The notes under the pieces were generated by a model that did not search any database, was not told where the DNA came from, and saw only the letters and a program-made list of their open reading frames with translations. Of a stretch of 64,000 bases of DNA, positions 1-64,000 are shown in pieces. The position numbers were made by a program, and so were the translations under genes. Positions within the stretch are counted from its first letter, which is position 1; every line of letters begins with the position of its first letter. Source of the stretch: Paludibacter sp. (GTDB lineage Bacteria; Bacteroidota; Bacteroidia; Bacteroidales; Paludibacteraceae); NCBI GenBank assembly GCA_031292575.1, contig JARLGX010000015.1:124001-188000 (forward strand), given 5' to 3'.

Positions 1-38
1 ATAAATGTATCCTTTCGCACTTACTTTTTTCCCCTTAC

Positions 39-140
39 TTACTTGTGAAGGAAAATAATCAAAGCTATTAGAACGAGCATATAACCTGAAAAAATAATAG
101 ATACTATTTTTACAAATGAATGAATTTTTAAAGTTTTCAT
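39..140 (-). CDS. possible 33-residue membrane peptide
   Basis: A short reading frame whose ATG-initiated form (MKTLKIHSF...) is basic at its start and then has one hydrophobic stretch of about 17 residues, so it could be a single-pass membrane peptide. No ribosome binding site, promoter or family is recognised, and the surroundings are very AT-rich, where short frames with hydrophobic codons arise by chance. It may equally be noncoding. Confidence 0.15.
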   Translation of the reverse strand: MKTLKIHSFVKIVSIIFSGYMLVLIALIIFLHK

Positions 141-221
141 ACTGGTATGTGTTTTAAGATTGAGTAATTTAAAATTGAGTTGATTTTTTGGCCAATATTT
201 ACATGACAAATATACATACAT

Positions 222-1129
222 ATTTATAATAGTTTGATATAGAGATTATTGTAGTAATAATTTTATTGTTGTAGCATTTATTTCAATTCCTTTCGGGCAA
301 ATAAATTAATTAAATACAGGAAATAAAAACTCTATACATCTCTCCTTAGAAAATTAAAACCAGTAATACGAGTATTTAAGTGCAAATTGTTATAGCTAAC
401 CATGAATATTTATATGGTAGATTACTTTGTCATTTTGAAATGGGAAACTTAAGCTAAAATCAATACTACAAGTTATTAAAATAATAATTACATCCCAAGT
501 TTTACATATAGAATAATAAGATTCAACTTATCAAATATATTTAATACACGTATACATTATTTATAGCTATATATTCTATATTTAAACTACATTAGCGTAT
601 AAATAGCACTTATCTTTATTGAAAAACATGCCTATTGTAAAATATTCTACAAATTACTTAAGATATTTTGGATAAAGTTCATTGCCTGAAATATAAAGGC
701 ATCTAATCAGGTTGGTAAAAATCAAACAATCATTATTTTTGAAAAGCAAGTAATTTGTTGAAATATATTTGTAAAATTATATTCACAAAAATGAGAACTT
801 AAAAATAACGCACGGATATTAATTTATTGAATTTAAACGACATACTTCTCGTTGAATACATGTGATAATAACGAAACTTGCGGAAAAGTATTTTGTTTCC
901 AAAAATAAAAAAACTTAAGTAATCCTATAATTTACATTATATGAAGATTTATTATGAATGAAAATATGCTGCAAGTATTGTCTTTTATCGGTCAACAGAT
1001 TAAATAACATTTCAAATTCTCATCTATCCGGTGCCGACATATAAATCATTCTATATAGTTCAGTAAATATCTGAGTACTGAGTTTATACATAATATTTTC
1101 AACTTGAATATTCCTTTAGAATCGGTTTA
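222..1129. other. AT-rich intergenic region without recognised gene
   Basis: About 900 bases of very AT-rich DNA with stops in all frames. No RNA gene, repeat family or convincing hairpin was seen. It ends at a promoter-like box in front of the PepSY-like gene. It could hold upstream regulatory sequence or a decayed gene, but nothing supports either. Confidence 0.5.
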
Positions 1130-1137
1130 TAATTTTG
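1130..1137 (+). promoter_or_regulatory. Bacteroidetes -7 promoter box
   Basis: TAATTTTG matches the Bacteroidetes -7 consensus TAnnTTTG exactly and lies 27 bases before the chosen ATG of the PepSY-like gene. A TTG sits at 1104-1106, 23 bases upstream, slightly farther than the usual 19-21 spacing, so the -33 part is weak. Confidence 0.45.
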
Positions 1138-1164
1138 CCGTACAAACAAATAAAATTAAACAGA

Positions 1165-1593
1165 ATGAAAAAACTAATTTTAGGTATTGCTGCAATGGCA
1201 ATGTTGAGCCTCACGGCTGTTGCTCAACCGGTAAAAAATGTACCTGTTAAGGTGAAAACTGCATTTTCTCAAAAATTCACAAAAGCCACTGATGTAAAAT
1301 GGGGCAAGGAAGGAAAGACTGAATGGGAAGCAGAATTTAAGTTGGATGGAAAAAGCTATTCGGCAAATTTTGACTATCAGGGAGCCTGGAAAGAAACTGA
1401 GTATGCTATTACTGCCAGCGAAATTCCTGCTGCTGTAAAAACAGTTATCAACAAAGACTACGCTGCTTACAAAATGAAAGGAACTGATGTTTCTGAAACT
1501 CCAAAAGGAAAAGTGTACGAAGTTACTTTTGTAAAAGAAAAGAAAAGCATAGAAGTTGTTTTTGATCCGAACGGAAAAATTGTAAAAGAATAA
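1165..1593 (+). CDS. exported PepSY-like protein (DUF2874 type)
   Basis: Small secreted protein, 142 residues from the ATG at 1165. That start is preferred over an upstream in-frame one because MKKLILGIAAMAMLSLTAVAQ is a textbook signal peptide. The mature part has two similar modules, each with an alternation of aromatic and charged residues (VKWGKEGKTEWEAEF... and GKVYEVTFVKEKK...) typical of the PepSY-like proteins common in Bacteroidetes. PepSY domains are thought to bind or inhibit proteins in the periplasm, but the substrate here is unknown. The gene stands alone, with a -7 promoter box before it and a hairpin terminator after it. Confidence 0.8.
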   Translation: MKKLILGIAAMAMLSLTAVAQPVKNVPVKVKTAFSQKFTKATDVKWGKEGKTEWEAEFKLDGKSYSANFDYQGAWKETEYAITASEIPAAVKTVINKDYAAYKMKGTDVSETPKGKVYEVTFVKEKKSIEVVFDPNGKIVKE

Positions 1594-1656
1594 TTTTGCT
1601 CTCAGACAAATAAATCCTTCAGGCTAAACAAAAGAGCAAAGTAAACGTTTAAATAT

Positions 1657-1704
1657 AAATGCCTGGCAACAAAATTACACCTTGTTTGTCGGGCATTTGT
1701 TTAT
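1657..1704 (+). terminator. hairpin terminator after PepSY-like gene
   Basis: AAATGCC at 1657 pairs with GGCATTT ending at 1698. The stem continues inward with two G-T pairs, and a T-rich tail follows (gtttattt). It lies about 60 bases past the stop codon. Confidence 0.55.
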
Positions 1705-1778
1705 TTATAATAAAGCGAAACTACTTTTAAATTAAACATCCTCATAATTTTTCAAAATTCATTCACTTTAAATCCCGC

Positions 1779-3005
1779 ATGATAAGCAAAATTGGTTCTT
1801 TTTTTATCTTGAATAGATTTCTCTTTATCTTACCAATCTTATTATTTATAAACCAGGCTATAAATGCACAAAAAGCTGACTCGCTTAAAATCAAAAATAA
1901 ATATGTAATTACCGCTTATGCCCAGTACGGAGATATTTTAGCCACTAACCCTTTCTTGCGGCAAGCTTTTTCGGCCAGTAATGCTGCCGAGGAATATGCT
2001 GCTTTTTCAATGCAATTTATGAAACAAACCACCGGCGAAAAGTATTGGGAACAAGCTTATGGATTACCCCGATACGGTTTAGGAATTTATACCGCTACTT
2101 TTTTTAATAAAAATGGTTTGGGAACGCCCATTGCGCTTTATGGCTCTTTCAAAGCTCCATTTGTACGTTGGAATAGGTTGAGCCTGAACTACGAAGCTGG
2201 GTTTGGATTCGCATTTAATTGGGAGGCATATAATCCAATCGAAAATAATTATAATCCGTCATTGGGGGCAGGGCAAAGCTTTTTTATAGATTTAGGAGTT
2301 TCATTAGGCTATCAACTAAGTCGGCATTTCGATTTGGGTTTTGGATATGATTTTACTCATTTTTCGAATGGAGCTTTGAAAAGTCCAAATTCAGGTTTAA
2401 ATATATTTTCGCCAAAAATAACTTTAGATTACAGATTGAACCCTTTTAACCCCGAACAACTCAAAAAACCAATTCCTCCATATATAAAAAATACAACAAT
2501 AGACTTTTCAGTTTTTGGCGGAACAAAAAATGTAATTTATCTGAATAACAATGCTGTGGATACTGTCACAAAATACCGCGGGGTTTACTATCCAGTATAT
2601 GGATTATCAATCCTTATAAACAGGCAGCTGGATTACAAATCAAAAGTTGGTATTGGAGTAGGGTTGAGTTACGACGGTTCTAATAACTCCACAGTTGTGG
2701 TCACAAACGGCGAACTCGAGCCACAAGGCGGCTTTCAGGTAAACAAACTTGCATTGAGTGTCTTTGCGTCGTACGAATTGGTTATTGACCGATTATCATT
2801 AGTGGTCCAACCGGGGCTTTATATCCTCCGAAATCAAACAACAAATGTAAAGCCTATTGCCTATCAACGTCTTGGTTTACAATATCAACTTAGCCAAAGT
2901 TTATTTGCCGGTATTAGTTTACACGCATATAATTTGCATGTTTCCGACTATCTTGAATGGACATTAGGTTATCGTTTATCACTTCCGAAAAAAAACAAAA
3001 ACTAA
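1779..3005 (+). CDS. PagL-like acyloxyacyl hydrolase (lipid A deacylase family)
   Basis: Predicted outer-membrane beta-barrel enzyme of 408 residues. An N-terminal hydrophobic segment (about 12-30) ends in AINAQ and serves as a signal peptide. Residues 40-220 carry the signature of the acyloxyacyl hydrolase/PagL family, notably FTHFSNGA with H194, S196 and N197 matching the HxSN catalytic motif of lipid A 3-O-deacylases, followed by SPNSGLN. The C-terminal half (230-408) is rich in alternating aromatic residues, as expected for further barrel strands, and makes the protein about twice the length of PagL. Known family role: removing an acyl chain from lipid A. Substrate here is inferred. The next gene starts 20 bases downstream, so the two are probably co-transcribed. 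Confidence 0.75.
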   Translation: MISKIGSFFILNRFLFILPILLFINQAINAQKADSLKIKNKYVITAYAQYGDILATNPFLRQAFSASNAAEEYAAFSMQFMKQTTGEKYWEQAYGLPRYGLGIYTATFFNKNGLGTPIALYGSFKAPFVRWNRLSLNYEAGFGFAFNWEAYNPIENNYNPSLGAGQSFFIDLGVSLGYQLSRHFDLGFGYDFTHFSNGALKSPNSGLNIFSPKITLDYRLNPFNPEQLKKPIPPYIKNTTIDFSVFGGTKNVIYLNNNAVDTVTKYRGVYYPVYGLSILINRQLDYKSKVGIGVGLSYDGSNNSTVVVTNGELEPQGGFQVNKLALSVFASYELVIDRLSLVVQPGLYILRNQTTNVKPIAYQRLGLQYQLSQSLFAGISLHAYNLHVSDYLEWTLGYRLSLPKKNKN

Positions 3006-3024
3006 ATCTTTACTCATTAAATTT

Positions 3025-5580
3025 ATGATTGCACATCCAATAAATTTGAAAAAATATTTGCCGCTTTCAATTTTCATTTTACTTCTTAATTGCTGTTATA
3101 TTAATGTGTCTGCTCAAAACAGGGTAATTGGGATTGTAACCGATTCAGTTACCAAAGAACCTTTACCGTTTATTTCGGTACTTGTGAGAGGGACTGCTAT
3201 TGGAGCAATGACTGATAATTCAGGTAAATTTTCATTGACAGTTCCAGATGGAGATCAATCAATAAGTCTTAAATCAATAGTATACAAAGAAAAAATTATT
3301 TCATTTACAAACAAAAAACTAATCAATTTAAAAATTCAGCTTTGCCGCACATCGTATGCCATGTCGGAAGTGGTAATACGCCCTAAAAAAGAAAGATATA
3401 AGAAAAAAGGGAATCCGGCTGTTGACTTTGTAAGACGTGTAATTGCATCGAAAGAAAAATACGATCCGCTTAACAAACCGTATTATCATTATGAACATTA
3501 CGAGAAGATTAACATTGCACTAAATAATTTTCAGAAAGATAAAAATAAACACTTGCTGAAAAAATACAAATTCCTGACAAATTATGTCGACACGTCGAAA
3601 CTTTCGGGTAAACCCATTCTGCCTGTTTCCACCAGAGAAATGTTGGAAGATTATTATTATCAAAAATATCCCCGGCTGGAAAAAAGAATTGTAAAGGCTA
3701 AAAAAAGTGCCGGCATTGATGAGATGCTTTCAGAAGATGGCGTCGACCAGTTCTTAAAGGAAGTGTTTAAAGATGTAGACATTTATGATAATAATATCAC
3801 CTTGTTTCTCAAGCGGTTTGTTAGTCCACTTTCTACAGGAGGACCCGATTTCTACAAATATTACTTGCTTGATACAGTGAAAATTGGTGGCGAAAAATGT
3901 GTAGATCTTGGCTTTGTTCCATTTTCATCACAGTCCAGTGGATTTACCGGACATTTATATATCGCACTCGATTCCACTAACTTTGTAAAAAAAGTAAGTC
4001 TCAATTTTCCACGAGACATTAATATCAATTTTATTCAAAACATGTCCATCGAACAGGAATTTAATCGTGCACCCGATGGTACAAGGTTGTTGATGAGCGA
4101 CGATATCAATGTTGAATTTTCTATTCTCTCAAAATCAAAAGGCTTTTTTGCCCAACGAATAAGTACTTATGCAAATCATTCGTTTGATTGTCCAAAAGAT
4201 ACGAGTATTTTTAAACAAAAGGAAAATACCATTCTGTTGGATGGTGCAACTCATAAATCCGAAGATTATTGGCAGCATAACAGGATTGACTCTTTGCCTG
4301 AAAATAAAAAATCGGTTGATAAAATGCTGGTACAGCTTCGTAAAGATCCGCTGTACTACTATACCGAAAAACTCGCTTCTATTTTAATTACTGATTATAT
4401 AAAAACAAGTCCTATCGATAATAAACTAACGCTTGGACCGGTTTATAATCTTATTAGTGCAAATACAGTTGAAGGTGTACGACTTCGACTGGGTGGATAC
4501 ACTACAGCCCGCATCAACGACCGTTGGTTTGCAAACGGTTATGTAGCCTATGGATTAAAAGACCAGAAAATGAAAGGATTGGCTCAGCTTGAATACTCGT
4601 TCAATAAAAAGAAAGAACAAGCCAATGAGTTTCCGGTTAACTCAATCAGGGCTTCGTATAATTACGATCTGGATCGGCTGGGACAACAATATTTGTATAC
4701 TACGTCCGATAATCTTTTTCTCTCGCTGAAAAGGCAAAATGACAACAAAATTACCTATCAGCGCAATCTTGAATTGAGCTACAACAGGGAATTTTACTCG
4801 CAGTTCTCCGGAGGCATTGATTTAAGGTATCGAACGGAATATGCTACACCATATATTCCTTTTATTGATAATACGACAGGACAAAATTTTGCGGCTTATT
4901 CATTGGGAGAAGCTCAGTTAAGACTTCGGTATGCCCCGGGAGAGAAGTACTACCAAACACTCAGCAAACGTCGTTCAATTTCCAGGGATGCTCCTGTTTT
5001 TACTTTCTCGCATACATTTGCGTTAAAGGGTATACTTGGTTCGAATTACGATTATAATCATACTGAAATTGGCTTCCAGAAACGATTTTGGTTCTCGGCC
5101 TATGGAAATACAAATATCATTATTAAGGCCGGAAAAGTTTGGAATAAAGTACCGTTTCCGCTGTTGACCCTTCCTAATGCAAATCTTTCGTATACAATAC
5201 AATACGAATCATACCCGATGATGAATGCGTTGGAATTTATTAATGACCAGTATGTTTCGTGGGATGTAAATTACAACATGAATGGTCTGCTGTTTAATCA
5301 AATACCACTGCTCAAATATATGAAATTAAGAGAGATAGTTTCATTCCGGGGGCTCTATGGAAATCTAAGTAAGCAAAATGATCCTGCTTTTAGTAAAGGG
5401 TTGTATGAATTTCCAACCGGATCGTACAAAATGGCAAATTACCCTTACATGGAAGCCGGAGTAGGAGTTGCTAATATATTTAATTTTCTACGGGTTGATT
5501 ATGTTTGGCGACTTAATTACCTCAATCATCCAAACATTGATAAAAGTGGCATCCGCGTAAGCTTTGATTTCTCATTCTAG
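3025..5580 (+). CDS. DUF5686 family outer-membrane protein with carboxypeptidase-regulatory-like domain
   Basis: Exported protein of 851 residues. A signal peptide spans about 1-31. Residues 33-120 form a carboxypeptidase-regulatory-like beta sandwich (VIGIVTDSVTKEPLPFISV, then the GAMTDNSGKFSL turn). The remainder resembles the DUF5686 family, ending in beta-barrel-like strands and a C-terminal aromatic residue (VSFDFSF), typical of outer-membrane insertion. The biochemical role of DUF5686 is unknown. It lies 20 bases behind the PagL-like gene, so both may act on the outer membrane together. A hairpin terminator follows. Confidence 0.75.
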   Translation: MIAHPINLKKYLPLSIFILLLNCCYINVSAQNRVIGIVTDSVTKEPLPFISVLVRGTAIGAMTDNSGKFSLTVPDGDQSISLKSIVYKEKIISFTNKKLINLKIQLCRTSYAMSEVVIRPKKERYKKKGNPAVDFVRRVIASKEKYDPLNKPYYHYEHYEKINIALNNFQKDKNKHLLKKYKFLTNYVDTSKLSGKPILPVSTREMLEDYYYQKYPRLEKRIVKAKKSAGIDEMLSEDGVDQFLKEVFKDVDIYDNNITLFLKRFVSPLSTGGPDFYKYYLLDTVKIGGEKCVDLGFVPFSSQSSGFTGHLYIALDSTNFVKKVSLNFPRDININFIQNMSIEQEFNRAPDGTRLLMSDDINVEFSILSKSKGFFAQRISTYANHSFDCPKDTSIFKQKENTILLDGATHKSEDYWQHNRIDSLPENKKSVDKMLVQLRKDPLYYYTEKLASILITDYIKTSPIDNKLTLGPVYNLISANTVEGVRLRLGGYTTARINDRWFANGYVAYGLKDQKMKGLAQLEYSFNKKKEQANEFPVNSIRASYNYDLDRLGQQYLYTTSDNLFLSLKRQNDNKITYQRNLELSYNREFYSQFSGGIDLRYRTEYATPYIPFIDNTTGQNFAAYSLGEAQLRLRYAPGEKYYQTLSKRRSISRDAPVFTFSHTFALKGILGSNYDYNHTEIGFQKRFWFSAYGNTNIIIKAGKVWNKVPFPLLTLPNANLSYTIQYESYPMMNALEFINDQYVSWDVNYNMNGLLFNQIPLLKYMKLREIVSFRGLYGNLSKQNDPAFSKGLYEFPTGSYKMANYPYMEAGVGVANIFNFLRVDYVWRLNYLNHPNIDKSGIRVSFDFSF

Positions 5581-5625
5581 TACAACACCTTCTTCGTTTG
5601 AAATTAAACGTAAATGATATGAGTT

Positions 5626-5660
5626 AGAGAGTAGCAATTATACTCTCTTTTTATTTCTTT
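5626..5660 (+). terminator. terminator after DUF5686 gene
   Basis: AGAGAGTA (5626-5633) pairs perfectly with TACTCTCT (5641-5648) across a 7-base loop and is followed by TTTTTATTTCTTT. It lies 46 bases after the stop codon of the upstream gene. Confidence 0.75.
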
Positions 5661-5662
5661 AC

Positions 5663-5688
5663 CTAAGACAAGGCGTGCCTTGTCTTAG
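5663..5688. repeat. near-perfect 26-base palindrome
   Basis: CTAAGACAAGGC and GCCTTGTCTTAG are perfect inverted complements separated by GT. The palindrome sits between two convergent genes, directly after a terminator and 9 bases before the stop of the next gene. No T-run follows on the plus strand. It may be a REP-type hairpin or assist termination of the minus-strand gene. Confidence 0.6.
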
Positions 5689-5697
5689 CAACCCGCC

Positions 5698-5973
5698 TCA
5701 AAAATTAAATTTTTCGACTTTGATAGTGGTTAACTCTTTCAGAATTGCTATATTTTTGATGAAAGAAGCTGTCTTTTCGTGATTTGATATGGCTTCACTG
5801 TCTTTCCATGTTTCGCAAATCAACAATACATTGGGACGGGTGGCACTTTCAAACACATCGTATGCTATACAGCCATCTTCTTTCACCGAAGCAGCGGTCA
5901 ATTCTTTAGCAGCATCCAACACCTGAGTGCGATTTACATCTTCAACCGAGATAAATACATTTAATCGAATCAT
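5698..5973 (-). CDS. putative quinol monooxygenase (antibiotic biosynthesis monooxygenase fold)
   Basis: Cytoplasmic protein of 91 residues with the compact ABM/YgiN-like ferredoxin fold. Landmarks are the first strand (IRLNVFISV), the ECG-type region DGCIAYDVFESA near 36-47, and the strand LLICETWKDSEAISNHEKT near 50-67. Relatives are cofactor-free oxygenases acting on quinols or polyketides, or small stress proteins. The substrate cannot be told. It is monocistronic and convergent with the DUF5686 gene. Confidence 0.75.
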   Translation of the reverse strand: MIRLNVFISVEDVNRTQVLDAAKELTAASVKEDGCIAYDVFESATRPNVLLICETWKDSEAISNHEKTASFIKNIAILKELTTIKVEKFNF

Positions 5974-6001
5974 AATCTTTTTTTTTAATTTTTATGTGAT
6001 A

Positions 6002-6009
6002 CAAAAATA
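6002..6009 (-). promoter_or_regulatory. possible -7 box for monooxygenase gene
   Basis: CAAAAATA on the plus strand is TATTTTTG on the minus strand, an exact TAnnTTTG match 29 bases before the start codon. No TTG is found at the normal spacing, so this is only a candidate. Confidence 0.3.
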
Positions 6010-6210
6010 AGGTTTTTTTGTGCTAAAACCTAATAACAATCTACTTTGCAAATATTTTATTAAAAGAAAAGTGGTAGTACAACTTGAAGTTGCACTACCA
6101 CTAAGTATAAACAAGGAAATACCTCAAAGTCTATTACGTCTAAAACTATTTTTTCTATTTGGAAAGTAAACTTTCCTTGTTAGACAGGTGTAACGATGAA
6201 TGTCTCTGCT

Positions 6211-6849
6211 TTATTTTTTTGGATATCCAACCGGATTATTCATGAGCAATAAATCTGTATTCTTTAATTTCAATACTCTTTTTAATGTAACCTGGTCCAT
6301 GGTTGCGCGAGGTACAGTTGCCAATCCCAGTCCGGCACAGGCAAGATTAATATTCTGGCAAACAATGCCTACATCAACAGAGGCCATCAGTTTTGTTCCT
6401 TCATTGATTGTACCGCCAAAGCGTGTTAAATCGGCAACAAGAACAATACAAAGCGGAGCCGTTTTTACAAAACTCTGTTTGCCTGCTACAGCTTCCCGGT
6501 AATCACCTTCTGTAAGCAAAGTCAATGCATGTGCTTTTTCATCATACAGGTAGGCACCTTCGGGAAGAATAACATACACTCCTACTTCCTGAAAATTCTG
6601 GCACGAAGGAGCAGTACGTTTGTCATTCGCCCGGTTTATACCATTTGCAGCCCAAAGTAAATCCGAAAGATCCTGTTGAGAAAGTTTATCCGGAGCGAAG
6701 GCACGATCAGAATGACGATCATTAAACGCTTTCATGATAGATGTTCCTCTTGTTTTGTCGGGAGTTGATAATTTAATTTGTTTCAGGTCCTGAGCATTCA
6801 TAGGTGTGCACAAAAAGAACACAACTATTAATAATGACATAATTTTCAT
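6211..6849 (-). CDS. exported nitroreductase family protein (SagB/ThcOx-like)
   Basis: FMN-dependent oxidoreductase fold of 212 residues. It begins with a probable signal peptide (MKIMSLLIVVFFLCTPMNAQ). It continues with the nitroreductase N-terminal motif FNDRHSDRAF (about 43-52), the DLLWAANGINR helix, and the APSCQNFQEVGVYV region that normally contacts flavin. The centre has DVGIVCQNINLACAGLGLATV, a classic nitroreductase helix-turn. It lacks the fused nitrile-hydratase-like parts of larger SagB proteins. Export of a nitroreductase is unusual outside Bacteroidetes and their relatives. The electron donor and substrate are unknown. No partner genes are nearby. Confidence 0.75.
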   Translation of the reverse strand: MKIMSLLIVVFFLCTPMNAQDLKQIKLSTPDKTRGTSIMKAFNDRHSDRAFAPDKLSQQDLSDLLWAANGINRANDKRTAPSCQNFQEVGVYVILPEGAYLYDEKAHALTLLTEGDYREAVAGKQSFVKTAPLCIVLVADLTRFGGTINEGTKLMASVDVGIVCQNINLACAGLGLATVPRATMDQVTLKRVLKLKNTDLLLMNNPVGYPKK

Positions 6850-6921
6850 ACGTATTTGTTTTTAATTATTGTTTGTTGTTTTGAACTGGCAAAGGAAACT
6901 GTCCGAGTCGGAACCAACGCT

Positions 6922-6996
6922 TCCTTTTTTCTTCCAAGTATCTTATAATTGCACCCTGTGCTTAGTTCAAGTCCACGCTGCGCTCAGACTTGAACT
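6922..6996. repeat. direct repeat copy 1 with hairpin
   Basis: About 75 bases nearly identical to a second copy at 7269-7343. Its 3' half forms a perfect 10-base stem: AGTTCAAGTC (6964-6973) with GACTTGAACT (6987-6996). It lies in the gap upstream of the nitroreductase gene. Confidence 0.8.
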
Positions 6997-7086
6997 TTAA
7001 TGAAATACACCTGATGGTAAGTGTTTGTCATATTATTTTATATGTTTCGTCCATACGGAACTCTGGTTGTTGTTGTTTTTCTTCCT

Positions 7087-7206
7087 GTAACGGGTTAAAA
7101 CCCGTTGTTACAAAATGTCTTGTCCCTACGGGACGATATTAAAGTAACACTTTGATGGCTCAGTGCCGTAGGCACGATTTTGTTTTGTAACGCCGTGGCT
7201 TTAGCC
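7087..7206. repeat. cluster of short REP-like hairpins
   Basis: A run of short palindromes lies between the two direct repeats. They are a stem with ACGGGTT and AACCCGT arms near 7087-7110, GTCCCTACGGGAC at 7122-7134, GTGCCGTAGGCAC at 7163-7175 and GGCTTTAGCC at 7197-7206. A weaker copy of the third (TGCTGTAGGCAC) follows near 7241-7252. Similar hairpin strings occur between genes of many Bacteroidetes. No coding frame is supported in this 870-base gap. Confidence 0.65.
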
Positions 7207-7268
7207 CGGTGAAAAGACCACACGAATCAAAAAAAAGAGTGCTGTAGGCACGGTGCATGTTATACTAA

Positions 7269-7343
7269 CCCTTTTTTCTTCCAAGTATCTTATAATTGCA
7301 CCATGTGCTTAGTTCAAGTCCCCGATACGCTCAGACTTGAACT
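7269..7343. repeat. direct repeat copy 2 with hairpin
   Basis: Second copy of the 75-base repeat seen at 6922-6996, with the same orientation and the same terminal AGTTCAAGTC/GACTTGAACT stem. The loop differs between the copies (cacgctgcgctca versus cccgatacgctca), while both stem arms are conserved. Confidence 0.8.
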
Positions 7344-7628
7344 AGACACTCACTGCATACTTGGACGAATTAGTGAGCCTTGCTTGTTGCTTGACGTAGT
7401 TTGGAGACTGCACCAAACATTTATATGCTACGCTAAATAGAGATAAGATACCTGATTCTGAAAATCCTGATTCAGACAATTTTTTAATTAAGCCTCAAAG
7501 ATAGATACAATTTTTTACATAAACAATATACTTTTAATCTAATTTCCATTTATTTTAAGAGACATTTAAGGTAGAATAAATGGTAGGTAGTTTTAAGGCT
7601 GCGATGTACTTGTTCAATGGTGGTTAAC

Positions 7629-7670
7629 AAATCAAGAGGATGGTCCGGCAGGGGGTCATCCTCTTGATTT
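7629..7670. terminator. strong hairpin, probable terminator of the FnIII-like gene
   Basis: A perfect 14-base stem: AAATCAAGAGGATG (7629-7642) with CATCCTCTTGATTT (7657-7670) around a 14-base loop. It lies 54 bases downstream of the stop of the minus-strand gene at 7724. The minus-strand tail is only modestly T-rich, and the plus-strand tail reads TTTTAG, so it could work in both directions. Confidence 0.6.
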
Positions 7671-7723
7671 TAGTTACTTACCTTACAAGGTAGCAACATA
7701 TTAGTGTCTGTTCTTGTTTAGTG

Positions 7724-8350
7724 TCAGAGTATAAAGCTGTTAATAATATCGCTCCATACGCGTGCAGGATTACTGCCGGCTCCACACATGCGGAATGCAT
7801 ACTCTACTCCACTGATGAATCCGTCAATGTCCATTTTCGATTTTGTAGAAGTCCGTTGTCTCCACACGCTGGTAGCGGTAACGGGTGTTTCGGTAAATTC
7901 TACTTCATAGTAATTAGCCGAATCTACTTTGTCGCAGCTTGCCATTATGGTAGATTTATTTTTACCGGGTTTCACTGTAAAATTCACAGGTTTATCCAGT
8001 ACTCCCACAGTAGTTGGTTTTTTGGTTATGTCCAGACCACTGCTCAATATAACTGCTTCGTCGCCATTGCTGGTGGTTTGAACATAGTCGGCCAGCTGCT
8101 TGAGTAAAACTACCAATGCAGCACGCAGGTTGTTTTTAATTACCGTGTCTTCTTTCGATCCATACTGCACCTTACCCAACGCTGCCATATAATTGGTGTT
8201 GGCATCGGTTATTTCTTTCAGCGAGGGTGTAGGGGTTGCAAACAACGTATTGCCTGTCATTTTTTCCACTACATAGCTTGTTTTGGTACTTAAACCGGTA
8301 TCGGTGTACTTACCGGTCGAAAAATTTGTTGATACTTTGGCGTCTCCCAT
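7724..8350 (-). CDS. hypothetical protein with C-terminal fibronectin type III-like region
   Basis: A 208-residue protein without a signal peptide. The first 110 residues form a helical region of unknown type (KEITDANTNYMAALGK, then NNLRAALVVLLKQLADYV). Residues about 115-205 have the strand pattern of a fibronectin type III domain, with the alternating stretch ANYYEVEFT and the late YAFRMCGAG...ARVWSD. Bacteroidetes carry similar lone proteins of unknown function. Upstream of its start lies a 21-base tandem repeat tract, and beyond it a divergent HTH-like gene. Function is not inferred. Confidence 0.6.
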   Translation of the reverse strand: MGDAKVSTNFSTGKYTDTGLSTKTSYVVEKMTGNTLFATPTPSLKEITDANTNYMAALGKVQYGSKEDTVIKNNLRAALVVLLKQLADYVQTTSNGDEAVILSSGLDITKKPTTVGVLDKPVNFTVKPGKNKSTIMASCDKVDSANYYEVEFTETPVTATSVWRQRTSTKSKMDIDGFISGVEYAFRMCGAGSNPARVWSDIINSFIL

Positions 8351-8489
8351 ACTAATTTGATTTTAAGTTGTCAATAATTCAATTGTTGATAATTTAATAA
8401 GATTCATAATTGATTGTTATATTTTCATTTTCAACTACATTCAGATGGCGAAGTCTGTGTTATTCATTATTTTAACTATTTCTTTGCCC

Positions 8490-8636
8490 AATCTTGCTCC
8501 TACTTTCATCAAAGTTGCGTCAACTTTCATGAATCTTGCTCCTACTTTCATGAAACTAAGTCTGACTTTCATGAATCTTGCTTCAACTTTCATGAAACTA
8601 AGTCTAACTTTCATGAATCTTACTCCAACTTTGATG
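8490..8636. repeat. tandem repeat, seven units of 21 bases
   Basis: Seven consecutive 21-base units with no spacers, starting at 8490, 8511, 8532, 8553, 8574, 8595 and 8616. All end in ACTTTCATG or a close variant. Two unit types (AATCTTGCT... and AAACTAAGT...) alternate in the last five units, giving a 42-base higher period. The unit length is a multiple of three, so the tract is open in several frames on both strands (TFMKLSL / TFMNLAS on plus). It lies about 140 bases upstream of the FnIII-like gene, in the gap to the divergent gene. Confidence 0.9.
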
Positions 8637-8960
8637 AAAGTATAAGCATTATTCTGTTATATCAGCCCGGCTGGTTTGGTAGTTATTACATAGTTGGGAT
8701 ATAAATATCCGATGCTCCCCTACACTACTCCACTGAACGACCTTTATCGTTTGCGATGCAAAACAACATATATTTTTTGAGTGATTTTTTAAGTCACTGA
8801 TACCTATTTTTCACCTATTTTGTTAAATTATATTAATTATGCGTGTATATGTGAAATAAAATTTGTTTTTTTGTAAACAAAGTTAAGTGCACCCCAGCCT
8901 TCTTTGTTTATTTCCGGGGTGTATTTGTATGTATAAATACTTTACAGATTAAAAATAACT

Positions 8961-9764
8961 ATGAATTATTCACTAACTTATAAACAGTTGGAAAAAAACT
9001 TTTATGATGACCTTTCCAACCATTATTGCATAGTGACTGCATTAATGAAACTGGAACAAGCTATTATCGAAGATGAATTCAGCAACAACCCCGTAGGAAT
9101 GAGGAACTTTAGCAAAGCGGTATTCGACCTGAATATACGGCGGATATCATTTCATAATTCTTTATTCAATGACAAATTAAAATATCCATCCATTTGTTTA
9201 AGCCTGGACGATGAAATGAGATTTCTGAAGGAGCTTACCGAACCCTCGAACCTGATTTTTTGCATGGATACCCTCTGCAAGAGTTATAAATACCTGAAAA
9301 CTCTAACTAAAGAGGAAAGTAAAAACTTTAACATCGTGTATATACGTCGCTTACTCGAAAAGGATGATTTGTATCATCCTTACCTGCATTATATGCATCC
9401 CTGCCAGTGGGATGCGCAGGGCAATGTCCGGTTGATAAGCATTCAGACCAAACGACTACAGGACATGAATGTACCGGAGTTTCGGTTTATCGGTGTGCCA
9501 TCGGAGCTATTTCCCGAAGAACATGCATACTCCCGTTATCTGCAGGATGTCAGACTAAAAGATACAGATATAAAGTTGTTGGAAAAATACCTGGAGGCTT
9601 ATAAAAAGAAGGGGCTGAGTGAAGTGCTGAACAAGAGCCGACATACCATATCGAATAAATATACCCGCCTGAATACGTTATTTAAGGTAGATAGTATGCA
9701 AACTTCCAGCCTGATATATTATATTATGCAGTTGCACAACACCGGTGCAGGCGTTTGTGTGTGA
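8961..9764 (+). CDS. hypothetical protein with HTH-like C-terminus
   Basis: A 267-residue cytoplasmic protein of no recognised family. The first 190 residues are mostly helical, with charged loops. Near 205-260 the pattern KKKGLSEVLNKSRHTISNKY followed by RLNTLFKVDS resembles a degenerate LuxR-type helix-turn-helix, where the recognition helix usually reads S-x-x-T-V-x-x-H. That makes a DNA-binding role possible but unproven. It is divergent from the FnIII-like gene across a 610-base gap that contains the 21-base tandem repeat. The start ATG follows an AT-rich leader without a clear Shine-Dalgarno, as is usual in this phylum. Confidence 0.6.
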   Translation: MNYSLTYKQLEKNFYDDLSNHYCIVTALMKLEQAIIEDEFSNNPVGMRNFSKAVFDLNIRRISFHNSLFNDKLKYPSICLSLDDEMRFLKELTEPSNLIFCMDTLCKSYKYLKTLTKEESKNFNIVYIRRLLEKDDLYHPYLHYMHPCQWDAQGNVRLISIQTKRLQDMNVPEFRFIGVPSELFPEEHAYSRYLQDVRLKDTDIKLLEKYLEAYKKKGLSEVLNKSRHTISNKYTRLNTLFKVDSMQTSSLIYYIMQLHNTGAGVCV

Positions 9765-9848
9765 TACGATTAAAAGATTTCCTCCTCTCCCACCGGATAT
9801 ATCTATTTGATATGAGGTTTCTGTCTGCAATTATTTTAAATAGCTATT

Positions 9849-9979
9849 AAATAAGGGAATAAGGGCTTTTATCCTGGGGATTGTTTTTCTACTAAGGGCA
9901 CAAATCATTTTTTTAAATAAGATTCATATTGAAACCCTTAGTAGTTACCGATAAAACCCATCAAATCTCACCCTTATTT
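9849..9979. repeat. nested inverted repeat, three stems
   Basis: Three pairs of complementary arms are nested around one centre. AAATAAGGG (9849) pairs with CCCTTATTT (9971), GGGCTTTTAT (9863) with ATAAAACCC (9951, one bulge), and CTACTAAGGG (9889-9898) perfectly with CCCTTAGTAG (9935-9944). The whole 131 bases could fold into one interrupted hairpin as RNA, or a cruciform. No gene overlaps it. It may be a degenerate mobile-element end pair or a structured RNA. Confidence 0.6.
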
Positions 9980-10135
9980 TATTTTGTTCATATGATTACT
10001 AAAGCGTTAAGTTTTTCTTATGTCGAAATCACGTTATCTTAATATTTGCAAAATGATTCTGTATAATTGTTGGGAACCAACCAACCCCCACCTTTGTGCA
10101 AACAAGTAATGGTTATATATTCTTGACAGTATGGT

Positions 10136-10227
10136 ATTATATTTCAATATGCAAGGCAAAGCCTTGCTTCTAACTGCAACCAAGCGAAGACGCTTGGCCG
10201 AACTTAAGACCACACACTATGCTCAAC
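10136..10227. repeat. 188-base element, partial copy A (3' half)
   Basis: Nearly identical to the right half of the elements at 11580 and 12916. It contains the hairpins CAAGGCAAAGCCTTG and CCAAGCGAAGACGCTTGG (perfect 7-base stem in this copy) and ends in CACTATGCTCAAC, the right terminal repeat with one change. The left half is missing. It sits 14 bases past the stop of the DUF559 gene. Confidence 0.85.
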
Positions 10228-10241
10228 TGAGAAGCAGTGGG

Positions 10242-10637
10242 TCAGATTAGATTCTCTTTTATTTTCTCAATCACTTTTTCAATATTATTCAACACTTCTT
10301 CATTTTTGAATCGAATAACACGAAAACCTCTTTCTTTTAATAAAAAAGTTCGGTCTTTGTCATATTCCTTTTGAAAATCGTGTATTTCGCCATCTACCTC
10401 AATTATCAGTTTACAAGATAAAGCTACAAAATCAGGAATAAAATTAGCTATAACATGTTGACGACGAAATCTGACTCCCAATTTATTACTTTTTAGATAC
10501 TCCCATAATATTGTTTCAGCTGGTGTCATATTTTTTAATAATCGTTTTCTATCATTTTTCAAATGAGGATAAACTGATGGATCTGCTGTTTTCCATGCAG
10601 GGAAAAATGGTGAGTTATATTTCTTCTTTGAATCCAT
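10242..10637 (-). CDS. DUF559 family protein (Vsr-like endonuclease fold)
   Basis: A 131-residue protein with the DUF559/Vsr-like restriction-endonuclease fold. Landmarks are the N-terminal helix KNMTPAETILWEYLKSNKLG (about 36-55), the FRRQHVI strand, then IPDFVALSCKLIIEVDGEIHD (about 68-88) with the acidic D69 and E80/D82 pattern, and the C-terminal GFRVIRFKNEEVLNNIEKVIEKI. These match the PD-(D/E)xK-type core. Members are presumed nucleases, but no methylase or restriction partner is adjacent, so the role is unknown. It is flanked by repeat elements on both sides, which hints at acquisition as a single-gene insert. Confidence 0.75.
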   Translation of the reverse strand: MDSKKKYNSPFFPAWKTADPSVYPHLKNDRKRLLKNMTPAETILWEYLKSNKLGVRFRRQHVIANFIPDFVALSCKLIIEVDGEIHDFQKEYDKDRTFLLKERGFRVIRFKNEEVLNNIEKVIEKIKENLI

Positions 10638-10698
10638 AAAGATTATTTTTTATTTTGACCCGACCACCAATGGGGAATTAAAAGACTTATTCTATTCT

Positions 10699-10812
10699 GA
10701 CCCCCAAACCCCCTACAGGGGGCTTAAAGACATATTCTTTGAAACATTTTCTATAATTTCCACAAATAATGCTTTTCTCACTCTTAAGCCCCCATTTGGG
10801 GGTTTGGGGGTC
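10699..10812. repeat. REPIN-like paired palindrome, copy 1
   Basis: Two inverted arms face each other. The left starts GACCCCCAAACCCCC at 10699 and the right ends GGGGGTTTGGGGGTC at 10812. Each arm contains its own short hairpin (CCCCCTACAGGGGG, and CCCCCATTTGGGGG), and they are separated by about 50 AT-rich bases. The architecture matches REP doublets. Short frames across it are products of the repeat and not considered genes. Confidence 0.8.
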
Positions 10813-10813
10813 G

Positions 10814-10917
10814 AGTCTCCTACTCCCTATTGCTGCTGCACGGATTGCATAGTGTGGCATTTCTGAATTATTTATTTGTTTCTCCACGCGATACAATCGC
10901 CGCGGGAGCAGGAGATT
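10814..10917. repeat. inverted-repeat element at the pfpI stop codon
   Basis: AGTCTCCTACTCCC at 10814-10827 is an imperfect inverted match to GGGAGCAGGAGATT at 10904-10917 (12 of 14). An inner hairpin CGCGATacaATCGccGCG lies near 10887-10904. The right end overlaps the TAA stop codon of the DJ-1/PfpI gene. Together with the preceding REPIN it fills almost the entire gap between two genes. Confidence 0.6.
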
Positions 10918-11509
10918 AATCTAAACTAAAACGCATATTCCTTTTTATCTCATTCACATTCTGAATGTCAGTTAGCATTTCAAGTAATTTAAAGGCTACA
11001 TCAAGACTTGTCGCAGGACCTGTTGAGGTAATAATATTTCTGTCAACCACCAAATGTTTATCTAAAACAGTCACCCCAAAATCAGCTAATTGTTGACGCC
11101 TTGCACCATCATTTAAATCCCAAGTCGTGGCATTTCTATTTTTTAAAACTCCAGCTTTCCCAATTGGCAATGCACCAACACAAATAGAAGCAATCAATTT
11201 CCCATTGTCGTTAAACTTTCTGATTAAGTTGAGAAAACATTCGTCATAAGCATCTTCATAAAAGCCTGCATCGCCCGCACCTCCGGGAATAGCCAAAGCA
11301 TCAAAATCATCAACACTTATTTGGTCGAATGGCAGTTCTGGTTGTACAATAAGATTCCAATAGCATTTTATCGTTGGTCGTAAACCTGTGGTAATTAAAT
11401 CTACAGGTTCAATGCCAGACTCTCTACTCCAACCAAATACGTCAGTAAATACACTAGCTTCATAAGCTTCAAATCCTTGAGATAAAAATAAGAGAACCTT
11501 TTTTGTCAT
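10916..11509 (-). CDS. DJ-1/PfpI family protein
   Basis: Class I glutamine-amidotransferase-like fold of 197 residues. The first strand VLLFLSQGFEAYEASVF holds the conserved acidic residue near 14-17. The nucleophile elbow ASICVGALPIGKAG places the reactive cysteine at C110. The closing motif is TSTGPATSLDVAFKLLEML. Family members include chaperone-type DJ-1, deglycase/glyoxalase III and proteases, and several are redox sensors. Which applies is not decidable. Transcription runs away from the 188-base element B upstream, and the stop codon lies inside another inverted repeat. Confidence 0.85.
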   Translation of the reverse strand: MTKKVLLFLSQGFEAYEASVFTDVFGWSRESGIEPVDLITTGLRPTIKCYWNLIVQPELPFDQISVDDFDALAIPGGAGDAGFYEDAYDECFLNLIRKFNDNGKLIASICVGALPIGKAGVLKNRNATTWDLNDGARRQQLADFGVTVLDKHLVVDRNIITSTGPATSLDVAFKLLEMLTDIQNVNEIKRNMRFSLD

Positions 11510-11579
11510 AAAATGTATGTTTTGTTTCTAAGTATTTCTAATTTCATATTGTTATCGGTCGTAGTCGAAATTAGTAACT

Positions 11580-11767
11580 ACCTCTGTTTGTCGTAGTGTA
11601 TAAAACCTCCAATTTCCGATGTTCGGCGAATGGCTATGCTTTCGTCGAAGCTAAAAGAAAAGCTCCGCTTTTCATAGTATATTTCAATATGCAAGGCAAA
11701 GCCTTGCTTCTAACTGCAACCAAACGAAGACGCTTGGCCGAACTTAAGACCACACACTACGCTCAAC
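11580..11767. repeat. 188-base element, full copy B
   Basis: Full copy sharing about 90% identity with copy C (12916-13103) over its first 150 bases. The ends are imperfect inverted repeats: GTTTGTCGTAGTGT (11586-11599) and ACACTACGCTCAAC (11754-11767). Internal hairpins include GAAAAGCtccGCTTTTC, CAAGGCaaaGCCTTG and CCAAACGaagaCGCTTGG. It lies between the DUF4932 stop and the pfpI start. A plus-strand frame through it is conserved between copies only because the DNA is. Confidence 0.85.
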
Positions 11768-11785
11768 TGAGATTCTTTTGTTTTT

Positions 11786-12874
11786 TTATTCAGTTTTGTA
11801 AATGTCTATATTTAATGCAACTTTGTTATAAAATTGAATTAGCTGAGGCATATAACTTTCAAGTGTAGGATATTTGTCACGGTTCTTATCAAAATATTCG
11901 AGTTCTTTTACCAAATCACGAATCCATATAAAACCTCTGTTTATTTGATTAGCTGTTTCTTTCTGAACAATCTCATCAGTAGCATTATGGTCTTTTAGAT
12001 ACTTAATTACTGCGGCTCTAACCAATGCTTCACTTAGCATGGTGTTCCAGTTGGCATAAGCATGTTTTCTCATGTTTTGCTCTACTTTTTTGAAGATAAT
12101 TGAACCACTTTCTTCCAATTGAAACTTATTATTATCAGTTAGATAATTCACAAATGAATGATTAAACTCATGCAGTAGAAATGGGAAATAATTATTTATA
12201 TCATAACTGGGTAGTCCCACACTGTCAACAGTCCATGTTCCTATTATAGCATACACGGTTTTATTTCCACTTTCTGATTCAATATGAAGTCCGTAATTAC
12301 TTCCACCATTTGCTAAGCTATTTATAATTAAAAAATTCTCATTCAGTTTCTTACCATAAAACTTTTCATACCAATTTATATCCAGGTTAGTATAAACCTT
12401 GTCAAATCTTTCCGGCAAAGTTCTATACAACTCTTCATGTGCTTTGAAAAACTCGCTGCAATGTGCATCAAGGTAAAAGCTGTTTAGAAGCTTGATAAAT
12501 TTAACAACATCCTTGTTTCTCCATCTATCTTCTAGGTGGGTATTAGCATTTTGAACCAATAGTTTAAAATGTGGCATCCCCTCAATGGAAATTGCCATTG
12601 TCATAACTGCATCAAACCCAATGCTTCTTTTCTCATGCAACTCTTTTGCAAACCTAATTAATTTGTGATTTTTATATGGTGCAAAATAGCTTTCAATATC
12701 GTCGGTATACCGTTTGAATTTTGTTGCACTATATTCTTGATTTCCTGCAAGCCTAAAGACAATGCTTAATAATTCAATTCTTTTATCAACAATGGGTTTT
12801 CCTACTATTACTTTGTTTTGCGAATATACATTTATCCCGATTGCAAATAATAAGATTATAAATAAATGCTTCAT
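11786..12874 (-). CDS. DUF4932 family exported protein, probable zinc metalloprotease
   Basis: A 362-residue protein with a signal peptide (MKHLFIILLFAIGINVYSQ). Its most informative motif is LLHEFNHSFVN, where H235, E236 and H239 form an HExxH zinc-binding site on a helix, preceded by the strand-rich segment TVYAIIGTWTVDSVG. The arrangement fits the DUF4932 family, whose members are predicted gluzincin-like peptidases. A candidate third ligand further on is E276 or one of its neighbours. The substrate is unknown. The gene is bracketed by directly repeated copies B and C of the 188-base element, 18 and 41 bases away, which suggests mobilisation or repeat targeting of this locus. Confidence 0.75.
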   Translation of the reverse strand: MKHLFIILLFAIGINVYSQNKVIVGKPIVDKRIELLSIVFRLAGNQEYSATKFKRYTDDIESYFAPYKNHKLIRFAKELHEKRSIGFDAVMTMAISIEGMPHFKLLVQNANTHLEDRWRNKDVVKFIKLLNSFYLDAHCSEFFKAHEELYRTLPERFDKVYTNLDINWYEKFYGKKLNENFLIINSLANGGSNYGLHIESESGNKTVYAIIGTWTVDSVGLPSYDINNYFPFLLHEFNHSFVNYLTDNNKFQLEESGSIIFKKVEQNMRKHAYANWNTMLSEALVRAAVIKYLKDHNATDEIVQKETANQINRGFIWIRDLVKELEYFDKNRDKYPTLESYMPQLIQFYNKVALNIDIYKTE

Positions 12875-12915
12875 TTTGATTATTTTAAAATGGTATAATT
12901 TCTTTCTCTTTCACC

Positions 12916-13103
12916 TCTGTTTTCGTCGTAGTGTATAAAACCTCCAATTCCCGATGTTCGGTGAATGGCTCTGCTTTCGTCGAAGCTAAAAGAAAAGCTC
13001 CGCTTCTCACAGTATATTTTAATATGCAAGGCAAGGCCTTGCTTCTAACTGCAACTAAACGAAGACGTTTGGCCGAACAAAATGTTACCAACCTACGCTT
13101 AAC
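12916..13103. repeat. 188-base element, full copy C
   Basis: Second full copy, in the same orientation as B and the same length. The left end (CCTCTGTTTTCGTCGTAGTG) is conserved. The last 30 bases diverge, but the terminal CTACGCTTAAC is kept. Its hairpin CTAAACGaagaCGTTTGG differs from copy A (CCAAGCG/CGCTTGG) on both arms, which preserves pairing at the third position. It lies directly upstream of the DUF4932 start, so it may be in the 5' leader of that gene. Confidence 0.85.
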
Positions 13104-13168
13104 AGGCTTATTTGTGTATATTCGCCTTATAATAGGAATATAAGCAGTAACTTATTTATTTTTCGCCC

Positions 13169-13176
13169 CAAAGGTA
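13169..13176 (-). promoter_or_regulatory. possible -7 box upstream of element C
   Basis: CAAAGGTA on plus is TACCTTTG on minus, an exact TAnnTTTG. The nearest matching TTG (CAA at 13191 on plus) is only 14 bases away, so spacing is poor. If real, it would drive the DUF4932 gene with the repeat in its leader. Confidence 0.2.
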
Positions 13177-13482
13177 AAAAATAGATTTAACAACACATTC
13201 GTTATTTATGATTATTTTTCCAACAAACCTAAAAAAACATTATTTATTCTGTTTTATCGCTCTGATGGAGATGGTCTGTAAGCTATGGCATTTTTTAATT
13301 ATTTATCTATTGTTTTATTCGGTATTGTGTTTATTGTGATACGAATTAAAAATTCATACAGCAGGAGGTGATATTTAATAAATGGATAGCAAGTACAAAC
13401 CAAAATCAATATCGTCTATTAAAAACATGTCCGAAAATTTATTTACAACACGTACTAAAACTTATAATTATTAATTTGTAAA

Positions 13483-15222
13483 ATGTCTCAATTTATGAAG
13501 GTCCACATTTTTTTATTTGCATTATTGTTATCGGTAATGATAATGCCGCAAAACGCGAATGCGCGCGAAAAGAAACCAAAGATATTAACTGATAGTCTTC
13601 AACATGCAGCAGATATCATGATGAAAGAGTGCCTCCGTCGGTCGGATAGTGCCTGGGTGAAAGCGCTACCTATAATTAAAGCAGAAGCCATGAAAGGGAA
13701 ACCTTATATTTATTGGGCTGCCCGCCCTATTGATCTTCCTCAGGCAAAGATTCCTGCATTTCCGGGAGCAATGGGTGGTGGTGCCTATTCGTTTGGCGGT
13801 CGTGGTGGAAAAGTAATCGTGGTTACAAGTCTTGCCGACAGTGGTCCGGGAACATTTCGTGAAGCATGCGAAACAGGTGGAGCCCGTATTGTGGTTTTTA
13901 ATGTTGCGGGTATCATTCATCTGAAATCTCCGGTTATTATTCGTGCACCATACATCACCATTGCAGGACAAACTGCTCCCGGCGATGGCATTTGTATTGC
14001 AGGCGAAACAGTATGGGCTAACACGCACGATGTGGTGGTTCGTTTCATGCGTTTTCGCCGGGGAGCAACCAATGCAGCACGCCGCGATGACTGTTTTGGA
14101 GGTGATCCTATAGGTAATATTATCATCGACCACTGTTCCTGCTCCTGGGGACTTGACGAAAACATTTCGTTCTATCGCCACATGTTCGATCCACGGAATG
14201 GTCGTCCACAAGATAAACTTCCTACCGTAAATGTAACGATTCAGAATACTATTTCGGCTCAGGCATTGGATACTTATAACCATGCTTTCGGAAGTACACT
14301 GGGAGGTGAAAACTGTACCTTTATGCGGAATCTTTGGGCAAACAATACCAGTCGGAATCCATCAATCGGTTGGAATGGTATTTTTAATTTTGCTAATAAT
14401 GTTCTTTACAATTGGGTTAATCGTACCGTTGATGGTGGCGATTTTACAGCCATGTTTAATATTATCAACAACTATTATAAACCGGGACCAGCAACACCTA
14501 AAAATTCTCTGATAGATCATCGTATCATTGAACCCCAAATTCAGGGACGTGGAAAAGTGGATGGTCCTGTATTCGGAAGACTTTATGTAACCGGAAATGT
14601 TGTTGAAGGAAACGAACAAGTTTCTAAGGACAATTGGAGTGCCGGAGGAATTCAATTACGAGATTTGAAATCGAATGAAATTAGTCAGGAAGATGCAGAA
14701 AAGAACTATTTCCCACTTATGCGTGAGAATGAACCTTTTATCATGCCTCAGTTTCCTATCATGACAGCAAAAGAATCGTATGATTTTGTGTTGGATAATG
14801 CCGGAGCCACTTTGCCTAAACAAGATATTGTTGACAAACGGATTATTCATCAAGTGCGTACCGGTGAGGTGTATTATGACAAAAAAGCCGATAGCCGTAA
14901 ATATTATCAATGTGAGCAACGCCGATTGCCGGCTGATACGTACAAAGAAGGTATCATCACCGACATTAGCCAGGTGGGCGGTTACCCCGAATACAAAGGA
15001 ACTCCTTACAAAAACACGAATGGCGACGGAATACCCGATGCATGGAAAAAGAAATATGGATTAGACATTAATGATCCGAATGTTGCTAACGAAGATATGA
15101 ATGGCGACGGATACACGAATATTGAAAAATACATCAATGGTATTGATCCTACTAAAAAAGTAGATTGGAAAGACCCGAAAAATAATCACGATACGTTAGA
15201 AGGTAAAAAGAGCCTCTATTAA
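13483..15222 (+). CDS. secreted pectate lyase family protein with EF-hand-like tail
   Basis: A 579-residue polysaccharide lyase. A signal peptide covers about 5-28 (an alternative ATG lies at codon 5). Residues 90-470 form a right-handed beta-helix of the pectate lyase type: it opens with AFPGAMGGGAYSFGGRGG, then GPGTFREACETGGARIVVF, TIAGQTAPGDGI, VVRFMRFRRGA and IDHCSCSWGLDENIS, as in family PL1-like lyases of Bacteroidetes. Near 505-553 there are two calcium-loop-like motifs (NGDGIPDAWKKKYGL and MNGDGYTNIEKYING). Known reaction: eliminative cleavage of polygalacturonate, calcium dependent. No SusCD pair is adjacent. A strong terminator follows. Confidence 0.85.
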   Translation: MSQFMKVHIFLFALLLSVMIMPQNANAREKKPKILTDSLQHAADIMMKECLRRSDSAWVKALPIIKAEAMKGKPYIYWAARPIDLPQAKIPAFPGAMGGGAYSFGGRGGKVIVVTSLADSGPGTFREACETGGARIVVFNVAGIIHLKSPVIIRAPYITIAGQTAPGDGICIAGETVWANTHDVVVRFMRFRRGATNAARRDDCFGGDPIGNIIIDHCSCSWGLDENISFYRHMFDPRNGRPQDKLPTVNVTIQNTISAQALDTYNHAFGSTLGGENCTFMRNLWANNTSRNPSIGWNGIFNFANNVLYNWVNRTVDGGDFTAMFNIINNYYKPGPATPKNSLIDHRIIEPQIQGRGKVDGPVFGRLYVTGNVVEGNEQVSKDNWSAGGIQLRDLKSNEISQEDAEKNYFPLMRENEPFIMPQFPIMTAKESYDFVLDNAGATLPKQDIVDKRIIHQVRTGEVYYDKKADSRKYYQCEQRRLPADTYKEGIITDISQVGGYPEYKGTPYKNTNGDGIPDAWKKKYGLDINDPNVANEDMNGDGYTNIEKYINGIDPTKKVDWKDPKNNHDTLEGKKSLY

Positions 15223-15254
15223 TAGAGTATAAAGCTTTATATAACAGTAACAAG

Positions 15255-15294
15255 AAAGCACTTGCAGCATATAGCTGCAAGTGCTTTGTTTTTT
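15255..15294 (+). terminator. strong intrinsic terminator after pectate lyase
   Basis: A perfect 14-base stem (AAAGCACTTGCAGC at 15255-15268, GCTGCAAGTGCTTT at 15274-15287) with loop ATATA, followed by GTTTTTT. It lies 33 bases past the stop codon. Confidence 0.95.
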
Positions 15295-15553
15295 AAGGAG
15301 TACAATAGATTTTGTTCTGATTGATTTGTTATATAGCTGAGGGATAAATAGCTACCACTAAGTCTCCGAGAACACAAAGTCACACAAAGAGTGGAGTTTT
15401 TAGTGTCTTATTCTGCCACTCGGTTTTGCAACGATGGGTTGATGGTTTGTTGTTTCTAACAATAAAAAAAATGGAAATAATATTTTGTTTCTACGCTTAA
15501 AAACGCAAGTCCAATTTCTCCTCGCTACAAACGATGGGAAGGTGAAAAGTAAT

Positions 15554-15961
15554 CTATTCTTCCTTATGCTGCCTTTTTAGTAATAAAGTTATGTTTAGTA
15601 TCAATCCAATAACAACAACCGCTATGATAAAATAGTTATAAAACAATATATTGCTTTGAGGTGCATTTTTGAGGTTCATAAGCAAGTTTATAAAACTATA
15701 AATTCCACCACCTACCCAAAACCCTATACCAAATTTATAACCTATATCATATTTATCTTTTGCGTTCGCATGATCTCCTTTATTCCGTTTTCTTAGCAAT
15801 ATCAAACTCAATAGAATAAATATAACAGCAATACCTGTCATTATATAATCATAACTCAGTATGTTGGCGTGTGTAAGAATCTTAAATATATTGATGATGC
15901 TAAATACACCTCCACCTGCCCAAAATCCTATTCCGATGAAATGTTTGTCTGATTTTCTCAT
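15554..15961 (-). CDS. four-helix membrane protein with internal duplication
   Basis: A 135-residue integral membrane protein made of two similar halves. Residues 6-59 (GIGFWAGGGVFSIINIF... then YDYIMTGIAVIFILLSLILL) and 75-131 (GIGFWVGGGIYSFINLL... then YNYFIIAVVVIGLILNITLL) each contain a Gly-rich first helix and a longer second helix that ends in basic residues. This predicts four membrane segments with both termini and the central linker in the cytoplasm. No family or function is recognised. It is isolated, with about 330 bases to the left and 600 to the right. Confidence 0.65.
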   Translation of the reverse strand: MRKSDKHFIGIGFWAGGGVFSIINIFKILTHANILSYDYIMTGIAVIFILLSLILLRKRNKGDHANAKDKYDIGYKFGIGFWVGGGIYSFINLLMNLKNAPQSNILFYNYFIIAVVVIGLILNITLLLKRQHKEE

Positions 15962-16482
15962 AGGTATCTATTAATTTAGTATACAAGTCTGCCTTTTAAC
16001 GGAACAAAGGAATTTCAATTAAGTTCGTTGGATTAAGTGTTTTTTTATATCTCCTCTGCCCCTTCATTACAACAAAGTGTGTAGTTTATTTCTTACAATA
16101 TAAGGAATAAAAAAAACATAAATGACCAATTACCCTTTCGTTACAAACGAGGGAGAGGTGGAACAATAGATTCGTAATACAAAATGTAGAACTAAATTTA
16201 AATGATGAACTAAATTAATTAACGTGAGTTTGATTTTTCCCTTGCTTCTCTTTGTTCGGTGCTACGCACCTTATAATTATCATTTTTTTACAATTCTACC
16301 AATAGTTCGCAACTACATTGCTGTTAGGTAATGGAAAAGATAGATTGTCGTATTTTGATCATTCATATAAAATTACATTTATTTCAATTGCTGCCCCTAT
16401 AAACGTGAAACCTGATTTTTTCACCACATCCTTCTGACTTACAAACAGAGATATTAAATGAATTTTATATCGAACTCACGCT
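15962..16482. other. intergenic region, only small hairpins seen
   Basis: About 520 bases without a supported gene. It contains a perfect small palindrome GGTGCTACGCACC at 16258-16270. It also has a segment near 16130-16160 (CCCTTTCGTTACAAACGAGGG) that resembles one near 15515-15540, consistent with decayed intergenic repeats. Confidence 0.4.
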
Positions 16483-16487
16483 AATTA

Positions 16488-16529
16488 AAAAAATAAGCGA
16501 GCAATTCATTTTAATGTATTGCTCGCTTA
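16488..16529 (-). terminator. terminator of the TonB receptor gene
   Basis: On the minus strand AAGCGAGCAAT pairs with ATTGCTCGCTT (plus 16519-16529 and 16496-16506), an 11-base perfect stem followed by a run of seven T (plus A-run 16488-16494). It lies 41 bases past the stop. Confidence 0.85.
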
Positions 16530-16569
16530 ACAAATAGGGTGAGGTTACTGAAAATTACAGATTGATGAA

Positions 16570-18717
16570 TTATATTTTCCAGGTTACAGATAAATTGACA
16601 ATACGCCCTTCGATGGGTGCCCAGAATTGATGAAACTGAGGATTGTCAATGGTTCCGTCGAAAAGTTTTTCGTAACGGCTTTGACGAACATCAAGCAGAT
16701 TTTCGCCATTCAATACAATAGAGAAATGGCCGGTTTTATACTGTACCATTGCTGCTAAAATATAATATGCAGGAACATTATGATAATTCTGATCAAGCTG
16801 TCCGGCAATCAACGAATTTTCAAGTCCGAATACCCAATGTTTATTCATTTCATAGATATTTGTATTCGAAATTTCATGCTTTGGTGTACATACCGGTGTT
16901 TGATTTGCCTGGTATAGTTTCTTTATTTCTGTATAAACATAACTCAGGTAAATTTCCAGTTCATCAATTTTAATCCTCGAATAAGTTTGTGCTCCATAAG
17001 TCACTACAGGTTTATTAGCGTTGTACAATACAATTTTGGATTGATTGGGCAAACTGTCGATGGGAGATGAAATGGAAGAAGCAAAAAAGGATTGATTGAG
17101 TGTTATATTAGTCTCTCCAAAGCCTTTTTGATAATTAAAATCAGCATTTATGCCTTGCGAATGTTCCGGCCTTAAACCGTTTACCGAAGCCAAATGATTT
17201 AAATCAACTTCCGGGTCGAGATAATTGACAGGTATAGGTGCCTTATATCCCAAACCACCATTGATACGTGCTGTTATTTCGTTGCTGAACTTATACATTA
17301 CTGATAACCGGGGCAGTGGAAACCATCCATATTTAGGTTGATAATCGGCACGGAAACCACTTTCGATAGTTAATGCTGCGGTAGGATTGTAGGTGTTTTG
17401 TACAAATGCTCCGATAGTTTGATTAAAATAACTGTCAAGAGGAATTTGTGGAGATAAATTACTGAAATTATCACCGTTTACATTCATCCCTGCCACCCAA
17501 TTCATATTTTTAAGTTGACGAAAATAAGATACTTCCGAATAAAAGAGCGATTGTGCAGCCTTGAAATCGTACCATTTGGTACCAATGGTTTGCTGTACAT
17601 TACTCCCACTCACTTTGACAGTCAGGTTACTGTTTTCCGAAATATTATCCACCAGTCTTGCCGATGCACTGTTTCGGCTCGACTGTATTTGTACGTGATA
17701 CAAAGAATCATTTGCAGTTGAAAAATAACGCATATCACCACCCGTGCGATTATCAAAAGTTCCCGAATAATCGACAGTCAACGTAGTTTTTGGAGAAAAA
17801 TAAAATTGTAACCGGGGATGAATAACCGTGCTGCCAATTTTCGAAGCATCACTCAATCCATCATTATTAATATCAGTAGCCTTTCGCCATGTTTGACCGG
17901 CAAACAAAGTATAACCAAAAGTCTTGTATCTCTTCGAGGTAAAAGCGTTCAGGTTGGTTTCTCCCAACGATGTTTCGTTAACTGTTGCACTTGCATCTTG
18001 CTGCAATGATGGTTCTTTACTCACTAAATTAATAATACCTGCAATGGCATCGCCGCCATAAAGGGTAGAACATGAGCCTTTGATAATTTCTATTTGTTTC
18101 AAATCGAGCGGAGGAGTTTGCATTAAACTAAAACTTCCCGACAGACCACCATAAAGAGGCATTCCATCTTTCAACAACTGTGTATAACGTCCGTTTAAAC
18201 CCTGAATACGTGCATATGTATTTCCTGACGAAGCACTTACCTGCTGCATTTGGATACCCGCAACATCACCCACAATACCCAATAAGTTTCCGGGCATAAT
18301 ACCATTCTCCTCATTTATATCTTCCGTGCCAAGTACTTCTACCCGGGTAGGAATACTTTCTATCCGGGAATTAGTACGAACGGATGTTACCGTTACTTCG
18401 TCAAGGTCTTCGGTAGACTGATCGAGATAAACTGTAATGGCATCATTTGCTTTGAGTGGAAATTTTAATTCCAGGTTGTTTGTTTTGTAACCAATCATCG
18501 AACAGGTGAATTCTTGTTCACCATTGGGGATATTGGATAGTTCTACATTCCCAATCGAATCGGTAGCTCCTCCGGTTGCCTTATCTTTTAAAATAACTGT
18601 TACTCCCGGTAGTGCTTCCTTGGTGTCTTTATCTTTAACTGTAATTTTGATTGTATTTTGTGCAAAAGTAGTGCTGGCAAAAATTGCCAACATAAATAAA
18701 ATAAATTTGAATCTCAT
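16570..18717 (-). CDS. TonB-dependent outer-membrane receptor
   Basis: A 715-residue receptor. The signal peptide is MRFKFILFMLAIFASTTFAQ. A carboxypeptidase-regulatory-like domain follows (about 22-108: IKITVKDKDTKEALPGVTV...GATDSIGNVELS). Then comes the plug (about 120-235) with VEVLGTEDINEENG, RIQGLNGRYTQLLKDGMPLYGG and IEIIKGSCSTLYGGDAIAGIINLV, and a 22-strand-type barrel ending in VTWKI. The single-protein layout with no SusD gene resembles siderophore, metal or vitamin receptors more than glycan SusC, but the ligand is unknown. A small exported protein gene lies just upstream in the same direction. Confidence 0.85.
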   Translation of the reverse strand: MRFKFILFMLAIFASTTFAQNTIKITVKDKDTKEALPGVTVILKDKATGGATDSIGNVELSNIPNGEQEFTCSMIGYKTNNLELKFPLKANDAITVYLDQSTEDLDEVTVTSVRTNSRIESIPTRVEVLGTEDINEENGIMPGNLLGIVGDVAGIQMQQVSASSGNTYARIQGLNGRYTQLLKDGMPLYGGLSGSFSLMQTPPLDLKQIEIIKGSCSTLYGGDAIAGIINLVSKEPSLQQDASATVNETSLGETNLNAFTSKRYKTFGYTLFAGQTWRKATDINNDGLSDASKIGSTVIHPRLQFYFSPKTTLTVDYSGTFDNRTGGDMRYFSTANDSLYHVQIQSSRNSASARLVDNISENSNLTVKVSGSNVQQTIGTKWYDFKAAQSLFYSEVSYFRQLKNMNWVAGMNVNGDNFSNLSPQIPLDSYFNQTIGAFVQNTYNPTAALTIESGFRADYQPKYGWFPLPRLSVMYKFSNEITARINGGLGYKAPIPVNYLDPEVDLNHLASVNGLRPEHSQGINADFNYQKGFGETNITLNQSFFASSISSPIDSLPNQSKIVLYNANKPVVTYGAQTYSRIKIDELEIYLSYVYTEIKKLYQANQTPVCTPKHEISNTNIYEMNKHWVFGLENSLIAGQLDQNYHNVPAYYILAAMVQYKTGHFSIVLNGENLLDVRQSRYEKLFDGTIDNPQFHQFWAPIEGRIVNLSVTWKI

Positions 18718-18795
18718 TGTTATGTATATTTAATGTGAATATATCTGATTGTAATTCTGTTATTTGAAAGATTTTCAAATAATTCAACATTAAAA

Positions 18796-19104
18796 TCAAA
18801 TGAGCCAGACACAATTTTGGAGAAACAAAGGTGGAGAAAAGTACTGAAAGCAAAGCGGAGTAATGAAAGTTATTGCTGAAACTTCGACCGAATGTAACAC
18901 GTACGTAACCGGAATTACAGCAACAATAATTTTAAAGAAAAAATCAAATGCTATATTGGTCGTGTGTGTGTTGTCGGGTTGCACATAAAAATCATAATCG
19001 TCATCAAAAGTATTGTGAAAGTACTTACAGCTTATTTCCGATGCCGAGAGCATGAAAAATAAACCGACAATTGCAATTAATATTTTTTTAGCAATACCTT
19101 TCAT
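18796..19104 (-). CDS. hypothetical small exported or membrane protein
   Basis: A 102-residue protein counted from the ATG at 19104, chosen because an upstream in-frame start would be TTG. MKGIAKKILIAIVGLFFMLS is a signal peptide or membrane helix. The rest contains a polar acidic patch (FDDDYDFYVQPDNTHTT), then a hydrophobic stretch (FFFKIIVAVIPVTYVL) and a second one. It has no recognised family. It lies 78 bases before the TonB receptor in the same direction, so it may be its leader gene. Function is not inferred. Confidence 0.4.
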   Translation of the reverse strand: MKGIAKKILIAIVGLFFMLSASEISCKYFHNTFDDDYDFYVQPDNTHTTNIAFDFFFKIIVAVIPVTYVLHSVEVSAITFITPLCFQYFSPPLFLQNCVWLI

Positions 19105-19377
19105 TGATATAAACAAATTATATCGTTTTTATTCTAATGTGAAACCAACCACTGAGAATGAAGTCTGTTTCATTATTTTAATTGTAAGACGATATGCCTA
19201 TATGTTTGTACTATTAATTTCTTTATTTTGTCAGTTTGATATTGAATTTTGGTTTCATAATTTGGCATCATACTTAAATAAATGTGAGTTCGATACAACG
19301 ATTTGTCCGTAAACACTCAAATATAAATTAAAAACAGATAATATTATTTCTTCTGAGTTGAGTCCTGTATACATTGG

Positions 19378-21831
19378 TTAAATTTCAGGTTCTTGCGGAA
19401 TAGAATTATCATCTTTGACATCCTTTTTAAATTCTAACTTACCAAATTTATAGTTGAGGGTAATGCCAAATGATTGGAATGGGAATTGTCTGATATTTGT
19501 CTGATAAAAATTCGATCCGTAGGTTGCTGACTTTTGTGTAATATACATCCCGAATGGATTTGCAGCGGTAATACCAATACTGGCTTTTTTATTCATGAAT
19601 TGTTTCCTGATTGCCAGGTTATAGAAAAAGAAGGCAGGACGGGTACTCGAAATATTCTTTTGTGAGGAATTATAATTGGCAAATACTTCAAATGCCAGAT
19701 CGCGCGGAAGCTGGTAGCTCACATTTAAATTGGCACGATAAGAGAATCCGCTAACGCTTGCTAAACCCGGGTTGGTATTTGTCCTCTCGCCGAGTTGAAT
19801 ATTCGAACGCAGGTTCAGTTCATTCGTTAGAGGCACCGAACCAAAAATGTTGGCACCTACGGTTGTTTGTGTACCGATGTTAGTTCTGCTTGTCAATGCC
19901 ACATCGGTATAATCGGTTCCATTTACGTTAAGCACATTGTAGTAAGTTGTAAACGACTGCATATCATCGGTATTATGTCGGTAATATCCTGCAACGTAGA
20001 TATTTCCGCCTTTTTCGAATGATTTATTATATCCCAATTCGTAGTTGTGCCCAATCTCCGGTCTTACCAAAGGATTACCGGTGCTAATATTATGAGGATC
20101 ACTTATATTGAAAAAAGGGTTAAGATCGCCGTAGTCGGGTCTTTCAATCCGGTAGCTATAAGCCAGTTTGATAGACTGAGTCTCATTTAATTTATGTTGA
20201 ACCGTAAAGGATGGAGCAAAAGTGTTATATCCGGGAATTGAAGTTCCGGCAAAATCAGCAGTAGTATTGGTACGTTCGTATCGTAGACCTGCTTTTCCTA
20301 TCAGAAAGTCATGAAACAATGCAAAAGAAGTTGAAAGATAAGCGGCATATATACTGCGTTTGTAATTAAAACTATTTGACTGGCCGTTGTTTCGAGCATA
20401 ATCGCCATTCGTAAGCAACGTATCGGTTAATACACTGTTGGTAATATCCTGTAAAATAACTTTTCCTCCTGTTTCAATTGTAAAACCTTTGATAACAGGT
20501 TGTGTATAATCAACCGATATTTCCGATTCATGATCCTTGCCGGGGTTGTTACTACGCAATCCAGATGAAAGAATGTTTCCGGTTTGGTTATTGGTAATTT
20601 GCGAGGCATTATTCAAATTATTTCCGAAACTTGATGTGTATAATATATCTAATTCCTGATCTTTTTTATTAAATGTTTTTTTGTAACTCAGGCTCCAGTC
20701 AGTGGAATTCTCGCTCATCCTGCTGTCTGATGTCCTGACAGTAATTAAATCGGATAAAACGTTGCCCGTAGTAGGTAATAATAACTGCTGATCCTGATTG
20801 GTTATTCCTGTTCCGTGATTTTCAAAATGATTATAGTTCAAAGAAGCTGTCAGCTCGTCTTTTTTAGTAATACTCCAATTTAAATTTATGCCTGATCTGT
20901 AACCATTTCTCGTATAAGGACTTTCTCCTTGCTGACTCAGTTGGTTGATAGTATCTTTAGCAGCACTGTAAGACTGACGAATGCTGGTATTTTTAGATGT
21001 AGTGTTTAATTGCATGTTTCCATTCAGAAATACACCTATTCCAAAGTTGCCTTTACGTGTATTCAACGTGAAAGACCCGTTTTCGAAACGCGTACCGGCT
21101 GATAGATTCACATTTCCGTTAACCCCCTGAATATTGTTTTCTTTTAATACGATGTTGATAATACCTCCTGTTCCTGTAGCATCATACTTAGCACCCGGAC
21201 TGGTAATTACATCAATACTTTTAATCTGGCTGGCAGGGATTGACTGTAAGGCATCTGTAATGCTCGCTCCAAATATACTGGAGGGCTTTCCGTTAATCAG
21301 AAAACGGACATTGCTGCTACCCATCAATTCCACGTTACCGTTAATATCTACGCTAACCATGGGTACTTTTTTTAGAATATCAATGGCTACACCTCCCTGG
21401 GCGGTAAGGTCATTACCAGGGTTATACACCATTTTATCAATTTGATTTTCAACCGTGGATTTAGTTCCGGTAATAGTAACCTCATTCATATTGATTACTG
21501 AAGGTTGTAACAGCAAAGTACCAATATTGACATCTGCTTTACCTATTAGAATACTATCTTTAATGTATGAATGATAAGCAATGAAGTCTGCTTTTAATCT
21601 ATAAACACCCGGCTTATTGGCTACCAATGAAAATATTCCCTTGGTGTTGCTAATAACTCCATCGACGATTTTTCCGGTTTGCTGGTCAATCAATGATACA
21701 CTGCAATAATCAATCGGGGTATTCTGAATGGAATCAATAACCGTCCCAGTGACGTTGATTTTGTTTTGACTATACAGATAACTACAACTCAGTAAAAATA
21801 AAATTACTAATAAAATTACATTCTTAAACAT
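19378..21831 (-). CDS. TonB-dependent receptor-like protein with OMP_b-brl_3 type barrel
   Basis: An 817-residue outer-membrane protein. A signal peptide spans 1-22. A carboxypeptidase-regulatory-like domain follows (about 26-110: INVTGTVIDSIQNTPIDYCSV). The plug region (about 115-235) has IDKMVYNPGNDLTAQGGVAIDILKKVP (split reading) and SIDVITSPGAKYDATGTGGIINIVLK. The barrel belongs to the OMP_b-brl_3 type common in Bacteroidetes, with RIERPDYGDLNPFFNISDP and GNPLVRPEIGHNYELGY. It ends with a soluble charged tail. These proteins are annotated as TonB receptors of unknown ligand. A -7 box lies 19 bases upstream. Confidence 0.85.
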   Translation of the reverse strand: MFKNVILLVILFLLSCSYLYSQNKINVTGTVIDSIQNTPIDYCSVSLIDQQTGKIVDGVISNTKGIFSLVANKPGVYRLKADFIAYHSYIKDSILIGKADVNIGTLLLQPSVINMNEVTITGTKSTVENQIDKMVYNPGNDLTAQGGVAIDILKKVPMVSVDINGNVELMGSSNVRFLINGKPSSIFGASITDALQSIPASQIKSIDVITSPGAKYDATGTGGIINIVLKENNIQGVNGNVNLSAGTRFENGSFTLNTRKGNFGIGVFLNGNMQLNTTSKNTSIRQSYSAAKDTINQLSQQGESPYTRNGYRSGINLNWSITKKDELTASLNYNHFENHGTGITNQDQQLLLPTTGNVLSDLITVRTSDSRMSENSTDWSLSYKKTFNKKDQELDILYTSSFGNNLNNASQITNNQTGNILSSGLRSNNPGKDHESEISVDYTQPVIKGFTIETGGKVILQDITNSVLTDTLLTNGDYARNNGQSNSFNYKRSIYAAYLSTSFALFHDFLIGKAGLRYERTNTTADFAGTSIPGYNTFAPSFTVQHKLNETQSIKLAYSYRIERPDYGDLNPFFNISDPHNISTGNPLVRPEIGHNYELGYNKSFEKGGNIYVAGYYRHNTDDMQSFTTYYNVLNVNGTDYTDVALTSRTNIGTQTTVGANIFGSVPLTNELNLRSNIQLGERTNTNPGLASVSGFSYRANLNVSYQLPRDLAFEVFANYNSSQKNISSTRPAFFFYNLAIRKQFMNKKASIGITAANPFGMYITQKSATYGSNFYQTNIRQFPFQSFGITLNYKFGKLEFKKDVKDDNSIPQEPEI

Positions 21832-21849
21832 ATCAATTTATTAAATGCG

Positions 21850-21857
21850 CAAAGGTA
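21850..21857 (-). promoter_or_regulatory. -7 box for the OMP_b-brl_3 receptor
   Basis: CAAAGGTA on plus equals TACCTTTG on minus, an exact TAnnTTTG 19 bases before the ATG. The -33 TTG is not clear at normal spacing. Confidence 0.4.
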
Positions 21858-22340
21858 GTCTGTAATTCTAAAGACATTCTGTAGATATAAGGTATATTAA
21901 AATAAAATGATACTCTTTATGATTCTTTTGTCCACAATTTATTTATCCTCTCTCTCGGTTTGCAGCCAATTGTTTGCTACAATAGAAAAACCAATTTCAA
22001 AAAGTAAAGACGACTTCGGATACTGATTTTTTCAGTTATCTTTGCATATCTTTGATAATACTTAAAAAGATCGTTTTGATTTTTTTACCATGTCGATCCT
22101 ATGGAACTTTAATTTGGAATAGTATGTATATTTTACTACCATAGTTAACGTTTCCTGTCGGGAGGAAGAAAGAAAAAGAATTTCATTCATTGTCATAAGC
22201 TCCATTGAGCGATATTAGAAGCAATACAAGTCAATAAAGTCTTTTTAATAGTATTCTTCAAAAAGAGTCAAGACGACTTCAATTATACAGGTTCAAATTT
22301 ACTTGAGATTTGCTTTAGAATTTAATATTTACTTTGTATC
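21858..22340. other. intergenic region between divergent receptor and regulator genes
   Basis: About 480 bases between the TonB receptor and the response regulator. It must hold the promoter of the regulator-efflux unit. A near match to the -7 box (TTACTTTG) lies at 22329-22336, but so close to the ATG that it would give an almost leaderless message. No gene or strong hairpin is seen. Confidence 0.35.
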
Positions 22341-23018
22341 ATGAAAATTCTAATCATTGAAGATGAAATTGAGTTGCTAATCGGAATCAGCAATTATCTC
22401 ACGAAAGAAAACTATATCTGCGAGTTAGCCGATAGCTTTCAAAAGGCGGAGACAAAATTGTCTATTTATGAATACGACATTATTCTGCTGGATATAACCT
22501 TGCCCGACGGCAATGGATTGGAACTGCTCAAACTATTCAAGAAGTTTAACTCTAAAGCCGGAGTAATTATTATTTCTGCTAAGAATTCGACCGATGATAA
22601 AATTAAAGGACTTGATTTAGGTGCCGACGATTATATGACCAAACCTTTTCAATTATCGGAGTTAAATTCAAGAATAAAAGCTGTTATCAGACGCAGGCAT
22701 TTCGACGGGAATAATACCTTGGAATTTAATGAGATGGTTATTAATACCGAAAGTAAATCAATATATATTAAAGGCGAAGAAGTTGTTTTTACACGAAAAG
22801 AATATGACTTGTTTTTGTATTTTTTCATAAACAAAAACAGGGTTTTGACCAAAGAAGCATTGGCCGAACATCTTTGGGACGATAATATTGATTTGGCTGA
22901 TAACTTCGATTTTATTTATACGCATTTAAATAATATCCGAAGAAAAATTAAAATTGCCGGAGGTACTGACTATATAAAAACAATCTATGGCATGGGCTAT
23001 AAATTTACCGAACAATGA
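22341..23018 (+). CDS. OmpR/PhoB-family response regulator
   Basis: A 225-residue DNA-binding regulator. The receiver domain spans residues 1-115 with acidic residues E7/D8, the phosphoacceptor D51 in IILLDITLPDG, S79 in IIISAKN, and K101 in MTKPF. The winged-helix domain spans about 128-225 and ends YIKTIYGMGYKF. It overlaps the kinase gene by four bases (ATGA), so the two are translationally coupled and form a two-component pair. The TolC, adaptor and RND genes follow directly. Control of that efflux operon is the obvious inference. Confidence 0.95.
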   Translation: MKILIIEDEIELLIGISNYLTKENYICELADSFQKAETKLSIYEYDIILLDITLPDGNGLELLKLFKKFNSKAGVIIISAKNSTDDKIKGLDLGADDYMTKPFQLSELNSRIKAVIRRRHFDGNNTLEFNEMVINTESKSIYIKGEEVVFTRKEYDLFLYFFINKNRVLTKEALAEHLWDDNIDLADNFDFIYTHLNNIRRKIKIAGGTDYIKTIYGMGYKFTEQ

Positions 23019-24265
23019 AGTTTCTGACAAAAATAAATCGAAATTACTTTCTGCTCTTGACATTTACATTGTTGATAGCCACTATTTCAGCTTATTTTAT
23101 TCTGGAAACAATACTATTGGATAATGCGAAGGAAAATCTCCTTGAAAAAGAGGCTTTAATTAAAAACCAACTTGATAAAACAGGCGAAACTCCCAATATC
23201 TATCCAATTATAGAGGTAAGAAGATCAAAACAAGCAACAAATCAACTACCACTTTTTAAAGAGATTCAGATTAAAAACAAAGAAGAAGAGGATGAAATTG
23301 AAACATTTTTGGAGTATTCAAGTCAGATAAAAATTAAAAATACCTATTATTTAATAAAATTACGCCAGTCTTCTTTTGAAAGTGATGACTTAGAATTAAT
23401 TTTAATGGTTTTTTTCGGAGTCATGCTTTTATCTACTTTTGGAATTTCATTTTTTGTATCCAGAAGAATGAATAAAACGGTTTGGACCGATTTTGAGAAG
23501 AATTTACACGAAATAGAAAAGTTCAGTTTTGCAGGCAATAAAAAATTGTACCTTTTAGATAGTGATATTGAAGAGTTTGACAGACTTAATTTAGCGATTG
23601 AAAAGCTTACTGAAAAGTTAAGGACTGATTATCTGTCGTTAAAAGAGTTTTCTGAAAATGCTTCGCACGAAATTCAAACACCGCTTTCAATCGCATTGCT
23701 TAATCTTGAAGAAATACTTCAACAGGAATTAAATGAAGATACGTTTAAAAAAGTTTTAACGTCGATGAACGCCTTAAAACGCCTTTCGGGTTTAAATCAA
23801 AGCCTTATTTTGCTCACTAAAATTGATAACCGGCAATTTGTAGCTGACAAAGTTGTTTCATTCTCGGGTCTGGCAACATATAAGATAGAAGAATTTTCGT
23901 CGCTTTTTGAAGCAAAAAATATAGTGGTAGAAATGAATCTGGAGGAAGATTTTGCGGTAAAGATTAACGAACAACTGGCTGAACTGTTGATTAATAATTT
24001 ATTTTCAAATGCCATAAAACATAATATTAAAAATGGAAAGATTCAACTGACAATAAATAAAAATGAATTCAAAATATGCAACAGCGGCGAAACCAATTTA
24101 TTAACCGATGAAACCGTTTTTTCCCGATTTACCAAAGGAGATTCTAAATCGTATGGTTTAGGGTTGGCTATTGTAAAAAACATATGCGAAACTAACAATC
24201 TCGAAATTCATTATACTAAAAACGAGGTTCATTGCTTTACTATTCATTCGAAGATTAAAAAATAA
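23015..24265 (+). CDS. sensor histidine kinase
   Basis: A 416-residue inner-membrane kinase. TM1 (about 12-32) and TM2 (about 126-148) frame a short periplasmic sensing loop of some 95 residues rich in Lys and Glu. The HisKA motif FSENASHEIQTPLSIALLN places the phospho-His at H218. The N box is ELLINNLFSNAIKHN, and the ATP lid ends SKSYGLGLAIVKNI. The first four bases overlap the regulator gene, and the TolC gene starts three bases after the stop. The signal is unknown. A solvent, bile or metal stress cue to the pump genes is plausible. Confidence 0.95.
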   Translation: MKFLTKINRNYFLLLTFTLLIATISAYFILETILLDNAKENLLEKEALIKNQLDKTGETPNIYPIIEVRRSKQATNQLPLFKEIQIKNKEEEDEIETFLEYSSQIKIKNTYYLIKLRQSSFESDDLELILMVFFGVMLLSTFGISFFVSRRMNKTVWTDFEKNLHEIEKFSFAGNKKLYLLDSDIEEFDRLNLAIEKLTEKLRTDYLSLKEFSENASHEIQTPLSIALLNLEEILQQELNEDTFKKVLTSMNALKRLSGLNQSLILLTKIDNRQFVADKVVSFSGLATYKIEEFSSLFEAKNIVVEMNLEEDFAVKINEQLAELLINNLFSNAIKHNIKNGKIQLTINKNEFKICNSGETNLLTDETVFSRFTKGDSKSYGLGLAIVKNICETNNLEIHYTKNEVHCFTIHSKIKK

Positions 24266-24268
24266 AAA

Positions 24269-25552
24269 ATGAAAAGATTCATACTTCCACTGATACTTGT
24301 TCTATTGTCTGAGTTCGTTTTTTCGCAGCAACGCGATTTGAATTTCTACCTCGAAAAAGCCAAAATTACCAGCCCGCTGATTCAACGAAACAGAAATGAT
24401 AACAAAATTCTTGACCTCGACTTACAGCAAACCGAACGCATCCTGAAAAATCCGACAATCGACCTCGAATCGAATGTACTTTTTGCACCTATTTTTACGC
24501 ACACCAACAGTGGAAGCCATTTTAATCTAACTTCGGCTGGTGCCGATAATTATTCGGGTTACGATTTGGGAATAACGAATGGTGGACAGTATCAGGCTTT
24601 CATTTCATTGAAACAACCGCTTTTAGGAAATATGAATTATAAAGTTTATTCCAAAAGGTCGGAGATATCACACATGCAAAATGAAAATTCAACCATAATG
24701 ACCATTCACGAAATGGAACAATTGGTTGGATACCAATATATACTTTGCCTGAAATCGAAAGCCCAATTAAAGAATGAAAAAGAAATTATCAACCTGATTG
24801 ATGAACAGTTGGGCATTATGCAAAAACTGGTTGATAATGCCATATATAAGCAATCGGATTTGATGCTTTTGCAAATAGAAAAGCAGAACGAGGAACTGAA
24901 TAAAAAATCGTTCGAAGATGATTATAAAAGCAATCTCTATGATTTAAATCTTCTGTGCGGCTTGAAAGATTCGGTCGGAGTTGATATACATGAGATTGAT
25001 ATCCAATTAAAACCAACGACAAATACTATGTCGAAATTTCTAGCTTCGTTTAAACTGGATAGCCTTGGCATAATTGCCGATTTATCGATAAATGATTTGA
25101 AATACAAACCTCAACTGAGCTTATTTGCCAATGCCGGTTTGAATGCCGTAAACATTCCCACTTTCAATCGATTAGGTTTTAGTGCCGGTTTGACATTCAG
25201 TTGGAATTTATATGATGGCAACCAACGAAAACTGGAAAGGGCAAAATCAAGTCTGAATATCAATTCGCTTCAGTTTGACAAGGAACATTTTATCACACAA
25301 CAGGAAATCAATAAAGACAAAATCAAAAACCAGATGAAAGCATTGGATGAACGTGGAACCCTGCTGGAAAATCAATTAAATCAGTACGATAAACTATACA
25401 AAGCGTATGAAGATGAACTTGCACACGGCTTGGTTTCGGTGATGGATTTTAAAAATTTATTGAAAGATATTACAGCAAAAAAACAGGATTATCTGTTACA
25501 AAAAATGGAAAAACAACTGTTGGTAAATTCATACAATTACTGGAACTACTAG
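24269..25552 (+). CDS. TolC-family outer-membrane efflux protein
   Basis: A 427-residue exported protein. The signal peptide MKRFILPLILVLLSEFVFSQ is followed by two OEP-type repeats of long helices (about 25-220 and 225-425), with the barrel-strand region ISLKQPLLGNMNYKVYS and in the second repeat FSWNLYDGNQRKLERAKSSL. The latter is typical of the outer-membrane channel of tripartite pumps. The channel would connect the adaptor and RND permease encoded next to the outside. It starts three bases after the kinase stop, so it lies in the same operon. Confidence 0.9.
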   Translation: MKRFILPLILVLLSEFVFSQQRDLNFYLEKAKITSPLIQRNRNDNKILDLDLQQTERILKNPTIDLESNVLFAPIFTHTNSGSHFNLTSAGADNYSGYDLGITNGGQYQAFISLKQPLLGNMNYKVYSKRSEISHMQNENSTIMTIHEMEQLVGYQYILCLKSKAQLKNEKEIINLIDEQLGIMQKLVDNAIYKQSDLMLLQIEKQNEELNKKSFEDDYKSNLYDLNLLCGLKDSVGVDIHEIDIQLKPTTNTMSKFLASFKLDSLGIIADLSINDLKYKPQLSLFANAGLNAVNIPTFNRLGFSAGLTFSWNLYDGNQRKLERAKSSLNINSLQFDKEHFITQQEINKDKIKNQMKALDERGTLLENQLNQYDKLYKAYEDELAHGLVSVMDFKNLLKDITAKKQDYLLQKMEKQLLVNSYNYWNY

Positions 25553-25594
25553 ATATAACTCATAATTTATAATTCACTATTTATAATTATTTAA

Positions 25595-26500
25595 ATGCGA
25601 AACATTTCAATTATCATTTCGATATGCATTGCGTCATTCATCTTTAATTCCTGTACAAAAAAGGAGGCAAAAGAAGAAGAGCAAACACCTGTTGTATCAG
25701 TGAAAACTTCATCTGTTACTTTTGGTGAAATTGACAGCAAACTGACTTTTAATGGAAACACAGTTTACCTGAAAAAAAATCTGGTAGTTTCGCCAATTTC
25801 AGGTTATGTTTGCAAAATGTCCGTCAAGTTTGGCGATTATGTAAAAAAAGGTACGGAAATTTTTCAAATTCAAACCAAAGAAAACAAAGCACTTGCGGCG
25901 GGTTCTACTTCCGGCAGAATGGGAATTATCAGTGTTCCGGCTCCCTCAAACGGAGTTATCTCAATACTGAATGTAACCGAAACCGGAGCTTACGTGGTGG
26001 AAGGTGCTTCGCTTTGTACCATTTCAGAAAACAAAAACGTCATGGTTCAGCTTAATTTGCCCTTTGAATATAATTCGCTTGTGAGAACCGGAACAACTTG
26101 CCAACTTGATTTGGATGAAAACACTCATTTTGCAGGAATTGTGGTTCAGATTTTACCTACGGTGGACGCAGCTAACCAAACCCAACAAATACTTATCAAA
26201 CCCCAAACAAATAAACTGTTACCTGAGAATCTCAACCTGACAGTTGAAATCCTGAAAACAAGACACAATCATACCTGTCTTGTACCTCGTGAAGCTGTAA
26301 TGACAAACGAAACGCAAAGCAAATTCTGGGTTATGAAAGTGATCGACAATAAGCTGGCAATTAAAGTTCCGATAACCAAAGGCATTGAAAACGATGATAT
26401 GGTGGAAGCACTTTCCTCCAACCTGAAGAATAATGATTTGGTTATCAGCGAAGGTGGATATGGACTGAATGATAGTACAGCTATTAAAGTGGTAAAATAA
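25595..26500 (+). CDS. RND efflux periplasmic adaptor, lipoprotein
   Basis: A 301-residue membrane fusion protein. The N-terminus (MRNISIIISICIASFIFNSCTKKE) contains a lipobox ending in Cys, so it is lipid-anchored. The biotinyl-lipoyl-like halves are LVVSPISGYVCKMSVKFGDYVKKGTEIFQI (split near 75-105) and GVISILNVTETGAYVVEGASLCTI (about 128-152). A beta-barrel and a membrane-proximal domain with VPREAVM follow. It is short and lacks a long alpha-hairpin and any metal-binding N-terminus, unlike the second adaptor in this window. The permease gene begins two bases after its stop. Confidence 0.9.
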   Translation: MRNISIIISICIASFIFNSCTKKEAKEEEQTPVVSVKTSSVTFGEIDSKLTFNGNTVYLKKNLVVSPISGYVCKMSVKFGDYVKKGTEIFQIQTKENKALAAGSTSGRMGIISVPAPSNGVISILNVTETGAYVVEGASLCTISENKNVMVQLNLPFEYNSLVRTGTTCQLDLDENTHFAGIVVQILPTVDAANQTQQILIKPQTNKLLPENLNLTVEILKTRHNHTCLVPREAVMTNETQSKFWVMKVIDNKLAIKVPITKGIENDDMVEALSSNLKNNDLVISEGGYGLNDSTAIKVVK

Positions 26501-26501
26501 T

Positions 26502-29500
26502 ATGGAAAAGATTTTTGTCCGTTTTAAAAGTCCGATAGCGGTTATACTACTGCTCATTCTGATAGGTGGTGTTTTTTCTTATCAGAGCATGAAAACATCG
26601 CTTTTCCCGAATGTAACCTTTCCAAAAATTAAAATCATCGCTCAAAACGGCGAACAGCCTGTTGAGAAAATGATGGTTACGGTAACTAAGCCGCTCGAAA
26701 ATGCAATAAAAGGAGTTGACAACCTGCAATTAATTCGCAGCACAACCAGCCTGGGTAGTTGCGAGATTTCAGCCTTTATGAACTGGAACTCGGATATTGA
26801 CCTCGACAAACAACAAGTAGAATCGCAAATTGCACAGATTAAAAATAATTTACCACCTGATGTTCAGATTACGGTAGAGAAAATGAATCCTTCCATTTTG
26901 CCTGTAATGGGTTATTCGCTTCAATCGGATACCAAAAACCCGGTAGAATTAAAAATGATTGCTCAATATACAGTAAGACCTTATCTGTCGAGGGTCTTGG
27001 GAGTTGCTTCGGTTCAGGTTATTGGTGGTAAGGAAAAAGAATACCGCATCGTGCTTGATGAAAACAAATTAAATGTATTGAAAATTAATCCGCTCGACAT
27101 TCAAAAGATTCTTCAATCTACCGACTTCATAAAATCTACGGGTTATACTGTGGATTACAACCGATTGTATCTAACTGTAACCGATGCCACACTTAAAAAC
27201 ATTGATGAACTTAAACAACTGGTTATTTTCGATGATGGAATTCGGAAAGTAAAGATTGGTGATGTGTCAACTGTTCAGATTGCGGAGCAAAATGAATATA
27301 TAAAAATTAAAGCCGACGGGAAAAATGTGCCTTTGATTGCAGTAGTTAAACAACCCAAAAGCAACCTGGTAGATGTTGCCAATCAGGTTTCGCAAAAAGT
27401 AGCTGAGCTGAATAAAATTCTTCCCAAAGGAGTTGTATTGAAACCTTATTACAATCAGGCAGAGTTTGTAAAATCAAGTATTCAAAGTATTATTGATGTT
27501 CTTTGGATTGGTTTGGCATTGGCAATTGTAGTTGTGTTATTGTTCTTGCACTCGCACAAAGCCGGTTCGGTTCTGCTGGTAACCATTCCGCTTACTCTGG
27601 CTCTCACGTTTATCAGCATGAAATTTATTGGTTTCGACTTCAATATAATGACAATTGGTGCCATTGCGGCTTCTATAGGTTTAATTATTGACGATGCCAT
27701 TATTGTGGTAGAACAAATTCACCGGACGCACGAAGAATTTCCCGACAAAACTCCCAAAGAACTGGTTGGTAAAGCCGTAAGCTTTCTATTCCCAAGCATG
27801 GTCAGCTCATCGCTCAGTACCATTGTTATTCTTATTCCGTTTGAATTAATGTCGGGGGTGGCAGGAGCTTATTTCAAAATTCTGACCGAAACCATGATTA
27901 TCACATTGGTTTGTTCATTTGTCATTACCTGGCTTGGATTACCTGTTATTTATCTGCTTTTTTCAAAAGACAAAGGGCTTTCTGGCTCACAGGAAGTACA
28001 TTTGGTTAAGCACCGTCCCTGGATTGAAGTTTTCATCACACGACCTTATATCAGTATTATTTTCGTGGTGATCTTAATTCTGGGTTTGGTATTTATGTTG
28101 CCAAAATTACAAACCGGATTTTTGCCCGAAATGGATGAAGGCTCCATTGTCTTAGATTATAATTCGCCTCCGGGTACTTCGCTCGAAGAAACTAACCGAA
28201 TGCTGAATGAAGTGGATCATATTCTGGAAACAACGCCTGAAGTAAAAACTTACTCGCGACGAACAGGTACTCAAATGGGCTTTTTTATTACTGAACCAAA
28301 CCGCGGTGATTACCTGATTGAATTAAAAACGAAACGAGGTAAAACAACGGAAGAAGTTTCGAATGATATCCGTTTACGCATAGAAAAAACTTTGCCTGCA
28401 TTAACTGTTGACTTTGGACAGGTGATTACCGATATGCTGGGTGATTTGATGAGTAGCGTTCAGCCTATTGAAATTAAAATTTTCGGCGATAACAACCAGA
28501 AGTTACAGGAACTTTCGAAACAAGTGGCTGATAGTGTAAATACCATTAAGGGAACAGCCGATGTTTTTGACGGAATAGTTGTGGCAGGCCCCATGTTGAA
28601 AATCATGCCGAAAGAAGAAAAATTGAAACAATTTGGACTTAATCCAGCTGATCTTCAATCGCAAATGGAAACCTATATTTCCGGTGTTGTGATTGGCTCC
28701 ATTCCTGAGAAAGAACAATTGACCGATATCCGGATGATTTTTCCTCAGAACAATAAAACACCTATTGAAAAGATGAAGGATGCCAAAGTGTGTACTTCAA
28801 CCGGTGATTATATTCCGGTAAGCGAAATGGCCGACTTCAATATTCTAAGTGGAGTAACAGAGATTGAGCGTGAGAATTTACAAACAATGGGCGTTGTTAC
28901 GGCCCGGCTAAATAATCGCGATTTGGGAAGCGTGATAAAAGATATTCAACTGAAACTAAAAACAATCAATCTTCCTCCTGCTTATCAGATTGAGTATGGA
29001 GGCTCGTATGCCGAACAACAAAAATCATTTGCTGAATTGCTGAAGATACTCTTAATTGCAGCTTTATTGGTGTTCTCGGTCGTGCTGTTTATGTTCAAAG
29101 ACCTGAAACTTTCGCTCACTGTTATTTTTATAAGCACATTGGGAGTAGCAGGTGGTGTGTTTGCTTTATTTATTACCAATACGCCACTTAACGTGGGCAG
29201 TTACACCGGATTGATTATGATTGTGGGAATTATTGGTGAGAATTCAATTTTCACTATTCAGCAATTTTTATACGAACTGAAAAAATCAACATTGAATCAT
29301 GCTTTGATTTATGCCATTTCGGCACGATTGCGTCCTAAATTAATGACTGCCAGTGGAGCCATTATTGCCCTTATTCCTTTAGCGTTGGGAATTGGTACGG
29401 GTGCTCAAATGCATCAACCCTTGGCTATTGCTGTTATTGGGGGATTAATTTTTGCCCTACCATTGTTGCTGATTGTTTTGCCAAGTATGCTGAAGGTATT

Positions 29501-29528
29501 AATGAAAAATAAATCAGTAGAAGAATAA
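26502..29528 (+). CDS. RND efflux permease (AcrB/CzcA superfamily)
   Basis: A 1008-residue inner-membrane proton antiporter with 12 predicted membrane segments and two large periplasmic loops. TM1 is near 12-30. Family motifs include FPNVTFPKIKI, the TM4 region ASIGLIIDDAIIVVEQIHRTHE with the Asp-Asp proton relay pair, and the duplicate half with ARLRPKLMTASGAIIALIPLALG. The Asp-Asp in TM4 is more like multidrug (HAE) pumps than metal (HME) pumps. It ends the five-gene unit regulator-kinase-TolC-adaptor-permease. Substrate is unknown, but an organic compound rather than a metal is inferred. Confidence 0.9.
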   Translation: MEKIFVRFKSPIAVILLLILIGGVFSYQSMKTSLFPNVTFPKIKIIAQNGEQPVEKMMVTVTKPLENAIKGVDNLQLIRSTTSLGSCEISAFMNWNSDIDLDKQQVESQIAQIKNNLPPDVQITVEKMNPSILPVMGYSLQSDTKNPVELKMIAQYTVRPYLSRVLGVASVQVIGGKEKEYRIVLDENKLNVLKINPLDIQKILQSTDFIKSTGYTVDYNRLYLTVTDATLKNIDELKQLVIFDDGIRKVKIGDVSTVQIAEQNEYIKIKADGKNVPLIAVVKQPKSNLVDVANQVSQKVAELNKILPKGVVLKPYYNQAEFVKSSIQSIIDVLWIGLALAIVVVLLFLHSHKAGSVLLVTIPLTLALTFISMKFIGFDFNIMTIGAIAASIGLIIDDAIIVVEQIHRTHEEFPDKTPKELVGKAVSFLFPSMVSSSLSTIVILIPFELMSGVAGAYFKILTETMIITLVCSFVITWLGLPVIYLLFSKDKGLSGSQEVHLVKHRPWIEVFITRPYISIIFVVILILGLVFMLPKLQTGFLPEMDEGSIVLDYNSPPGTSLEETNRMLNEVDHILETTPEVKTYSRRTGTQMGFFITEPNRGDYLIELKTKRGKTTEEVSNDIRLRIEKTLPALTVDFGQVITDMLGDLMSSVQPIEIKIFGDNNQKLQELSKQVADSVNTIKGTADVFDGIVVAGPMLKIMPKEEKLKQFGLNPADLQSQMETYISGVVIGSIPEKEQLTDIRMIFPQNNKTPIEKMKDAKVCTSTGDYIPVSEMADFNILSGVTEIERENLQTMGVVTARLNNRDLGSVIKDIQLKLKTINLPPAYQIEYGGSYAEQQKSFAELLKILLIAALLVFSVVLFMFKDLKLSLTVIFISTLGVAGGVFALFITNTPLNVGSYTGLIMIVGIIGENSIFTIQQFLYELKKSTLNHALIYAISARLRPKLMTASGAIIALIPLALGIGTGAQMHQPLAIAVIGGLIFALPLLLIVLPSMLKVLMKNKSVEE

Positions 29529-29593
29529 AATAAACTTGTGAATCATGTAATTCTTATCCAAAATTGTATAATAATTTTCAAACCAAATAATCT

Positions 29594-29601
29594 TAATTTT
29601 G
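29594..29601 (+). promoter_or_regulatory. -7 promoter box for dps
   Basis: TAATTTTG is an exact TAnnTTTG match 88 bases before the dps ATG. The nearest TTG upstream is at 29563, too far for a canonical -33, so dps may need an activator. Confidence 0.35.
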
Positions 29602-29689
29602 TTTTATCAATGCACTTTCAAGAAGAATGATTTTAGCTGAAAGTGAAACCATAGATTAGAAAATTATTATCAAAAAAAGAAAGAAGAAA

Positions 29690-30163
29690 ATGAAAACTCA
29701 AATTGGAATTAAACCTGAGAATTCAGTTCAGGTTGCCGATGCGCTCAATAAGCTTTTATCGGACGAACATGTGCTTTATATCAAAACCAGAAATGCACAT
29801 TGGAATGTAGAAGGTCCAGATTTTGCATCTGTACATAAATTCTTTGAAGGTCAATATGCTGAATTGGAAGAAATAATCGATCAGGTAGCTGAACGAATCC
29901 GCAGTATCGGCCACTATGCCGAAGGAACTATGGAAGATTACCTCAAACTAACGCAGTTATCTGAAAAATCAATAGAAGGCAATGATAGCCTTGTTTATAT
30001 AAAAGAACTGCTTAATGACCACGAGTCGGTTATTATTGAACTTCGTGAAAACATAACCCGCTTCTCGGATGAATTCCAGGATTTGGGTAGCAGTGATTTT
30101 ATTACAGGATTGATGGAAACTCACGAAAAAATGGCTTGGATGCTTAGAGCGCATTTAAAATAG
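29690..30163 (+). CDS. dps: Dps-family DNA-binding ferritin-like protein
   Basis: A 157-residue four-helix protein that forms dodecamers, oxidises Fe(II) with peroxide and stores it, protecting DNA. The ferroxidase ligands of the intersubunit site are all present with standard spacing: H37 (NAHWNVEG), H49 (SVHKFF), and D64 and E68 (EIIDQVAERI). The N-terminal tail is short and moderately charged. It stands alone between the RND operon and the DUF4861 gene, with its own -7 box and terminator. Oxidative-stress control is expected from the family, but no operator was identified. Confidence 0.9.
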   Translation: MKTQIGIKPENSVQVADALNKLLSDEHVLYIKTRNAHWNVEGPDFASVHKFFEGQYAELEEIIDQVAERIRSIGHYAEGTMEDYLKLTQLSEKSIEGNDSLVYIKELLNDHESVIIELRENITRFSDEFQDLGSSDFITGLMETHEKMAWMLRAHLK

Positions 30164-30186
30164 GATAAAATTGAATATAGATTTTT

Positions 30187-30224
30187 CAAAAATGGAGACG
30201 TGATTAATCGCGTCTCCATTTTTA
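30187..30224 (+). terminator. terminator after dps
   Basis: AATGGAGACG (30191-30200) pairs with CGTCTCCATT (30211-30220), flanked by an A-run upstream and TTTT downstream. It lies 24 bases past the stop. Confidence 0.9.
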
Positions 30225-30279
30225 TCAATAATTACACAAATCAAGTCAAATTAAACACCCCTAATATTGCAAATTACAT

Positions 30280-30287
30280 TAACTTTG
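30280..30287 (+). promoter_or_regulatory. -7 promoter box for DUF4861 gene
   Basis: TAACTTTG matches TAnnTTTG exactly, 60 bases before the ATG. No TTG lies at the usual 19-21 base distance. Confidence 0.35.
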
Positions 30288-30347
30288 ACCTCTGATAAAA
30301 TCCATTTTCAACTACAAAACACAATTTCTCACTAACTTTTTTAATTC

Positions 30348-31538
30348 ATGAAAACAAAACTCATAATTTCTGCTCTGATTTTAAGCACAGCTATCCTCTC
30401 GGCTGAAAATATTAATTTGAAAGTCAGCAATCCCAACAAAGCAGAGCTAAAAAACGCACCGGTTGTAGTAACGCTCGACAAATACAAAGAGATTCCGGCA
30501 GCTAAACGTGCCGACTTAGCAGTGTATGTGAATGGGAAACAAATAAGCAGTGAACTTGACGACTTGAACAAAGATGGAATTCCTGACGAGTTGGTTTTCC
30601 TGCTCAATTTAAAAGCCGGACAAACCCAACAGGTAACTTTAAAAACCATCAAGGCCAGTGAACGCGAAAATTTTCCTACCGAAGTGTATGCCGATTTAAT
30701 CTCAAAAACAAAAGATGGGAAATGGGATTTTGTCAAGGAAATGTCGTCCACAAAAAATGACATGTATAACAAAATGCATCATCATGGCGTGGCCTTCGAA
30801 TCGGACTTGATGGCTTATCGCGTTTATTTCGACAACAAAAGTACCATTGATGTTTATGCCAAAAAGAAGCAACAATTGGAACTTGCAACCACTGAATGGT
30901 ATCCTACCGATGAACAGGCAGCAGCCGGATATGGCGACGATGTGATTCGTGTTTTTAATACCGTGGGTGTGGGAACAGTGAAAGGTTGGAATGGTACCAA
31001 AGCCACTCACATTGATAAATTCGACAAACGCACACAACGCATTGTAGCTGCCGGAAAACTTCGCACGGTAGTGGAATGCGAAGTGGATGGTTGGCAATAT
31101 GAAGGTAAAAAAATAAATATGACGGTGCGTTATATTTTATATGCCCGCCATCGCGATGGGATTTGCGAAGTGCATGCTTCGGAAGATATTGCCAACCTGG
31201 CTACCGGCGTTCAGACCATTGCCGGCGGACCTACAATGACAAACATAAAGGGGTTGGTTGGTTCATGGGGAACGGATTATCCGGTTACTGATACTGTAAA
31301 GTACGAAAAACAAACTTGTGGATTGGGAGTTTATGTTCCAAAACAATTCGTCAAAAACCAGTTAACAGAAGGACAAAACAACCTTATCCTGATGCCTTAC
31401 CACAAAGGCGAAACGCTCCGCTTTTACTTTACAGCTGCTGCTCTGAAAGAAGAATTGAAGCCATTCACAACTTCAGACCAATTCTTCGCATACCTGAAAA
31501 AATGGATTAGAGAGTTAGAACCTGTGGTGTTGAAATAA
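30348..31538 (+). CDS. DUF4861 family exported protein
   Basis: A 396-residue protein with a signal peptide (MKTKLIISALILSTAILSAE). The body matches the DUF4861 family. It has an early beta-rich region with the stretch DDLNKDGIPDELVFLLNLKAGQ, a histidine cluster NKMHHHGVAFESDLMAYRVYFD (split, about 140-163), then ATEWYP-like and GGPTMTNIKGLVGSWGTDYPV segments. DUF4861 proteins often sit in pectin or rhamnogalacturonan loci, though here the pectate lyase is 15 kb away. The family's activity is unsettled. It is transcribed alone and followed by a terminator shared with the converging gene. Confidence 0.8.
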   Translation: MKTKLIISALILSTAILSAENINLKVSNPNKAELKNAPVVVTLDKYKEIPAAKRADLAVYVNGKQISSELDDLNKDGIPDELVFLLNLKAGQTQQVTLKTIKASERENFPTEVYADLISKTKDGKWDFVKEMSSTKNDMYNKMHHHGVAFESDLMAYRVYFDNKSTIDVYAKKKQQLELATTEWYPTDEQAAAGYGDDVIRVFNTVGVGTVKGWNGTKATHIDKFDKRTQRIVAAGKLRTVVECEVDGWQYEGKKINMTVRYILYARHRDGICEVHASEDIANLATGVQTIAGGPTMTNIKGLVGSWGTDYPVTDTVKYEKQTCGLGVYVPKQFVKNQLTEGQNNLILMPYHKGETLRFYFTAAALKEELKPFTTSDQFFAYLKKWIRELEPVVLK

Positions 31539-31575
31539 TTTCCCGATTATTTCTAAGCAGTAAGATTGACACAAT

Positions 31576-31618
31576 AAAAAAACTGCATCCCGATTAATTT
31601 CAGGATGCAGTTTTATAA
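31576..31618. terminator. bidirectional terminator
   Basis: AAAACTGCATCC (31579-31590) and GGATGCAGTTTT (31603-31614) form a perfect 12-base stem. T-runs follow on both strands, so it serves the DUF4861 gene and the converging metal-binding gene. Confidence 0.9.
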
Positions 31619-31638
31619 AATGGGATACATTTCCACTA

Positions 31639-31929
31639 TCACATTGGCATTGCTTTTTCCTTCACTGTAGATGCCTTTTTGGTCGATTCTTTCTTCATTT
31701 CCATTTTTCCTTTTTTCATATCCTTTTTTACCACCAGTGCCATACCGCATTTCGGGCATTTACCGGGTTTTTTAGATAATACTTCAGGGTGCTCAGGGCA
31801 AGTATACATAACTGTGGCTTGCTTTGTGGCAGTCTTTTTGGGAGCCTGCGCATTGACATTGTTGAGCATGGAACCTGCGAGAATTAACCCGACTACGAGA
31901 ATCATTGAATAAAAAAATTTTGTTTTCAT
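31639..31929 (-). CDS. small exported heavy-metal-binding domain protein
   Basis: A 96-residue protein with signal peptide 1-28 and one heavy-metal-binding domain (about 40-66). C44 (MYTCPEHPEV), H47, C58 and C61 (GKCPKCGMAL) form the Cys/His ligand set. The tail is a Lys/Met-rich stretch ending in MPM, where Met residues could bind Cu(I). Related domains lie at the N-terminus of CusB-type adaptors, including the next gene. It probably shuttles or buffers metal in the periplasm for the efflux system encoded upstream, about 140 bases away. Confidence 0.85.
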   Translation of the reverse strand: MKTKFFYSMILVVGLILAGSMLNNVNAQAPKKTATKQATVMYTCPEHPEVLSKKPGKCPKCGMALVVKKDMKKGKMEMKKESTKKASTVKEKAMPM

Positions 31930-32069
31930 TTCATTTTAATTTAATTAGTTACTGTATTCAAAAACAACTAAAATGTTCAATAGTTTGGTTTTTGAAAACT
32001 GTTACAGAACTTTATATTTTCAACTTTAAAATTCTTACTTTTTTGATATTTTTTGGAAAAATAAAAGTT

Positions 32070-33404
32070 TTATATTTTCATTCCTGTCATACCGTCTGCC
32101 TTTTTAATTTCCGGTTGATTGCGATTCATCATGCTTGGTTTGCCCGCTAATTGTGCGGCAGCATCTACGCTGAAAGTTCCATCGGTAATAATTTCTTCGC
32201 CTTCATTCAGGCCGCTCATCACCACATAACTGTTTCCGAGCTTCGGACCAATTTCTATTTCGCGCATTTTGAAGTTCATCTCTTTGGTATTTGGTTGCTT
32301 TACATACACTATGGAACGTTTGCCTGTCCACAATACCGCCGAAGCAGGGATGACTAATTTATCCTTGTATTCATTCAGATTGGCTCGCACTATGCCGGAA
32401 GCAAACATTTCGGGTTTCAGTTTTCCGCCTGCATTGCTTACTTCTACGCGCACGTTGGCCACGCGGGTCACCGGATCAATCACCGGATTGATAAATTTGA
32501 TATTAGCCGAGAAATTAACGCCGGGCAACGCTTCCAGCGTAAAGTCTATTTTATTGCCCACTTTCAGAAACGGCAAATCGCTTTCGTACGCATTAAACAA
32601 TACCCAAACATCCGAAAGATTGGCAACATCGAACAGTACCGCTCCTTCCGAAACATAATCGCCGGTATTTACCCGCCGGGCAATTACAATTCCCGAAGTG
32701 TTGGCATACACCTCAAAATTTGTTTTTACCCTGCCCGAATTCTCAATTTGCGCCACCTGATTTGGGGTAAGTTTCCATTGAAGTAGCTTTTCACAGGCTG
32801 CCTCGTAAATTTCGGGTTGCGACGCTTTGCTTTTTGCCGCTTCCAATAATTCCTGCTGCGCCGTAACTAATTCGGGCGAGTAAATCAATGCCAGCAATTG
32901 TCCTTTGCGGACTGGTTCGCCCGTAAAGTTCACCATCAGTTTTTCTATTCGTCCCGAAAATTGTGCCACCTGGTTCTGCAACAACCGTTCGTCGGCCTGC
33001 ACTTTTCCGTATAGTCGAACATCCTTAACCGGTTGGTGAAAACTAACAATTGATGTTGCCACATTGGCCAATTCCATAGCATCTTTGCTGAAATGAATGG
33101 CATCCGAATCCATCTTCGCGTCGCTGTTGTATTCAGTCAACGGGATTAGCTCCATGCCACAAATCGGGCATTTACCCGGATGATCCATCCGGATTTGAGG
33201 ATGCATGGCACAAGTCCATATCTGTTTTTTTGCTTCGGATGTTACTTGTTGTTTATCCGTTGCCTTATTATTGGAATGAAAAAACAACCAGCCAATGAAA
33301 AGTCCGGCAAAAACCAATATAAAACCCCGGAGCCATGAAGAACCCCTAGCCCCTAAAGGGGAACTAAAGTTACTTTTGTTTTGTATATTTTTATTTTTGT
33401 TCAT
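32070..33404 (-). CDS. heavy-metal RND efflux adaptor (CusB type)
   Basis: A 444-residue membrane fusion protein. An N-terminal membrane anchor (about 26-42) is followed by a heavy-metal-binding domain with C65, H68, C79 and C82 (IWTCAMHPQ...GKCPICGMEL). Then come the barrel-sandwich and hairpin (VNFTGEPVRKGQLLALIYSPELVTAQQELLEAA, split at 135-170), the barrel and the membrane-proximal domain (VIPASAVLWTGKRSIVYV). The tail is Met-rich (GKPSMMNRNQPE). It presents metal to the RND pump. Residues 13-22 (FSSPLGARGS) are encoded by a REP-like palindrome arm. The TolC gene is upstream and the pump further upstream, same direction. Confidence 0.9.
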   Translation of the reverse strand: MNKNKNIQNKSNFSSPLGARGSSWLRGFILVFAGLFIGWLFFHSNNKATDKQQVTSEAKKQIWTCAMHPQIRMDHPGKCPICGMELIPLTEYNSDAKMDSDAIHFSKDAMELANVATSIVSFHQPVKDVRLYGKVQADERLLQNQVAQFSGRIEKLMVNFTGEPVRKGQLLALIYSPELVTAQQELLEAAKSKASQPEIYEAACEKLLQWKLTPNQVAQIENSGRVKTNFEVYANTSGIVIARRVNTGDYVSEGAVLFDVANLSDVWVLFNAYESDLPFLKVGNKIDFTLEALPGVNFSANIKFINPVIDPVTRVANVRVEVSNAGGKLKPEMFASGIVRANLNEYKDKLVIPASAVLWTGKRSIVYVKQPNTKEMNFKMREIEIGPKLGNSYVVMSGLNEGEEIITDGTFSVDAAAQLAGKPSMMNRNQPEIKKADGMTGMKI

Positions 33405-33499
33405 CTTTAATGTTGTATTATTATAAATATCATTAGTAATATTTCTTATTCCCCTTTAGGGGTTAGGGGTTCCTTAGTTCCCTTTAGGGGTTTGGGGTC
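33339..33499. repeat. REPIN-like paired palindrome, copy 2, plus a third arm
   Basis: The arm at 33339-33366 (AGAACCCCTAGCCCC...) lies inside the adaptor coding sequence. It is an inverted match to the arm at 33449-33474 (ending AGGGGTTCCT). A third arm at 33476-33499 follows immediately and overlaps the 3' end of the tolC gene, whose TAA stop is the centre of CCCCTAAAGGG. The pair brackets the adaptor start codon and its leader. Confidence 0.85.
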
Positions 33500-34902
33500 A
33501 ATCTCTTCACCCACGCTTCCGCCTTATTGAAATCTGCCACGGCTTCCACTTGTTTCAATTCATAATCCAGCAATTGCTGGCGAATGCGCAAAATATCGCT
33601 TAACCCCGAAGCCGCCGACGAAAATGTTTTTATGGAAATATCCAAGGTTTTCTGAGCCAACCTACTTTGACTTTCGTACAATTTCATACGCCGCCCGGCA
33701 TCGTAGTACAATTGCAATGCCCCGTAATACTCCGTTTGCAACGAATTAGCCGTTGCCTGATAGTTTTGCTCCGATGCTTTTTTAAGAAAGTCGGTTTCCG
33801 TTTGCATGGCTTTGTATTTCTTGCGGTAAACAGGCAACGTCACTGTGAGCATAGGCATAATCATATCCTGTCCGTTCATGGGCGAAGTTGACATTGCGCT
33901 CTTATTGATAACCGAATAATTTACTCCAAGCCCCACCATCGGAAATCCCATTTGCTTCTGCATCTTTTTCCGGGCATCAAGCGATTGCTGTTCGTAATGA
34001 ATCATGCCCAACATAGGATTTTGGGTAAACATAGAATCCTTAACCGATAAATAGGTTATATCCAACGGTTCTAACAAAAGGCTGTCCGGCACATAAACGG
34101 TGGTGGTTAACGGTCGGTTCAACTGACTGTTGAATTGAGCCACAATGACTTGTTCTTCATTTTTCAACGTTGCAATGCTGTTTTCCAAATCGCCCAGTTC
34201 AATCTGAATCTGATACACACCCGACAAACCGGAACTACCGGAAGCTGATCCCATCGAACCGGATGCTGATGAAGCCGAAGAACTGCCGGAAGTTGAACCC
34301 GAACCTCCACCACCCATCACATTCATCCCCGAAGAACCGGAGGAAGCCGCCGGAGCATTCCCTGCTGAAGGTTGCGTACTGCTTCCGCTTATCGAACCTG
34401 TTTTGTATTTTACCAATGTCAACCGTTCAATAGTTTTCAGGAGCTCCACGTTTTTTTCGGAGATGCGGATATTCTGACGGACTTTGTATAAATCGAACCA
34501 TGTTCGCTGCACATCGTAGTATACCTGCAATTTGGCATCCCTGAATGTTTCAAACTTTGCTTTAGCCATCAAACTCATTTCGTCTTTGGCATTTTTGATA
34601 ACGCCAAACCACGGAAACATTTGCATCAGCTTAATATCCGCCACCTGATTGCCCGCAATCAATTCCATCGGACTGAGGTAAACTCCCAGATCCAATTGCG
34701 GATCGGGCAAACTGCCCACCTGTGGCACTTTCTGCAATGCCGCCTGATATTCGTTGTATCGCTGCATGACCGTCGGATTATTTTTAGTAGCCATCTCCAG
34801 ATAATGCATTAGTGAATCCTGCGAATAAACCGAAATACTTTGAAACAAAGTAATGCAGATTATTATGCCAAATGCAATATATTTATTTTTTTTCTTTCTC
34901 AT
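33484..34902 (-). CDS. TolC-family outer-membrane protein of the metal efflux system (CusC type)
   Basis: A 472-residue exported outer-membrane channel. Its signal peptide (about 10-28) is followed by OEP repeats with SLPDPQLDLGVYLSPMELIAG and QMFPWFGVIKNAKDEMSLMA (about 64-115), characteristic of CusC-like proteins of Bacteroidetes. Oddly, about 60 residues (169-228) are nearly all Ser, Gly, Ala and Met and interrupt the helical hairpin before VYQIQIELGDLENSIA. The last residues, LTPNP, come from a REP-like arm that also supplies the stop codon. The adaptor starts 79 bases downstream. Confidence 0.9.
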   Translation of the reverse strand: MRKKKNKYIAFGIIICITLFQSISVYSQDSLMHYLEMATKNNPTVMQRYNEYQAALQKVPQVGSLPDPQLDLGVYLSPMELIAGNQVADIKLMQMFPWFGVIKNAKDEMSLMAKAKFETFRDAKLQVYYDVQRTWFDLYKVRQNIRISEKNVELLKTIERLTLVKYKTGSISGSSTQPSAGNAPAASSGSSGMNVMGGGGSGSTSGSSSASSASGSMGSASGSSGLSGVYQIQIELGDLENSIATLKNEEQVIVAQFNSQLNRPLTTTVYVPDSLLLEPLDITYLSVKDSMFTQNPMLGMIHYEQQSLDARKKMQKQMGFPMVGLGVNYSVINKSAMSTSPMNGQDMIMPMLTVTLPVYRKKYKAMQTETDFLKKASEQNYQATANSLQTEYYGALQLYYDAGRRMKLYESQSRLAQKTLDISIKTFSSAASGLSDILRIRQQLLDYELKQVEAVADFNKAEAWVKRLTPNP

Positions 34903-34961
34903 TTTATTAATCTTCTAATCGTAAATGTAAAATGCAGATTGAATCTTTGCCACGAAGTGGC

Positions 34962-35122
34962 TAAATGTGAATAACCATGGGTGAAACCCACGGTTAGGAA
35001 AACCCTGTAAAACCCACCCTGAAAGGGTTGAACAACATCAGCATGTGATATTCAGCCCCTCCAGGGCTGATTTATAGCTTTCATTTCTCCCACGGGCGAA
35101 GCCCGTGGTTATTCACATTAAA
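34962..35122. repeat. 160-base element with terminal inverted repeats at the cusA 3' end
   Basis: The left end TAAATGTGAATAACCATGGG (34962) and the right end CCCGTGGTTATTCACATTAA (to 35122) are inverted complements with two mismatches. Between them lie smaller hairpins: CCATGGGTGAAACCCACGG, ACCCTGAAAGGGT, TCAGCCCCTCCAGGGCTGA and CCACGGGCGAAGCCCGTGG. The right end contains the TAA stop codon of the pump gene. Confidence 0.85.
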
Positions 35123-38100
35123 GCCTTTCAGGCTTTTCTTTCACAGCTTTTTCCCGCCACATTGCCTGAAACAGCGGAACCACATAAATAGTCATAACTT
35201 GAATAATCATTCCTCCAAACATGGGGATAGCCATTGGCACCATAATGTCAGCCCCTTTTCCGGTAGAAGTAAGGACAGGCAACAAGGCGATTACTGCCAC
35301 AGCCGTAGTCATCATAGCGGGACGAACCCGTTTCTTACCGGCTTCAACCACTGCTTCGCGTACATCGTGTACAGTTTTCGGTTTCTTTTCTTCAAACACC
35401 TGATGAATGTACGTTCCCATAATCACACCATCGTTGGTGGCAATTCCAAACAGGGCGATAAACCCAACCCAGACCGCCACACTCAGATTAATTGGATGGA
35501 TCTGGAAAAGGTCGCGCAGGTTCATTCCGGCAATGGAAAAATCTAAAAACCAACTTTGTCCGTAAAGCCACAACATCATAAACCCACCTGCAAATGCCAC
35601 AAATACGCCCGAGAAATGAATAAACGATGCCGTCACGGTTTTGAACTGGAAGTACAACAAGAGCAAAATCAGCAATAAACTGATAGGAATGACGATAGAT
35701 AACCGTTTGGTTGCCCGTATTTCGTTTTCGTAGTTTCCTGCAAACTGATAGGTTACTCCTGCCGGTAATTTCAATTCGCCTGAATCGATTTTCTTCTGAA
35801 TAATATTGGCAGCCTGATCCACCACATCCACTTCGGCTTTGCCTTCCAGCTTGTCGAAAATAACATAGCCCACCAGGAATGTATCTTCAGTTTTAATCAT
35901 TTGTGCACCGCGTGTATAATGTATGTCGGCAATTTCGCTCAATGGAATTTGCGTACCGTTCATCGCCGGAATCAAAATACGTTTGATATCGTCGGGATTA
36001 TCGCGCAACTCCCGGGCGTACCGCACCCGCATGGGAAAACGTTCCCGCCCTTCTACCGAAGTGCTCAACGTCATTCCTCCCATAGCCACCTGCAACACAT
36101 CTTGCACATCACTTACCGTCATTCCGTAACGCGCCATGGCTTCGCGGTTCAGCTTAATTTCTAAGTAAGGCGCACCCACTGCGCGGTCGTAGAATACCGA
36201 TGAAGCTTTTACCGATGGAACTTCTTTCAGGGCTTTTTCAAACAACATTCCGGCTTTCTCAATCGATTCCAAATCCGGTCCGTACACTTTCAAACCCATT
36301 GGCGCACGCATTCCGGTAGAAAGCATCACCAACCGGGTTTCGATGGGTTGCAGTTTCGGAGCGGAAGTCAAACCCGGAATATCGGTTACTTTCACAATTT
36401 CATTCCAAATATCATTCGGATTTTTAATCTGCGGTCGCCACTGACGGAAATACTCGCCATTATCATCGGAAATTAAACTATCGGAAGGAATGGCTCGAAG
36501 AGCTTCCGTTTTTGCATTGAATGTTTTTCCGTTTTTCAGCAGAAAAGCACCATCACCATTCACTTTGAAACGTTCACGCTGACCATTTTCATCCAACATA
36601 TATTCGGGACGATAATTAATGGTATTTTCGAACATTTGCACCGGAGCGGGATCGAGTGCCGAATTGACACGTCCCCATTTGCCCACCGCCACTTCCACTT
36701 CGGGAATAGCAGACAGCCGCTTATCCAGGAGTTCGATGTATTGCAGATTCTTTTCAATACCCGAATGCGGCATACTGGTTGGCATAAGCAAATACGAACC
36801 TTCGTTCAATGACGGCATAAATTCTTTTCCGATTCCCGGAAATACCCTTGCCGGAGCTTGCCACCCGATTTTCTCAATACCTTTTGCCACCGGTCCGAAA
36901 ACTTTATCAAATCCCTGCCAGGCAAGTAGTCCGAAAAACAACGTAAAAAGAGGAAGTATCAGAAATTTCCATTTATGAATCAATGCCCAACGAAGAATTG
37001 GTTCGTAAAAATGAACCATCGTCATCAGAATGGATAAAATGACAGCTACAATTCCGGTCACAAACAAAAAATTGACCAATAAGCTGTTTGTTGCACCCAA
37101 TGGCAACCATTCTTTGGACAAATAATACACTGCCACCAACACGGTTATGCCAATATTGATATAGTTTGGAAATTCCCTGCGTTTTTTTGTCCAGCGATAA
37201 TCCAGAAGGTTATTGATCCCGATAGCCGTCAGGGCTAAAGCCAGCCATGTATGCAAGGCAATAAGGAAAAATACGCCTGCCACAATAAGACTCCCATTTA
37301 AATAGCGGCGGATTTTTTTTTCATCCATCCGGATATCAAAAATAATGTGTACCAACGTTGGCAACACCACGATGCCGAGAATAAATGCCGATATTAGCGC
37401 AAACGACTTTGTAAATGCGAGCGGATGAAACAATTTTCCTTCGGCTGCCTGCATGGCAAAAACCGGCAAAAAACTCACAATGGTAGTGGCAATGGAAGTT
37501 ACCACGGCTGCGCGCACTTCGGTTGTGGCCAGATAAATGACATTCATCAGTTCTTTGCCACGCACACCTTTGTTTTCGGGCATTTCCAAATGCCGCAAAA
37601 TATTTTCCACATCCACAATGCCAATATCCACCATCACTCCAATGGCAATGGCAATACCCGAAAGGGCTACGATATTTGCTTCCACGCCGAAGAAATGCAT
37701 CAGAATAAATGTCATTAGCACGCCCAACGGCAATAATCCGGCAACAATCACCGAAGCCCGGAGATTTAATACCAACACGATAATAACGATAATGCTGATG
37801 AGGATTTCGTGCGAAAGAGCCGATTCAAGCGTCCCGATGGTTTCTTTAATCAACCCGGTACGGTCGTAAAAAGGCACAACGGTAACCTTGGAAATGCTGC
37901 CATCGGGCAGTTTCTTTTCCGGCAATCCTGCTGCAATTTCTTTGATTTTAGCTTTTACATTCCCGATAACTTCCATCGGATTGGAACCATAACGGGCAAC
38001 GACAACCGCTCCCACGGCTTCGCTTCCATCTTTGTCAAGTCCACCACGACGGGTGGCAGGTCCGAAGGAAGTGTGTGCCACATCTCTTATCCGGACAGGA

Positions 38101-38918
38101 ATATTATTCCGAACCGCCACGACCGAATTATCCAGATCACCCAGATTCTTCACATAGCCCAACCCGCGGATAATGTATTCCACATTATTCAGCTCAATGG
38201 TTTCGGCACCAATATCCAAGTTGCTTTTTTTGACAGCATTCATCACGTCCATCACCGACACACCAAAAGCTTTCAGTGCATCGGGATTGACATCCACCTG
38301 ATATTCTTTGGTGAAGCCGCCCACCGAAGCCACTTCCGAAACACCTTCGGCAGCCGACAAACTGTATTTGACGTAAAAATCCTGAATGGTACGCAATTCT
38401 TGCGGACTCCATCCTCCATTCGGTTTGCCTGTTTTCGGGTTGCACCCTTCGAGTGTGTACCAGAAAATCTGTCCTAAAGCCGTGGCATCAGGTCCCAATG
38501 CCGGTTGAACGCCTTGCGGCAACGTCCCGGCAGGTAATGAATTCAGCTTTTCCAATATCCGCGAGCGGCTCCAGTAAAATTCCACATTATCCTTGAAAAT
38601 AATGTAGATAAACGACATGCCGAACATGGACGTGCTACGAATAGTCTTCACCCCGGGAATGCCGAGCAATGCCGACGTAAGCGGATAACTAATCTGATCC
38701 TGTATATCACGGGGCGAGCGTCCCATCCATTCGGTGGAAACAATTTGCTGGTTGTCACCAATATCGGGAATGGCATCCACCGGAATCGGATCGCGTGGAA
38801 TAACGCCCGTTTTCCAGTTGAACGGTGCATACGCAATTCCCATAACCACAAAGGCTATCAGAAAAATAAAGGTAATCAGCCGGTGATAGAGAAAATAATG
38901 AACGAGTTTGTTGAACAT
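35118..38918 (-). CDS. CusA/CzcA-family heavy-metal RND efflux pump
   Basis: A 1266-residue inner-membrane pump. The N-terminus VVMGIAYAPFNWKTGVIPRDPIPVDAIPDIGDNQQIV (split over 25-60) and SYPLTSALLGIPGVKTIRS are typical of heavy-metal RND pumps. The TM4 motif GVMVDIGIVDVENILRHLE carries the HME-type acidic pair spaced by four. The C-terminal half has DVQDVLQVAMGGM and RVRPAMMTTAVAVIALLPVL. It is some 200 residues longer than E. coli CusA. The extra part is a set of membrane segments near 530-640, as in many Bacteroidetes homologues. With the adaptor and TolC protein it forms a tripartite Cu/Ag-type exporter. Its stop codon lies within a repeat. Confidence 0.9.
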   Translation of the reverse strand: MFNKLVHYFLYHRLITFIFLIAFVVMGIAYAPFNWKTGVIPRDPIPVDAIPDIGDNQQIVSTEWMGRSPRDIQDQISYPLTSALLGIPGVKTIRSTSMFGMSFIYIIFKDNVEFYWSRSRILEKLNSLPAGTLPQGVQPALGPDATALGQIFWYTLEGCNPKTGKPNGGWSPQELRTIQDFYVKYSLSAAEGVSEVASVGGFTKEYQVDVNPDALKAFGVSVMDVMNAVKKSNLDIGAETIELNNVEYIIRGLGYVKNLGDLDNSVVAVRNNIPVRIRDVAHTSFGPATRRGGLDKDGSEAVGAVVVARYGSNPMEVIGNVKAKIKEIAAGLPEKKLPDGSISKVTVVPFYDRTGLIKETIGTLESALSHEILISIIVIIVLVLNLRASVIVAGLLPLGVLMTFILMHFFGVEANIVALSGIAIAIGVMVDIGIVDVENILRHLEMPENKGVRGKELMNVIYLATTEVRAAVVTSIATTIVSFLPVFAMQAAEGKLFHPLAFTKSFALISAFILGIVVLPTLVHIIFDIRMDEKKIRRYLNGSLIVAGVFFLIALHTWLALALTAIGINNLLDYRWTKKRREFPNYINIGITVLVAVYYLSKEWLPLGATNSLLVNFLFVTGIVAVILSILMTMVHFYEPILRWALIHKWKFLILPLFTLFFGLLAWQGFDKVFGPVAKGIEKIGWQAPARVFPGIGKEFMPSLNEGSYLLMPTSMPHSGIEKNLQYIELLDKRLSAIPEVEVAVGKWGRVNSALDPAPVQMFENTINYRPEYMLDENGQRERFKVNGDGAFLLKNGKTFNAKTEALRAIPSDSLISDDNGEYFRQWRPQIKNPNDIWNEIVKVTDIPGLTSAPKLQPIETRLVMLSTGMRAPMGLKVYGPDLESIEKAGMLFEKALKEVPSVKASSVFYDRAVGAPYLEIKLNREAMARYGMTVSDVQDVLQVAMGGMTLSTSVEGRERFPMRVRYARELRDNPDDIKRILIPAMNGTQIPLSEIADIHYTRGAQMIKTEDTFLVGYVIFDKLEGKAEVDVVDQAANIIQKKIDSGELKLPAGVTYQFAGNYENEIRATKRLSIVIPISLLLILLLLYFQFKTVTASFIHFSGVFVAFAGGFMMLWLYGQSWFLDFSIAGMNLRDLFQIHPINLSVAVWVGFIALFGIATNDGVIMGTYIHQVFEEKKPKTVHDVREAVVEAGKKRVRPAMMTTAVAVIALLPVLTSTGKGADIMVPMAIPMFGGMIIQVMTIYVVPLFQAMWREKAVKEKPERL

Positions 38919-39043
38919 AAGACAAATGTGCTAATGGTTTAATATGCTAATATGCCAATGAAAATCAGCGACACATTAATTTAATTCCATTTGCTAATGA
39001 GCCAAATTAAATTATTGGCACATTAGCAAATTGGCACATTGAA

Positions 39044-39397
39044 TTATCTGTATTTACAGCAAGAAGGTAACGCATTGTACGTTTTAGCTTCGGCTCTAAA
39101 CAAAGGAGTATCGTGACCCACATCAGCGATTCTCTTTTGAATATCTACACTTCTTACTTTTGAAGGGTTGTAAACCAACGTCAGCATTTTTGTTTTTTCG
39201 TTCCATACAGCTTTACTGACGCCATCAACTTTTGCAGCTTTCTCTATACGTGCTTTACACGATTCACAATTACCCGAAACTTTGAATGTTTCGGTTTTTG
39301 TCATAACCATTTTTGAATTGTCAGTTGTTTTGGCATACGTAGTTGCACTTACAGTAAGAGCTATAATAGCTACAAGGATATATTTTAATGTTTTCAT
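39044..39397 (-). CDS. exported heavy-metal-associated (HMA) domain protein
   Basis: A 117-residue protein with signal peptide 1-22 and one HMA domain (about 35-100). The metal loop is SGNCESCKARIEKAA, giving C44 and C47, in place of the commoner GMTCxxC. Further on are the standard VDGVSKAVWNEKTKMLTLVYNPSKV and the strand end. The tail ends LPSCCKYR, adding a vicinal Cys pair. It is a periplasmic metallochaperone candidate for the CusA-type pump, transcribed in the same direction 125 bases before it. Confidence 0.85.
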   Translation of the reverse strand: MKTLKYILVAIIALTVSATTYAKTTDNSKMVMTKTETFKVSGNCESCKARIEKAAKVDGVSKAVWNEKTKMLTLVYNPSKVRSVDIQKRIADVGHDTPLFRAEAKTYNALPSCCKYR

Positions 39398-39421
39398 TTT
39401 TGATTGAATTATTTGATGAAC

Positions 39422-39559
39422 GACCCCAAACCCCTAAAGGGACTTAAGACCTTGATTTGAATAATTTATTTGGATAAATAATAAAAGAAGAAGAGGCATT
39501 TCACTTAAGAAACACTTCTAAATACGCTCTTAAAGTCCCCCTTTAGGGGATTTAGAGGT
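39422..39559. repeat. REPIN-like paired palindrome, copy 3
   Basis: The left arm 39422-39449 (GACCCCAAACCCCTAAAGGG) and right arm 39528-39559 (with CCCCCTTTAGGGGATTT) are inverted matches separated by about 80 AT-rich bases. The doublet fills the gap between the HMA gene and the Cys-rich exported gene. Confidence 0.85.
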
Positions 39560-39571
39560 GTAGTAAAAAGA

Positions 39572-39991
39572 TCAAATACGGAATACGCAAATATCGGGGA
39601 GACTGACAGCACTGGCGATGAATTTACCGGGTGGCTGGATAGTTGCGTTTACAGAAGAATTGGTATTGAAAAAATGTAATCCAATAGCCTCAGGGATATA
39701 GAAAACCTGTAAAAGTTGGTTTACAGGGGCATTTATCTGCAAAGCTGACGGATTGTAATTGTTGTCAACGGCATAAAATGCCATCTCGTCTTTACAGCAG
39801 CTTGGCGCATTGAAACTTTTCCCATTCGATGTTGGGATTGTAGCCATTTGCATACCGCAACTGGCTTTTGCATCATCCAACGACCATTTTACAGCAGCCA
39901 ACTCACCTCCGCAATAATGCGAAGCCAAGCTAAGATGCATCCCCGAAAGGAGTATCAAACCTGCAAATAATATGGATAATAGTTTTTTCAT
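39572..39991 (-). CDS. exported Cys-rich protein with HYCGGE motif
   Basis: A 139-residue protein with a signal peptide (about 1-23). The mature part starts HYCGGELAAVKWSLDDAKASCGM, followed by PSCCKDEM. The Cys residues C27, C45, C65 and C66 and His25 are spaced as in small Bacteroidetes proteins that begin HYC(M/G)G and are often found beside copper-resistance genes. No catalytic motif is seen. Metal binding is inferred from the Cys/His pattern and from the adjacent HMA and RND genes. The gene lies at the upstream end of the minus-strand metal cluster. Confidence 0.65.
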   Translation of the reverse strand: MKKLLSILFAGLILLSGMHLSLASHYCGGELAAVKWSLDDAKASCGMQMATIPTSNGKSFNAPSCCKDEMAFYAVDNNYNPSALQINAPVNQLLQVFYIPEAIGLHFFNTNSSVNATIQPPGKFIASAVSLPDICVFRI

Positions 39992-40029
39992 TTACAATTG
40001 AAACAAACCTGTGCATAAAATGTTAGGGG

Positions 40030-40037
40030 CAAAAGTA
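40030..40037 (-). promoter_or_regulatory. possible -7 box upstream of the metal cluster
   Basis: CAAAAGTA on plus is TACTTTTG on minus, an exact TAnnTTTG 39 bases before the Cys-rich protein start. No TTG at normal spacing was seen, so the promoter may depend on an activator. Confidence 0.35.
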
Positions 40038-40276
40038 GAGTAAAAAGGGTTCAGAAATTGAAAAATAGCAGTTAAAGTTTCGTAAATAGGCAAAAAGGGT
40101 TACAAAATGATATTACTATTAAATATAATGCACTCATTTGTTCAAATTTTTAACTATGTAAGCAATTCATCAATTATGAATCCCAATTATTTTTTTAAAA
40201 CTTAAACTACAAAAGATTGTTATAATCCCAATTAAATAAAAATTTTACTTGGCAATACTTTAAATTAATAATAAAA

Positions 40277-40915
40277 ATGATTCATCAACAGAAATTATAT
40301 AAGCGAGCTTACCAATTGAGCTTATTCACGATATTCTATAATGTTATTGAAGGTGTGATTTCAATACTTATGGGGTATGAAGATGCAACTCTCACACTTT
40401 TTGGCTTTGGAATGGACAGTTTTATAGAAGTAATGTCGGGTATGGGAATTGCTGTAATGGTTTTACGCATTTGGCTAAACCCTGACAGTCCTAAAAGCGA
40501 TTTCGAAATAAATGCACTTAAAATAACGGGAACGGCCTTTTATCTTTTGTCAGCCGGATTATTGGTTGGCATTATATTTAATCTTCTCAATCATCATAAA
40601 CCCGAAACCACTTTGTGGGGTGTGGTTATTTCGTTGGTTTCAATTGCAGTAATGGTATGGCTTATGAATGCAAAAAAAAAGGTAGGCAAAGAACTAAATT
40701 CAGCAGCCATTATTGCCGACAGTAATTGTACAAAAGTGTGTGTTTATATGTCACTCGTTTTACTTGCTTCTAGCCTGATATACCAACTAACCGGATTTGC
40801 TTATGCCGACCTGATTGGAACTGCCGGGTTGATTTATTTCTCCATTACCGAAGGAAAAGAAGCCTTTGACAAAGCAAAAGGGAAAGAATTTGGCTGCGAT
40901 ACATGCATTGATTAA
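40277..40915 (+). CDS. CDF-like cation transporter with altered metal site
   Basis: A 212-residue protein with about six membrane segments, resembling the membrane half of cation diffusion facilitators but lacking their cytoplasmic C-terminal domain. In TM2 the usual HxxxD or DxxxD reads D47xxxE51 (FGMDSFIEVMSG). In TM5 the usual ADxxHxxxD reads A147 D148 xx C151 xxx C155 (IIADSNCTKVCVY). The C-terminus ends GCDTCID, a CxxC pair. A soft-metal substrate is inferred. It is divergent from the copper-type cluster, and a YnfA gene starts 21 bases downstream. Confidence 0.75.
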   Translation: MIHQQKLYKRAYQLSLFTIFYNVIEGVISILMGYEDATLTLFGFGMDSFIEVMSGMGIAVMVLRIWLNPDSPKSDFEINALKITGTAFYLLSAGLLVGIIFNLLNHHKPETTLWGVVISLVSIAVMVWLMNAKKKVGKELNSAAIIADSNCTKVCVYMSLVLLASSLIYQLTGFAYADLIGTAGLIYFSITEGKEAFDKAKGKEFGCDTCID

Positions 40916-40936
40916 GCATTAAAATCATTTTAGATT

Positions 40937-41266
40937 ATGACATTTGTAAGAACAATATTAATATTCATACTAGCCGGCTTCTGCGAAATAGGTGGGGGTT
41001 ATCTGGTATGGCTTTGCATTAAAGATAATAAGCCCTGGTGGTATGGTGTGGCGGGTGGAATTATTCTTGCGCTTTACGGAGTAGTGGCTACACTTCAAAC
41101 TTCAAATTTTGCCCGGGTCTACGCCACTTATGGTGGAATATTCATAGTTATGTCCTTACTCTGGGCATACAAAATGGATAATTTTGTCCCCGACAAATAC
41201 GACATCCTAGGAGCCGTAATTGCAATAATCGGAGTGCTGATTATTTATTTTGCACCTCGTAACTAA
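40937..41266 (+). CDS. YnfA/UPF0060 family membrane protein
   Basis: A 109-residue protein with four membrane helices. It matches the UPF0060 family over its full length: ILAGFCEIGGGYLVWLCIK near 12-30, GGIILALYGVVATLQ, FARVYATYGGIFIVMSLLW, and the closing DKYDILGAVIAIIGVLIIYF. Members resemble small multidrug-resistance transporters, but their substrate is not established. The gene starts 21 bases after the CDF-like transporter, so the two are probably one transcript. Confidence 0.9.
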   Translation: MTFVRTILIFILAGFCEIGGGYLVWLCIKDNKPWWYGVAGGIILALYGVVATLQTSNFARVYATYGGIFIVMSLLWAYKMDNFVPDKYDILGAVIAIIGVLIIYFAPRN

Positions 41267-41413
41267 TTTCATTTGAAAAAAATATGCGAAATAACAATAC
41301 GTAAAATGTCATAGCGCTATACTCTGTCAGTTTCAGTTAAAATGTTTTATTCGGCTAAAAAACTTTTATCCTATAAAAGCATTATAAAGTAGTGAAATTT
41401 AAACTCAAATACA

Positions 41414-42292
41414 ATGAACAAATTAAGATCGATTGAACATATAATTGCACCTCCTCCCGCGCACATGGTGGGTGATGGTTTTAGAGTTCACAATTTTTTT
41501 CCGGGCAATGGATTAATGGCTTTAGACCGTATGAGTCCATTTTTTCTTCTGGATTATGGCTCAAAAATTGAATTTTCACCATCAGATAAACCTCGCGGAG
41601 TAGGTGTGCATCCACATCGCGGTTTCGAAACCGTTACAATTGCTTATCATGGTAAAGTGGCTCATCACGACAGTACCGGAAACTCGGGCATTATAGGCGA
41701 AGGCGATGTACAATGGATGACAGCCGCTTCGGGTATTTTGCATAAAGAATATCACGAAGCTCAATGGAGTAAAATCGGAGGCGAATTTCAGATGGTGCAA
41801 CTTTGGGTGAATCTGCCTGCCAAATTCAAAATGAGTAAGCCTAAATACCAACCTATTCGTCGCGAAGAGTTTGGAAAAGTTATTTTGCCCGAAAATAAGG
41901 GCGTTTTGGAAATTATTGCCGGTAATTTCAATGCTACAACTGGTCCGGCTACATCATTCACGCCCATCGAAATGTACAACGCTAGGGTAAAAAAGGGTGC
42001 AAAACTCCATTTTTCTTTTCCTGAAAATTATAATACAGGCTTCGTAATTATAGAAGGATCAGTTATTGTTAACGAGCAACAGGCAAAAACTGATCACTTT
42101 GTTTTGTTTGCCAATGATGGAACGGATATTTATGTGGAAGCTACCCAAGATGCCATTGTACTCATTCTGAGTGGCGAGCCGATTGAGGAACCGATAGTTC
42201 CTTACGGGCCATTTGTAATGAATAGTAAAAAGGAAATTGTAGATGCTTATGACGACTGGAATAACGGGAAATTCGGGTATCTTGAAGATTAA
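41414..42292 (+). CDS. pirin family protein
   Basis: A 292-residue bicupin. The N-terminal cupin has the iron-ligand set H66, H68 (GVHPHRGFETVT), H110 and E112 (ASGILHKEYHEAQ), matching human pirin. The C-terminal pirin_C cupin covers about 185-285 and ends VMNSKKEIVDAYDDWNNG. Bacterial pirins have quercetin 2,3-dioxygenase activity or regulate metabolic enzymes. The role here is not deducible. It is monocistronic and convergent with the acyltransferase gene 16 bases away. Confidence 0.9.
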   Translation: MNKLRSIEHIIAPPPAHMVGDGFRVHNFFPGNGLMALDRMSPFFLLDYGSKIEFSPSDKPRGVGVHPHRGFETVTIAYHGKVAHHDSTGNSGIIGEGDVQWMTAASGILHKEYHEAQWSKIGGEFQMVQLWVNLPAKFKMSKPKYQPIRREEFGKVILPENKGVLEIIAGNFNATTGPATSFTPIEMYNARVKKGAKLHFSFPENYNTGFVIIEGSVIVNEQQAKTDHFVLFANDGTDIYVEATQDAIVLILSGEPIEEPIVPYGPFVMNSKKEIVDAYDDWNNGKFGYLED

Positions 42293-42308
42293 AGGTTTAT
42301 ATAACTAA

Positions 42309-43046
42309 TTAGACTGGAATGATATCGTCCTTAATAGCTTTCTCAGTTTGTTTGAAAAGCGTATTGAAGTCGCTTTCTTTTACTGCAATAGGAGAATGAA
42401 TTATAAATCTCAGTCGGTTACCTATACCCAAAGGGAAATTACCATAGCGAAAAACTTTCCATGAATTATTGATCGTTACTGGTACTACCATTGCATTGGG
42501 AGCGTATTTGCACAAAATTTTCAATCCATTGGACGCAAATTCTCCTGGTTTTCCTGTTCTCGATCGGGTTCCCTCTGGAAAAATCACGGCCGACCGGTTT
42601 GTTGCTTCAATGTATTCCGCCAACTTCTTTAAGGCTGGTAGAGCCTGTTTTGGATCCTTTCGGTCAATCAACACTGAGCCGCCATGGTTTAAATTGTATG
42701 AAACGCTGGGAATTCCCTTTCCCAACTCTATTTTACTCACAAATTTAGGATGAAACTTTCGCAAAAACCAAGTGATACCAATAATATCGTACATACCTTG
42801 ATGATTTGAAACAAATATAAGTGGTTTGTTTTCCGGTAAATTGGCTCTGTTTTCTATTTCAGCCGTTGAAAAATTCACAAATAATAAATGGAGCAAGAAA
42901 AAATTCAGAATATCCACGCTTTTTTTATGGGCTTTGTACCCAAATACATTAAAGCAAACATACTGAATCGGATGAAACACACAAATGAGACCCAAGAATA
43001 AAAAATACAAAACAAATGAGAGCGGATAGGAGATTATTTTTTTCAT
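42309..43046 (-). CDS. plsC: 1-acyl-sn-glycerol-3-phosphate acyltransferase (PlsC family)
   Basis: A 245-residue membrane-bound acyltransferase that makes phosphatidic acid from lysophosphatidate. The ATG at 43046 is chosen because the longer frame would start at TTG. N-terminal hydrophobic segments precede the catalytic NHxxxxD motif (FVSNHQGMYDIIG, His and Asp near 82 and 87). Then come GSVLIDRKD and the acyl-acceptor motif VIFPEGTRSRTGK near 155-168, followed by VPVTINNSW. All four acyltransferase blocks are intact. A well-formed Bacteroidetes promoter lies directly upstream. Confidence 0.9.
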   Translation of the reverse strand: MKKIISYPLSFVLYFLFLGLICVFHPIQYVCFNVFGYKAHKKSVDILNFFLLHLLFVNFSTAEIENRANLPENKPLIFVSNHQGMYDIIGITWFLRKFHPKFVSKIELGKGIPSVSYNLNHGGSVLIDRKDPKQALPALKKLAEYIEATNRSAVIFPEGTRSRTGKPGEFASNGLKILCKYAPNAMVVPVTINNSWKVFRYGNFPLGIGNRLRFIIHSPIAVKESDFNTLFKQTEKAIKDDIIPV

Positions 43047-43063
43047 AAACAATAAATTTTCGA

Positions 43064-43092
43064 CAAAAATAGTAAATTTCCAATTTTTCCAA
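43064..43092 (-). promoter_or_regulatory. promoter of plsC
   Basis: On the minus strand, TTG (plus CAA at 43090-43092), an 18-base spacer, and TATTTTTG (plus 43064-43071), an exact TAnnTTTG. It lies 18 bases before the start codon. Confidence 0.6.
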
Positions 43093-43228
43093 TTAATCTT
43101 AACTTTAATTTTTTATGTTTATCTGCGGCTATTAATGCAAATTACGGATCATCAACAGTTGATATTAGTTTACCAGAAAAGCTGTTCGTTAAAAGTTTTG
43201 CGTTATTGTTGTTTTGACACTTTTTATT

Positions 43229-43236
43229 TAAATTTG
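43229..43236 (+). promoter_or_regulatory. -7 promoter box for DUF418 gene
   Basis: TAAATTTG matches TAnnTTTG exactly, 16 bases before the ATG. A TTG at 43209-43211 is 17 bases upstream, so this is a plausible complete promoter. Confidence 0.5.
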
Positions 43237-43252
43237 CGTCAAAATTAAATTT

Positions 43253-44422
43253 ATGTCAGAATCCACCTCTCCCCGCCTTCAAGTTGTCGATGCCTTGCGC
43301 GGCTTTGCTATTGTTTCTATTATGTTGCTTCATAATATCGAACATTTCGATTTCTATTTCACGCCTGTTGGTCAGCCTAATTGGTTAATTGGTTTAAATC
43401 AAGGGATTTGGAATACCATGTTTTTCCTTTTTGGAGGAAAATCGTATGCTATTTTCGCACTACTTTTTGGCCTGACTTTCTTTATTCAATCAGACAATCA
43501 GGCAAAAAAGGGAAACGATTTTCGGGGACGATTTGCCTGGCGATTACTTCTATTGCTGGGTTTTGGACTCATCAATTCTGCATTTTACCAAGGTGACATT
43601 CTTACTTTTTATGCCCTTATCGGATTTTCTTTAATACCGGTTGCAAAACTTAATGATAAAACTGTACTTTGGATAGCAGTCATACTTATGCTTCAACCTT
43701 ACGAATGGTTTAACTTCTTAAGTGGTTTGCAACATCCGGAGCTCAAAATGAACGATCCTGTATCGTGGTCATATTTTGCAAAATCAGGAGAATACATTCC
43801 CGGAAGTTCAATATTTAAAACTTTATACGGTAATCTGACAAATGGAAAAACAGGAGTTTTTATATGGTGTTGGGAAGAAGGACGCGTATTTCAGTCTGCA
43901 TCACTCTTTATGTTTGGCATGCTGGCCGGACGAAAATCACTCTTCAAAAACAACGACGATAACAAGAAATTTTGGATCAAAACACTTATTATTGCTTGCA
44001 TTTGCTTTGTACCATTATATATTTGTAAAACTAATATCAATATTTGGATTCAGAGTGTTGCCATTCACAGACCACTGACAACCATCATTACTTCGTGGTC
44101 GAATGTTGCTTTTATGCTCGTTTTGGTTTCAGGATTCGTTCTCCTTTTTCAAACCACTTTTGTACAACGAATTTTAAACGTTTTTTCAGCCTATGGCAAA
44201 ATGAGTATGTCAAACTACATTATGCAATCGATCCTTGGTTCGTTCATTTATTATGGTTTTGGGCTTGGACTTTATCAATATACGGGTGCCGCTCTTTGCA
44301 TACTCATAGGCATCTTACTTGCCGTCATTCAGGGCATTTTCAGCATCTGGTGGATGAAAAATCATAAACAAGGTCCATTCGAAGGAATATGGCATAAACT
44401 TACCTGGATAAATTCAAAATAA
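43253..44422 (+). CDS. DUF418 family membrane protein
   Basis: A 389-residue multi-pass membrane protein. It opens with RLQVVDALRGFAIVSIMLLHNIEHF, the heparan-alpha-glucosaminide/acyltransferase-3-like start of DUF418 and related families. FGKSYAIFALLFGLTFFIQ and GDILTFYALIGF follow. The C-terminal DUF418 block is near 225-385, with YGKMSMSNYIMQSILGSFIYY and GIFSIWWMKNHKQGPFEGIWHKLTW (split). About ten membrane segments are predicted. Members are thought to transfer acyl groups or transport small molecules, without proof. It is monocistronic. Confidence 0.85.
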   Translation: MSESTSPRLQVVDALRGFAIVSIMLLHNIEHFDFYFTPVGQPNWLIGLNQGIWNTMFFLFGGKSYAIFALLFGLTFFIQSDNQAKKGNDFRGRFAWRLLLLLGFGLINSAFYQGDILTFYALIGFSLIPVAKLNDKTVLWIAVILMLQPYEWFNFLSGLQHPELKMNDPVSWSYFAKSGEYIPGSSIFKTLYGNLTNGKTGVFIWCWEEGRVFQSASLFMFGMLAGRKSLFKNNDDNKKFWIKTLIIACICFVPLYICKTNINIWIQSVAIHRPLTTIITSWSNVAFMLVLVSGFVLLFQTTFVQRILNVFSAYGKMSMSNYIMQSILGSFIYYGFGLGLYQYTGAALCILIGILLAVIQGIFSIWWMKNHKQGPFEGIWHKLTWINSK

Positions 44423-44610
44423 TTCTCATTTTTGTATATTCGTGCTTTTTCCGCTTCAAATACAAATATTATTGTAATGATATACATAAATTGTTTTGAA
44501 CTATAGATTATTTACTTTTGTAGACTAAATTTTGATTGAACATTTTATAAATCCGTTTGTTTAAAATCTAAAAATAAAGTCATAAAACGCGTGACAGACA
44601 TATTTTTTAT

Positions 44611-44618
44611 TATATTTG
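44611..44618 (+). promoter_or_regulatory. -7 promoter box for the TCA gene cluster
   Basis: TATATTTG is an exact TAnnTTTG match 40 bases before the aconitase ATG. No clear TTG lies at 19-21 bases upstream. Confidence 0.45.
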
Positions 44619-44658
44619 CGATTGAAACAATTACAATTTGATTAAAAATACAGAAATT

Positions 44659-46914
44659 ATGATATTTGATGAAGAAATGATTCAGCGAATCTACGCTACC
44701 CTTCCAGAAAAAATTATTCAGATAAAAAACAAACTCAAACGTCCACTTACACTTACAGAAAAAATTCTTTATTCCCACCTGGCAGTAAATGAACCATTAG
44801 AGAATTATACGCGTGCTACTGATTATGTGAATTTTTCGCCAGACCGAGTAGCCATGCAAGATGCAACAGCTCAAATGGCTTTGTTGCAGTTGATGAATTC
44901 AGGTCGTAAAACGGTTGCGGTTCCTTCCACCGTTCATTGCGATCATTTGATTCAGGCTCATTTTGAAGCTACTGCCGACCTGAAAACAGCCAACGAAACC
45001 AATCGTGAGGTATACGATTTTTTAAGTGCCGTTTCTAATAAATTTGGTATCGGATTTTGGAAACCCGGTGCAGGAATTATTCATCAAGTAGTGTTAGAAA
45101 ATTACGCTTTCCCCGGTGGAATGATGATTGGAACCGACTCACACACAGTGAATGCAGGCGGATTAGGAATGATTGCCATTGGAGTTGGTGGTGCCGATGC
45201 CGTGGATGTTATGGCCGGAATGCCTTGGGAATTGAAAATGCCTAAAATCATTGGTGTGAAATTAACCGGAAAACTGTCGGGCTGGGCTGCACCAAAAGAT
45301 GTAATTTTGAAACTTGCCGGAATACTTACTGTAAAAGGTGGAACGAATGCTATAATTGAATATTTTGGTGATGGAACCGATTCTATTTCTGCCACAGGAA
45401 AAGGAACAATCTGTAATATGGGTGCCGAAGTGGGTGCAACAACTTCTATTTTTCCATTTGATACAAAATCTGCCGAATATCTTAAAGCAACCGGTAGAAG
45501 TACGATTGCCGAACTGGCTATACAAAACGCTAAACATTTACAAGCCGATGCTGAAGTAATTGCAAATCCTGAAGCATACTTCGACCGCCTGATTGAAATT
45601 AACCTGAGCGAGCTCGAACCTTATATCAACGGTCCTTTTACTCCGGATTTAGCTTATCCTATTTCAGAATTTGCCAAAGCTGTAAAAGAAAAGGGCTATC
45701 CTCAGAAAATGGAAGTCGGATTAATTGGTTCATGTACCAACTCATCGTACGAAGATTTAACCCGCGCAGCCTCAGTAGTAAAAAATGCTAAAGAAAACGG
45801 ATTAAAAGTGCAGGCTCAGTTTATTATTAATCCGGGATCGGAACAAGTAAGATTTACAGCTGAACGCGATGGCGTTTTAGGTGAATTTGAATCAGTTGGA
45901 GGTGTGGTTATGGCCAATGCGTGCGGACCTTGTATCGGTCAGTGGAAACGTGAAATGGATGTTCCTGACCGTCCAAATTCTATCATAACTTCTTTCAATC
46001 GTAATTTTGCCAAACGCGCTGATGGAAATCCAAATACCCATACTTTTATTGGTTCTCCGGAGGTTGTGGCTGCTTTGACTATTGCTGGCGATTTATGTTT
46101 CAACCCATTAACTGATTCATTGATAAATGAAAAAGGTGAAAAAGTGAAACTCACTGAACCTTCAGGTTATGAATTACCGGCTAAAGGATATGCGGTTGAA
46201 GATCCGGGTTATGTAGCTCCTGTTAAAGATGGTAGCAGTGTAGAAGTTAATATCAGTTTGGATTCAAAACGTTTGCAAATCCTTCAACCGTTTACGGCTT
46301 GGGATGGCAAGGATTTAATAGAACAACCGCTATTGATTAAAGCTAGTGGAAAGTGCACCACCGACCATATTTCAATGGCTGGACCTTGGTTAAAATTCCG
46401 TGGACACTTGGATAATATTTCAGATAATATGTTGATTGGGGCAGTAAATGTATTCAACAATAAAACGAATACGGTACTTGACCCTGAAACGGGTGACTAT
46501 ATTGCTGTTCCGACATTGGCACGCAAATACAAAGCACAGGGAATTGGATCAATTGTAGTTGCTGAAGAAAACTACGGTGAAGGTTCAAGTCGTGAACATG
46601 CTGCTATGGAACCACGTTTTTTGAACGTAAAAGTAATTCTGGTAAAATCATTTGCCCGTATTCATGAAACAAATCTGAAAAAACAGGGAATGCTGGCTTT
46701 GACTTTTGCTGACAAAAATGATTATGACAAAGTACGAGAAGATGATAAAATAAGTGTTGTTGGTTTAACCACATTCACTCCTGGAAAGAACCTCAACATA
46801 ATTTTGAAACACGCCAATGGAACTACCGATCAGTTCGAGGCAGTACACACTTACAATCAGGCTCAGATTGACTGGTTTAAAGCAGGAAGTGCATTAAACG
46901 GGATGAATAAATGA
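44659..46914 (+). CDS. aconitate hydratase
   Basis: A 751-residue [4Fe-4S] enzyme converting citrate to isocitrate in the cytoplasm. The start at 44659 ([19 protein letters not shown]) is chosen over an upstream TTG. Cluster ligands are C359 in [12 protein letters not shown] and C422 and C425 in [10 protein letters not shown]. The substrate loops [14 protein letters not shown] and [28 protein letters not shown] (split) are intact, and the swivelling domain carries [19 protein letters not shown]. The length and motifs fit the mitochondrial-type aconitase seen in Bacteroidetes. It is the first gene of a three-gene run with citrate synthase and isocitrate dehydrogenase. Confidence 0.95.
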
Positions 46915-47013
46915 AATAAATCAAAAATAATAATTTTACAGAAAAACAAAAATCCCTATTGTAGTGTTAAACCAATAAATAACAAATTCAATAATAAAAT
47001 AAAATCGAAAGTC

Positions 47014-48369
47014 ATGGAAAAGGATTATTTAATTTACAAACTATCGGAAACGATAAAAACTACAAGTCGAATAGACAAAGAATTATTTACTCAGTTTAAT
47101 GTAAAACGTGGCTTACGAAACGAGGATCACTCAGGTGTATTAGTTGGCTTAACTAAAGTTGGGGATGTTGTTGGATATGAAAAACTTCCGGAAGGTGGAT
47201 TGAAAGCAGTTCCCGGTAAGCTTTTTTACCGTGGCATTGACGTGGAGGACCTGGTACATGGTCTGCAAAAGGAAAATAGATTAGGTTTTGAAGAAACAGC
47301 TTTTTTACTTCTTTCGGGTTATCAACCTGATGCCGAGGAATTGAAAATGTTTTCAGCCATTCTTAACGAAGCAATGGCTTTGGATAAAAAGGCAACGATG
47401 AATATTATCGATTTAGAAGGTGTTGATATCATGAATATTTTAGCACGAAGTGTGCTTGAAATGTATACGTTCGATTCTAATGCAGATGATATTTCCCGCG
47501 ACAACCTGATTCGTCAATCGATAGATTTAATTGCGAAGTTCCCAACTATCATTGCTTATGCATTCAATATACTTAGACATAGTCAATATGGACGCGTTTT
47601 GCATATTCGTCATCCAAAAGAAGGACTTTCAATAGCCGAAAACTTTTTATATATGATGAAGGGTTCTGAAAATTACACCGAATTGGATGTGAAGATTTTA
47701 GATCTTTTGCTTATTCTCCATGCCGATCATGGTGGTGGTAATAATTCTACTTTTTCTGTACGCGTTGTCAGTTCTACTCAAACCGACACTTATTCTGCAA
47801 TTGCTGCAGGTATTGGCTCGCTCAAAGGACCTCTGCATGGTGGAGCTAACATAAAAGTTGTTCAGATGTTCGAACATCTAAAAACAGCTATCAAAGACTG
47901 GTCAAATGTGAAAGAAATAGATGCTTATTTGAAAAAAATGCTGAACAAAGAAGCATACAATAAAAGTGGTTTAATTTACGGTATCGGTCATGCTGTTTAC
48001 ACTATTTCTGATCCACGGGCCCTGCTACTCAAAGAAATGGCTCGTGCTTTGGCATTAGAAAAAGGATTGGAAAAAGAGTTCGCATTTCTTGAATTGCTTG
48101 ACGAACGTTCTGTTAATGCTTTTATGACATTTAAAGGTGATGATATTAACAAACAGGTTTGTACCAATGTCGATTTCTATTCAGGATTTGTCTATGAAGC
48201 TATTGGCTTACCTACCGATGTATTTACTCCTTTGTTTGCAATGGCTCGTATTACCGGTTGGTCTGCCCACCGTATTGAAGAATTAAACTTTGCAAGCAAG
48301 CGTATCATTCGTCCGGCATATAAAAATGTTGGAGAACGCAAAGCTTTTATTCCATTGAAAGATAGATAA
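47014..48369 (+). CDS. gltA: citrate synthase
   Basis: A 451-residue enzyme condensing acetyl-CoA and oxaloacetate. The catalytic triad is visible: H275 in KGPLHGGAN, H326 in YGIGHAVYTISDPRA and D387 in TNVDFYSG. The substrate region is LILHADHGGGNNSTFSVR (H236, H239). An N-terminal extension of about 60 residues precedes GKLFYRGIDVEDLV, and the sequence belongs to the longer citrate synthases of Bacteroidetes. A methylcitrate role is less likely given the neighbours. It starts about 100 bases after aconitase and precedes isocitrate dehydrogenase, consistent with one oxidative TCA branch leading to 2-oxoglutarate for glutamate synthesis. Confidence 0.95.
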   Translation: MEKDYLIYKLSETIKTTSRIDKELFTQFNVKRGLRNEDHSGVLVGLTKVGDVVGYEKLPEGGLKAVPGKLFYRGIDVEDLVHGLQKENRLGFEETAFLLLSGYQPDAEELKMFSAILNEAMALDKKATMNIIDLEGVDIMNILARSVLEMYTFDSNADDISRDNLIRQSIDLIAKFPTIIAYAFNILRHSQYGRVLHIRHPKEGLSIAENFLYMMKGSENYTELDVKILDLLLILHADHGGGNNSTFSVRVVSSTQTDTYSAIAAGIGSLKGPLHGGANIKVVQMFEHLKTAIKDWSNVKEIDAYLKKMLNKEAYNKSGLIYGIGHAVYTISDPRALLLKEMARALALEKGLEKEFAFLELLDERSVNAFMTFKGDDINKQVCTNVDFYSGFVYEAIGLPTDVFTPLFAMARITGWSAHRIEELNFASKRIIRPAYKNVGERKAFIPLKDR

Positions 48370-48390
48370 ATAAATTAATTAGACTAAAGA

Positions 48391-48447
48391 CAACGGACAG
48401 CAGCTAAAAAACCTGACACAAATATCAGATTTAGCTGTTGTCCGTTG
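48391..48447. repeat. 18-base inverted repeat between gltA and icd
   Basis: CAACGGACAGCAGCTAAA (48391-48408) and TTTAGCTGTTGTCCGTTG (48430-48447) pair at 17 of 18 positions around a 21-base loop. No T-run follows, so a classical terminator is unlikely. The stem ends 23 bases before the icd ATG and could affect processing or translation. Confidence 0.75.
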
Positions 48448-48470
48448 ACTGTTGTCAAATGACTAAATAT

Positions 48471-49694
48471 ATGAACAAAATTAAAGTAACAAATCCCGTT
48501 GTTGAACTTGATGGCGATGAAATGACCCGCATTATATGGTCATTTATTAAAGATAAGCTTATTCTTCCTTATCTCGATTTAGATATTAAGTATTACGATT
48601 TAAGTATTGAAAACAGGGATTTCACAAACGATCAGGTAACTATTGAATCGGCAAATGCAATCAATAAATACAATGTAGGAATTAAGTGTGCAACCATAAC
48701 TCCTGATGAAGCGCGCGTGGTCGAATTTGGACTAAAAAAAATGTGGAAATCGCCAAATGGTACTATTCGGAATATTATTGGTGGTACGGTTTTTCGTGAA
48801 CCTATTGTAATGAGCAATGTGCCGCGATATGTTCAGGGTTGGACAAAACCCATTGTGATTGGTCGCCATGCTTTTGGAGATCAATATAAAGCTACTGACA
48901 CAGTTATTAAAGGCAAGGGAACATTGAAAATGACCTTTACCAACGAAGCCGGCGAAACTAAAGAATGGGAAGTCTATAATTTTGAAGGTGACGGCGTGGC
49001 AATGACCATGTACAACACCGATGATTCAATATATGGCTTTGCTCGCTCTTCATTTCAAGTGGCTTTGGAAAAGAAATGGCCTCTTTATCTTTCTACAAAG
49101 AATACAATTTTAAAAGCCTACGACGGTCGTTTCAAAGATATTTTTCAGGAAGTGTACGAGAAAGAATTTGAAGCAGAGTATAAGAAAGCCGGAATAACTT
49201 ACGAACACCGACTTATTGACGACATGGTGGCTTCGTGCATGAAATGGAATGGTGGATTTGTGTGGGCATGCAAAAACTACGATGGCGATGTTCAGTCGGA
49301 TACAGTAGCACAAGGTTTTGGCTCCTTAGGCTTGATGTCATCGGTATTGGTTACCCCAGATGGAAAAACAGTTGAGGCAGAAGCTGCTCACGGAACCGTT
49401 ACACGTCACTATCGTCAGTATCAGCAAGGTAAAGAAACTTCAACCAACCCGATTGCTTCCATTTTTGCATGGACACGTGGTTTAATGCATCGAGCCAAGT
49501 TAGATAATAATCCTGAACTTTTAAATTTCTGCGAAAAACTGGAACAGGTTTGCATTGAAACTGTGGAAGCAGGCGAAATGACAAAAGATTTGGCTGTTTT
49601 AATTCATGGCGACAATGTCACTAAAGAAAACTATTTAAGTACGGAAGGTTTCTTGGCTGCACTGAAACGAAATCTGGATATAAAGCTGGGATAA
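48471..49694 (+). CDS. icd: isocitrate dehydrogenase, NADP-dependent, eukaryotic-type homodimer
   Basis: A 407-residue enzyme oxidising isocitrate to 2-oxoglutarate. [64 protein letters not shown] (split) and the metal-binding [28 protein letters not shown] place it in the subfamily that includes human IDH1/IDH2, not the E. coli Icd type. The NADP-contact region is [24 protein letters not shown] (split). The ATG at 48471 fits homologues. A nearby in-frame ATG at 48459 is an alternative. It is preceded by a large hairpin and followed by a strong terminator. Confidence 0.95.
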
Positions 49695-49716
49695 ATTTCG
49701 AATACACTTTTATTTT

Positions 49717-49747
49717 AGAGACGTAGAATTTACGTCTCTTTTTTTGT
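49717..49747 (+). terminator. terminator of the TCA gene run
   Basis: AGAGACGTA (49717-49725) pairs with TACGTCTCT (49731-49739) and is followed by eight T. It lies 22 bases past the icd stop. Confidence 0.95.
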
Positions 49748-49772
49748 CTATATTAGACTTAACTTTAAATGT

Positions 49773-49810
49773 CAAAAAAAAGAAGCAACCTAGATATTAT
49801 AGGTTGCTTC
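49773..49810 (-). terminator. terminator of the sigma factor gene
   Basis: On the minus strand GAAGCAACCT pairs with AGGTTGCTTC (plus 49801-49810 and 49782-49791), followed by a run of eight T (plus A-run 49774-49781). It lies 37 bases past the stop. Confidence 0.95.
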
Positions 49811-49846
49811 GTATTCAAATTCAGGAAAATCGTACTATAGTTCAGA

Positions 49847-50710
49847 TTATCCTAAAAATCCTTTTAATAATTTACTTTTAGCGTTTGGTCTCAATTTACG
49901 AATCGCTTTTTCTTTAATCTGGCGTACACGTTCACGTGTTAATCCAAATTCGTCTCCAATTTCTTCTAGTGTCATTTCGGCCACACCTATACCAAAGAAT
50001 TTTTTTACAATATCGCGTTCCCTGTCAGACAATGTGAAGGCTAATACGCGTTCTATTTCTTTAGAAAGTGACTCATTTATCAACACTCGGTCGGCGTTAG
50101 GAGAATCATCGTTAATCATTACATCAAGCAAACTGTTGTCCTCACCTTCAACAAACGGAGCATCAACAGAAATATGACGACCTGATACTTTCATCGTGTC
50201 GGCAATTTTGTCTACAGGAATGTCAAGTACATCAGCCAATTCTTCGGGAGAAGGCCTGCGTTCATTTTCTTGCTCGAATTTAGAGAAAGCTTTGTTGATT
50301 TTGTTTAATGACCCAACTTGATTCAGCGGCAAACGAACAATACGCGATTGTTCGGCCAAAGCTTGCAAAATAGATTGACGAATCCACCAAACTGCATACG
50401 AAATAAACTTGAATCCACGGGTTTCATCAAATTTTTCAGCTGCTTTTATCAGTCCAAGGTTGCCTTCATTAATTAAGTCGGGTAGACTGAGGCCTTGATT
50501 TTGGTACTGTTTTGCTACTGAAACGACAAAACGTAAGTTAGCACGTGTAAGTTTTTCTAACGCAAGTCTATCACCGGCACGTATTCGCTGAGCTAACTCA
50601 ACTTCTTCCTCAACTGTGATAAGATCTTCGCGTCCAATCTCTTGCAAATACTTGTCAAGGGATGCACTTTCACGATTCGTGATTGATTTGGTAATTTTTA
50701 ATTGTCTCAT
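49847..50710 (-). CDS. rpoD: primary RNA polymerase sigma factor, Bacteroidetes type
   Basis: A 287-residue housekeeping sigma-70. It lacks region 1.1 and starts almost at region 1.2 ([17 protein letters not shown]). Region 2 carries [18 protein letters not shown] and [13 protein letters not shown]. Region 3 follows, and region 4.2 has [28 protein letters not shown] (split). The short form is characteristic of this phylum, whose sigma reads TTG / TAnnTTTG promoters. Several promoters in this window fit. The gene is monocistronic, with its own good promoter and terminator. Confidence 0.95.
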
Positions 50711-50732
50711 TTAATGAATGAAAATTAGCTTG

Positions 50733-50764
50733 CAAAAGTAGTTGTTTTTTCCGACTCTACAAAA
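50733..50764 (-). promoter_or_regulatory. promoter of the sigma factor gene
   Basis: On the minus strand TTTTG (plus 50760-50764), a 19-base spacer, and TACTTTTG (plus 50733-50740), an exact TAnnTTTG at ideal spacing. It lies 22 bases before the ATG, so the gene is probably transcribed by its own product. Confidence 0.75.
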
Positions 50765-50977
50765 TGAAAAATTCAAAAAATATTGCAATGATTTATCCTA
50801 ACGTAACAATTTATATACTAGTATGTTTATAAGTCATTTATAGTTTATCTAAATAGTATTCAAATTCACAGAATTAAACATTATATCATTTGTCACTTTT
50901 GAATTATTTCTGTTTTTTCGTGATATTACTTAGATTAACGCTAAAAATATGAAATTGTTTTCGATTGTTGATAAAAT

Positions 50978-51010
50978 CAAAAAAAACAAACTCAATAAAA
51001 ACTGAGTTTG
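50978..51010 (-). terminator. terminator of the HtrA protease gene
   Basis: CAAACTCA (50987-50994) pairs with TGAGTTTG (51003-51010). On the minus strand the stem is followed by a T-run (plus A-run 50978-50986). It lies about 35 bases past the stop. The rest of the gap to the sigma gene holds only its promoter. Confidence 0.85.
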
Positions 51011-51044
51011 CTCTTTCAATTATAATTCTTAAATAATAATCAGT

Positions 51045-52538
51045 TTAATCGGCCAGATTTATAGCAAAATAGGTTAGTTTACCTTTTGGATACAAGCCGG
51101 CTATTAACAATACTTTATCTTGATCACCATTGTTCATAACTGCTTCATACGCATCGTGAACATCAGAGGAGGATTGAATTGGTTGATTATTTATTTTAAG
51201 TATGATAAATCCCGGTTTGATTCCCTGATCGGCTAATTTGCCTTTTGTAAGCGATTTTACTTCTACTCCATAGTCAACTCCTAATTGTTGTTTGGTTTTA
51301 TCGCTTATTTCTTTAAAAGTTCCACCCAACGATTCATCACTGGTTTCAGCCGAAACAAGCCCTGTATTACCCTGTTGATTTTTCAATTCAACGTCCAGTT
51401 TTTGTTCTTTATTATTACGAATAACTGTTATCGTAATTTTTTCACCCGGATGATAACGACCAATTTGTTCCTGCAGTTCCGAAACTGTTTTCACATCAAT
51501 GCCATTTACATTATTTATAATGTCACCTACTTTTATTCCGGCACTTTTGGCAGCACTTTGATCTTCTACTTTGTTTACATATGCTCCCTCCATGGTCTTC
51601 AGGTTTTTTTGTTTTGCAAGGTCTTCATTGATGTTACCAATTTCGACACCTAAAACAGCGCGCTGAACTACTCCATATTTTCGAAGATCTTCAACAACTT
51701 TCTTTACTATACTCACCGGAATAGCAAATGAATATCCAGCATATGATCCAGTTTGTGAAGCAATTGCCGTATTAATTCCGACTAACTCGCCATGCGTATT
51801 GACTAACGCTCCTCCACTGTTTCCGGGATTCACTGCTGCATCGGTTTGAATAAATGACTCAATCTTCATTTTAGTATTGATAATGTTGATATTTCTGGCT
51901 TTAGCACTAACAATACCTGCAGTAACAGTTGATGTAAGATTAAAAGGGTTTCCAACTGCCAACACCCATTCTCCGACTTTCAACGAATCTGAGTTTCCAA
52001 AAGCGATTATAGGTAAATTATCTGCATTAATTTTAATCAGGGCAATATCAGTATTTGGATCAGTACCAATCACTTTTGCCTTAAAAGTCCTATTGTCATT
52101 CAGAGTAACTTCAATATCGGAAGATCCGTCGACAACATGATTATTTGTTACAATATATCCATCTTTCGTAATAATAACCCCGGAGCCTGAAGCTTCTTGC
52201 ATTGGCATTTCTCTTGGTTGATTTTGTCTTGGATTTCCAAAGAAATATTGAAAAAGAGGATCTTGAGAAAATCCATCCATTTGTACTGATTTCATAGGAA
52301 TTTTTGTTTTGACGTGAACTACTGCATGTACTGACAATTCGGCAGCAACAGTGAAATCGGTTTCCATGGCATCAGATGCATGGGCAAACTTAGCATATTC
52401 AACCGGAAGCTGAGTGTCTGGGTTGTCTGATTTGTTGTGTTGGTTCGAAAGTAAATTTGTGGTCAAATTTGTAGCCACACTCACTGCTACAACTAAGGCG
52501 AAAAGACCGAGTGCTTTAATTCTTTTTGTTGCATTCAT
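51045..52538 (-). CDS. periplasmic serine protease, DegP/HtrA family
   Basis: A 497-residue envelope quality-control protease. The ATG at 52538 is used because the longer frame starts with TTG. The N-terminal hydrophobic segment (about 7-27) is a signal or anchor. The trypsin-like domain shows H134 (TNNHVVDG), D164 (NTDIALIK) and S241 (NPGNSGGALVN). Two PDZ domains follow, about 290-385 (GAYVNKVEDQSAAKSAGIKVGDIINNVNG) and 410-490. A Gln/Pro-rich loop (FFGNPRQNQPREMP) lies between the first strands. The gene stands alone and is likely induced by envelope stress, though no operator was found. Confidence 0.95.
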   Translation of the reverse strand: MNATKRIKALGLFALVVAVSVATNLTTNLLSNQHNKSDNPDTQLPVEYAKFAHASDAMETDFTVAAELSVHAVVHVKTKIPMKSVQMDGFSQDPLFQYFFGNPRQNQPREMPMQEASGSGVIITKDGYIVTNNHVVDGSSDIEVTLNDNRTFKAKVIGTDPNTDIALIKINADNLPIIAFGNSDSLKVGEWVLAVGNPFNLTSTVTAGIVSAKARNINIINTKMKIESFIQTDAAVNPGNSGGALVNTHGELVGINTAIASQTGSYAGYSFAIPVSIVKKVVEDLRKYGVVQRAVLGVEIGNINEDLAKQKNLKTMEGAYVNKVEDQSAAKSAGIKVGDIINNVNGIDVKTVSELQEQIGRYHPGEKITITVIRNNKEQKLDVELKNQQGNTGLVSAETSDESLGGTFKEISDKTKQQLGVDYGVEVKSLTKGKLADQGIKPGFIILKINNQPIQSSSDVHDAYEAVMNNGDQDKVLLIAGLYPKGKLTYFAINLAD

Positions 52539-52756
52539 ATTCTTCAATTTAAATTGGTTTATTTATTAATGTCTTTGTTGAACTTCTCAGTGCACATTTA
52601 GATTTGCTTGAAAAATTTCATTGCGAAAATAAACAAAAGTTATTCCAGACATTAATTACAATCCTACATTTATCGTTAATTAACACAATTATTATCGGAC
52701 TTAACGCGTATTAACCGGACTAAATTTTCAGGTAAAAAAATATGAAAAACACAAAC

Positions 52757-52787
52757 AAAAAAACCATCCTTTTGTAGGATGGTTTTT
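52757..52787 (-). terminator. terminator of enolase
   Basis: AAACCATCC (52761-52769) pairs with GGATGGTTT (52777-52785) around a 7-base loop. On the minus strand a T-rich stretch follows (plus A-run 52757-52763). It lies about 85 bases past the enolase stop. Confidence 0.85.
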
Positions 52788-52870
52788 ATTGATAGATTCG
52801 TAAACAATTAATTATAAAATAATTGGTTCAATAAATCGTCAATTATAAATTGTCAATTATCAACTTACAT

Positions 52871-54196
<1,326 letters not shown>

Positions 54197-54245
54197 TTAA
54201 CGCTCTATTAAAAAAAATGTTCGGACTAATGACTTTATTTGAACA

Positions 54246-54275
54246 TTGGCATACCGGAAAAATAGTCTATATTTG
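54246..54275 (+). promoter_or_regulatory. promoter of the DUF4197 gene
   Basis: TTG at 54246-54248, exactly 19 bases, then TATATTTG at 54268-54275, a full match to the Bacteroidetes consensus. It lies 36 bases before the ATG. Confidence 0.8.
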
Positions 54276-54311
54276 CCTTAAATAACAACGCAAACTCAAA
54301 AATAAAATTCA

Positions 54312-55076
54312 ATGAGAAAAATACTTATCCTTGCCTTCATAAGCATCAATCTTTTGGCAGTCGGACAATCGACACAAAGCAAAATACAAAGCCTCCTAAA
54401 CAAGGTTACTAGTTCACCAGTCAGCAACAACCAAAACGTTGAAGGGTTGAAAAATTCGTTGAATGTAGGTATCGAAAAAGCTGTAGGGAAACTTGGCATC
54501 GAAAATGGATTCTACAATGATCCTGTGCTGAAATTGCAATTGCCACCCGAAGCAAAATCGATAACAAATAACATCAGACTGGTACCCGGTGGTAAAGAGC
54601 TGGTAAACAAAACAATACTTTCAATGAATCGTACGGCAGAAGATGCCGTAAAAGAAGCAACTCCGATATTCAAGAATGCTATCTTAAAAATGAGCATTAC
54701 CGATGCCGTGGGTATCTTATTTGGGAAAGAGGATGCTGCAACCCAGTATTTACGCCAAAACACGTATGCCGAACTGAAAGCTGCCTTTGCTCCCAAAGTA
54801 AAGGTATCGCTCGGTAAACCTTTGGTAGCCAATATTTCGACTACTCAAACCTGGAACCTGCTCAGCTCAAGCTACAACGGAGTTGCTAACTCGATGGTAG
54901 GAAAGTTTTCGAGAATGAAACCGATAAATGTGAATATGGAAGATTACGTAACAGAAAAAGCATTGGATGCATTATTTGTGAAAATTGCAGAAGAAGAAAA
55001 GGCCATCCGTACCAACCCGGCAGCCCGTGTAAACGACTTATTGAAAAACGTTTTCGGACAGTTGGATAAAAAATAA
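54312..55076 (+). CDS. DUF4197 family exported protein
   Basis: A 254-residue protein with a signal peptide (MRKILILAFISINLLAVGQS). The DUF4197 body has the helical motif GLKNSLNVGIEKAVGKLGIENGFYNDPVLKLQLP (split over 46-80), then SMNRTAEDAVKEATPIFKNAI, FGKEDAATQYLRQNT, and the C-terminal DYVTEKALDALFVKIAEEEKAIRTNPAAR (split). The family is widespread in Gram-negative bacteria, without known activity. It is monocistronic with its own near-ideal promoter, so probably expressed constitutively. Confidence 0.9.
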   Translation: MRKILILAFISINLLAVGQSTQSKIQSLLNKVTSSPVSNNQNVEGLKNSLNVGIEKAVGKLGIENGFYNDPVLKLQLPPEAKSITNNIRLVPGGKELVNKTILSMNRTAEDAVKEATPIFKNAILKMSITDAVGILFGKEDAATQYLRQNTYAELKAAFAPKVKVSLGKPLVANISTTQTWNLLSSSYNGVANSMVGKFSRMKPINVNMEDYVTEKALDALFVKIAEEEKAIRTNPAARVNDLLKNVFGQLDKK

Positions 55077-55142
55077 TTATTGTAGAGTTCTACGAGTAAT
55101 AATTTAACAATAAGTAAACCTTATAAATGAGTTTAGTTTAGC

Positions 55143-57605
55143 CTACTCAAATTCCACCACCGTAATTCCGGCACCGCCAAAATTGATATGTTCATCGCGA
55201 GACGATTTCACACCATGAATAGTTGCCAGGTACTGGCGAATCATTTGGCGCAATGCGCCCGTTCCGGTGCCATGCAAAATGCGTACTGAAGCCACGCCCA
55301 CCATCACGGCATCATCAATAAAATACATAACTGCCTGAATTGCTTCGTCACCACGCATACCACGCACGTCGATTTCGGAAGAGAAAGTCAATTTTCGCTG
55401 CCGAACTTCATCGGTGGTGGTGCTGCCCAGCGAATCATATTTTTTAGCTTCCCTTTTTAATTGGGTATTACTTATTGGTTCAAGTTTTGCCAGTTTCACG
55501 GTCGATTTCATTTGACCAAATGCCACCACAGCCTGCTTGTCCTGAATTTCAATAATCTTCCCGGTTGCTGTTTGACCTTTAAGCCGAACATTAACACCAA
55601 TTTTCAACGATTCATTTTCAACATTCTGTGTAGGGACAGGTCGTGACCTGTCCTTATTGATGACAATTTTGGGTTGTTGGACAGGTCGCGACCTGTCCCT
55701 ACCAGTTTCTTGTTGTGGACTTGCAATCTTCGCCTTAAAATCATCCAACTCCTTTCGTACCAACTGCGTACGAACTTTCTCTGCATCCGCTTCTTTTATC
55801 TGCCGAATGGTATTTTCAATCTTCGCATTGGCTTCGTTCAGCAGATTTTTAGCTTCATCCTTCGCTTTGTTGGTAATCTCCTTCCGCTGACGGTCTATTC
55901 CAGCCATTTCGGCTTCATATTTTTCGAGCGTTTCCTCCAGTTTCTTTTCTTTTTGTCGAATTTGTTGGCGTTTGTTTTCCCAATAGCGTTTGTCGCGCAC
56001 AATGTCCTGCAAATGTTTATCATAATCCAGGTGTTCAGCACCAACTTTTTCGGCTGCTTCGGCAATCAAATCTTCGGGCAACCCAATTTTACGGGCAATC
56101 TCTATGGCAAATGAGCTTCCGGGGTTGCCAATGCTGAGTTGGAAAAGTGGTTGCAGGTGCTGGCGATCGTAAAGCATGGCTCCATTTACAATTCCTTCGG
56201 CATCTTCGGCAAAATGTTTCAGGTTCGTATAGTGCGTGGTTATAACACCAAAGGCAAGATTCCGGTTGAAACGTTCCAACGTAGCCTCAGCAATTGCACC
56301 GCCAATCATGGGTTCAGTTCCTGTACCAAATTCATCAATGAGCAAAAGTGTTTTCGAATGGCTGTTCTTGATAAAGTATTTCATATTCAGCAAATGCGAA
56401 CTGTAGGTAGAAAGATCGTTTTCGATGGATTGTTCATCGCCGATATCGATAAACAACCGTTCGAAAATACCGGCACGACTACTATCGTGCAACGGAACCA
56501 ACAACCCACACTGAAGCATATATTGCAACAAAACCACCGTTTTCAAACACACCGATTTACCACCGGCATTCGGACCGGAAATGAGCAAAATACGTTGTTT
56601 TTCATTCAGCACGATATCCAGCGGAACAATTTCTTTTCCCTGTTTTTTGAGCGAAAGCAATAATAAAGGGTGAACAGCTTTTGCCCATTCTAACTGGCAC
56701 ATATCGTCAACACGCGGCTTAATAGCTTTGATTTCAATGGCAAACAACGCTTTAGCCCGAAGGAAATCAATCTGTCCCAGAAAATATTGCGAAGCGAAAA
56801 TGGATTCGGTATGTGGACGCACAAAATTGGTAAATTCAACGAGAATCCGCATAATTTCCCTTCGCTCCTCGCCTTCCAGTTCGCGCAAGCGGTTATTGGC
56901 TTCCACTACTTGCGTGGGTTCAATGAAAACCGTTTTGCCTGTGGCCGATTCATCGTGTACAATTCCGCTTACTTTACGCTTAAAAGCGGGCGAAACAGGC
57001 AATACCAACCGACCTTCACGCATGGTGGGTGCCACGTCTTTTTCTACATACCCATCGGCTTGTGCCTGACGAAGAATGGAATTCAACGTGCGTGAAATAC
57101 TGCCCTGTACCTGAAAAGTGTCTTTTCGGATGCGTGCCAATTCGGACGAAGCATTGTCTTTTATCTTCCCGAATTTATTGAGAATGGAATCTATCCGATT
57201 AATTATAAGCGGGAAAGTTTCAATACCCGAAACCAATTCCATTAAATGCGGATAAACTTCTGCCTCGTGCTTAGTTAAGAATGCCACTAATAAACGCACT
57301 GCCTCCAATGCCCGGCGAAGATCGAACACTTCGAGCTCGTCCAAAAACAGACCCTCCACCCGTACCCGCGACAAAGCCGGACGAACATCGTAAAAGTCGC
57401 CAATGGGCAGCTCATCTGCATCGGTAGTAATTACGCGCAACATTTCATCGGTTTGGCTTAACAAGCGCATGATTTGGATATAGTCGGACGAAAACTGAAT
57501 TTCATCCACCTTTTCTGCACCCAACGTGCTCACACACTTGTCTTTCAACAATTGGCGAATGGTAGTAAAAGCTATTTTTTGTTCGAAATGAGAAGGATAA
57601 AGCAT
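55143..57605 (-). CDS. mutS2: MutS2 family ATPase/endonuclease with in-frame repeat
   Basis: An 820-residue MutS paralogue that acts on recombination intermediates or collided ribosomes. The core has a clamp region, Walker A at 344-351 (GPNAGGKS), Walker B near 420-429 (LLLIDEFGTG) and GVITTHYTNLKHFA. A long coiled coil spans about 515-630. A KOW-like segment lies near 668-708, and the Smr nuclease domain at 745-820 contains IDVRGMRGDEA and RILHGTGTGALR. Residues 635-659 (GRDRSRPVQ...DRSRPVPT) are encoded by a palindromic DNA element inserted in frame into the linker. The remainder appears intact. Confidence 0.95.
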   Translation of the reverse strand: MLYPSHFEQKIAFTTIRQLLKDKCVSTLGAEKVDEIQFSSDYIQIMRLLSQTDEMLRVITTDADELPIGDFYDVRPALSRVRVEGLFLDELEVFDLRRALEAVRLLVAFLTKHEAEVYPHLMELVSGIETFPLIINRIDSILNKFGKIKDNASSELARIRKDTFQVQGSISRTLNSILRQAQADGYVEKDVAPTMREGRLVLPVSPAFKRKVSGIVHDESATGKTVFIEPTQVVEANNRLRELEGEERREIMRILVEFTNFVRPHTESIFASQYFLGQIDFLRAKALFAIEIKAIKPRVDDMCQLEWAKAVHPLLLLSLKKQGKEIVPLDIVLNEKQRILLISGPNAGGKSVCLKTVVLLQYMLQCGLLVPLHDSSRAGIFERLFIDIGDEQSIENDLSTYSSHLLNMKYFIKNSHSKTLLLIDEFGTGTEPMIGGAIAEATLERFNRNLAFGVITTHYTNLKHFAEDAEGIVNGAMLYDRQHLQPLFQLSIGNPGSSFAIEIARKIGLPEDLIAEAAEKVGAEHLDYDKHLQDIVRDKRYWENKRQQIRQKEKKLEETLEKYEAEMAGIDRQRKEITNKAKDEAKNLLNEANAKIENTIRQIKEADAEKVRTQLVRKELDDFKAKIASPQQETGRDRSRPVQQPKIVINKDRSRPVPTQNVENESLKIGVNVRLKGQTATGKIIEIQDKQAVVAFGQMKSTVKLAKLEPISNTQLKREAKKYDSLGSTTTDEVRQRKLTFSSEIDVRGMRGDEAIQAVMYFIDDAVMVGVASVRILHGTGTGALRQMIRQYLATIHGVKSSRDEHINFGGAGITVVEFE
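55630..55702. repeat. 73-base palindrome pair inside mutS2
   Basis: The left half holds GGACAGGTCgtGACCTGTCC (55634-55653) and the right half GGACAGGTCgcGACCTGTCC (55679-55698). The flanks GTAGGG at the left and CCCTAC at the right are inverted, so the whole element is also one large inverted repeat. It is translated as part of MutS2 and keeps the frame. Confidence 0.9.
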
Positions 57606-57719
57606 TTTATTAGTTGACAGATAAAAATTGATAGTTGATAGTTAAGTCCCTTATTCTTGTGCTTGCAGCTATTTATTTAATTATTTATTTAGAGTCAGAT
57701 AATTTATTGAGAACTATCA

Positions 57720-58487
57720 TTATCCAATAATTTGTTTTTCGTGGACTGATTCTTCACGATGCTTTTCGATTTGCTTTAATAAAAAATGATCATAATCCAA
57801 ACCCGGATATTCCTGCATGTTTTTTTTAATCAGATAGCAGTTTAATTCTTTACAATCATCAAAATAATTATCCCAACCCATCCCTACTAAGATATCGTAA
57901 TGTAACCTTTGGTCAGGAGTAAGTTCCTCAGTCTGTTCTCCAAAATATCGAAGTACCTGCGTATGCACAACATTTAGAAATTCATTTCTCTCGAGGTTCA
58001 TCTGCTCGTATCCTATCAAATCCTCTTGATACGAATCTTCAACCACCTGTTCATATATCCTCAGCTGTTCGGCATTGAGCTTCAATTTGTCATATTCAAT
58101 CACCGTTTTACGTGCCTCGTAAGGTTTGCTGTATAAGTTCACAAATCGATCATAATTCTCAAATCCTTCCTTAAAATTTTCGCCTTTCTCTACTTGCTCG
58201 AAGAAATTTACCAATCGTATGGACAACGTATTGGCTACTCCTTCCATAGCTTCAAATACCCAGTTTACATGCCAGATTTGAATATAAGGCTTTATTCCCG
58301 GATATTGCTTTTCGAACAATTCTTTCAGTTTTTCCTTCAGGTCGGCCGTCAATGGAAATTGCAACAACTTAATCTTGCGATATAATTCCATAAATCTCTC
58401 CACTATATCCAATAGTTCATCCGGATCAACACCTAATTTTTCACGTAATCTTTCTTTTTCGTCTTCTTCAAATTTATGTTTCTCCAT
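57720..58487 (-). CDS. hypothetical helical cytoplasmic protein
   Basis: A 255-residue protein with no signal peptide or membrane segment. It is strongly charged and almost entirely helical: EEDEKERLREKLGVDPDEL at the start, then LLDIVERFMELYRKIKLL, LKEKLKELFEKQYPGIKPY, and a late aromatic patch (HYDILVGMGWDNYFDDCKEL). No family is recognised. It lies between mutS2 (about 114 bases) and mazG (about 90 bases), all in the same direction, so co-expression with these genome-maintenance genes is possible. A REP arm separates it from mazG. Confidence 0.65.
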   Translation of the reverse strand: MEKHKFEEDEKERLREKLGVDPDELLDIVERFMELYRKIKLLQFPLTADLKEKLKELFEKQYPGIKPYIQIWHVNWVFEAMEGVANTLSIRLVNFFEQVEKGENFKEGFENYDRFVNLYSKPYEARKTVIEYDKLKLNAEQLRIYEQVVEDSYQEDLIGYEQMNLERNEFLNVVHTQVLRYFGEQTEELTPDQRLHYDILVGMGWDNYFDDCKELNCYLIKKNMQEYPGLDYDHFLLKQIEKHREESVHEKQIIG

Positions 58488-58557
58488 TGTTGTTTATTTT
58501 ATTATTAAACAGAATAGAATTAAGTACAATATAAATTTTAAACAAAATCCAATCTTC

Positions 58558-58590
58558 AAGTCCCCCTTCGAGGGGGTTTAGGGGGCTTCC
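58558..58590. repeat. single REP-like arm at the mazG stop codon
   Basis: Contains CCCCCTTCGAGGGGG (58562-58576) followed by TTTAGGGGGC. It matches the arms of the paired elements elsewhere in the window, but no facing partner is seen here. The mazG stop codon (58578-58580) lies inside it. Confidence 0.75.
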
Positions 58591-59366
58591 TGTTTCTTTG
58601 CTTCTTCCCAAATTTCGTCCATTTCTGCCAACGTCATTGATTTCAAATCTTTACCAATGGTAATGGTTTTTGATTCGAGGTAATTGAAGCGGCTGATAAA
58701 CTTGCGGTTGGTACGTTCCAAGGCGTTTTCGGGATTAATATCATACAGTCGGGCTGCATTTATCAAACTGAAAAGCATATCGCCAAACTCTGCCTCCATT
58801 TTATCTTTATCCATAGCAGCAACTTCCGCTTTGAACTCATCAATTTCTTCCTGCACTTTGCCCCAAACCTGTTCGCGATGTTCCCAGTCGAAGCCCACGC
58901 TGCGGGCCTTGTCCTGAATGCGGTGCGCTTTGATTAAAGCCGGAAGCGTGTTTGGAACGCCCGACAAGACGGACTTATTTCCACCTTTTTCCTTCAGTTT
59001 CAGTTGTTCCCAGTTTTGTTCCACCTTTTTGGCTGTGTTGGCTTCAGTTTCGCCAAACACATGCGGATGCCGATAAATCAGCTTTTCGTTTAGTGCTTTA
59101 CACACATCGTATATATCAAAATCGTTGGTTTCGCTGCCCATTTGAGCATAAAAAACAACGTGTAATAGCAAATCGCCCAATTCTTTCCGAATGGTCATTT
59201 TGTCATTTTGTATGATGGCGTCCACCAATTCATAGGTCTCTTCAATGGTTTGAACCCGCATACTATCGAAGGTTTGCTCTTTATCCCACGGACATTTAGC
59301 CCTCAGTTCGGTCATTATTTCGAGTAGCCGGTCAAATTCCTGTAGTTTTTCAAATGTTGTATGCAT
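58578..59366 (-). CDS. mazG: nucleoside triphosphate pyrophosphohydrolase MazG
   Basis: A 262-residue two-domain MazG that hydrolyses non-canonical or excess NTPs to monophosphates. Domain 1 (about 10-115) has LRAKCPWDKEQTFDSMRVQTIEETYELVDAI (split) with the EExxE-type magnesium site, and LGDLLLHVVFYAQMG. Domain 2 (about 150-245) repeats this as KVQEEIDEFKAEVA...EAEFGDMLFSLINAARL. The linker HPHVFGETEANTAKKVEQNWEQLK is standard. The last residues EAP and the stop codon are supplied by a REP-like arm. Confidence 0.95.
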   Translation of the reverse strand: MHTTFEKLQEFDRLLEIMTELRAKCPWDKEQTFDSMRVQTIEETYELVDAIIQNDKMTIRKELGDLLLHVVFYAQMGSETNDFDIYDVCKALNEKLIYRHPHVFGETEANTAKKVEQNWEQLKLKEKGGNKSVLSGVPNTLPALIKAHRIQDKARSVGFDWEHREQVWGKVQEEIDEFKAEVAAMDKDKMEAEFGDMLFSLINAARLYDINPENALERTNRKFISRFNYLESKTITIGKDLKSMTLAEMDEIWEEAKKQEAP

Positions 59367-59439
59367 TTTTTAGTAGTTACGAGTTATAAGTACAAAAGGG
59401 TTGACCCTCAGTTCTTGGGTCAATTATCTGTAGAGAATA

Positions 59440-59447
59440 CAAAGGTA
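59440..59447 (-). promoter_or_regulatory. possible -7 box for mazG
   Basis: CAAAGGTA on plus is TACCTTTG on minus, an exact TAnnTTTG 74 bases before the mazG start. No TTG at normal spacing was found. Confidence 0.3.
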
Positions 59448-59575
59448 AGCATTTTTAGTTTTGAATTCATTCATTTTCTTTTTACAATTCTCATCTTGAT
59501 TGATACAAATATCCTTGCAAATCTAGGTTCCAAAAATATTTCAAGTCAATTAATGTTTTTTAACTTCGAAACTAT

Positions 59576-59604
59576 TGTGCTATTAAAACAATACAATACT
59601 TTTG
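59576..59604 (+). promoter_or_regulatory. promoter of the ABC/GntR operon
   Basis: TTG (59576-59578), 18 bases, then TACTTTTG (59597-59604), an exact TAnnTTTG. It lies 59 bases before the first ATG. The leader could hold the operator for the GntR protein encoded in the operon. Confidence 0.65.
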
Positions 59605-59662
59605 CAGTGTACTATTTCACTAACACACTAAATCGACTAAACAACAGTAATAAATTACAATC

Positions 59663-60496
59663 ATGATAAATGTGCAAGACGTAACGTTCAGTTACACAAA
59701 AAAAACAGAATTGCTTTCCAACCTGAGCTTAAAACTCGAAGCCGGACGCATTCACGGCTTACTTGGAAAAAACGGCGAAGGCAAAAGTACATTATTAAAA
59801 CTTATCTCGGGGTTGGATTTTCCATTGAGCGGAACAATTGACACATTGGGATTTAATCCTGTATATCGCAAACCGGAAATGCTTCGGGAAATTTTCTTCC
59901 TGCCGGAAGAATTGCCTCAACTAACATTGAGCATCAAGGATTACGAAAATGTGTATGCACCCTTTTATCCAAACTTCAGTGCAACGCAATTCAACGAATA
60001 CCTGAAAGAGTTTGATATTGATAATAAAAAATCGATGTTAAACAAACTTTCGCATGGTCAGAAGAAAAAAGTCTTTGTTGCTTTTGGACTGGCCGCAAAC
60101 ACTAAATTGCTCTTGATGGACGAACCCACTAACGGATTGGACATTCCATCCAAAGGGCAGTTCCGCAGGATGGTGGCTTCAGCGATTGATGAAAACCGTT
60201 GTCTGATTATTTCCACCCATCAGGTTCATGATTTGGACAGCCTGATTGACAGCATTATCATCATGGAAAAACATGAAATAGTTTTTAATCAACCGATTGA
60301 AAACATTACAAAAAAACTGCTGTTCCGTGTTGCAGACCGCAATGAAAATACAGAAGGCGTAATTTACAGTGAAGATACACTACGTGGACTTTATCAGGTT
60401 TGTGAAAACAAAACCGATGAAGAAAGCAAGTTGGACATCGAATTGCTATTCAATGCAGTATTGATAGAAAAGAACAAAATCGTAAAACTATTTTAA
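59663..60496 (+). CDS. ABC transporter ATP-binding protein
   Basis: A 277-residue ATPase. Walker A is GKNGEGKS at 35-42, with Glu replacing the usual Ala/Ser/Cys. The signature LSHGQ lies at 129-133, Walker B LLLMDEPTNGLD near 149-160, and the switch His is in IISTHQVHDLD. The C-terminal 60 residues form a small accessory domain. Its closest style is the YtrB/bacitracin-type exporter ATPases that pair with a membrane subunit and a short GntR regulator. The permease gene starts 10 bases later. Confidence 0.9.
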   Translation: MINVQDVTFSYTKKTELLSNLSLKLEAGRIHGLLGKNGEGKSTLLKLISGLDFPLSGTIDTLGFNPVYRKPEMLREIFFLPEELPQLTLSIKDYENVYAPFYPNFSATQFNEYLKEFDIDNKKSMLNKLSHGQKKKVFVAFGLAANTKLLLMDEPTNGLDIPSKGQFRRMVASAIDENRCLIISTHQVHDLDSLIDSIIIMEKHEIVFNQPIENITKKLLFRVADRNENTEGVIYSEDTLRGLYQVCENKTDEESKLDIELLFNAVLIEKNKIVKLF

Positions 60497-60506
60497 TTGA
60501 AAGAAT

Positions 60507-61262
60507 ATGAATACAACATTAGATATCAATCGATTGGGACTACTACTCAAACGCTATTTCATTGAAAACAAACAACGTGAACTGACATTTTGGGGAATCA
60601 CAATAGTGGTCTTTATGCTTATGCGCCAAAAAGTTTCAGCAGAAATGTTTTTATATATCTCCGGATTTATTTTTGCAGCACGCGCTTTCAAAGTTTTCAA
60701 TTACACTCCTGGCGGAATGCACTACTTATTAATTCCTGCCACACATACAGAAAAGTTGATAATCAACATCTTACTTAGTACATTCTACTTTTTTGTAATG
60801 ATATTGGTTACTTATGTAATAGGCACAACCATCGGAACTTATTTAGGAAACTTAATTTTTGGCACATACAATTCAGTAAATTACGAATTATTAAATGGCT
60901 CTATTTCAATTCCATGGAAGGATCTAACTGTCCATAGCACTGGATTAATTGATATATTCTTTTTATTTGCACTGATTCAATCTATTTTTATGCTCGGGTC
61001 TGTTTATTTTAATAGAAATGCTATTGGTAAAACTTTTCTTGCTTTAAATGGAATAGGATTTATTATTGGAATTATGGAAATGTTCATCATAAAATTTAGT
61101 TTTGGTAGCTATCATTTTGATGGAAATACAGTTTATTTAACTATTTTTTCAAATGAAAATTTCTTTTCCGGGTATCTTACTGCTGCTAAAATATTCAAAA
61201 TCTTATTAATCCCATTTCTCTGGGTTATCAGTTATTACCGCTTGACGGAAAAACAAGTTTAA
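60507..61262 (+). CDS. ABC transporter membrane subunit (hypothetical)
   Basis: A 251-residue membrane protein with about six hydrophobic segments (near 25-43, 45-60, 88-112, 145-168, 178-200 and 225-243). It has no strong sequence family, but the topology and position between an ABC ATPase and a GntR regulator indicate the permease partner. The central loop GTYNSVNYELLNGSISIPWKD is likely external. The next gene starts 4 bases after the stop, so coupling is tight. Confidence 0.7.
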   Translation: MNTTLDINRLGLLLKRYFIENKQRELTFWGITIVVFMLMRQKVSAEMFLYISGFIFAARAFKVFNYTPGGMHYLLIPATHTEKLIINILLSTFYFFVMILVTYVIGTTIGTYLGNLIFGTYNSVNYELLNGSISIPWKDLTVHSTGLIDIFFLFALIQSIFMLGSVYFNRNAIGKTFLALNGIGFIIGIMEMFIIKFSFGSYHFDGNTVYLTIFSNENFFSGYLTAAKIFKILLIPFLWVISYYRLTEKQV

Positions 61263-61266
61263 TATC

Positions 61267-61635
61267 ATGGAATTCAAAGATACACAAGCCATTTATATAC
61301 AAATTGGCGATTATATAAACGAACAGATACTGCTCGAACGATGGAAAGAAGGCGATAGAATTTTGTCAGTCAGAGAATTAGGTGTAGATTTGCAGGTAAA
61401 TCCAAATACTGTCATGCGAGCTTACGATTTTCTTCAAAACAATGAAATAATTTTCAACAAACGTGGTGTTGGTTATTTTGTTGAAGACCAGGCAAAAAAC
61501 AAAATTATTGCATATCGAAGGAAACAATTTCTTGAGCTGGAACTTCCGGTTATATTCAAGAACATGAAACTGTTAGGGATGAATTTCGATGAGTTGAAAT
61601 CCAAATATGAAGAATTCTCTAAAAATATTAATTGA
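61267..61635 (+). CDS. short GntR-family (YtrA-type) transcriptional regulator
   Basis: A 122-residue regulator. The winged helix spans about 8-75, with YIQIGDYINEQILLERWKEGDRI and the recognition region SVRELGVDLQVNPNTVMRAYDFLQ, ending IIFNKRGVGYFV. A short C-terminal helical pair (about 85-120) replaces a ligand-binding domain, as in the YtrA subfamily that autoregulates ABC operons. It is third in the operon, 4 bases after the permease gene, and presumably represses its own promoter. Confidence 0.9.
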   Translation: MEFKDTQAIYIQIGDYINEQILLERWKEGDRILSVRELGVDLQVNPNTVMRAYDFLQNNEIIFNKRGVGYFVEDQAKNKIIAYRRKQFLELELPVIFKNMKLLGMNFDELKSKYEEFSKNIN

Positions 61636-61649
61636 AAAATCGTGTAAAT

Positions 61650-61886
61650 ATGAAAAAACACAAAAGATTCATTCAGGCCACTGTGGTTATTTTGATTGTT
61701 GGGATAGGATATGTTCATAACCTCGACAAAAAATCTTATCTATACCAAGAACTTAACACTGCATCTGTTATTTGGGAAAACAATTCAACGAATCCTGACA
61801 CAATGCAGGTTAATGATAGCAAGTTATTTAATTACACAAAAAAAATTATTAATTCGGGTATTCAACATTTAATCTCAAAAATATGA
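61650..61886 (+). CDS. hypothetical single-pass membrane protein
   Basis: A 78-residue protein counted from the ATG at 61650. An upstream in-frame codon is TTG. Residues 6-22 (FIQATVVILIVGIGYVH) form one membrane helix or uncleaved signal anchor. The rest is polar, with a helical end (KKIINSGIQHLISKI). No family is recognised. It follows the GntR gene by 14 bases and overlaps the next small gene by four (ATGA), so it belongs to the ABC operon, perhaps as an accessory subunit. Confidence 0.6.
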   Translation: MKKHKRFIQATVVILIVGIGYVHNLDKKSYLYQELNTASVIWENNSTNPDTMQVNDSKLFNYTKKIINSGIQHLISKI

Positions 61887-62080
61887 AAACAAGTAACAAA
61901 TTACTTCTTGGCCTGTTTGTAGTTGTTGTGATTTTTATTTTGATTATAGATATCACATTAAAAAAGAAGATAGATTCAGCTGTAAAATCTCAAACTAAAG
62001 TCGAAGTAAATTCGCCGGATAGCATTGCGACAGTTGACAGCGACAGCATTGCCATGGACAAAGCAATTGGAAACGAATAA
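61883..62080 (+). CDS. hypothetical small membrane protein
   Basis: A 65-residue protein with one N-terminal membrane helix (LLLGLFVVVVIFILIIDITL, about 7-26), then a Lys-rich step and an acidic Ser/Asp-rich tail (SPDSIATVDSDSIAMD). It overlaps the preceding gene in an ATGA arrangement, which suggests coupled translation. No homologue is recognised. It is the last gene of the ABC/GntR unit before the amidotransferase, 18 bases downstream. Confidence 0.6.
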   Translation: MKTSNKLLLGLFVVVVIFILIIDITLKKKIDSAVKSQTKVEVNSPDSIATVDSDSIAMDKAIGNE

Positions 62081-62098
62081 CATATCAAACATATTTCA

Positions 62099-62803
62099 AT
62101 GAAAAAACTTTCAATTCACACGTTGATGCACGTCCCTTTCGAAGGGTTGGGTTGCATTGAACAATGGATTTCTAAAAATAAACATTCGCTCAGTTACACG
62201 TATTTTTATGAAAATTATCGGTTGCCAAATGTAGATGAAATTGATTGGCTTATCGTCATGGGCGGACCAATGGGCGTTTATGATGAAGCTCAATACCCCT
62301 GGCTAATTGAAGAAAAAGAATTTATCCGAAAAGCAATTGACAATGGAAAAACTGTGATTGGAATTTGCCTCGGTTCACAACTCATTGCCGAAGCACTTGG
62401 TGCAAAAGTTTATCCAAACAAACAAAAGGAAATCGGCTGGTTCGATGTCAATTTGGCCAATTCAAACACAATGTTTGAGAGCTTCGAGAACAGTTTCCCT
62501 GTTTTTCATTGGCATGGTGACACTTTTGATTTGCCGGTTGGAAGCACTCATTTGATGAGTTCCGACGTTTGTAAAAACCAGGCATTCTTATTCAACGAAA
62601 AAGTATTGGGACTGCAATTCCACCTTGAAGTAACCACTCAAACATTAAAAGGAATGGTGGAAAATGGAGCTAGTGAATTGATTGAAAATGTAACAATTCA
62701 ATCGGCATCTGAAATTCTGGGACAAACTTTGCACATCGAAGCAAACAACCGAAAAATGTTTCAGATATTGGATTATATGGAGAAAATAACCCTTAACCCC
62801 TGA
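62099..62803 (+). CDS. class I glutamine amidotransferase-like protein
   Basis: A 234-residue cytoplasmic protein. The catalytic triad is visible: C90 in VIGICLGSQLIAEALGA, H175 and E177 in GLQFHLEVT, plus the oxyanion strand IVMGGPMGVYDE. It resembles the GMP-synthase-like GATase proteins that stand alone and act on small amides or glutamine derivatives. The acceptor is unknown. It starts 18 bases after the small membrane gene and may be read from the same promoter. The last residues, ITLNP, and the TGA stop come from a REPIN-like repeat arm. Confidence 0.9.
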   Translation: MKKLSIHTLMHVPFEGLGCIEQWISKNKHSLSYTYFYENYRLPNVDEIDWLIVMGGPMGVYDEAQYPWLIEEKEFIRKAIDNGKTVIGICLGSQLIAEALGAKVYPNKQKEIGWFDVNLANSNTMFESFENSFPVFHWHGDTFDLPVGSTHLMSSDVCKNQAFLFNEKVLGLQFHLEVTTQTLKGMVENGASELIENVTIQSASEILGQTLHIEANNRKMFQILDYMEKITLNP

Positions 62804-62895
62804 AGGGAAACTAACTTACAACTGGTTACCAAAATTATTTTAAAAAAAGTTTTGACAAGGCTAACCCAGTTTCCCTTCAGGTGTTAGGGGTTATT
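62785..62895. repeat. REPIN-like paired palindrome, copy 5
   Basis: The 28-base left arm (62785-62812, AATAACCCTTAACCCCTGAA...) is an inverted match to the right arm (62868-62895, ending GTTAGGGGTTATT) at 26 of 28 positions, around about 55 AT-rich bases. It spans the entire gap between two convergent genes. The left arm holds the amidotransferase stop, and the right arm touches the serine hydrolase stop. Confidence 0.9.
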
Positions 62896-64000
62896 TATTT
62901 TTGCCTGTTTATCGCATCAATGCCTGCATTCAGCCAAACTTCTATGTCTTTAGGATATTCCTGATCAACATTGAATTCTTCTGCACTCTTTGTTCCAAGA
63001 CGAACAATAACAGCATCCAATTGCGGTATCACCAAAATATACTGGCCTAACATACCACGAAAATTAATTACTTTTAGTCCCTGATAGTTGAGTAACCAAA
63101 ATTGATAACCATAAAAATTACATGGAATTGGCTCCCTGTAAGTTGTTTCACCCGGACGAAGTCTTCTGGTAAATTTCAGCCAGGTAGCAGGTTTCGTAGC
63201 TTCGCGAATATAATTGGAATCAACTACTTGCGTACTATCCCAAGAACCTTTATTCAATATCAACTGACCTAAGCGGGCAAAATCACGGGCGTTGGTATTA
63301 AAACAGCAATACGCTTTTTCCATACCACTTTTACGGTCAAGCGACCACATTGCATCTTGTTCTGCATGAATTGGTGTCCACAGTTTTTCGGAAGCATAAT
63401 CAGCAATTTTTTTACCGGTAGCTTTTTGCACAATAAATGCCAGCATTTGACTCACCCCACTCTGATAATTAAACCGAACACCGGGCTTCTCAATCAGTTT
63501 TTCAGTCAGAACCAACTTCCAAAGATCATTCCCATAATAAGCCTCCGTAGTCTTAGAGAAAAGCGAGTTATACGATTCATCCCATTCCACACCAGCGCTC
63601 ATAGTCAATAAATCTTTTATTGTCAACGTTTTTCCATCAAAGGAAGTCCATTCGGGCAAAAAATCATGAACAGGCTCAACAACACTCTTGATTTTACCAT
63701 CACTTATTGCACAACCCACCAACAGTGAAATAATACTTTTTGCCATCGAAAATGAGTTACTCAAACTCAACGGCGAATAATTGTGCCAATACTGTTCCAG
63801 AATAATTTTATTATGTTGAACCACCACAAAACCTACTGTACCATATTTTTTAAAATCAGGCGTAAATTCAGGTGAAATTTGATTGGTTTCAACGTTTGGA
63901 GCGAGTTCCCATGGTTGTGGATCTTCCGCTTTCACCACCCGGTTTTCAAAAATTGTATACTGGTCTATTTTAGGCATTAAGTGCATCAATGCCTCACGAA
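62895..64000 (-). CDS. serine hydrolase, beta-lactamase class C fold (partial, 5' end outside window)
   Basis: The frame stays open to the window edge, and no convincing start exists inside it, so the N-terminus, probably a signal peptide, is missing. The nucleophile motif is SMAKSIISLL (Ser and Lys of SxxK, about 80 residues after MPKIDQYTIFENR). The second motif is FNYQSG (YxN replaced by YQS), a common variant. Then come KLWTPIHAEQDAMWSLDR and GYQFWLLNYQG. Members are esterases, peptidases or amidases rather than true beta-lactamases. It converges with the amidotransferase gene across a paired repeat. Confidence 0.9.
   Translation of the reverse strand, partial: REALMHLMPKIDQYTIFENRVVKAEDPQPWELAPNVETNQISPEFTPDFKKYGTVGFVVVQHNKIILEQYWHNYSPLSLSNSFSMAKSIISLLVGCAISDGKIKSVVEPVHDFLPEWTSFDGKTLTIKDLLTMSAGVEWDESYNSLFSKTTEAYYGNDLWKLVLTEKLIEKPGVRFNYQSGVSQMLAFIVQKATGKKIADYASEKLWTPIHAEQDAMWSLDRKSGMEKAYCCFNTNARDFARLGQLILNKGSWDSTQVVDSNYIREATKPATWLKFTRRLRPGETTYREPIPCNFYGYQFWLLNYQGLKVINFRGMLGQYILVIPQLDAVIVRLGTKSAEEFNVDQEYPKDIEVWLNAGIDAINRQK

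Follow-up and report, generated by a model that had tools for sequence, protein, structure and literature searches.

A candidate branch of CDF transporters with cysteines at the predicted metal site

Profile and predicted fold identify a 212-residue protein encoded in the window (the whole 64,000-nucleotide stretch of Paludibacter sp. DNA analysed here) as a CDF, which departs from canonical members both in its A-site and in the absence of the C-terminal domain. We propose that it belongs to a deep and widespread CDF branch made of the transmembrane domain only, with an A-site of D-E / [C,E,Q,D]-C; together with the divalent-metal export proposed below, we give this reading a probability of about 0.5. 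CDFs without the C-terminal domain are known; the cysteine A-site is the part for which our literature search found no description in this family. The gene and the parts of its product referred to below are as follows.

40277..40915, + strand: six-helix Cys-site CDF transporter of 212 aa, without C-terminal domain; start ATG, no stop inside
40349..40351, + strand: codon of E25, the TM1 Glu, invariant in relatives and missing from the nine canonical CDFs compared
40415..40429, + strand: codons D47–E51, the D-x3-E part of the A-site, in TM2
40718..40741, + strand: codons D148–C155, the D-x2-C-x3-C part of the A-site, in TM5
40895..40906, + strand: codons of C207, D208, T209 and C210, the CxxC tail, in a low-confidence part of the model

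A six-helix CDF with an altered A-site

The window protein matches PF01545 (Cation_efflux) at 27.2 bits, against a cut-off of 26.6, and its predicted structure, together with a fold match, gives the six-helix CDF fold, with 18% identity to YiiP/FieF in the structural alignment. Scores against the NCBIfam CDF models fell far under their cut-offs. PF01545 was matched by 99 of 100 aligned family members at E≤1e-3 (best 1.3e-20). PF16916 (ZT_dimer), a domain that is usual but not obligatory for CDFs, was absent from the window protein; at E≤1e-3 the 100 members hit five families, and PF16916 is not one of them (0/100 members). It was detected in three CzcD-type neighbours. In the model the final helix stops at residue 200, and the tail, with pLDDT <50 for residues 206–212, ends FGCDTCID (C207, C210). 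These results bear out the preliminary description of this DNA, which had proposed a CDF-like protein without the regulatory domain and ending GCDTCID.

Three alignments bear on the position of the TM2 motif (GMDSFIEV; D47, E51) and the TM5 motif (IIADSNCTKVCVYM; D148, C151, C155). A phmmer search against FieF/YiiP chains gave a weak match (E 0.025) over residues 85–198 only, which paired C151 with H153 and C155 with D157. Profile-to-profile, E. coli FieF can be aligned across both TM2 and TM5, although the score is low (probability 8.6, E 0.0039); D47/E51 are then equated with D45/D49 and C151/C155 with H153/D157. The same placement in both helices emerged when nine canonical CDFs, including one (L001; locus numbers are ours) from the same genome as the window, were added to a multiple alignment. 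Each weak or indirect singly, the three alignments concur, and from those to YiiP/FieF it is plausible that C151 and C155 lie at the metal site together with D47 and E51.

In the nine canonical CDFs, TM2 carries D, H, N or E and then D (N once), and TM5 carries H (D once) and then D. Against this canonical [H,D]-D / H-D site the window protein has D-E / C-C: TM2, mostly H/D/N/E-x3-D in canonical members, reads DxxxE, and TM5, H/D-x3-D there, reads CxxxC. The altered A-site that had been noticed from the sequence was recovered in the FieF comparisons and in the nine-CDF alignment. Compared with YiiP/FieF of Shewanella and E. coli (A-site DD-HD), the window protein has no C-terminal domain, Glu for the second TM2 Asp, an extra TM1 Glu, Cys for the TM5 His (E, Q or D in other relatives) and Cys for the TM5 Asp. 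L001 itself (G000:C35:121527-122105), with HxxxD in both TM2 and TM5, lies ~42 kb away on the same contig, just outside the window.

None of the published motifs that we located contains a cysteine. The text passages of PMC5703985, a survey of 18 clades, give the quartets HD-HD, ND-DD, DD-DD, DD-HD, EN-HD, HH-DH and HD-[E/H]D, and those of PMC1868760 give the TM5 motifs HxxxD, DxxxD, TxxxS/T and VxxxD. The window protein and its relatives fall outside the Zn and Fe/Zn (TM5 HxxxD) and Mn (DxxxD) groups of Montanini, having [CEQD]xxxC in 80/80.

The missing domain has precedents. MmCDF3 has no C-terminal domain and binds Zn and Cd; its kind shares this absence with the window protein, a likeness by description only. 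It is named, from Maricaulis maris, in a passage of PMC4995437, and a passage of PMC6465983 mentions CDFs lacking the domain in pathogens and in bacteria from marine and soil habitats, calling their function unclear. Animal TMEM163, for which parts of PMC7926707 report zinc transport, has a short C-terminus and DxxxD in TM2; compared by this description, the window protein shares the short C-terminus and the leading Asp of the TM2 motif but has DxxxE.

Conservation among relatives and a separate branch

Of 395 Bacteroidota genomes covered by a protein search, 105 had a match at E≤0.001. In a set of 80 sequences (the window protein plus 79 near-full-length matches from this search), D47, E51 and C155 are each kept in 80/80 and C151 in 75/80, the remaining five having E (2), Q (2) or D (1); because of this conservation, the predicted cysteine site is not chance. 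A wider set of 118 sequences, 80 of whose loci were picked by a pattern with the TM2 D and E fixed, adds Chloroflexota, Ignavibacteria, a Brevinematales MAG, an Aminicenantes MAG and eight plasmid proteins. Here C155 is kept in 118/118 and C151 in 111/118, and all seven exceptions (E in five, Q in two) are plasmid-borne, making up 7/8 of the plasmid proteins. One site cysteine, C155, is kept throughout the >150 relatives examined and, since C151 is replaced by E, Q or D in some of them, one cysteine would be enough. The expected conservation of a cysteine pair holds for C155 and for the pair in 75/80, and does not extend to C151 family-wide.

Elsewhere in the protein, the columns invariant in 100 sequences are E25, G33, G45, D47, E51, S122, C155 and D178. 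At least two tail cysteines occur in 76/80 and 108/118 sequences, so the cysteine tail is not universal.

In a tree of 47 family members with nine canonical CDFs on long branches as the only outgroup, the family fell on one side with SH-aLRT 100, in line with the separate clade suggested in the preliminary description. The same split was recovered, at an ultrafast bootstrap of 100 and an SH-aLRT of 99, when columns 25, 47, 51, 151 and 155 were left out of the alignment. The double-Cys rows require one change on the first tree and two on the second, and on the first the Alicyclobacillus protein groups with a large Bacteroidota/Chloroflexota group. The window protein combines the TM1 Glu, TM2 DxxxE, TM5 [CEQD]xxxC and missing C-terminal domain with a place in this one branch; family, predicted fold, alignment position, conservation and separate branch are the directly supported parts of our explanation.

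The metal selectivity of CDFs has been argued from the four A-site residues. A common branch with an invariant Cys at what is described as a highly conserved Asp position is a natural mutant set, in which one can ask about thiol proton exchange, the role of the A-site in metal choice and the purpose of the C-terminal domain. It would also offer a sharper name than 'cation transporter' for plasmid and chromosomal genes in several phyla.

Plasmid regulators and the proposed metal

A first plasmid search matched 75 records, with 29–37% identity among the best 40 of the 75; a second query matched 515, and most of the 60 matches listed are canonical CDFs by annotation. Plasmid proteins annotated as 'cation transporter' (Actinomycetota and others) fall in the same branch, with a D-E-x-C site in those read and an ArsR partner. 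Position 151 is mostly E or Q in those read, with Cys in Alicyclobacillus and Asp in Marinibacterium, and some tails are longer.

An ArsR/SmtB gene lies within two genes of the transporter in 12 of the 15 plasmid loci viewed (L034–L038, L040, L041, L137–L141), and the two frames overlap by 1 or 4 bases in L034, L035, L036, L041, L137, L138 and L141. The three loci without a close ArsR/SmtB gene are L039, L135, whose transporter is truncated to 95 aa, and L136, where a gene annotated cmtR is the fourth gene on from the transporter. Thiol-redox genes (VKOR, DsbA, CcdA, thioredoxin-like, TlpA) were also seen in 7/15 plasmid stretches (L035, L039, L041, L136, L137, L138, L140), and signal peptidase II (lspA) in 4/15 (L034, L039, L136, L140).

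We scanned 14 regulators: one for each of the 12 plasmid loci, the more remote cmtR-annotated gene of L136, and the ArsR of L020, from a Bacteroidota genome. All 14 passed HTH_metalloreg, and three (L041, L137, L141) passed the equivalog model for the Cd(II)/Pb(II) sensor CmtR, whose cut-off is 150; two further regulators scored 120–125 and the other nine lower. For the L141 regulator, a match to 2jsc (listed as Rv1994c) at 1.3e-34 aligns both the CLRGC pair and a later Cys; we take 2jsc to be CmtR and the aligned cysteines to be its metal ligands. By reading, 11 of the 14 contain a CLxxC segment and the other three (L020, L038, L040) contain LCVCD, a motif that presumably fits CadC-like sensors. 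In passages of PMC10509353, CmtR is a sensor of Cd(II) whose ligands come from helix alpha4, and C-[V/A]-C is the motif of arsenic sensors, which the LCVCD regulators would also fit. A CmtR-type regulator in a possible operon with CzcD is described for Frankia in a part of PMC4531530; the partner there is a canonical CDF, and that part mentions no Cys-site type.

These linked sensors are the reason for placing Cd or Pb first; Zn comes next. We see about even odds that the window protein is a proton-coupled exporter of divalent thiophilic ions, Cd2+ and Pb2+ foremost, with Zn2+ possible. The invariant carboxylates make Cu(I) and Ag(I) less likely, and two such carboxylates with one or more thiols would plausibly suit divalent Cd, Pb or Zn better. 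Passages of PMC5703985 find only limited correlation between A-site and metal, a link loose enough that we infer the metal, as we do the direction, the thiol proton coupling and the roles of E25 and the tail. In ZnT10, according to a part of PMC7926707, Mn efflux was not abolished by mutation of the TM2 motif.

In the proposed mechanism the ion would enter from the cytoplasm, with D47, E51 and the TM5 thiolate(s) of C155 and C151 as its ligands. Since C151 and C155 are aligned with the proton-carrying His/Asp positions of YiiP, thiol protons would be exchanged with the metal, released as it binds and re-bound as it leaves. The flexible cysteine tail may gather metal at the inner surface, replacing the missing C-terminal domain, and E25 is a further candidate for proton handling. 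YiiP exchanges Zn2+ for 2–3 protons, with TM5 His155 and Asp159 as the coupled proton pair, in the passages available from PMC10617992. H153C and D157C (FieF numbering) are tabulated as partially active in a part of PMC1868760; Cys at either position is therefore compatible with transport. A broader and more tentative proposal is that the whole branch rebuilt its site on thiols: one or two TM5 cysteines (i, i+4) would replace the proton-carrying His-Asp pair, metal/H+ exchange would proceed through thiol deprotonation, and the outcome would be a minimal, domain-less exporter tuned to Cd2+/Pb2+ and linked in several lineages with sensors of the CmtR or CadC kind.

Genes beside the transporter and alternative substrates

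The neighbouring genes in the window are as follows.

40937..41266, + strand: YnfA/UPF0060 small membrane protein, probable operon partner, 21 bp downstream of the transporter gene
39572..39991, − strand: HYC_CC_PP family small protein, divergent
39044..39397, − strand: protein with a heavy-metal-associated (HMA) domain and, by inspection, a signal-like N-terminus; probably exported
35118..38918, − strand: CusA/CzcA-family heavy-metal RND pump (TIGR00914, 772 bits, cut-off 701)
33484..34902, − strand: 472-aa protein beside the pump, outer-membrane factor by inspection
32070..33404, − strand: 444-aa protein, RND adaptor by inspection (CusB-like, HPx6PGxCPxCGM segment)

The divergent genes had been described as a Cu/Ag-type efflux cluster. 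The RND pump is confirmed by its score, whereas its metal is left undivided, as TIGR00914 does not tell Cu/Ag from Zn/Cd/Co pumps; the function of these neighbours need not be common to the transporter. YnfA/UPF0060 was seen near a Cys-site CDF in 3/118 scanned loci (the window, L048 and L038), and in Ca. Manganitrophus L135 (4678-5294) a YnfA gene overlaps the 95-aa truncated Cys-site CDF by one base.

The adjoining HMA-domain protein and pump would suit a Cu(I)/Ag(I) exporter, with thiolates holding a monovalent soft ion to match the neighbouring RND system. Similarly, the close Bacteroidota relatives L046–L049 lie upstream of genes for an AraC-type regulator, which carries CxxC at its N-terminus, and for a P-type ATPase, not closely in L047; in L048 and L049 the transporter gene is 14 bp before the regulator, and the ATPase follows. 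The L048 ATPase, the only one of the four classified, scores above the cut-off of the copper model TIGR01511 (605 bits against 397) but also above that of the cadmium-family model (391 against 313.5). CopC/CtaG/SCO-type genes occur in 5/15 plasmid stretches, and E. coli ZitB is annotated as a Cu(2+) exporter among other metals. To our knowledge, however, no CDF has been shown to move Cu(I), and the two invariant carboxylates, the single site Cys in much of the family and the scanned regulators, all ArsR/SmtB and three of CmtR type, make us regard this substrate as unlikely. The soft metal favoured over zinc in the preliminary description is plausible once narrowed to divalent ions, but its preference over zinc was not borne out, and its Cu(I)/Ag option draws weak support from the gene order of L046–L049 and the L048 copper match.

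Metal genes are near only a minority of the relatives' loci. Raw counts over the 118 loci were CopA-type 7, CusB-type 7, ArsR 7, RND 5, CzcD 5, AraC-type 5 and YnfA 3; they come from one-representative searches, overlap, miss some known cases and include many loci of only 3.6 kb. At many of the 118, a good part of them short, no metal gene was found. The transporter gene follows RND genes in L052 and L060. CzcD-type genes adjoin it in L020, where the order is ArsR, Cys-site transporter, CzcD, and in L032, L038 and L061, and one lies by L044. Of the 124 neighbours lying immediately beside the gene on the same strand, 90 were tallied by Pfam family, with Chloroflexota and plasmid rows left out; raw counts were methyltransferases 7, DUF5362 6, CDF 3, DUF302 2, FeoA 2 and AraC 2, and many of the families listed (25 of 114) have no metal links. 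In about ten Anaerolineae loci among L071–L092 the gene recurs at a conserved, housekeeping position of the chromosome, close to ksgA and to genes for an SpoU-type rRNA methylase and a secreted G5-like protein (names by inspection).

This conserved place, the adjoining CzcD-type genes, the two FeoA neighbours and the partial activity of the FieF cysteine mutants (PMC1868760, in part) fit an exporter of the ordinary kind for zinc (or Zn/Fe/Mn) homeostasis, the habit of the CDF family, in which the cysteines alter affinity or proton coupling and not the metal. We hold this to be rather improbable: the TM5 Asp is replaced by Cys completely, which along with the CmtR-type partners points to another substrate, and passages of the same paper call that Asp highly conserved and functionally important in the Montanini Zn and Fe/Zn groups.

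SAM-dependent methyltransferase genes lie beside or near the transporter in L033, L034, L040, L042, L054, L055, L096, L098, L099, L101, L106, L136 and L137, spanning phyla, some assigned by inspection only. Four of the seven in the tally of 90 are from close kin, and the L033 partner is ArsM-like by inspection. With the thiol-redox genes of the plasmid stretches and the fit of LCVCD regulators to As(III) sensors, they would accord with a carrier of mercurials or of metalloids in trivalent or methylated form, or with a redox-sensing membrane protein, in place of a divalent-cation exporter as such. Most immediate neighbours are nevertheless not methyltransferases, and the fully kept D47, E51 and D178 are cation-like; we give this reading very little credence. 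Directly before the transporter gene, a DUF5362 small membrane protein is encoded in six Bacteroidota loci (L008, L013, L021, L025, L027, L030).
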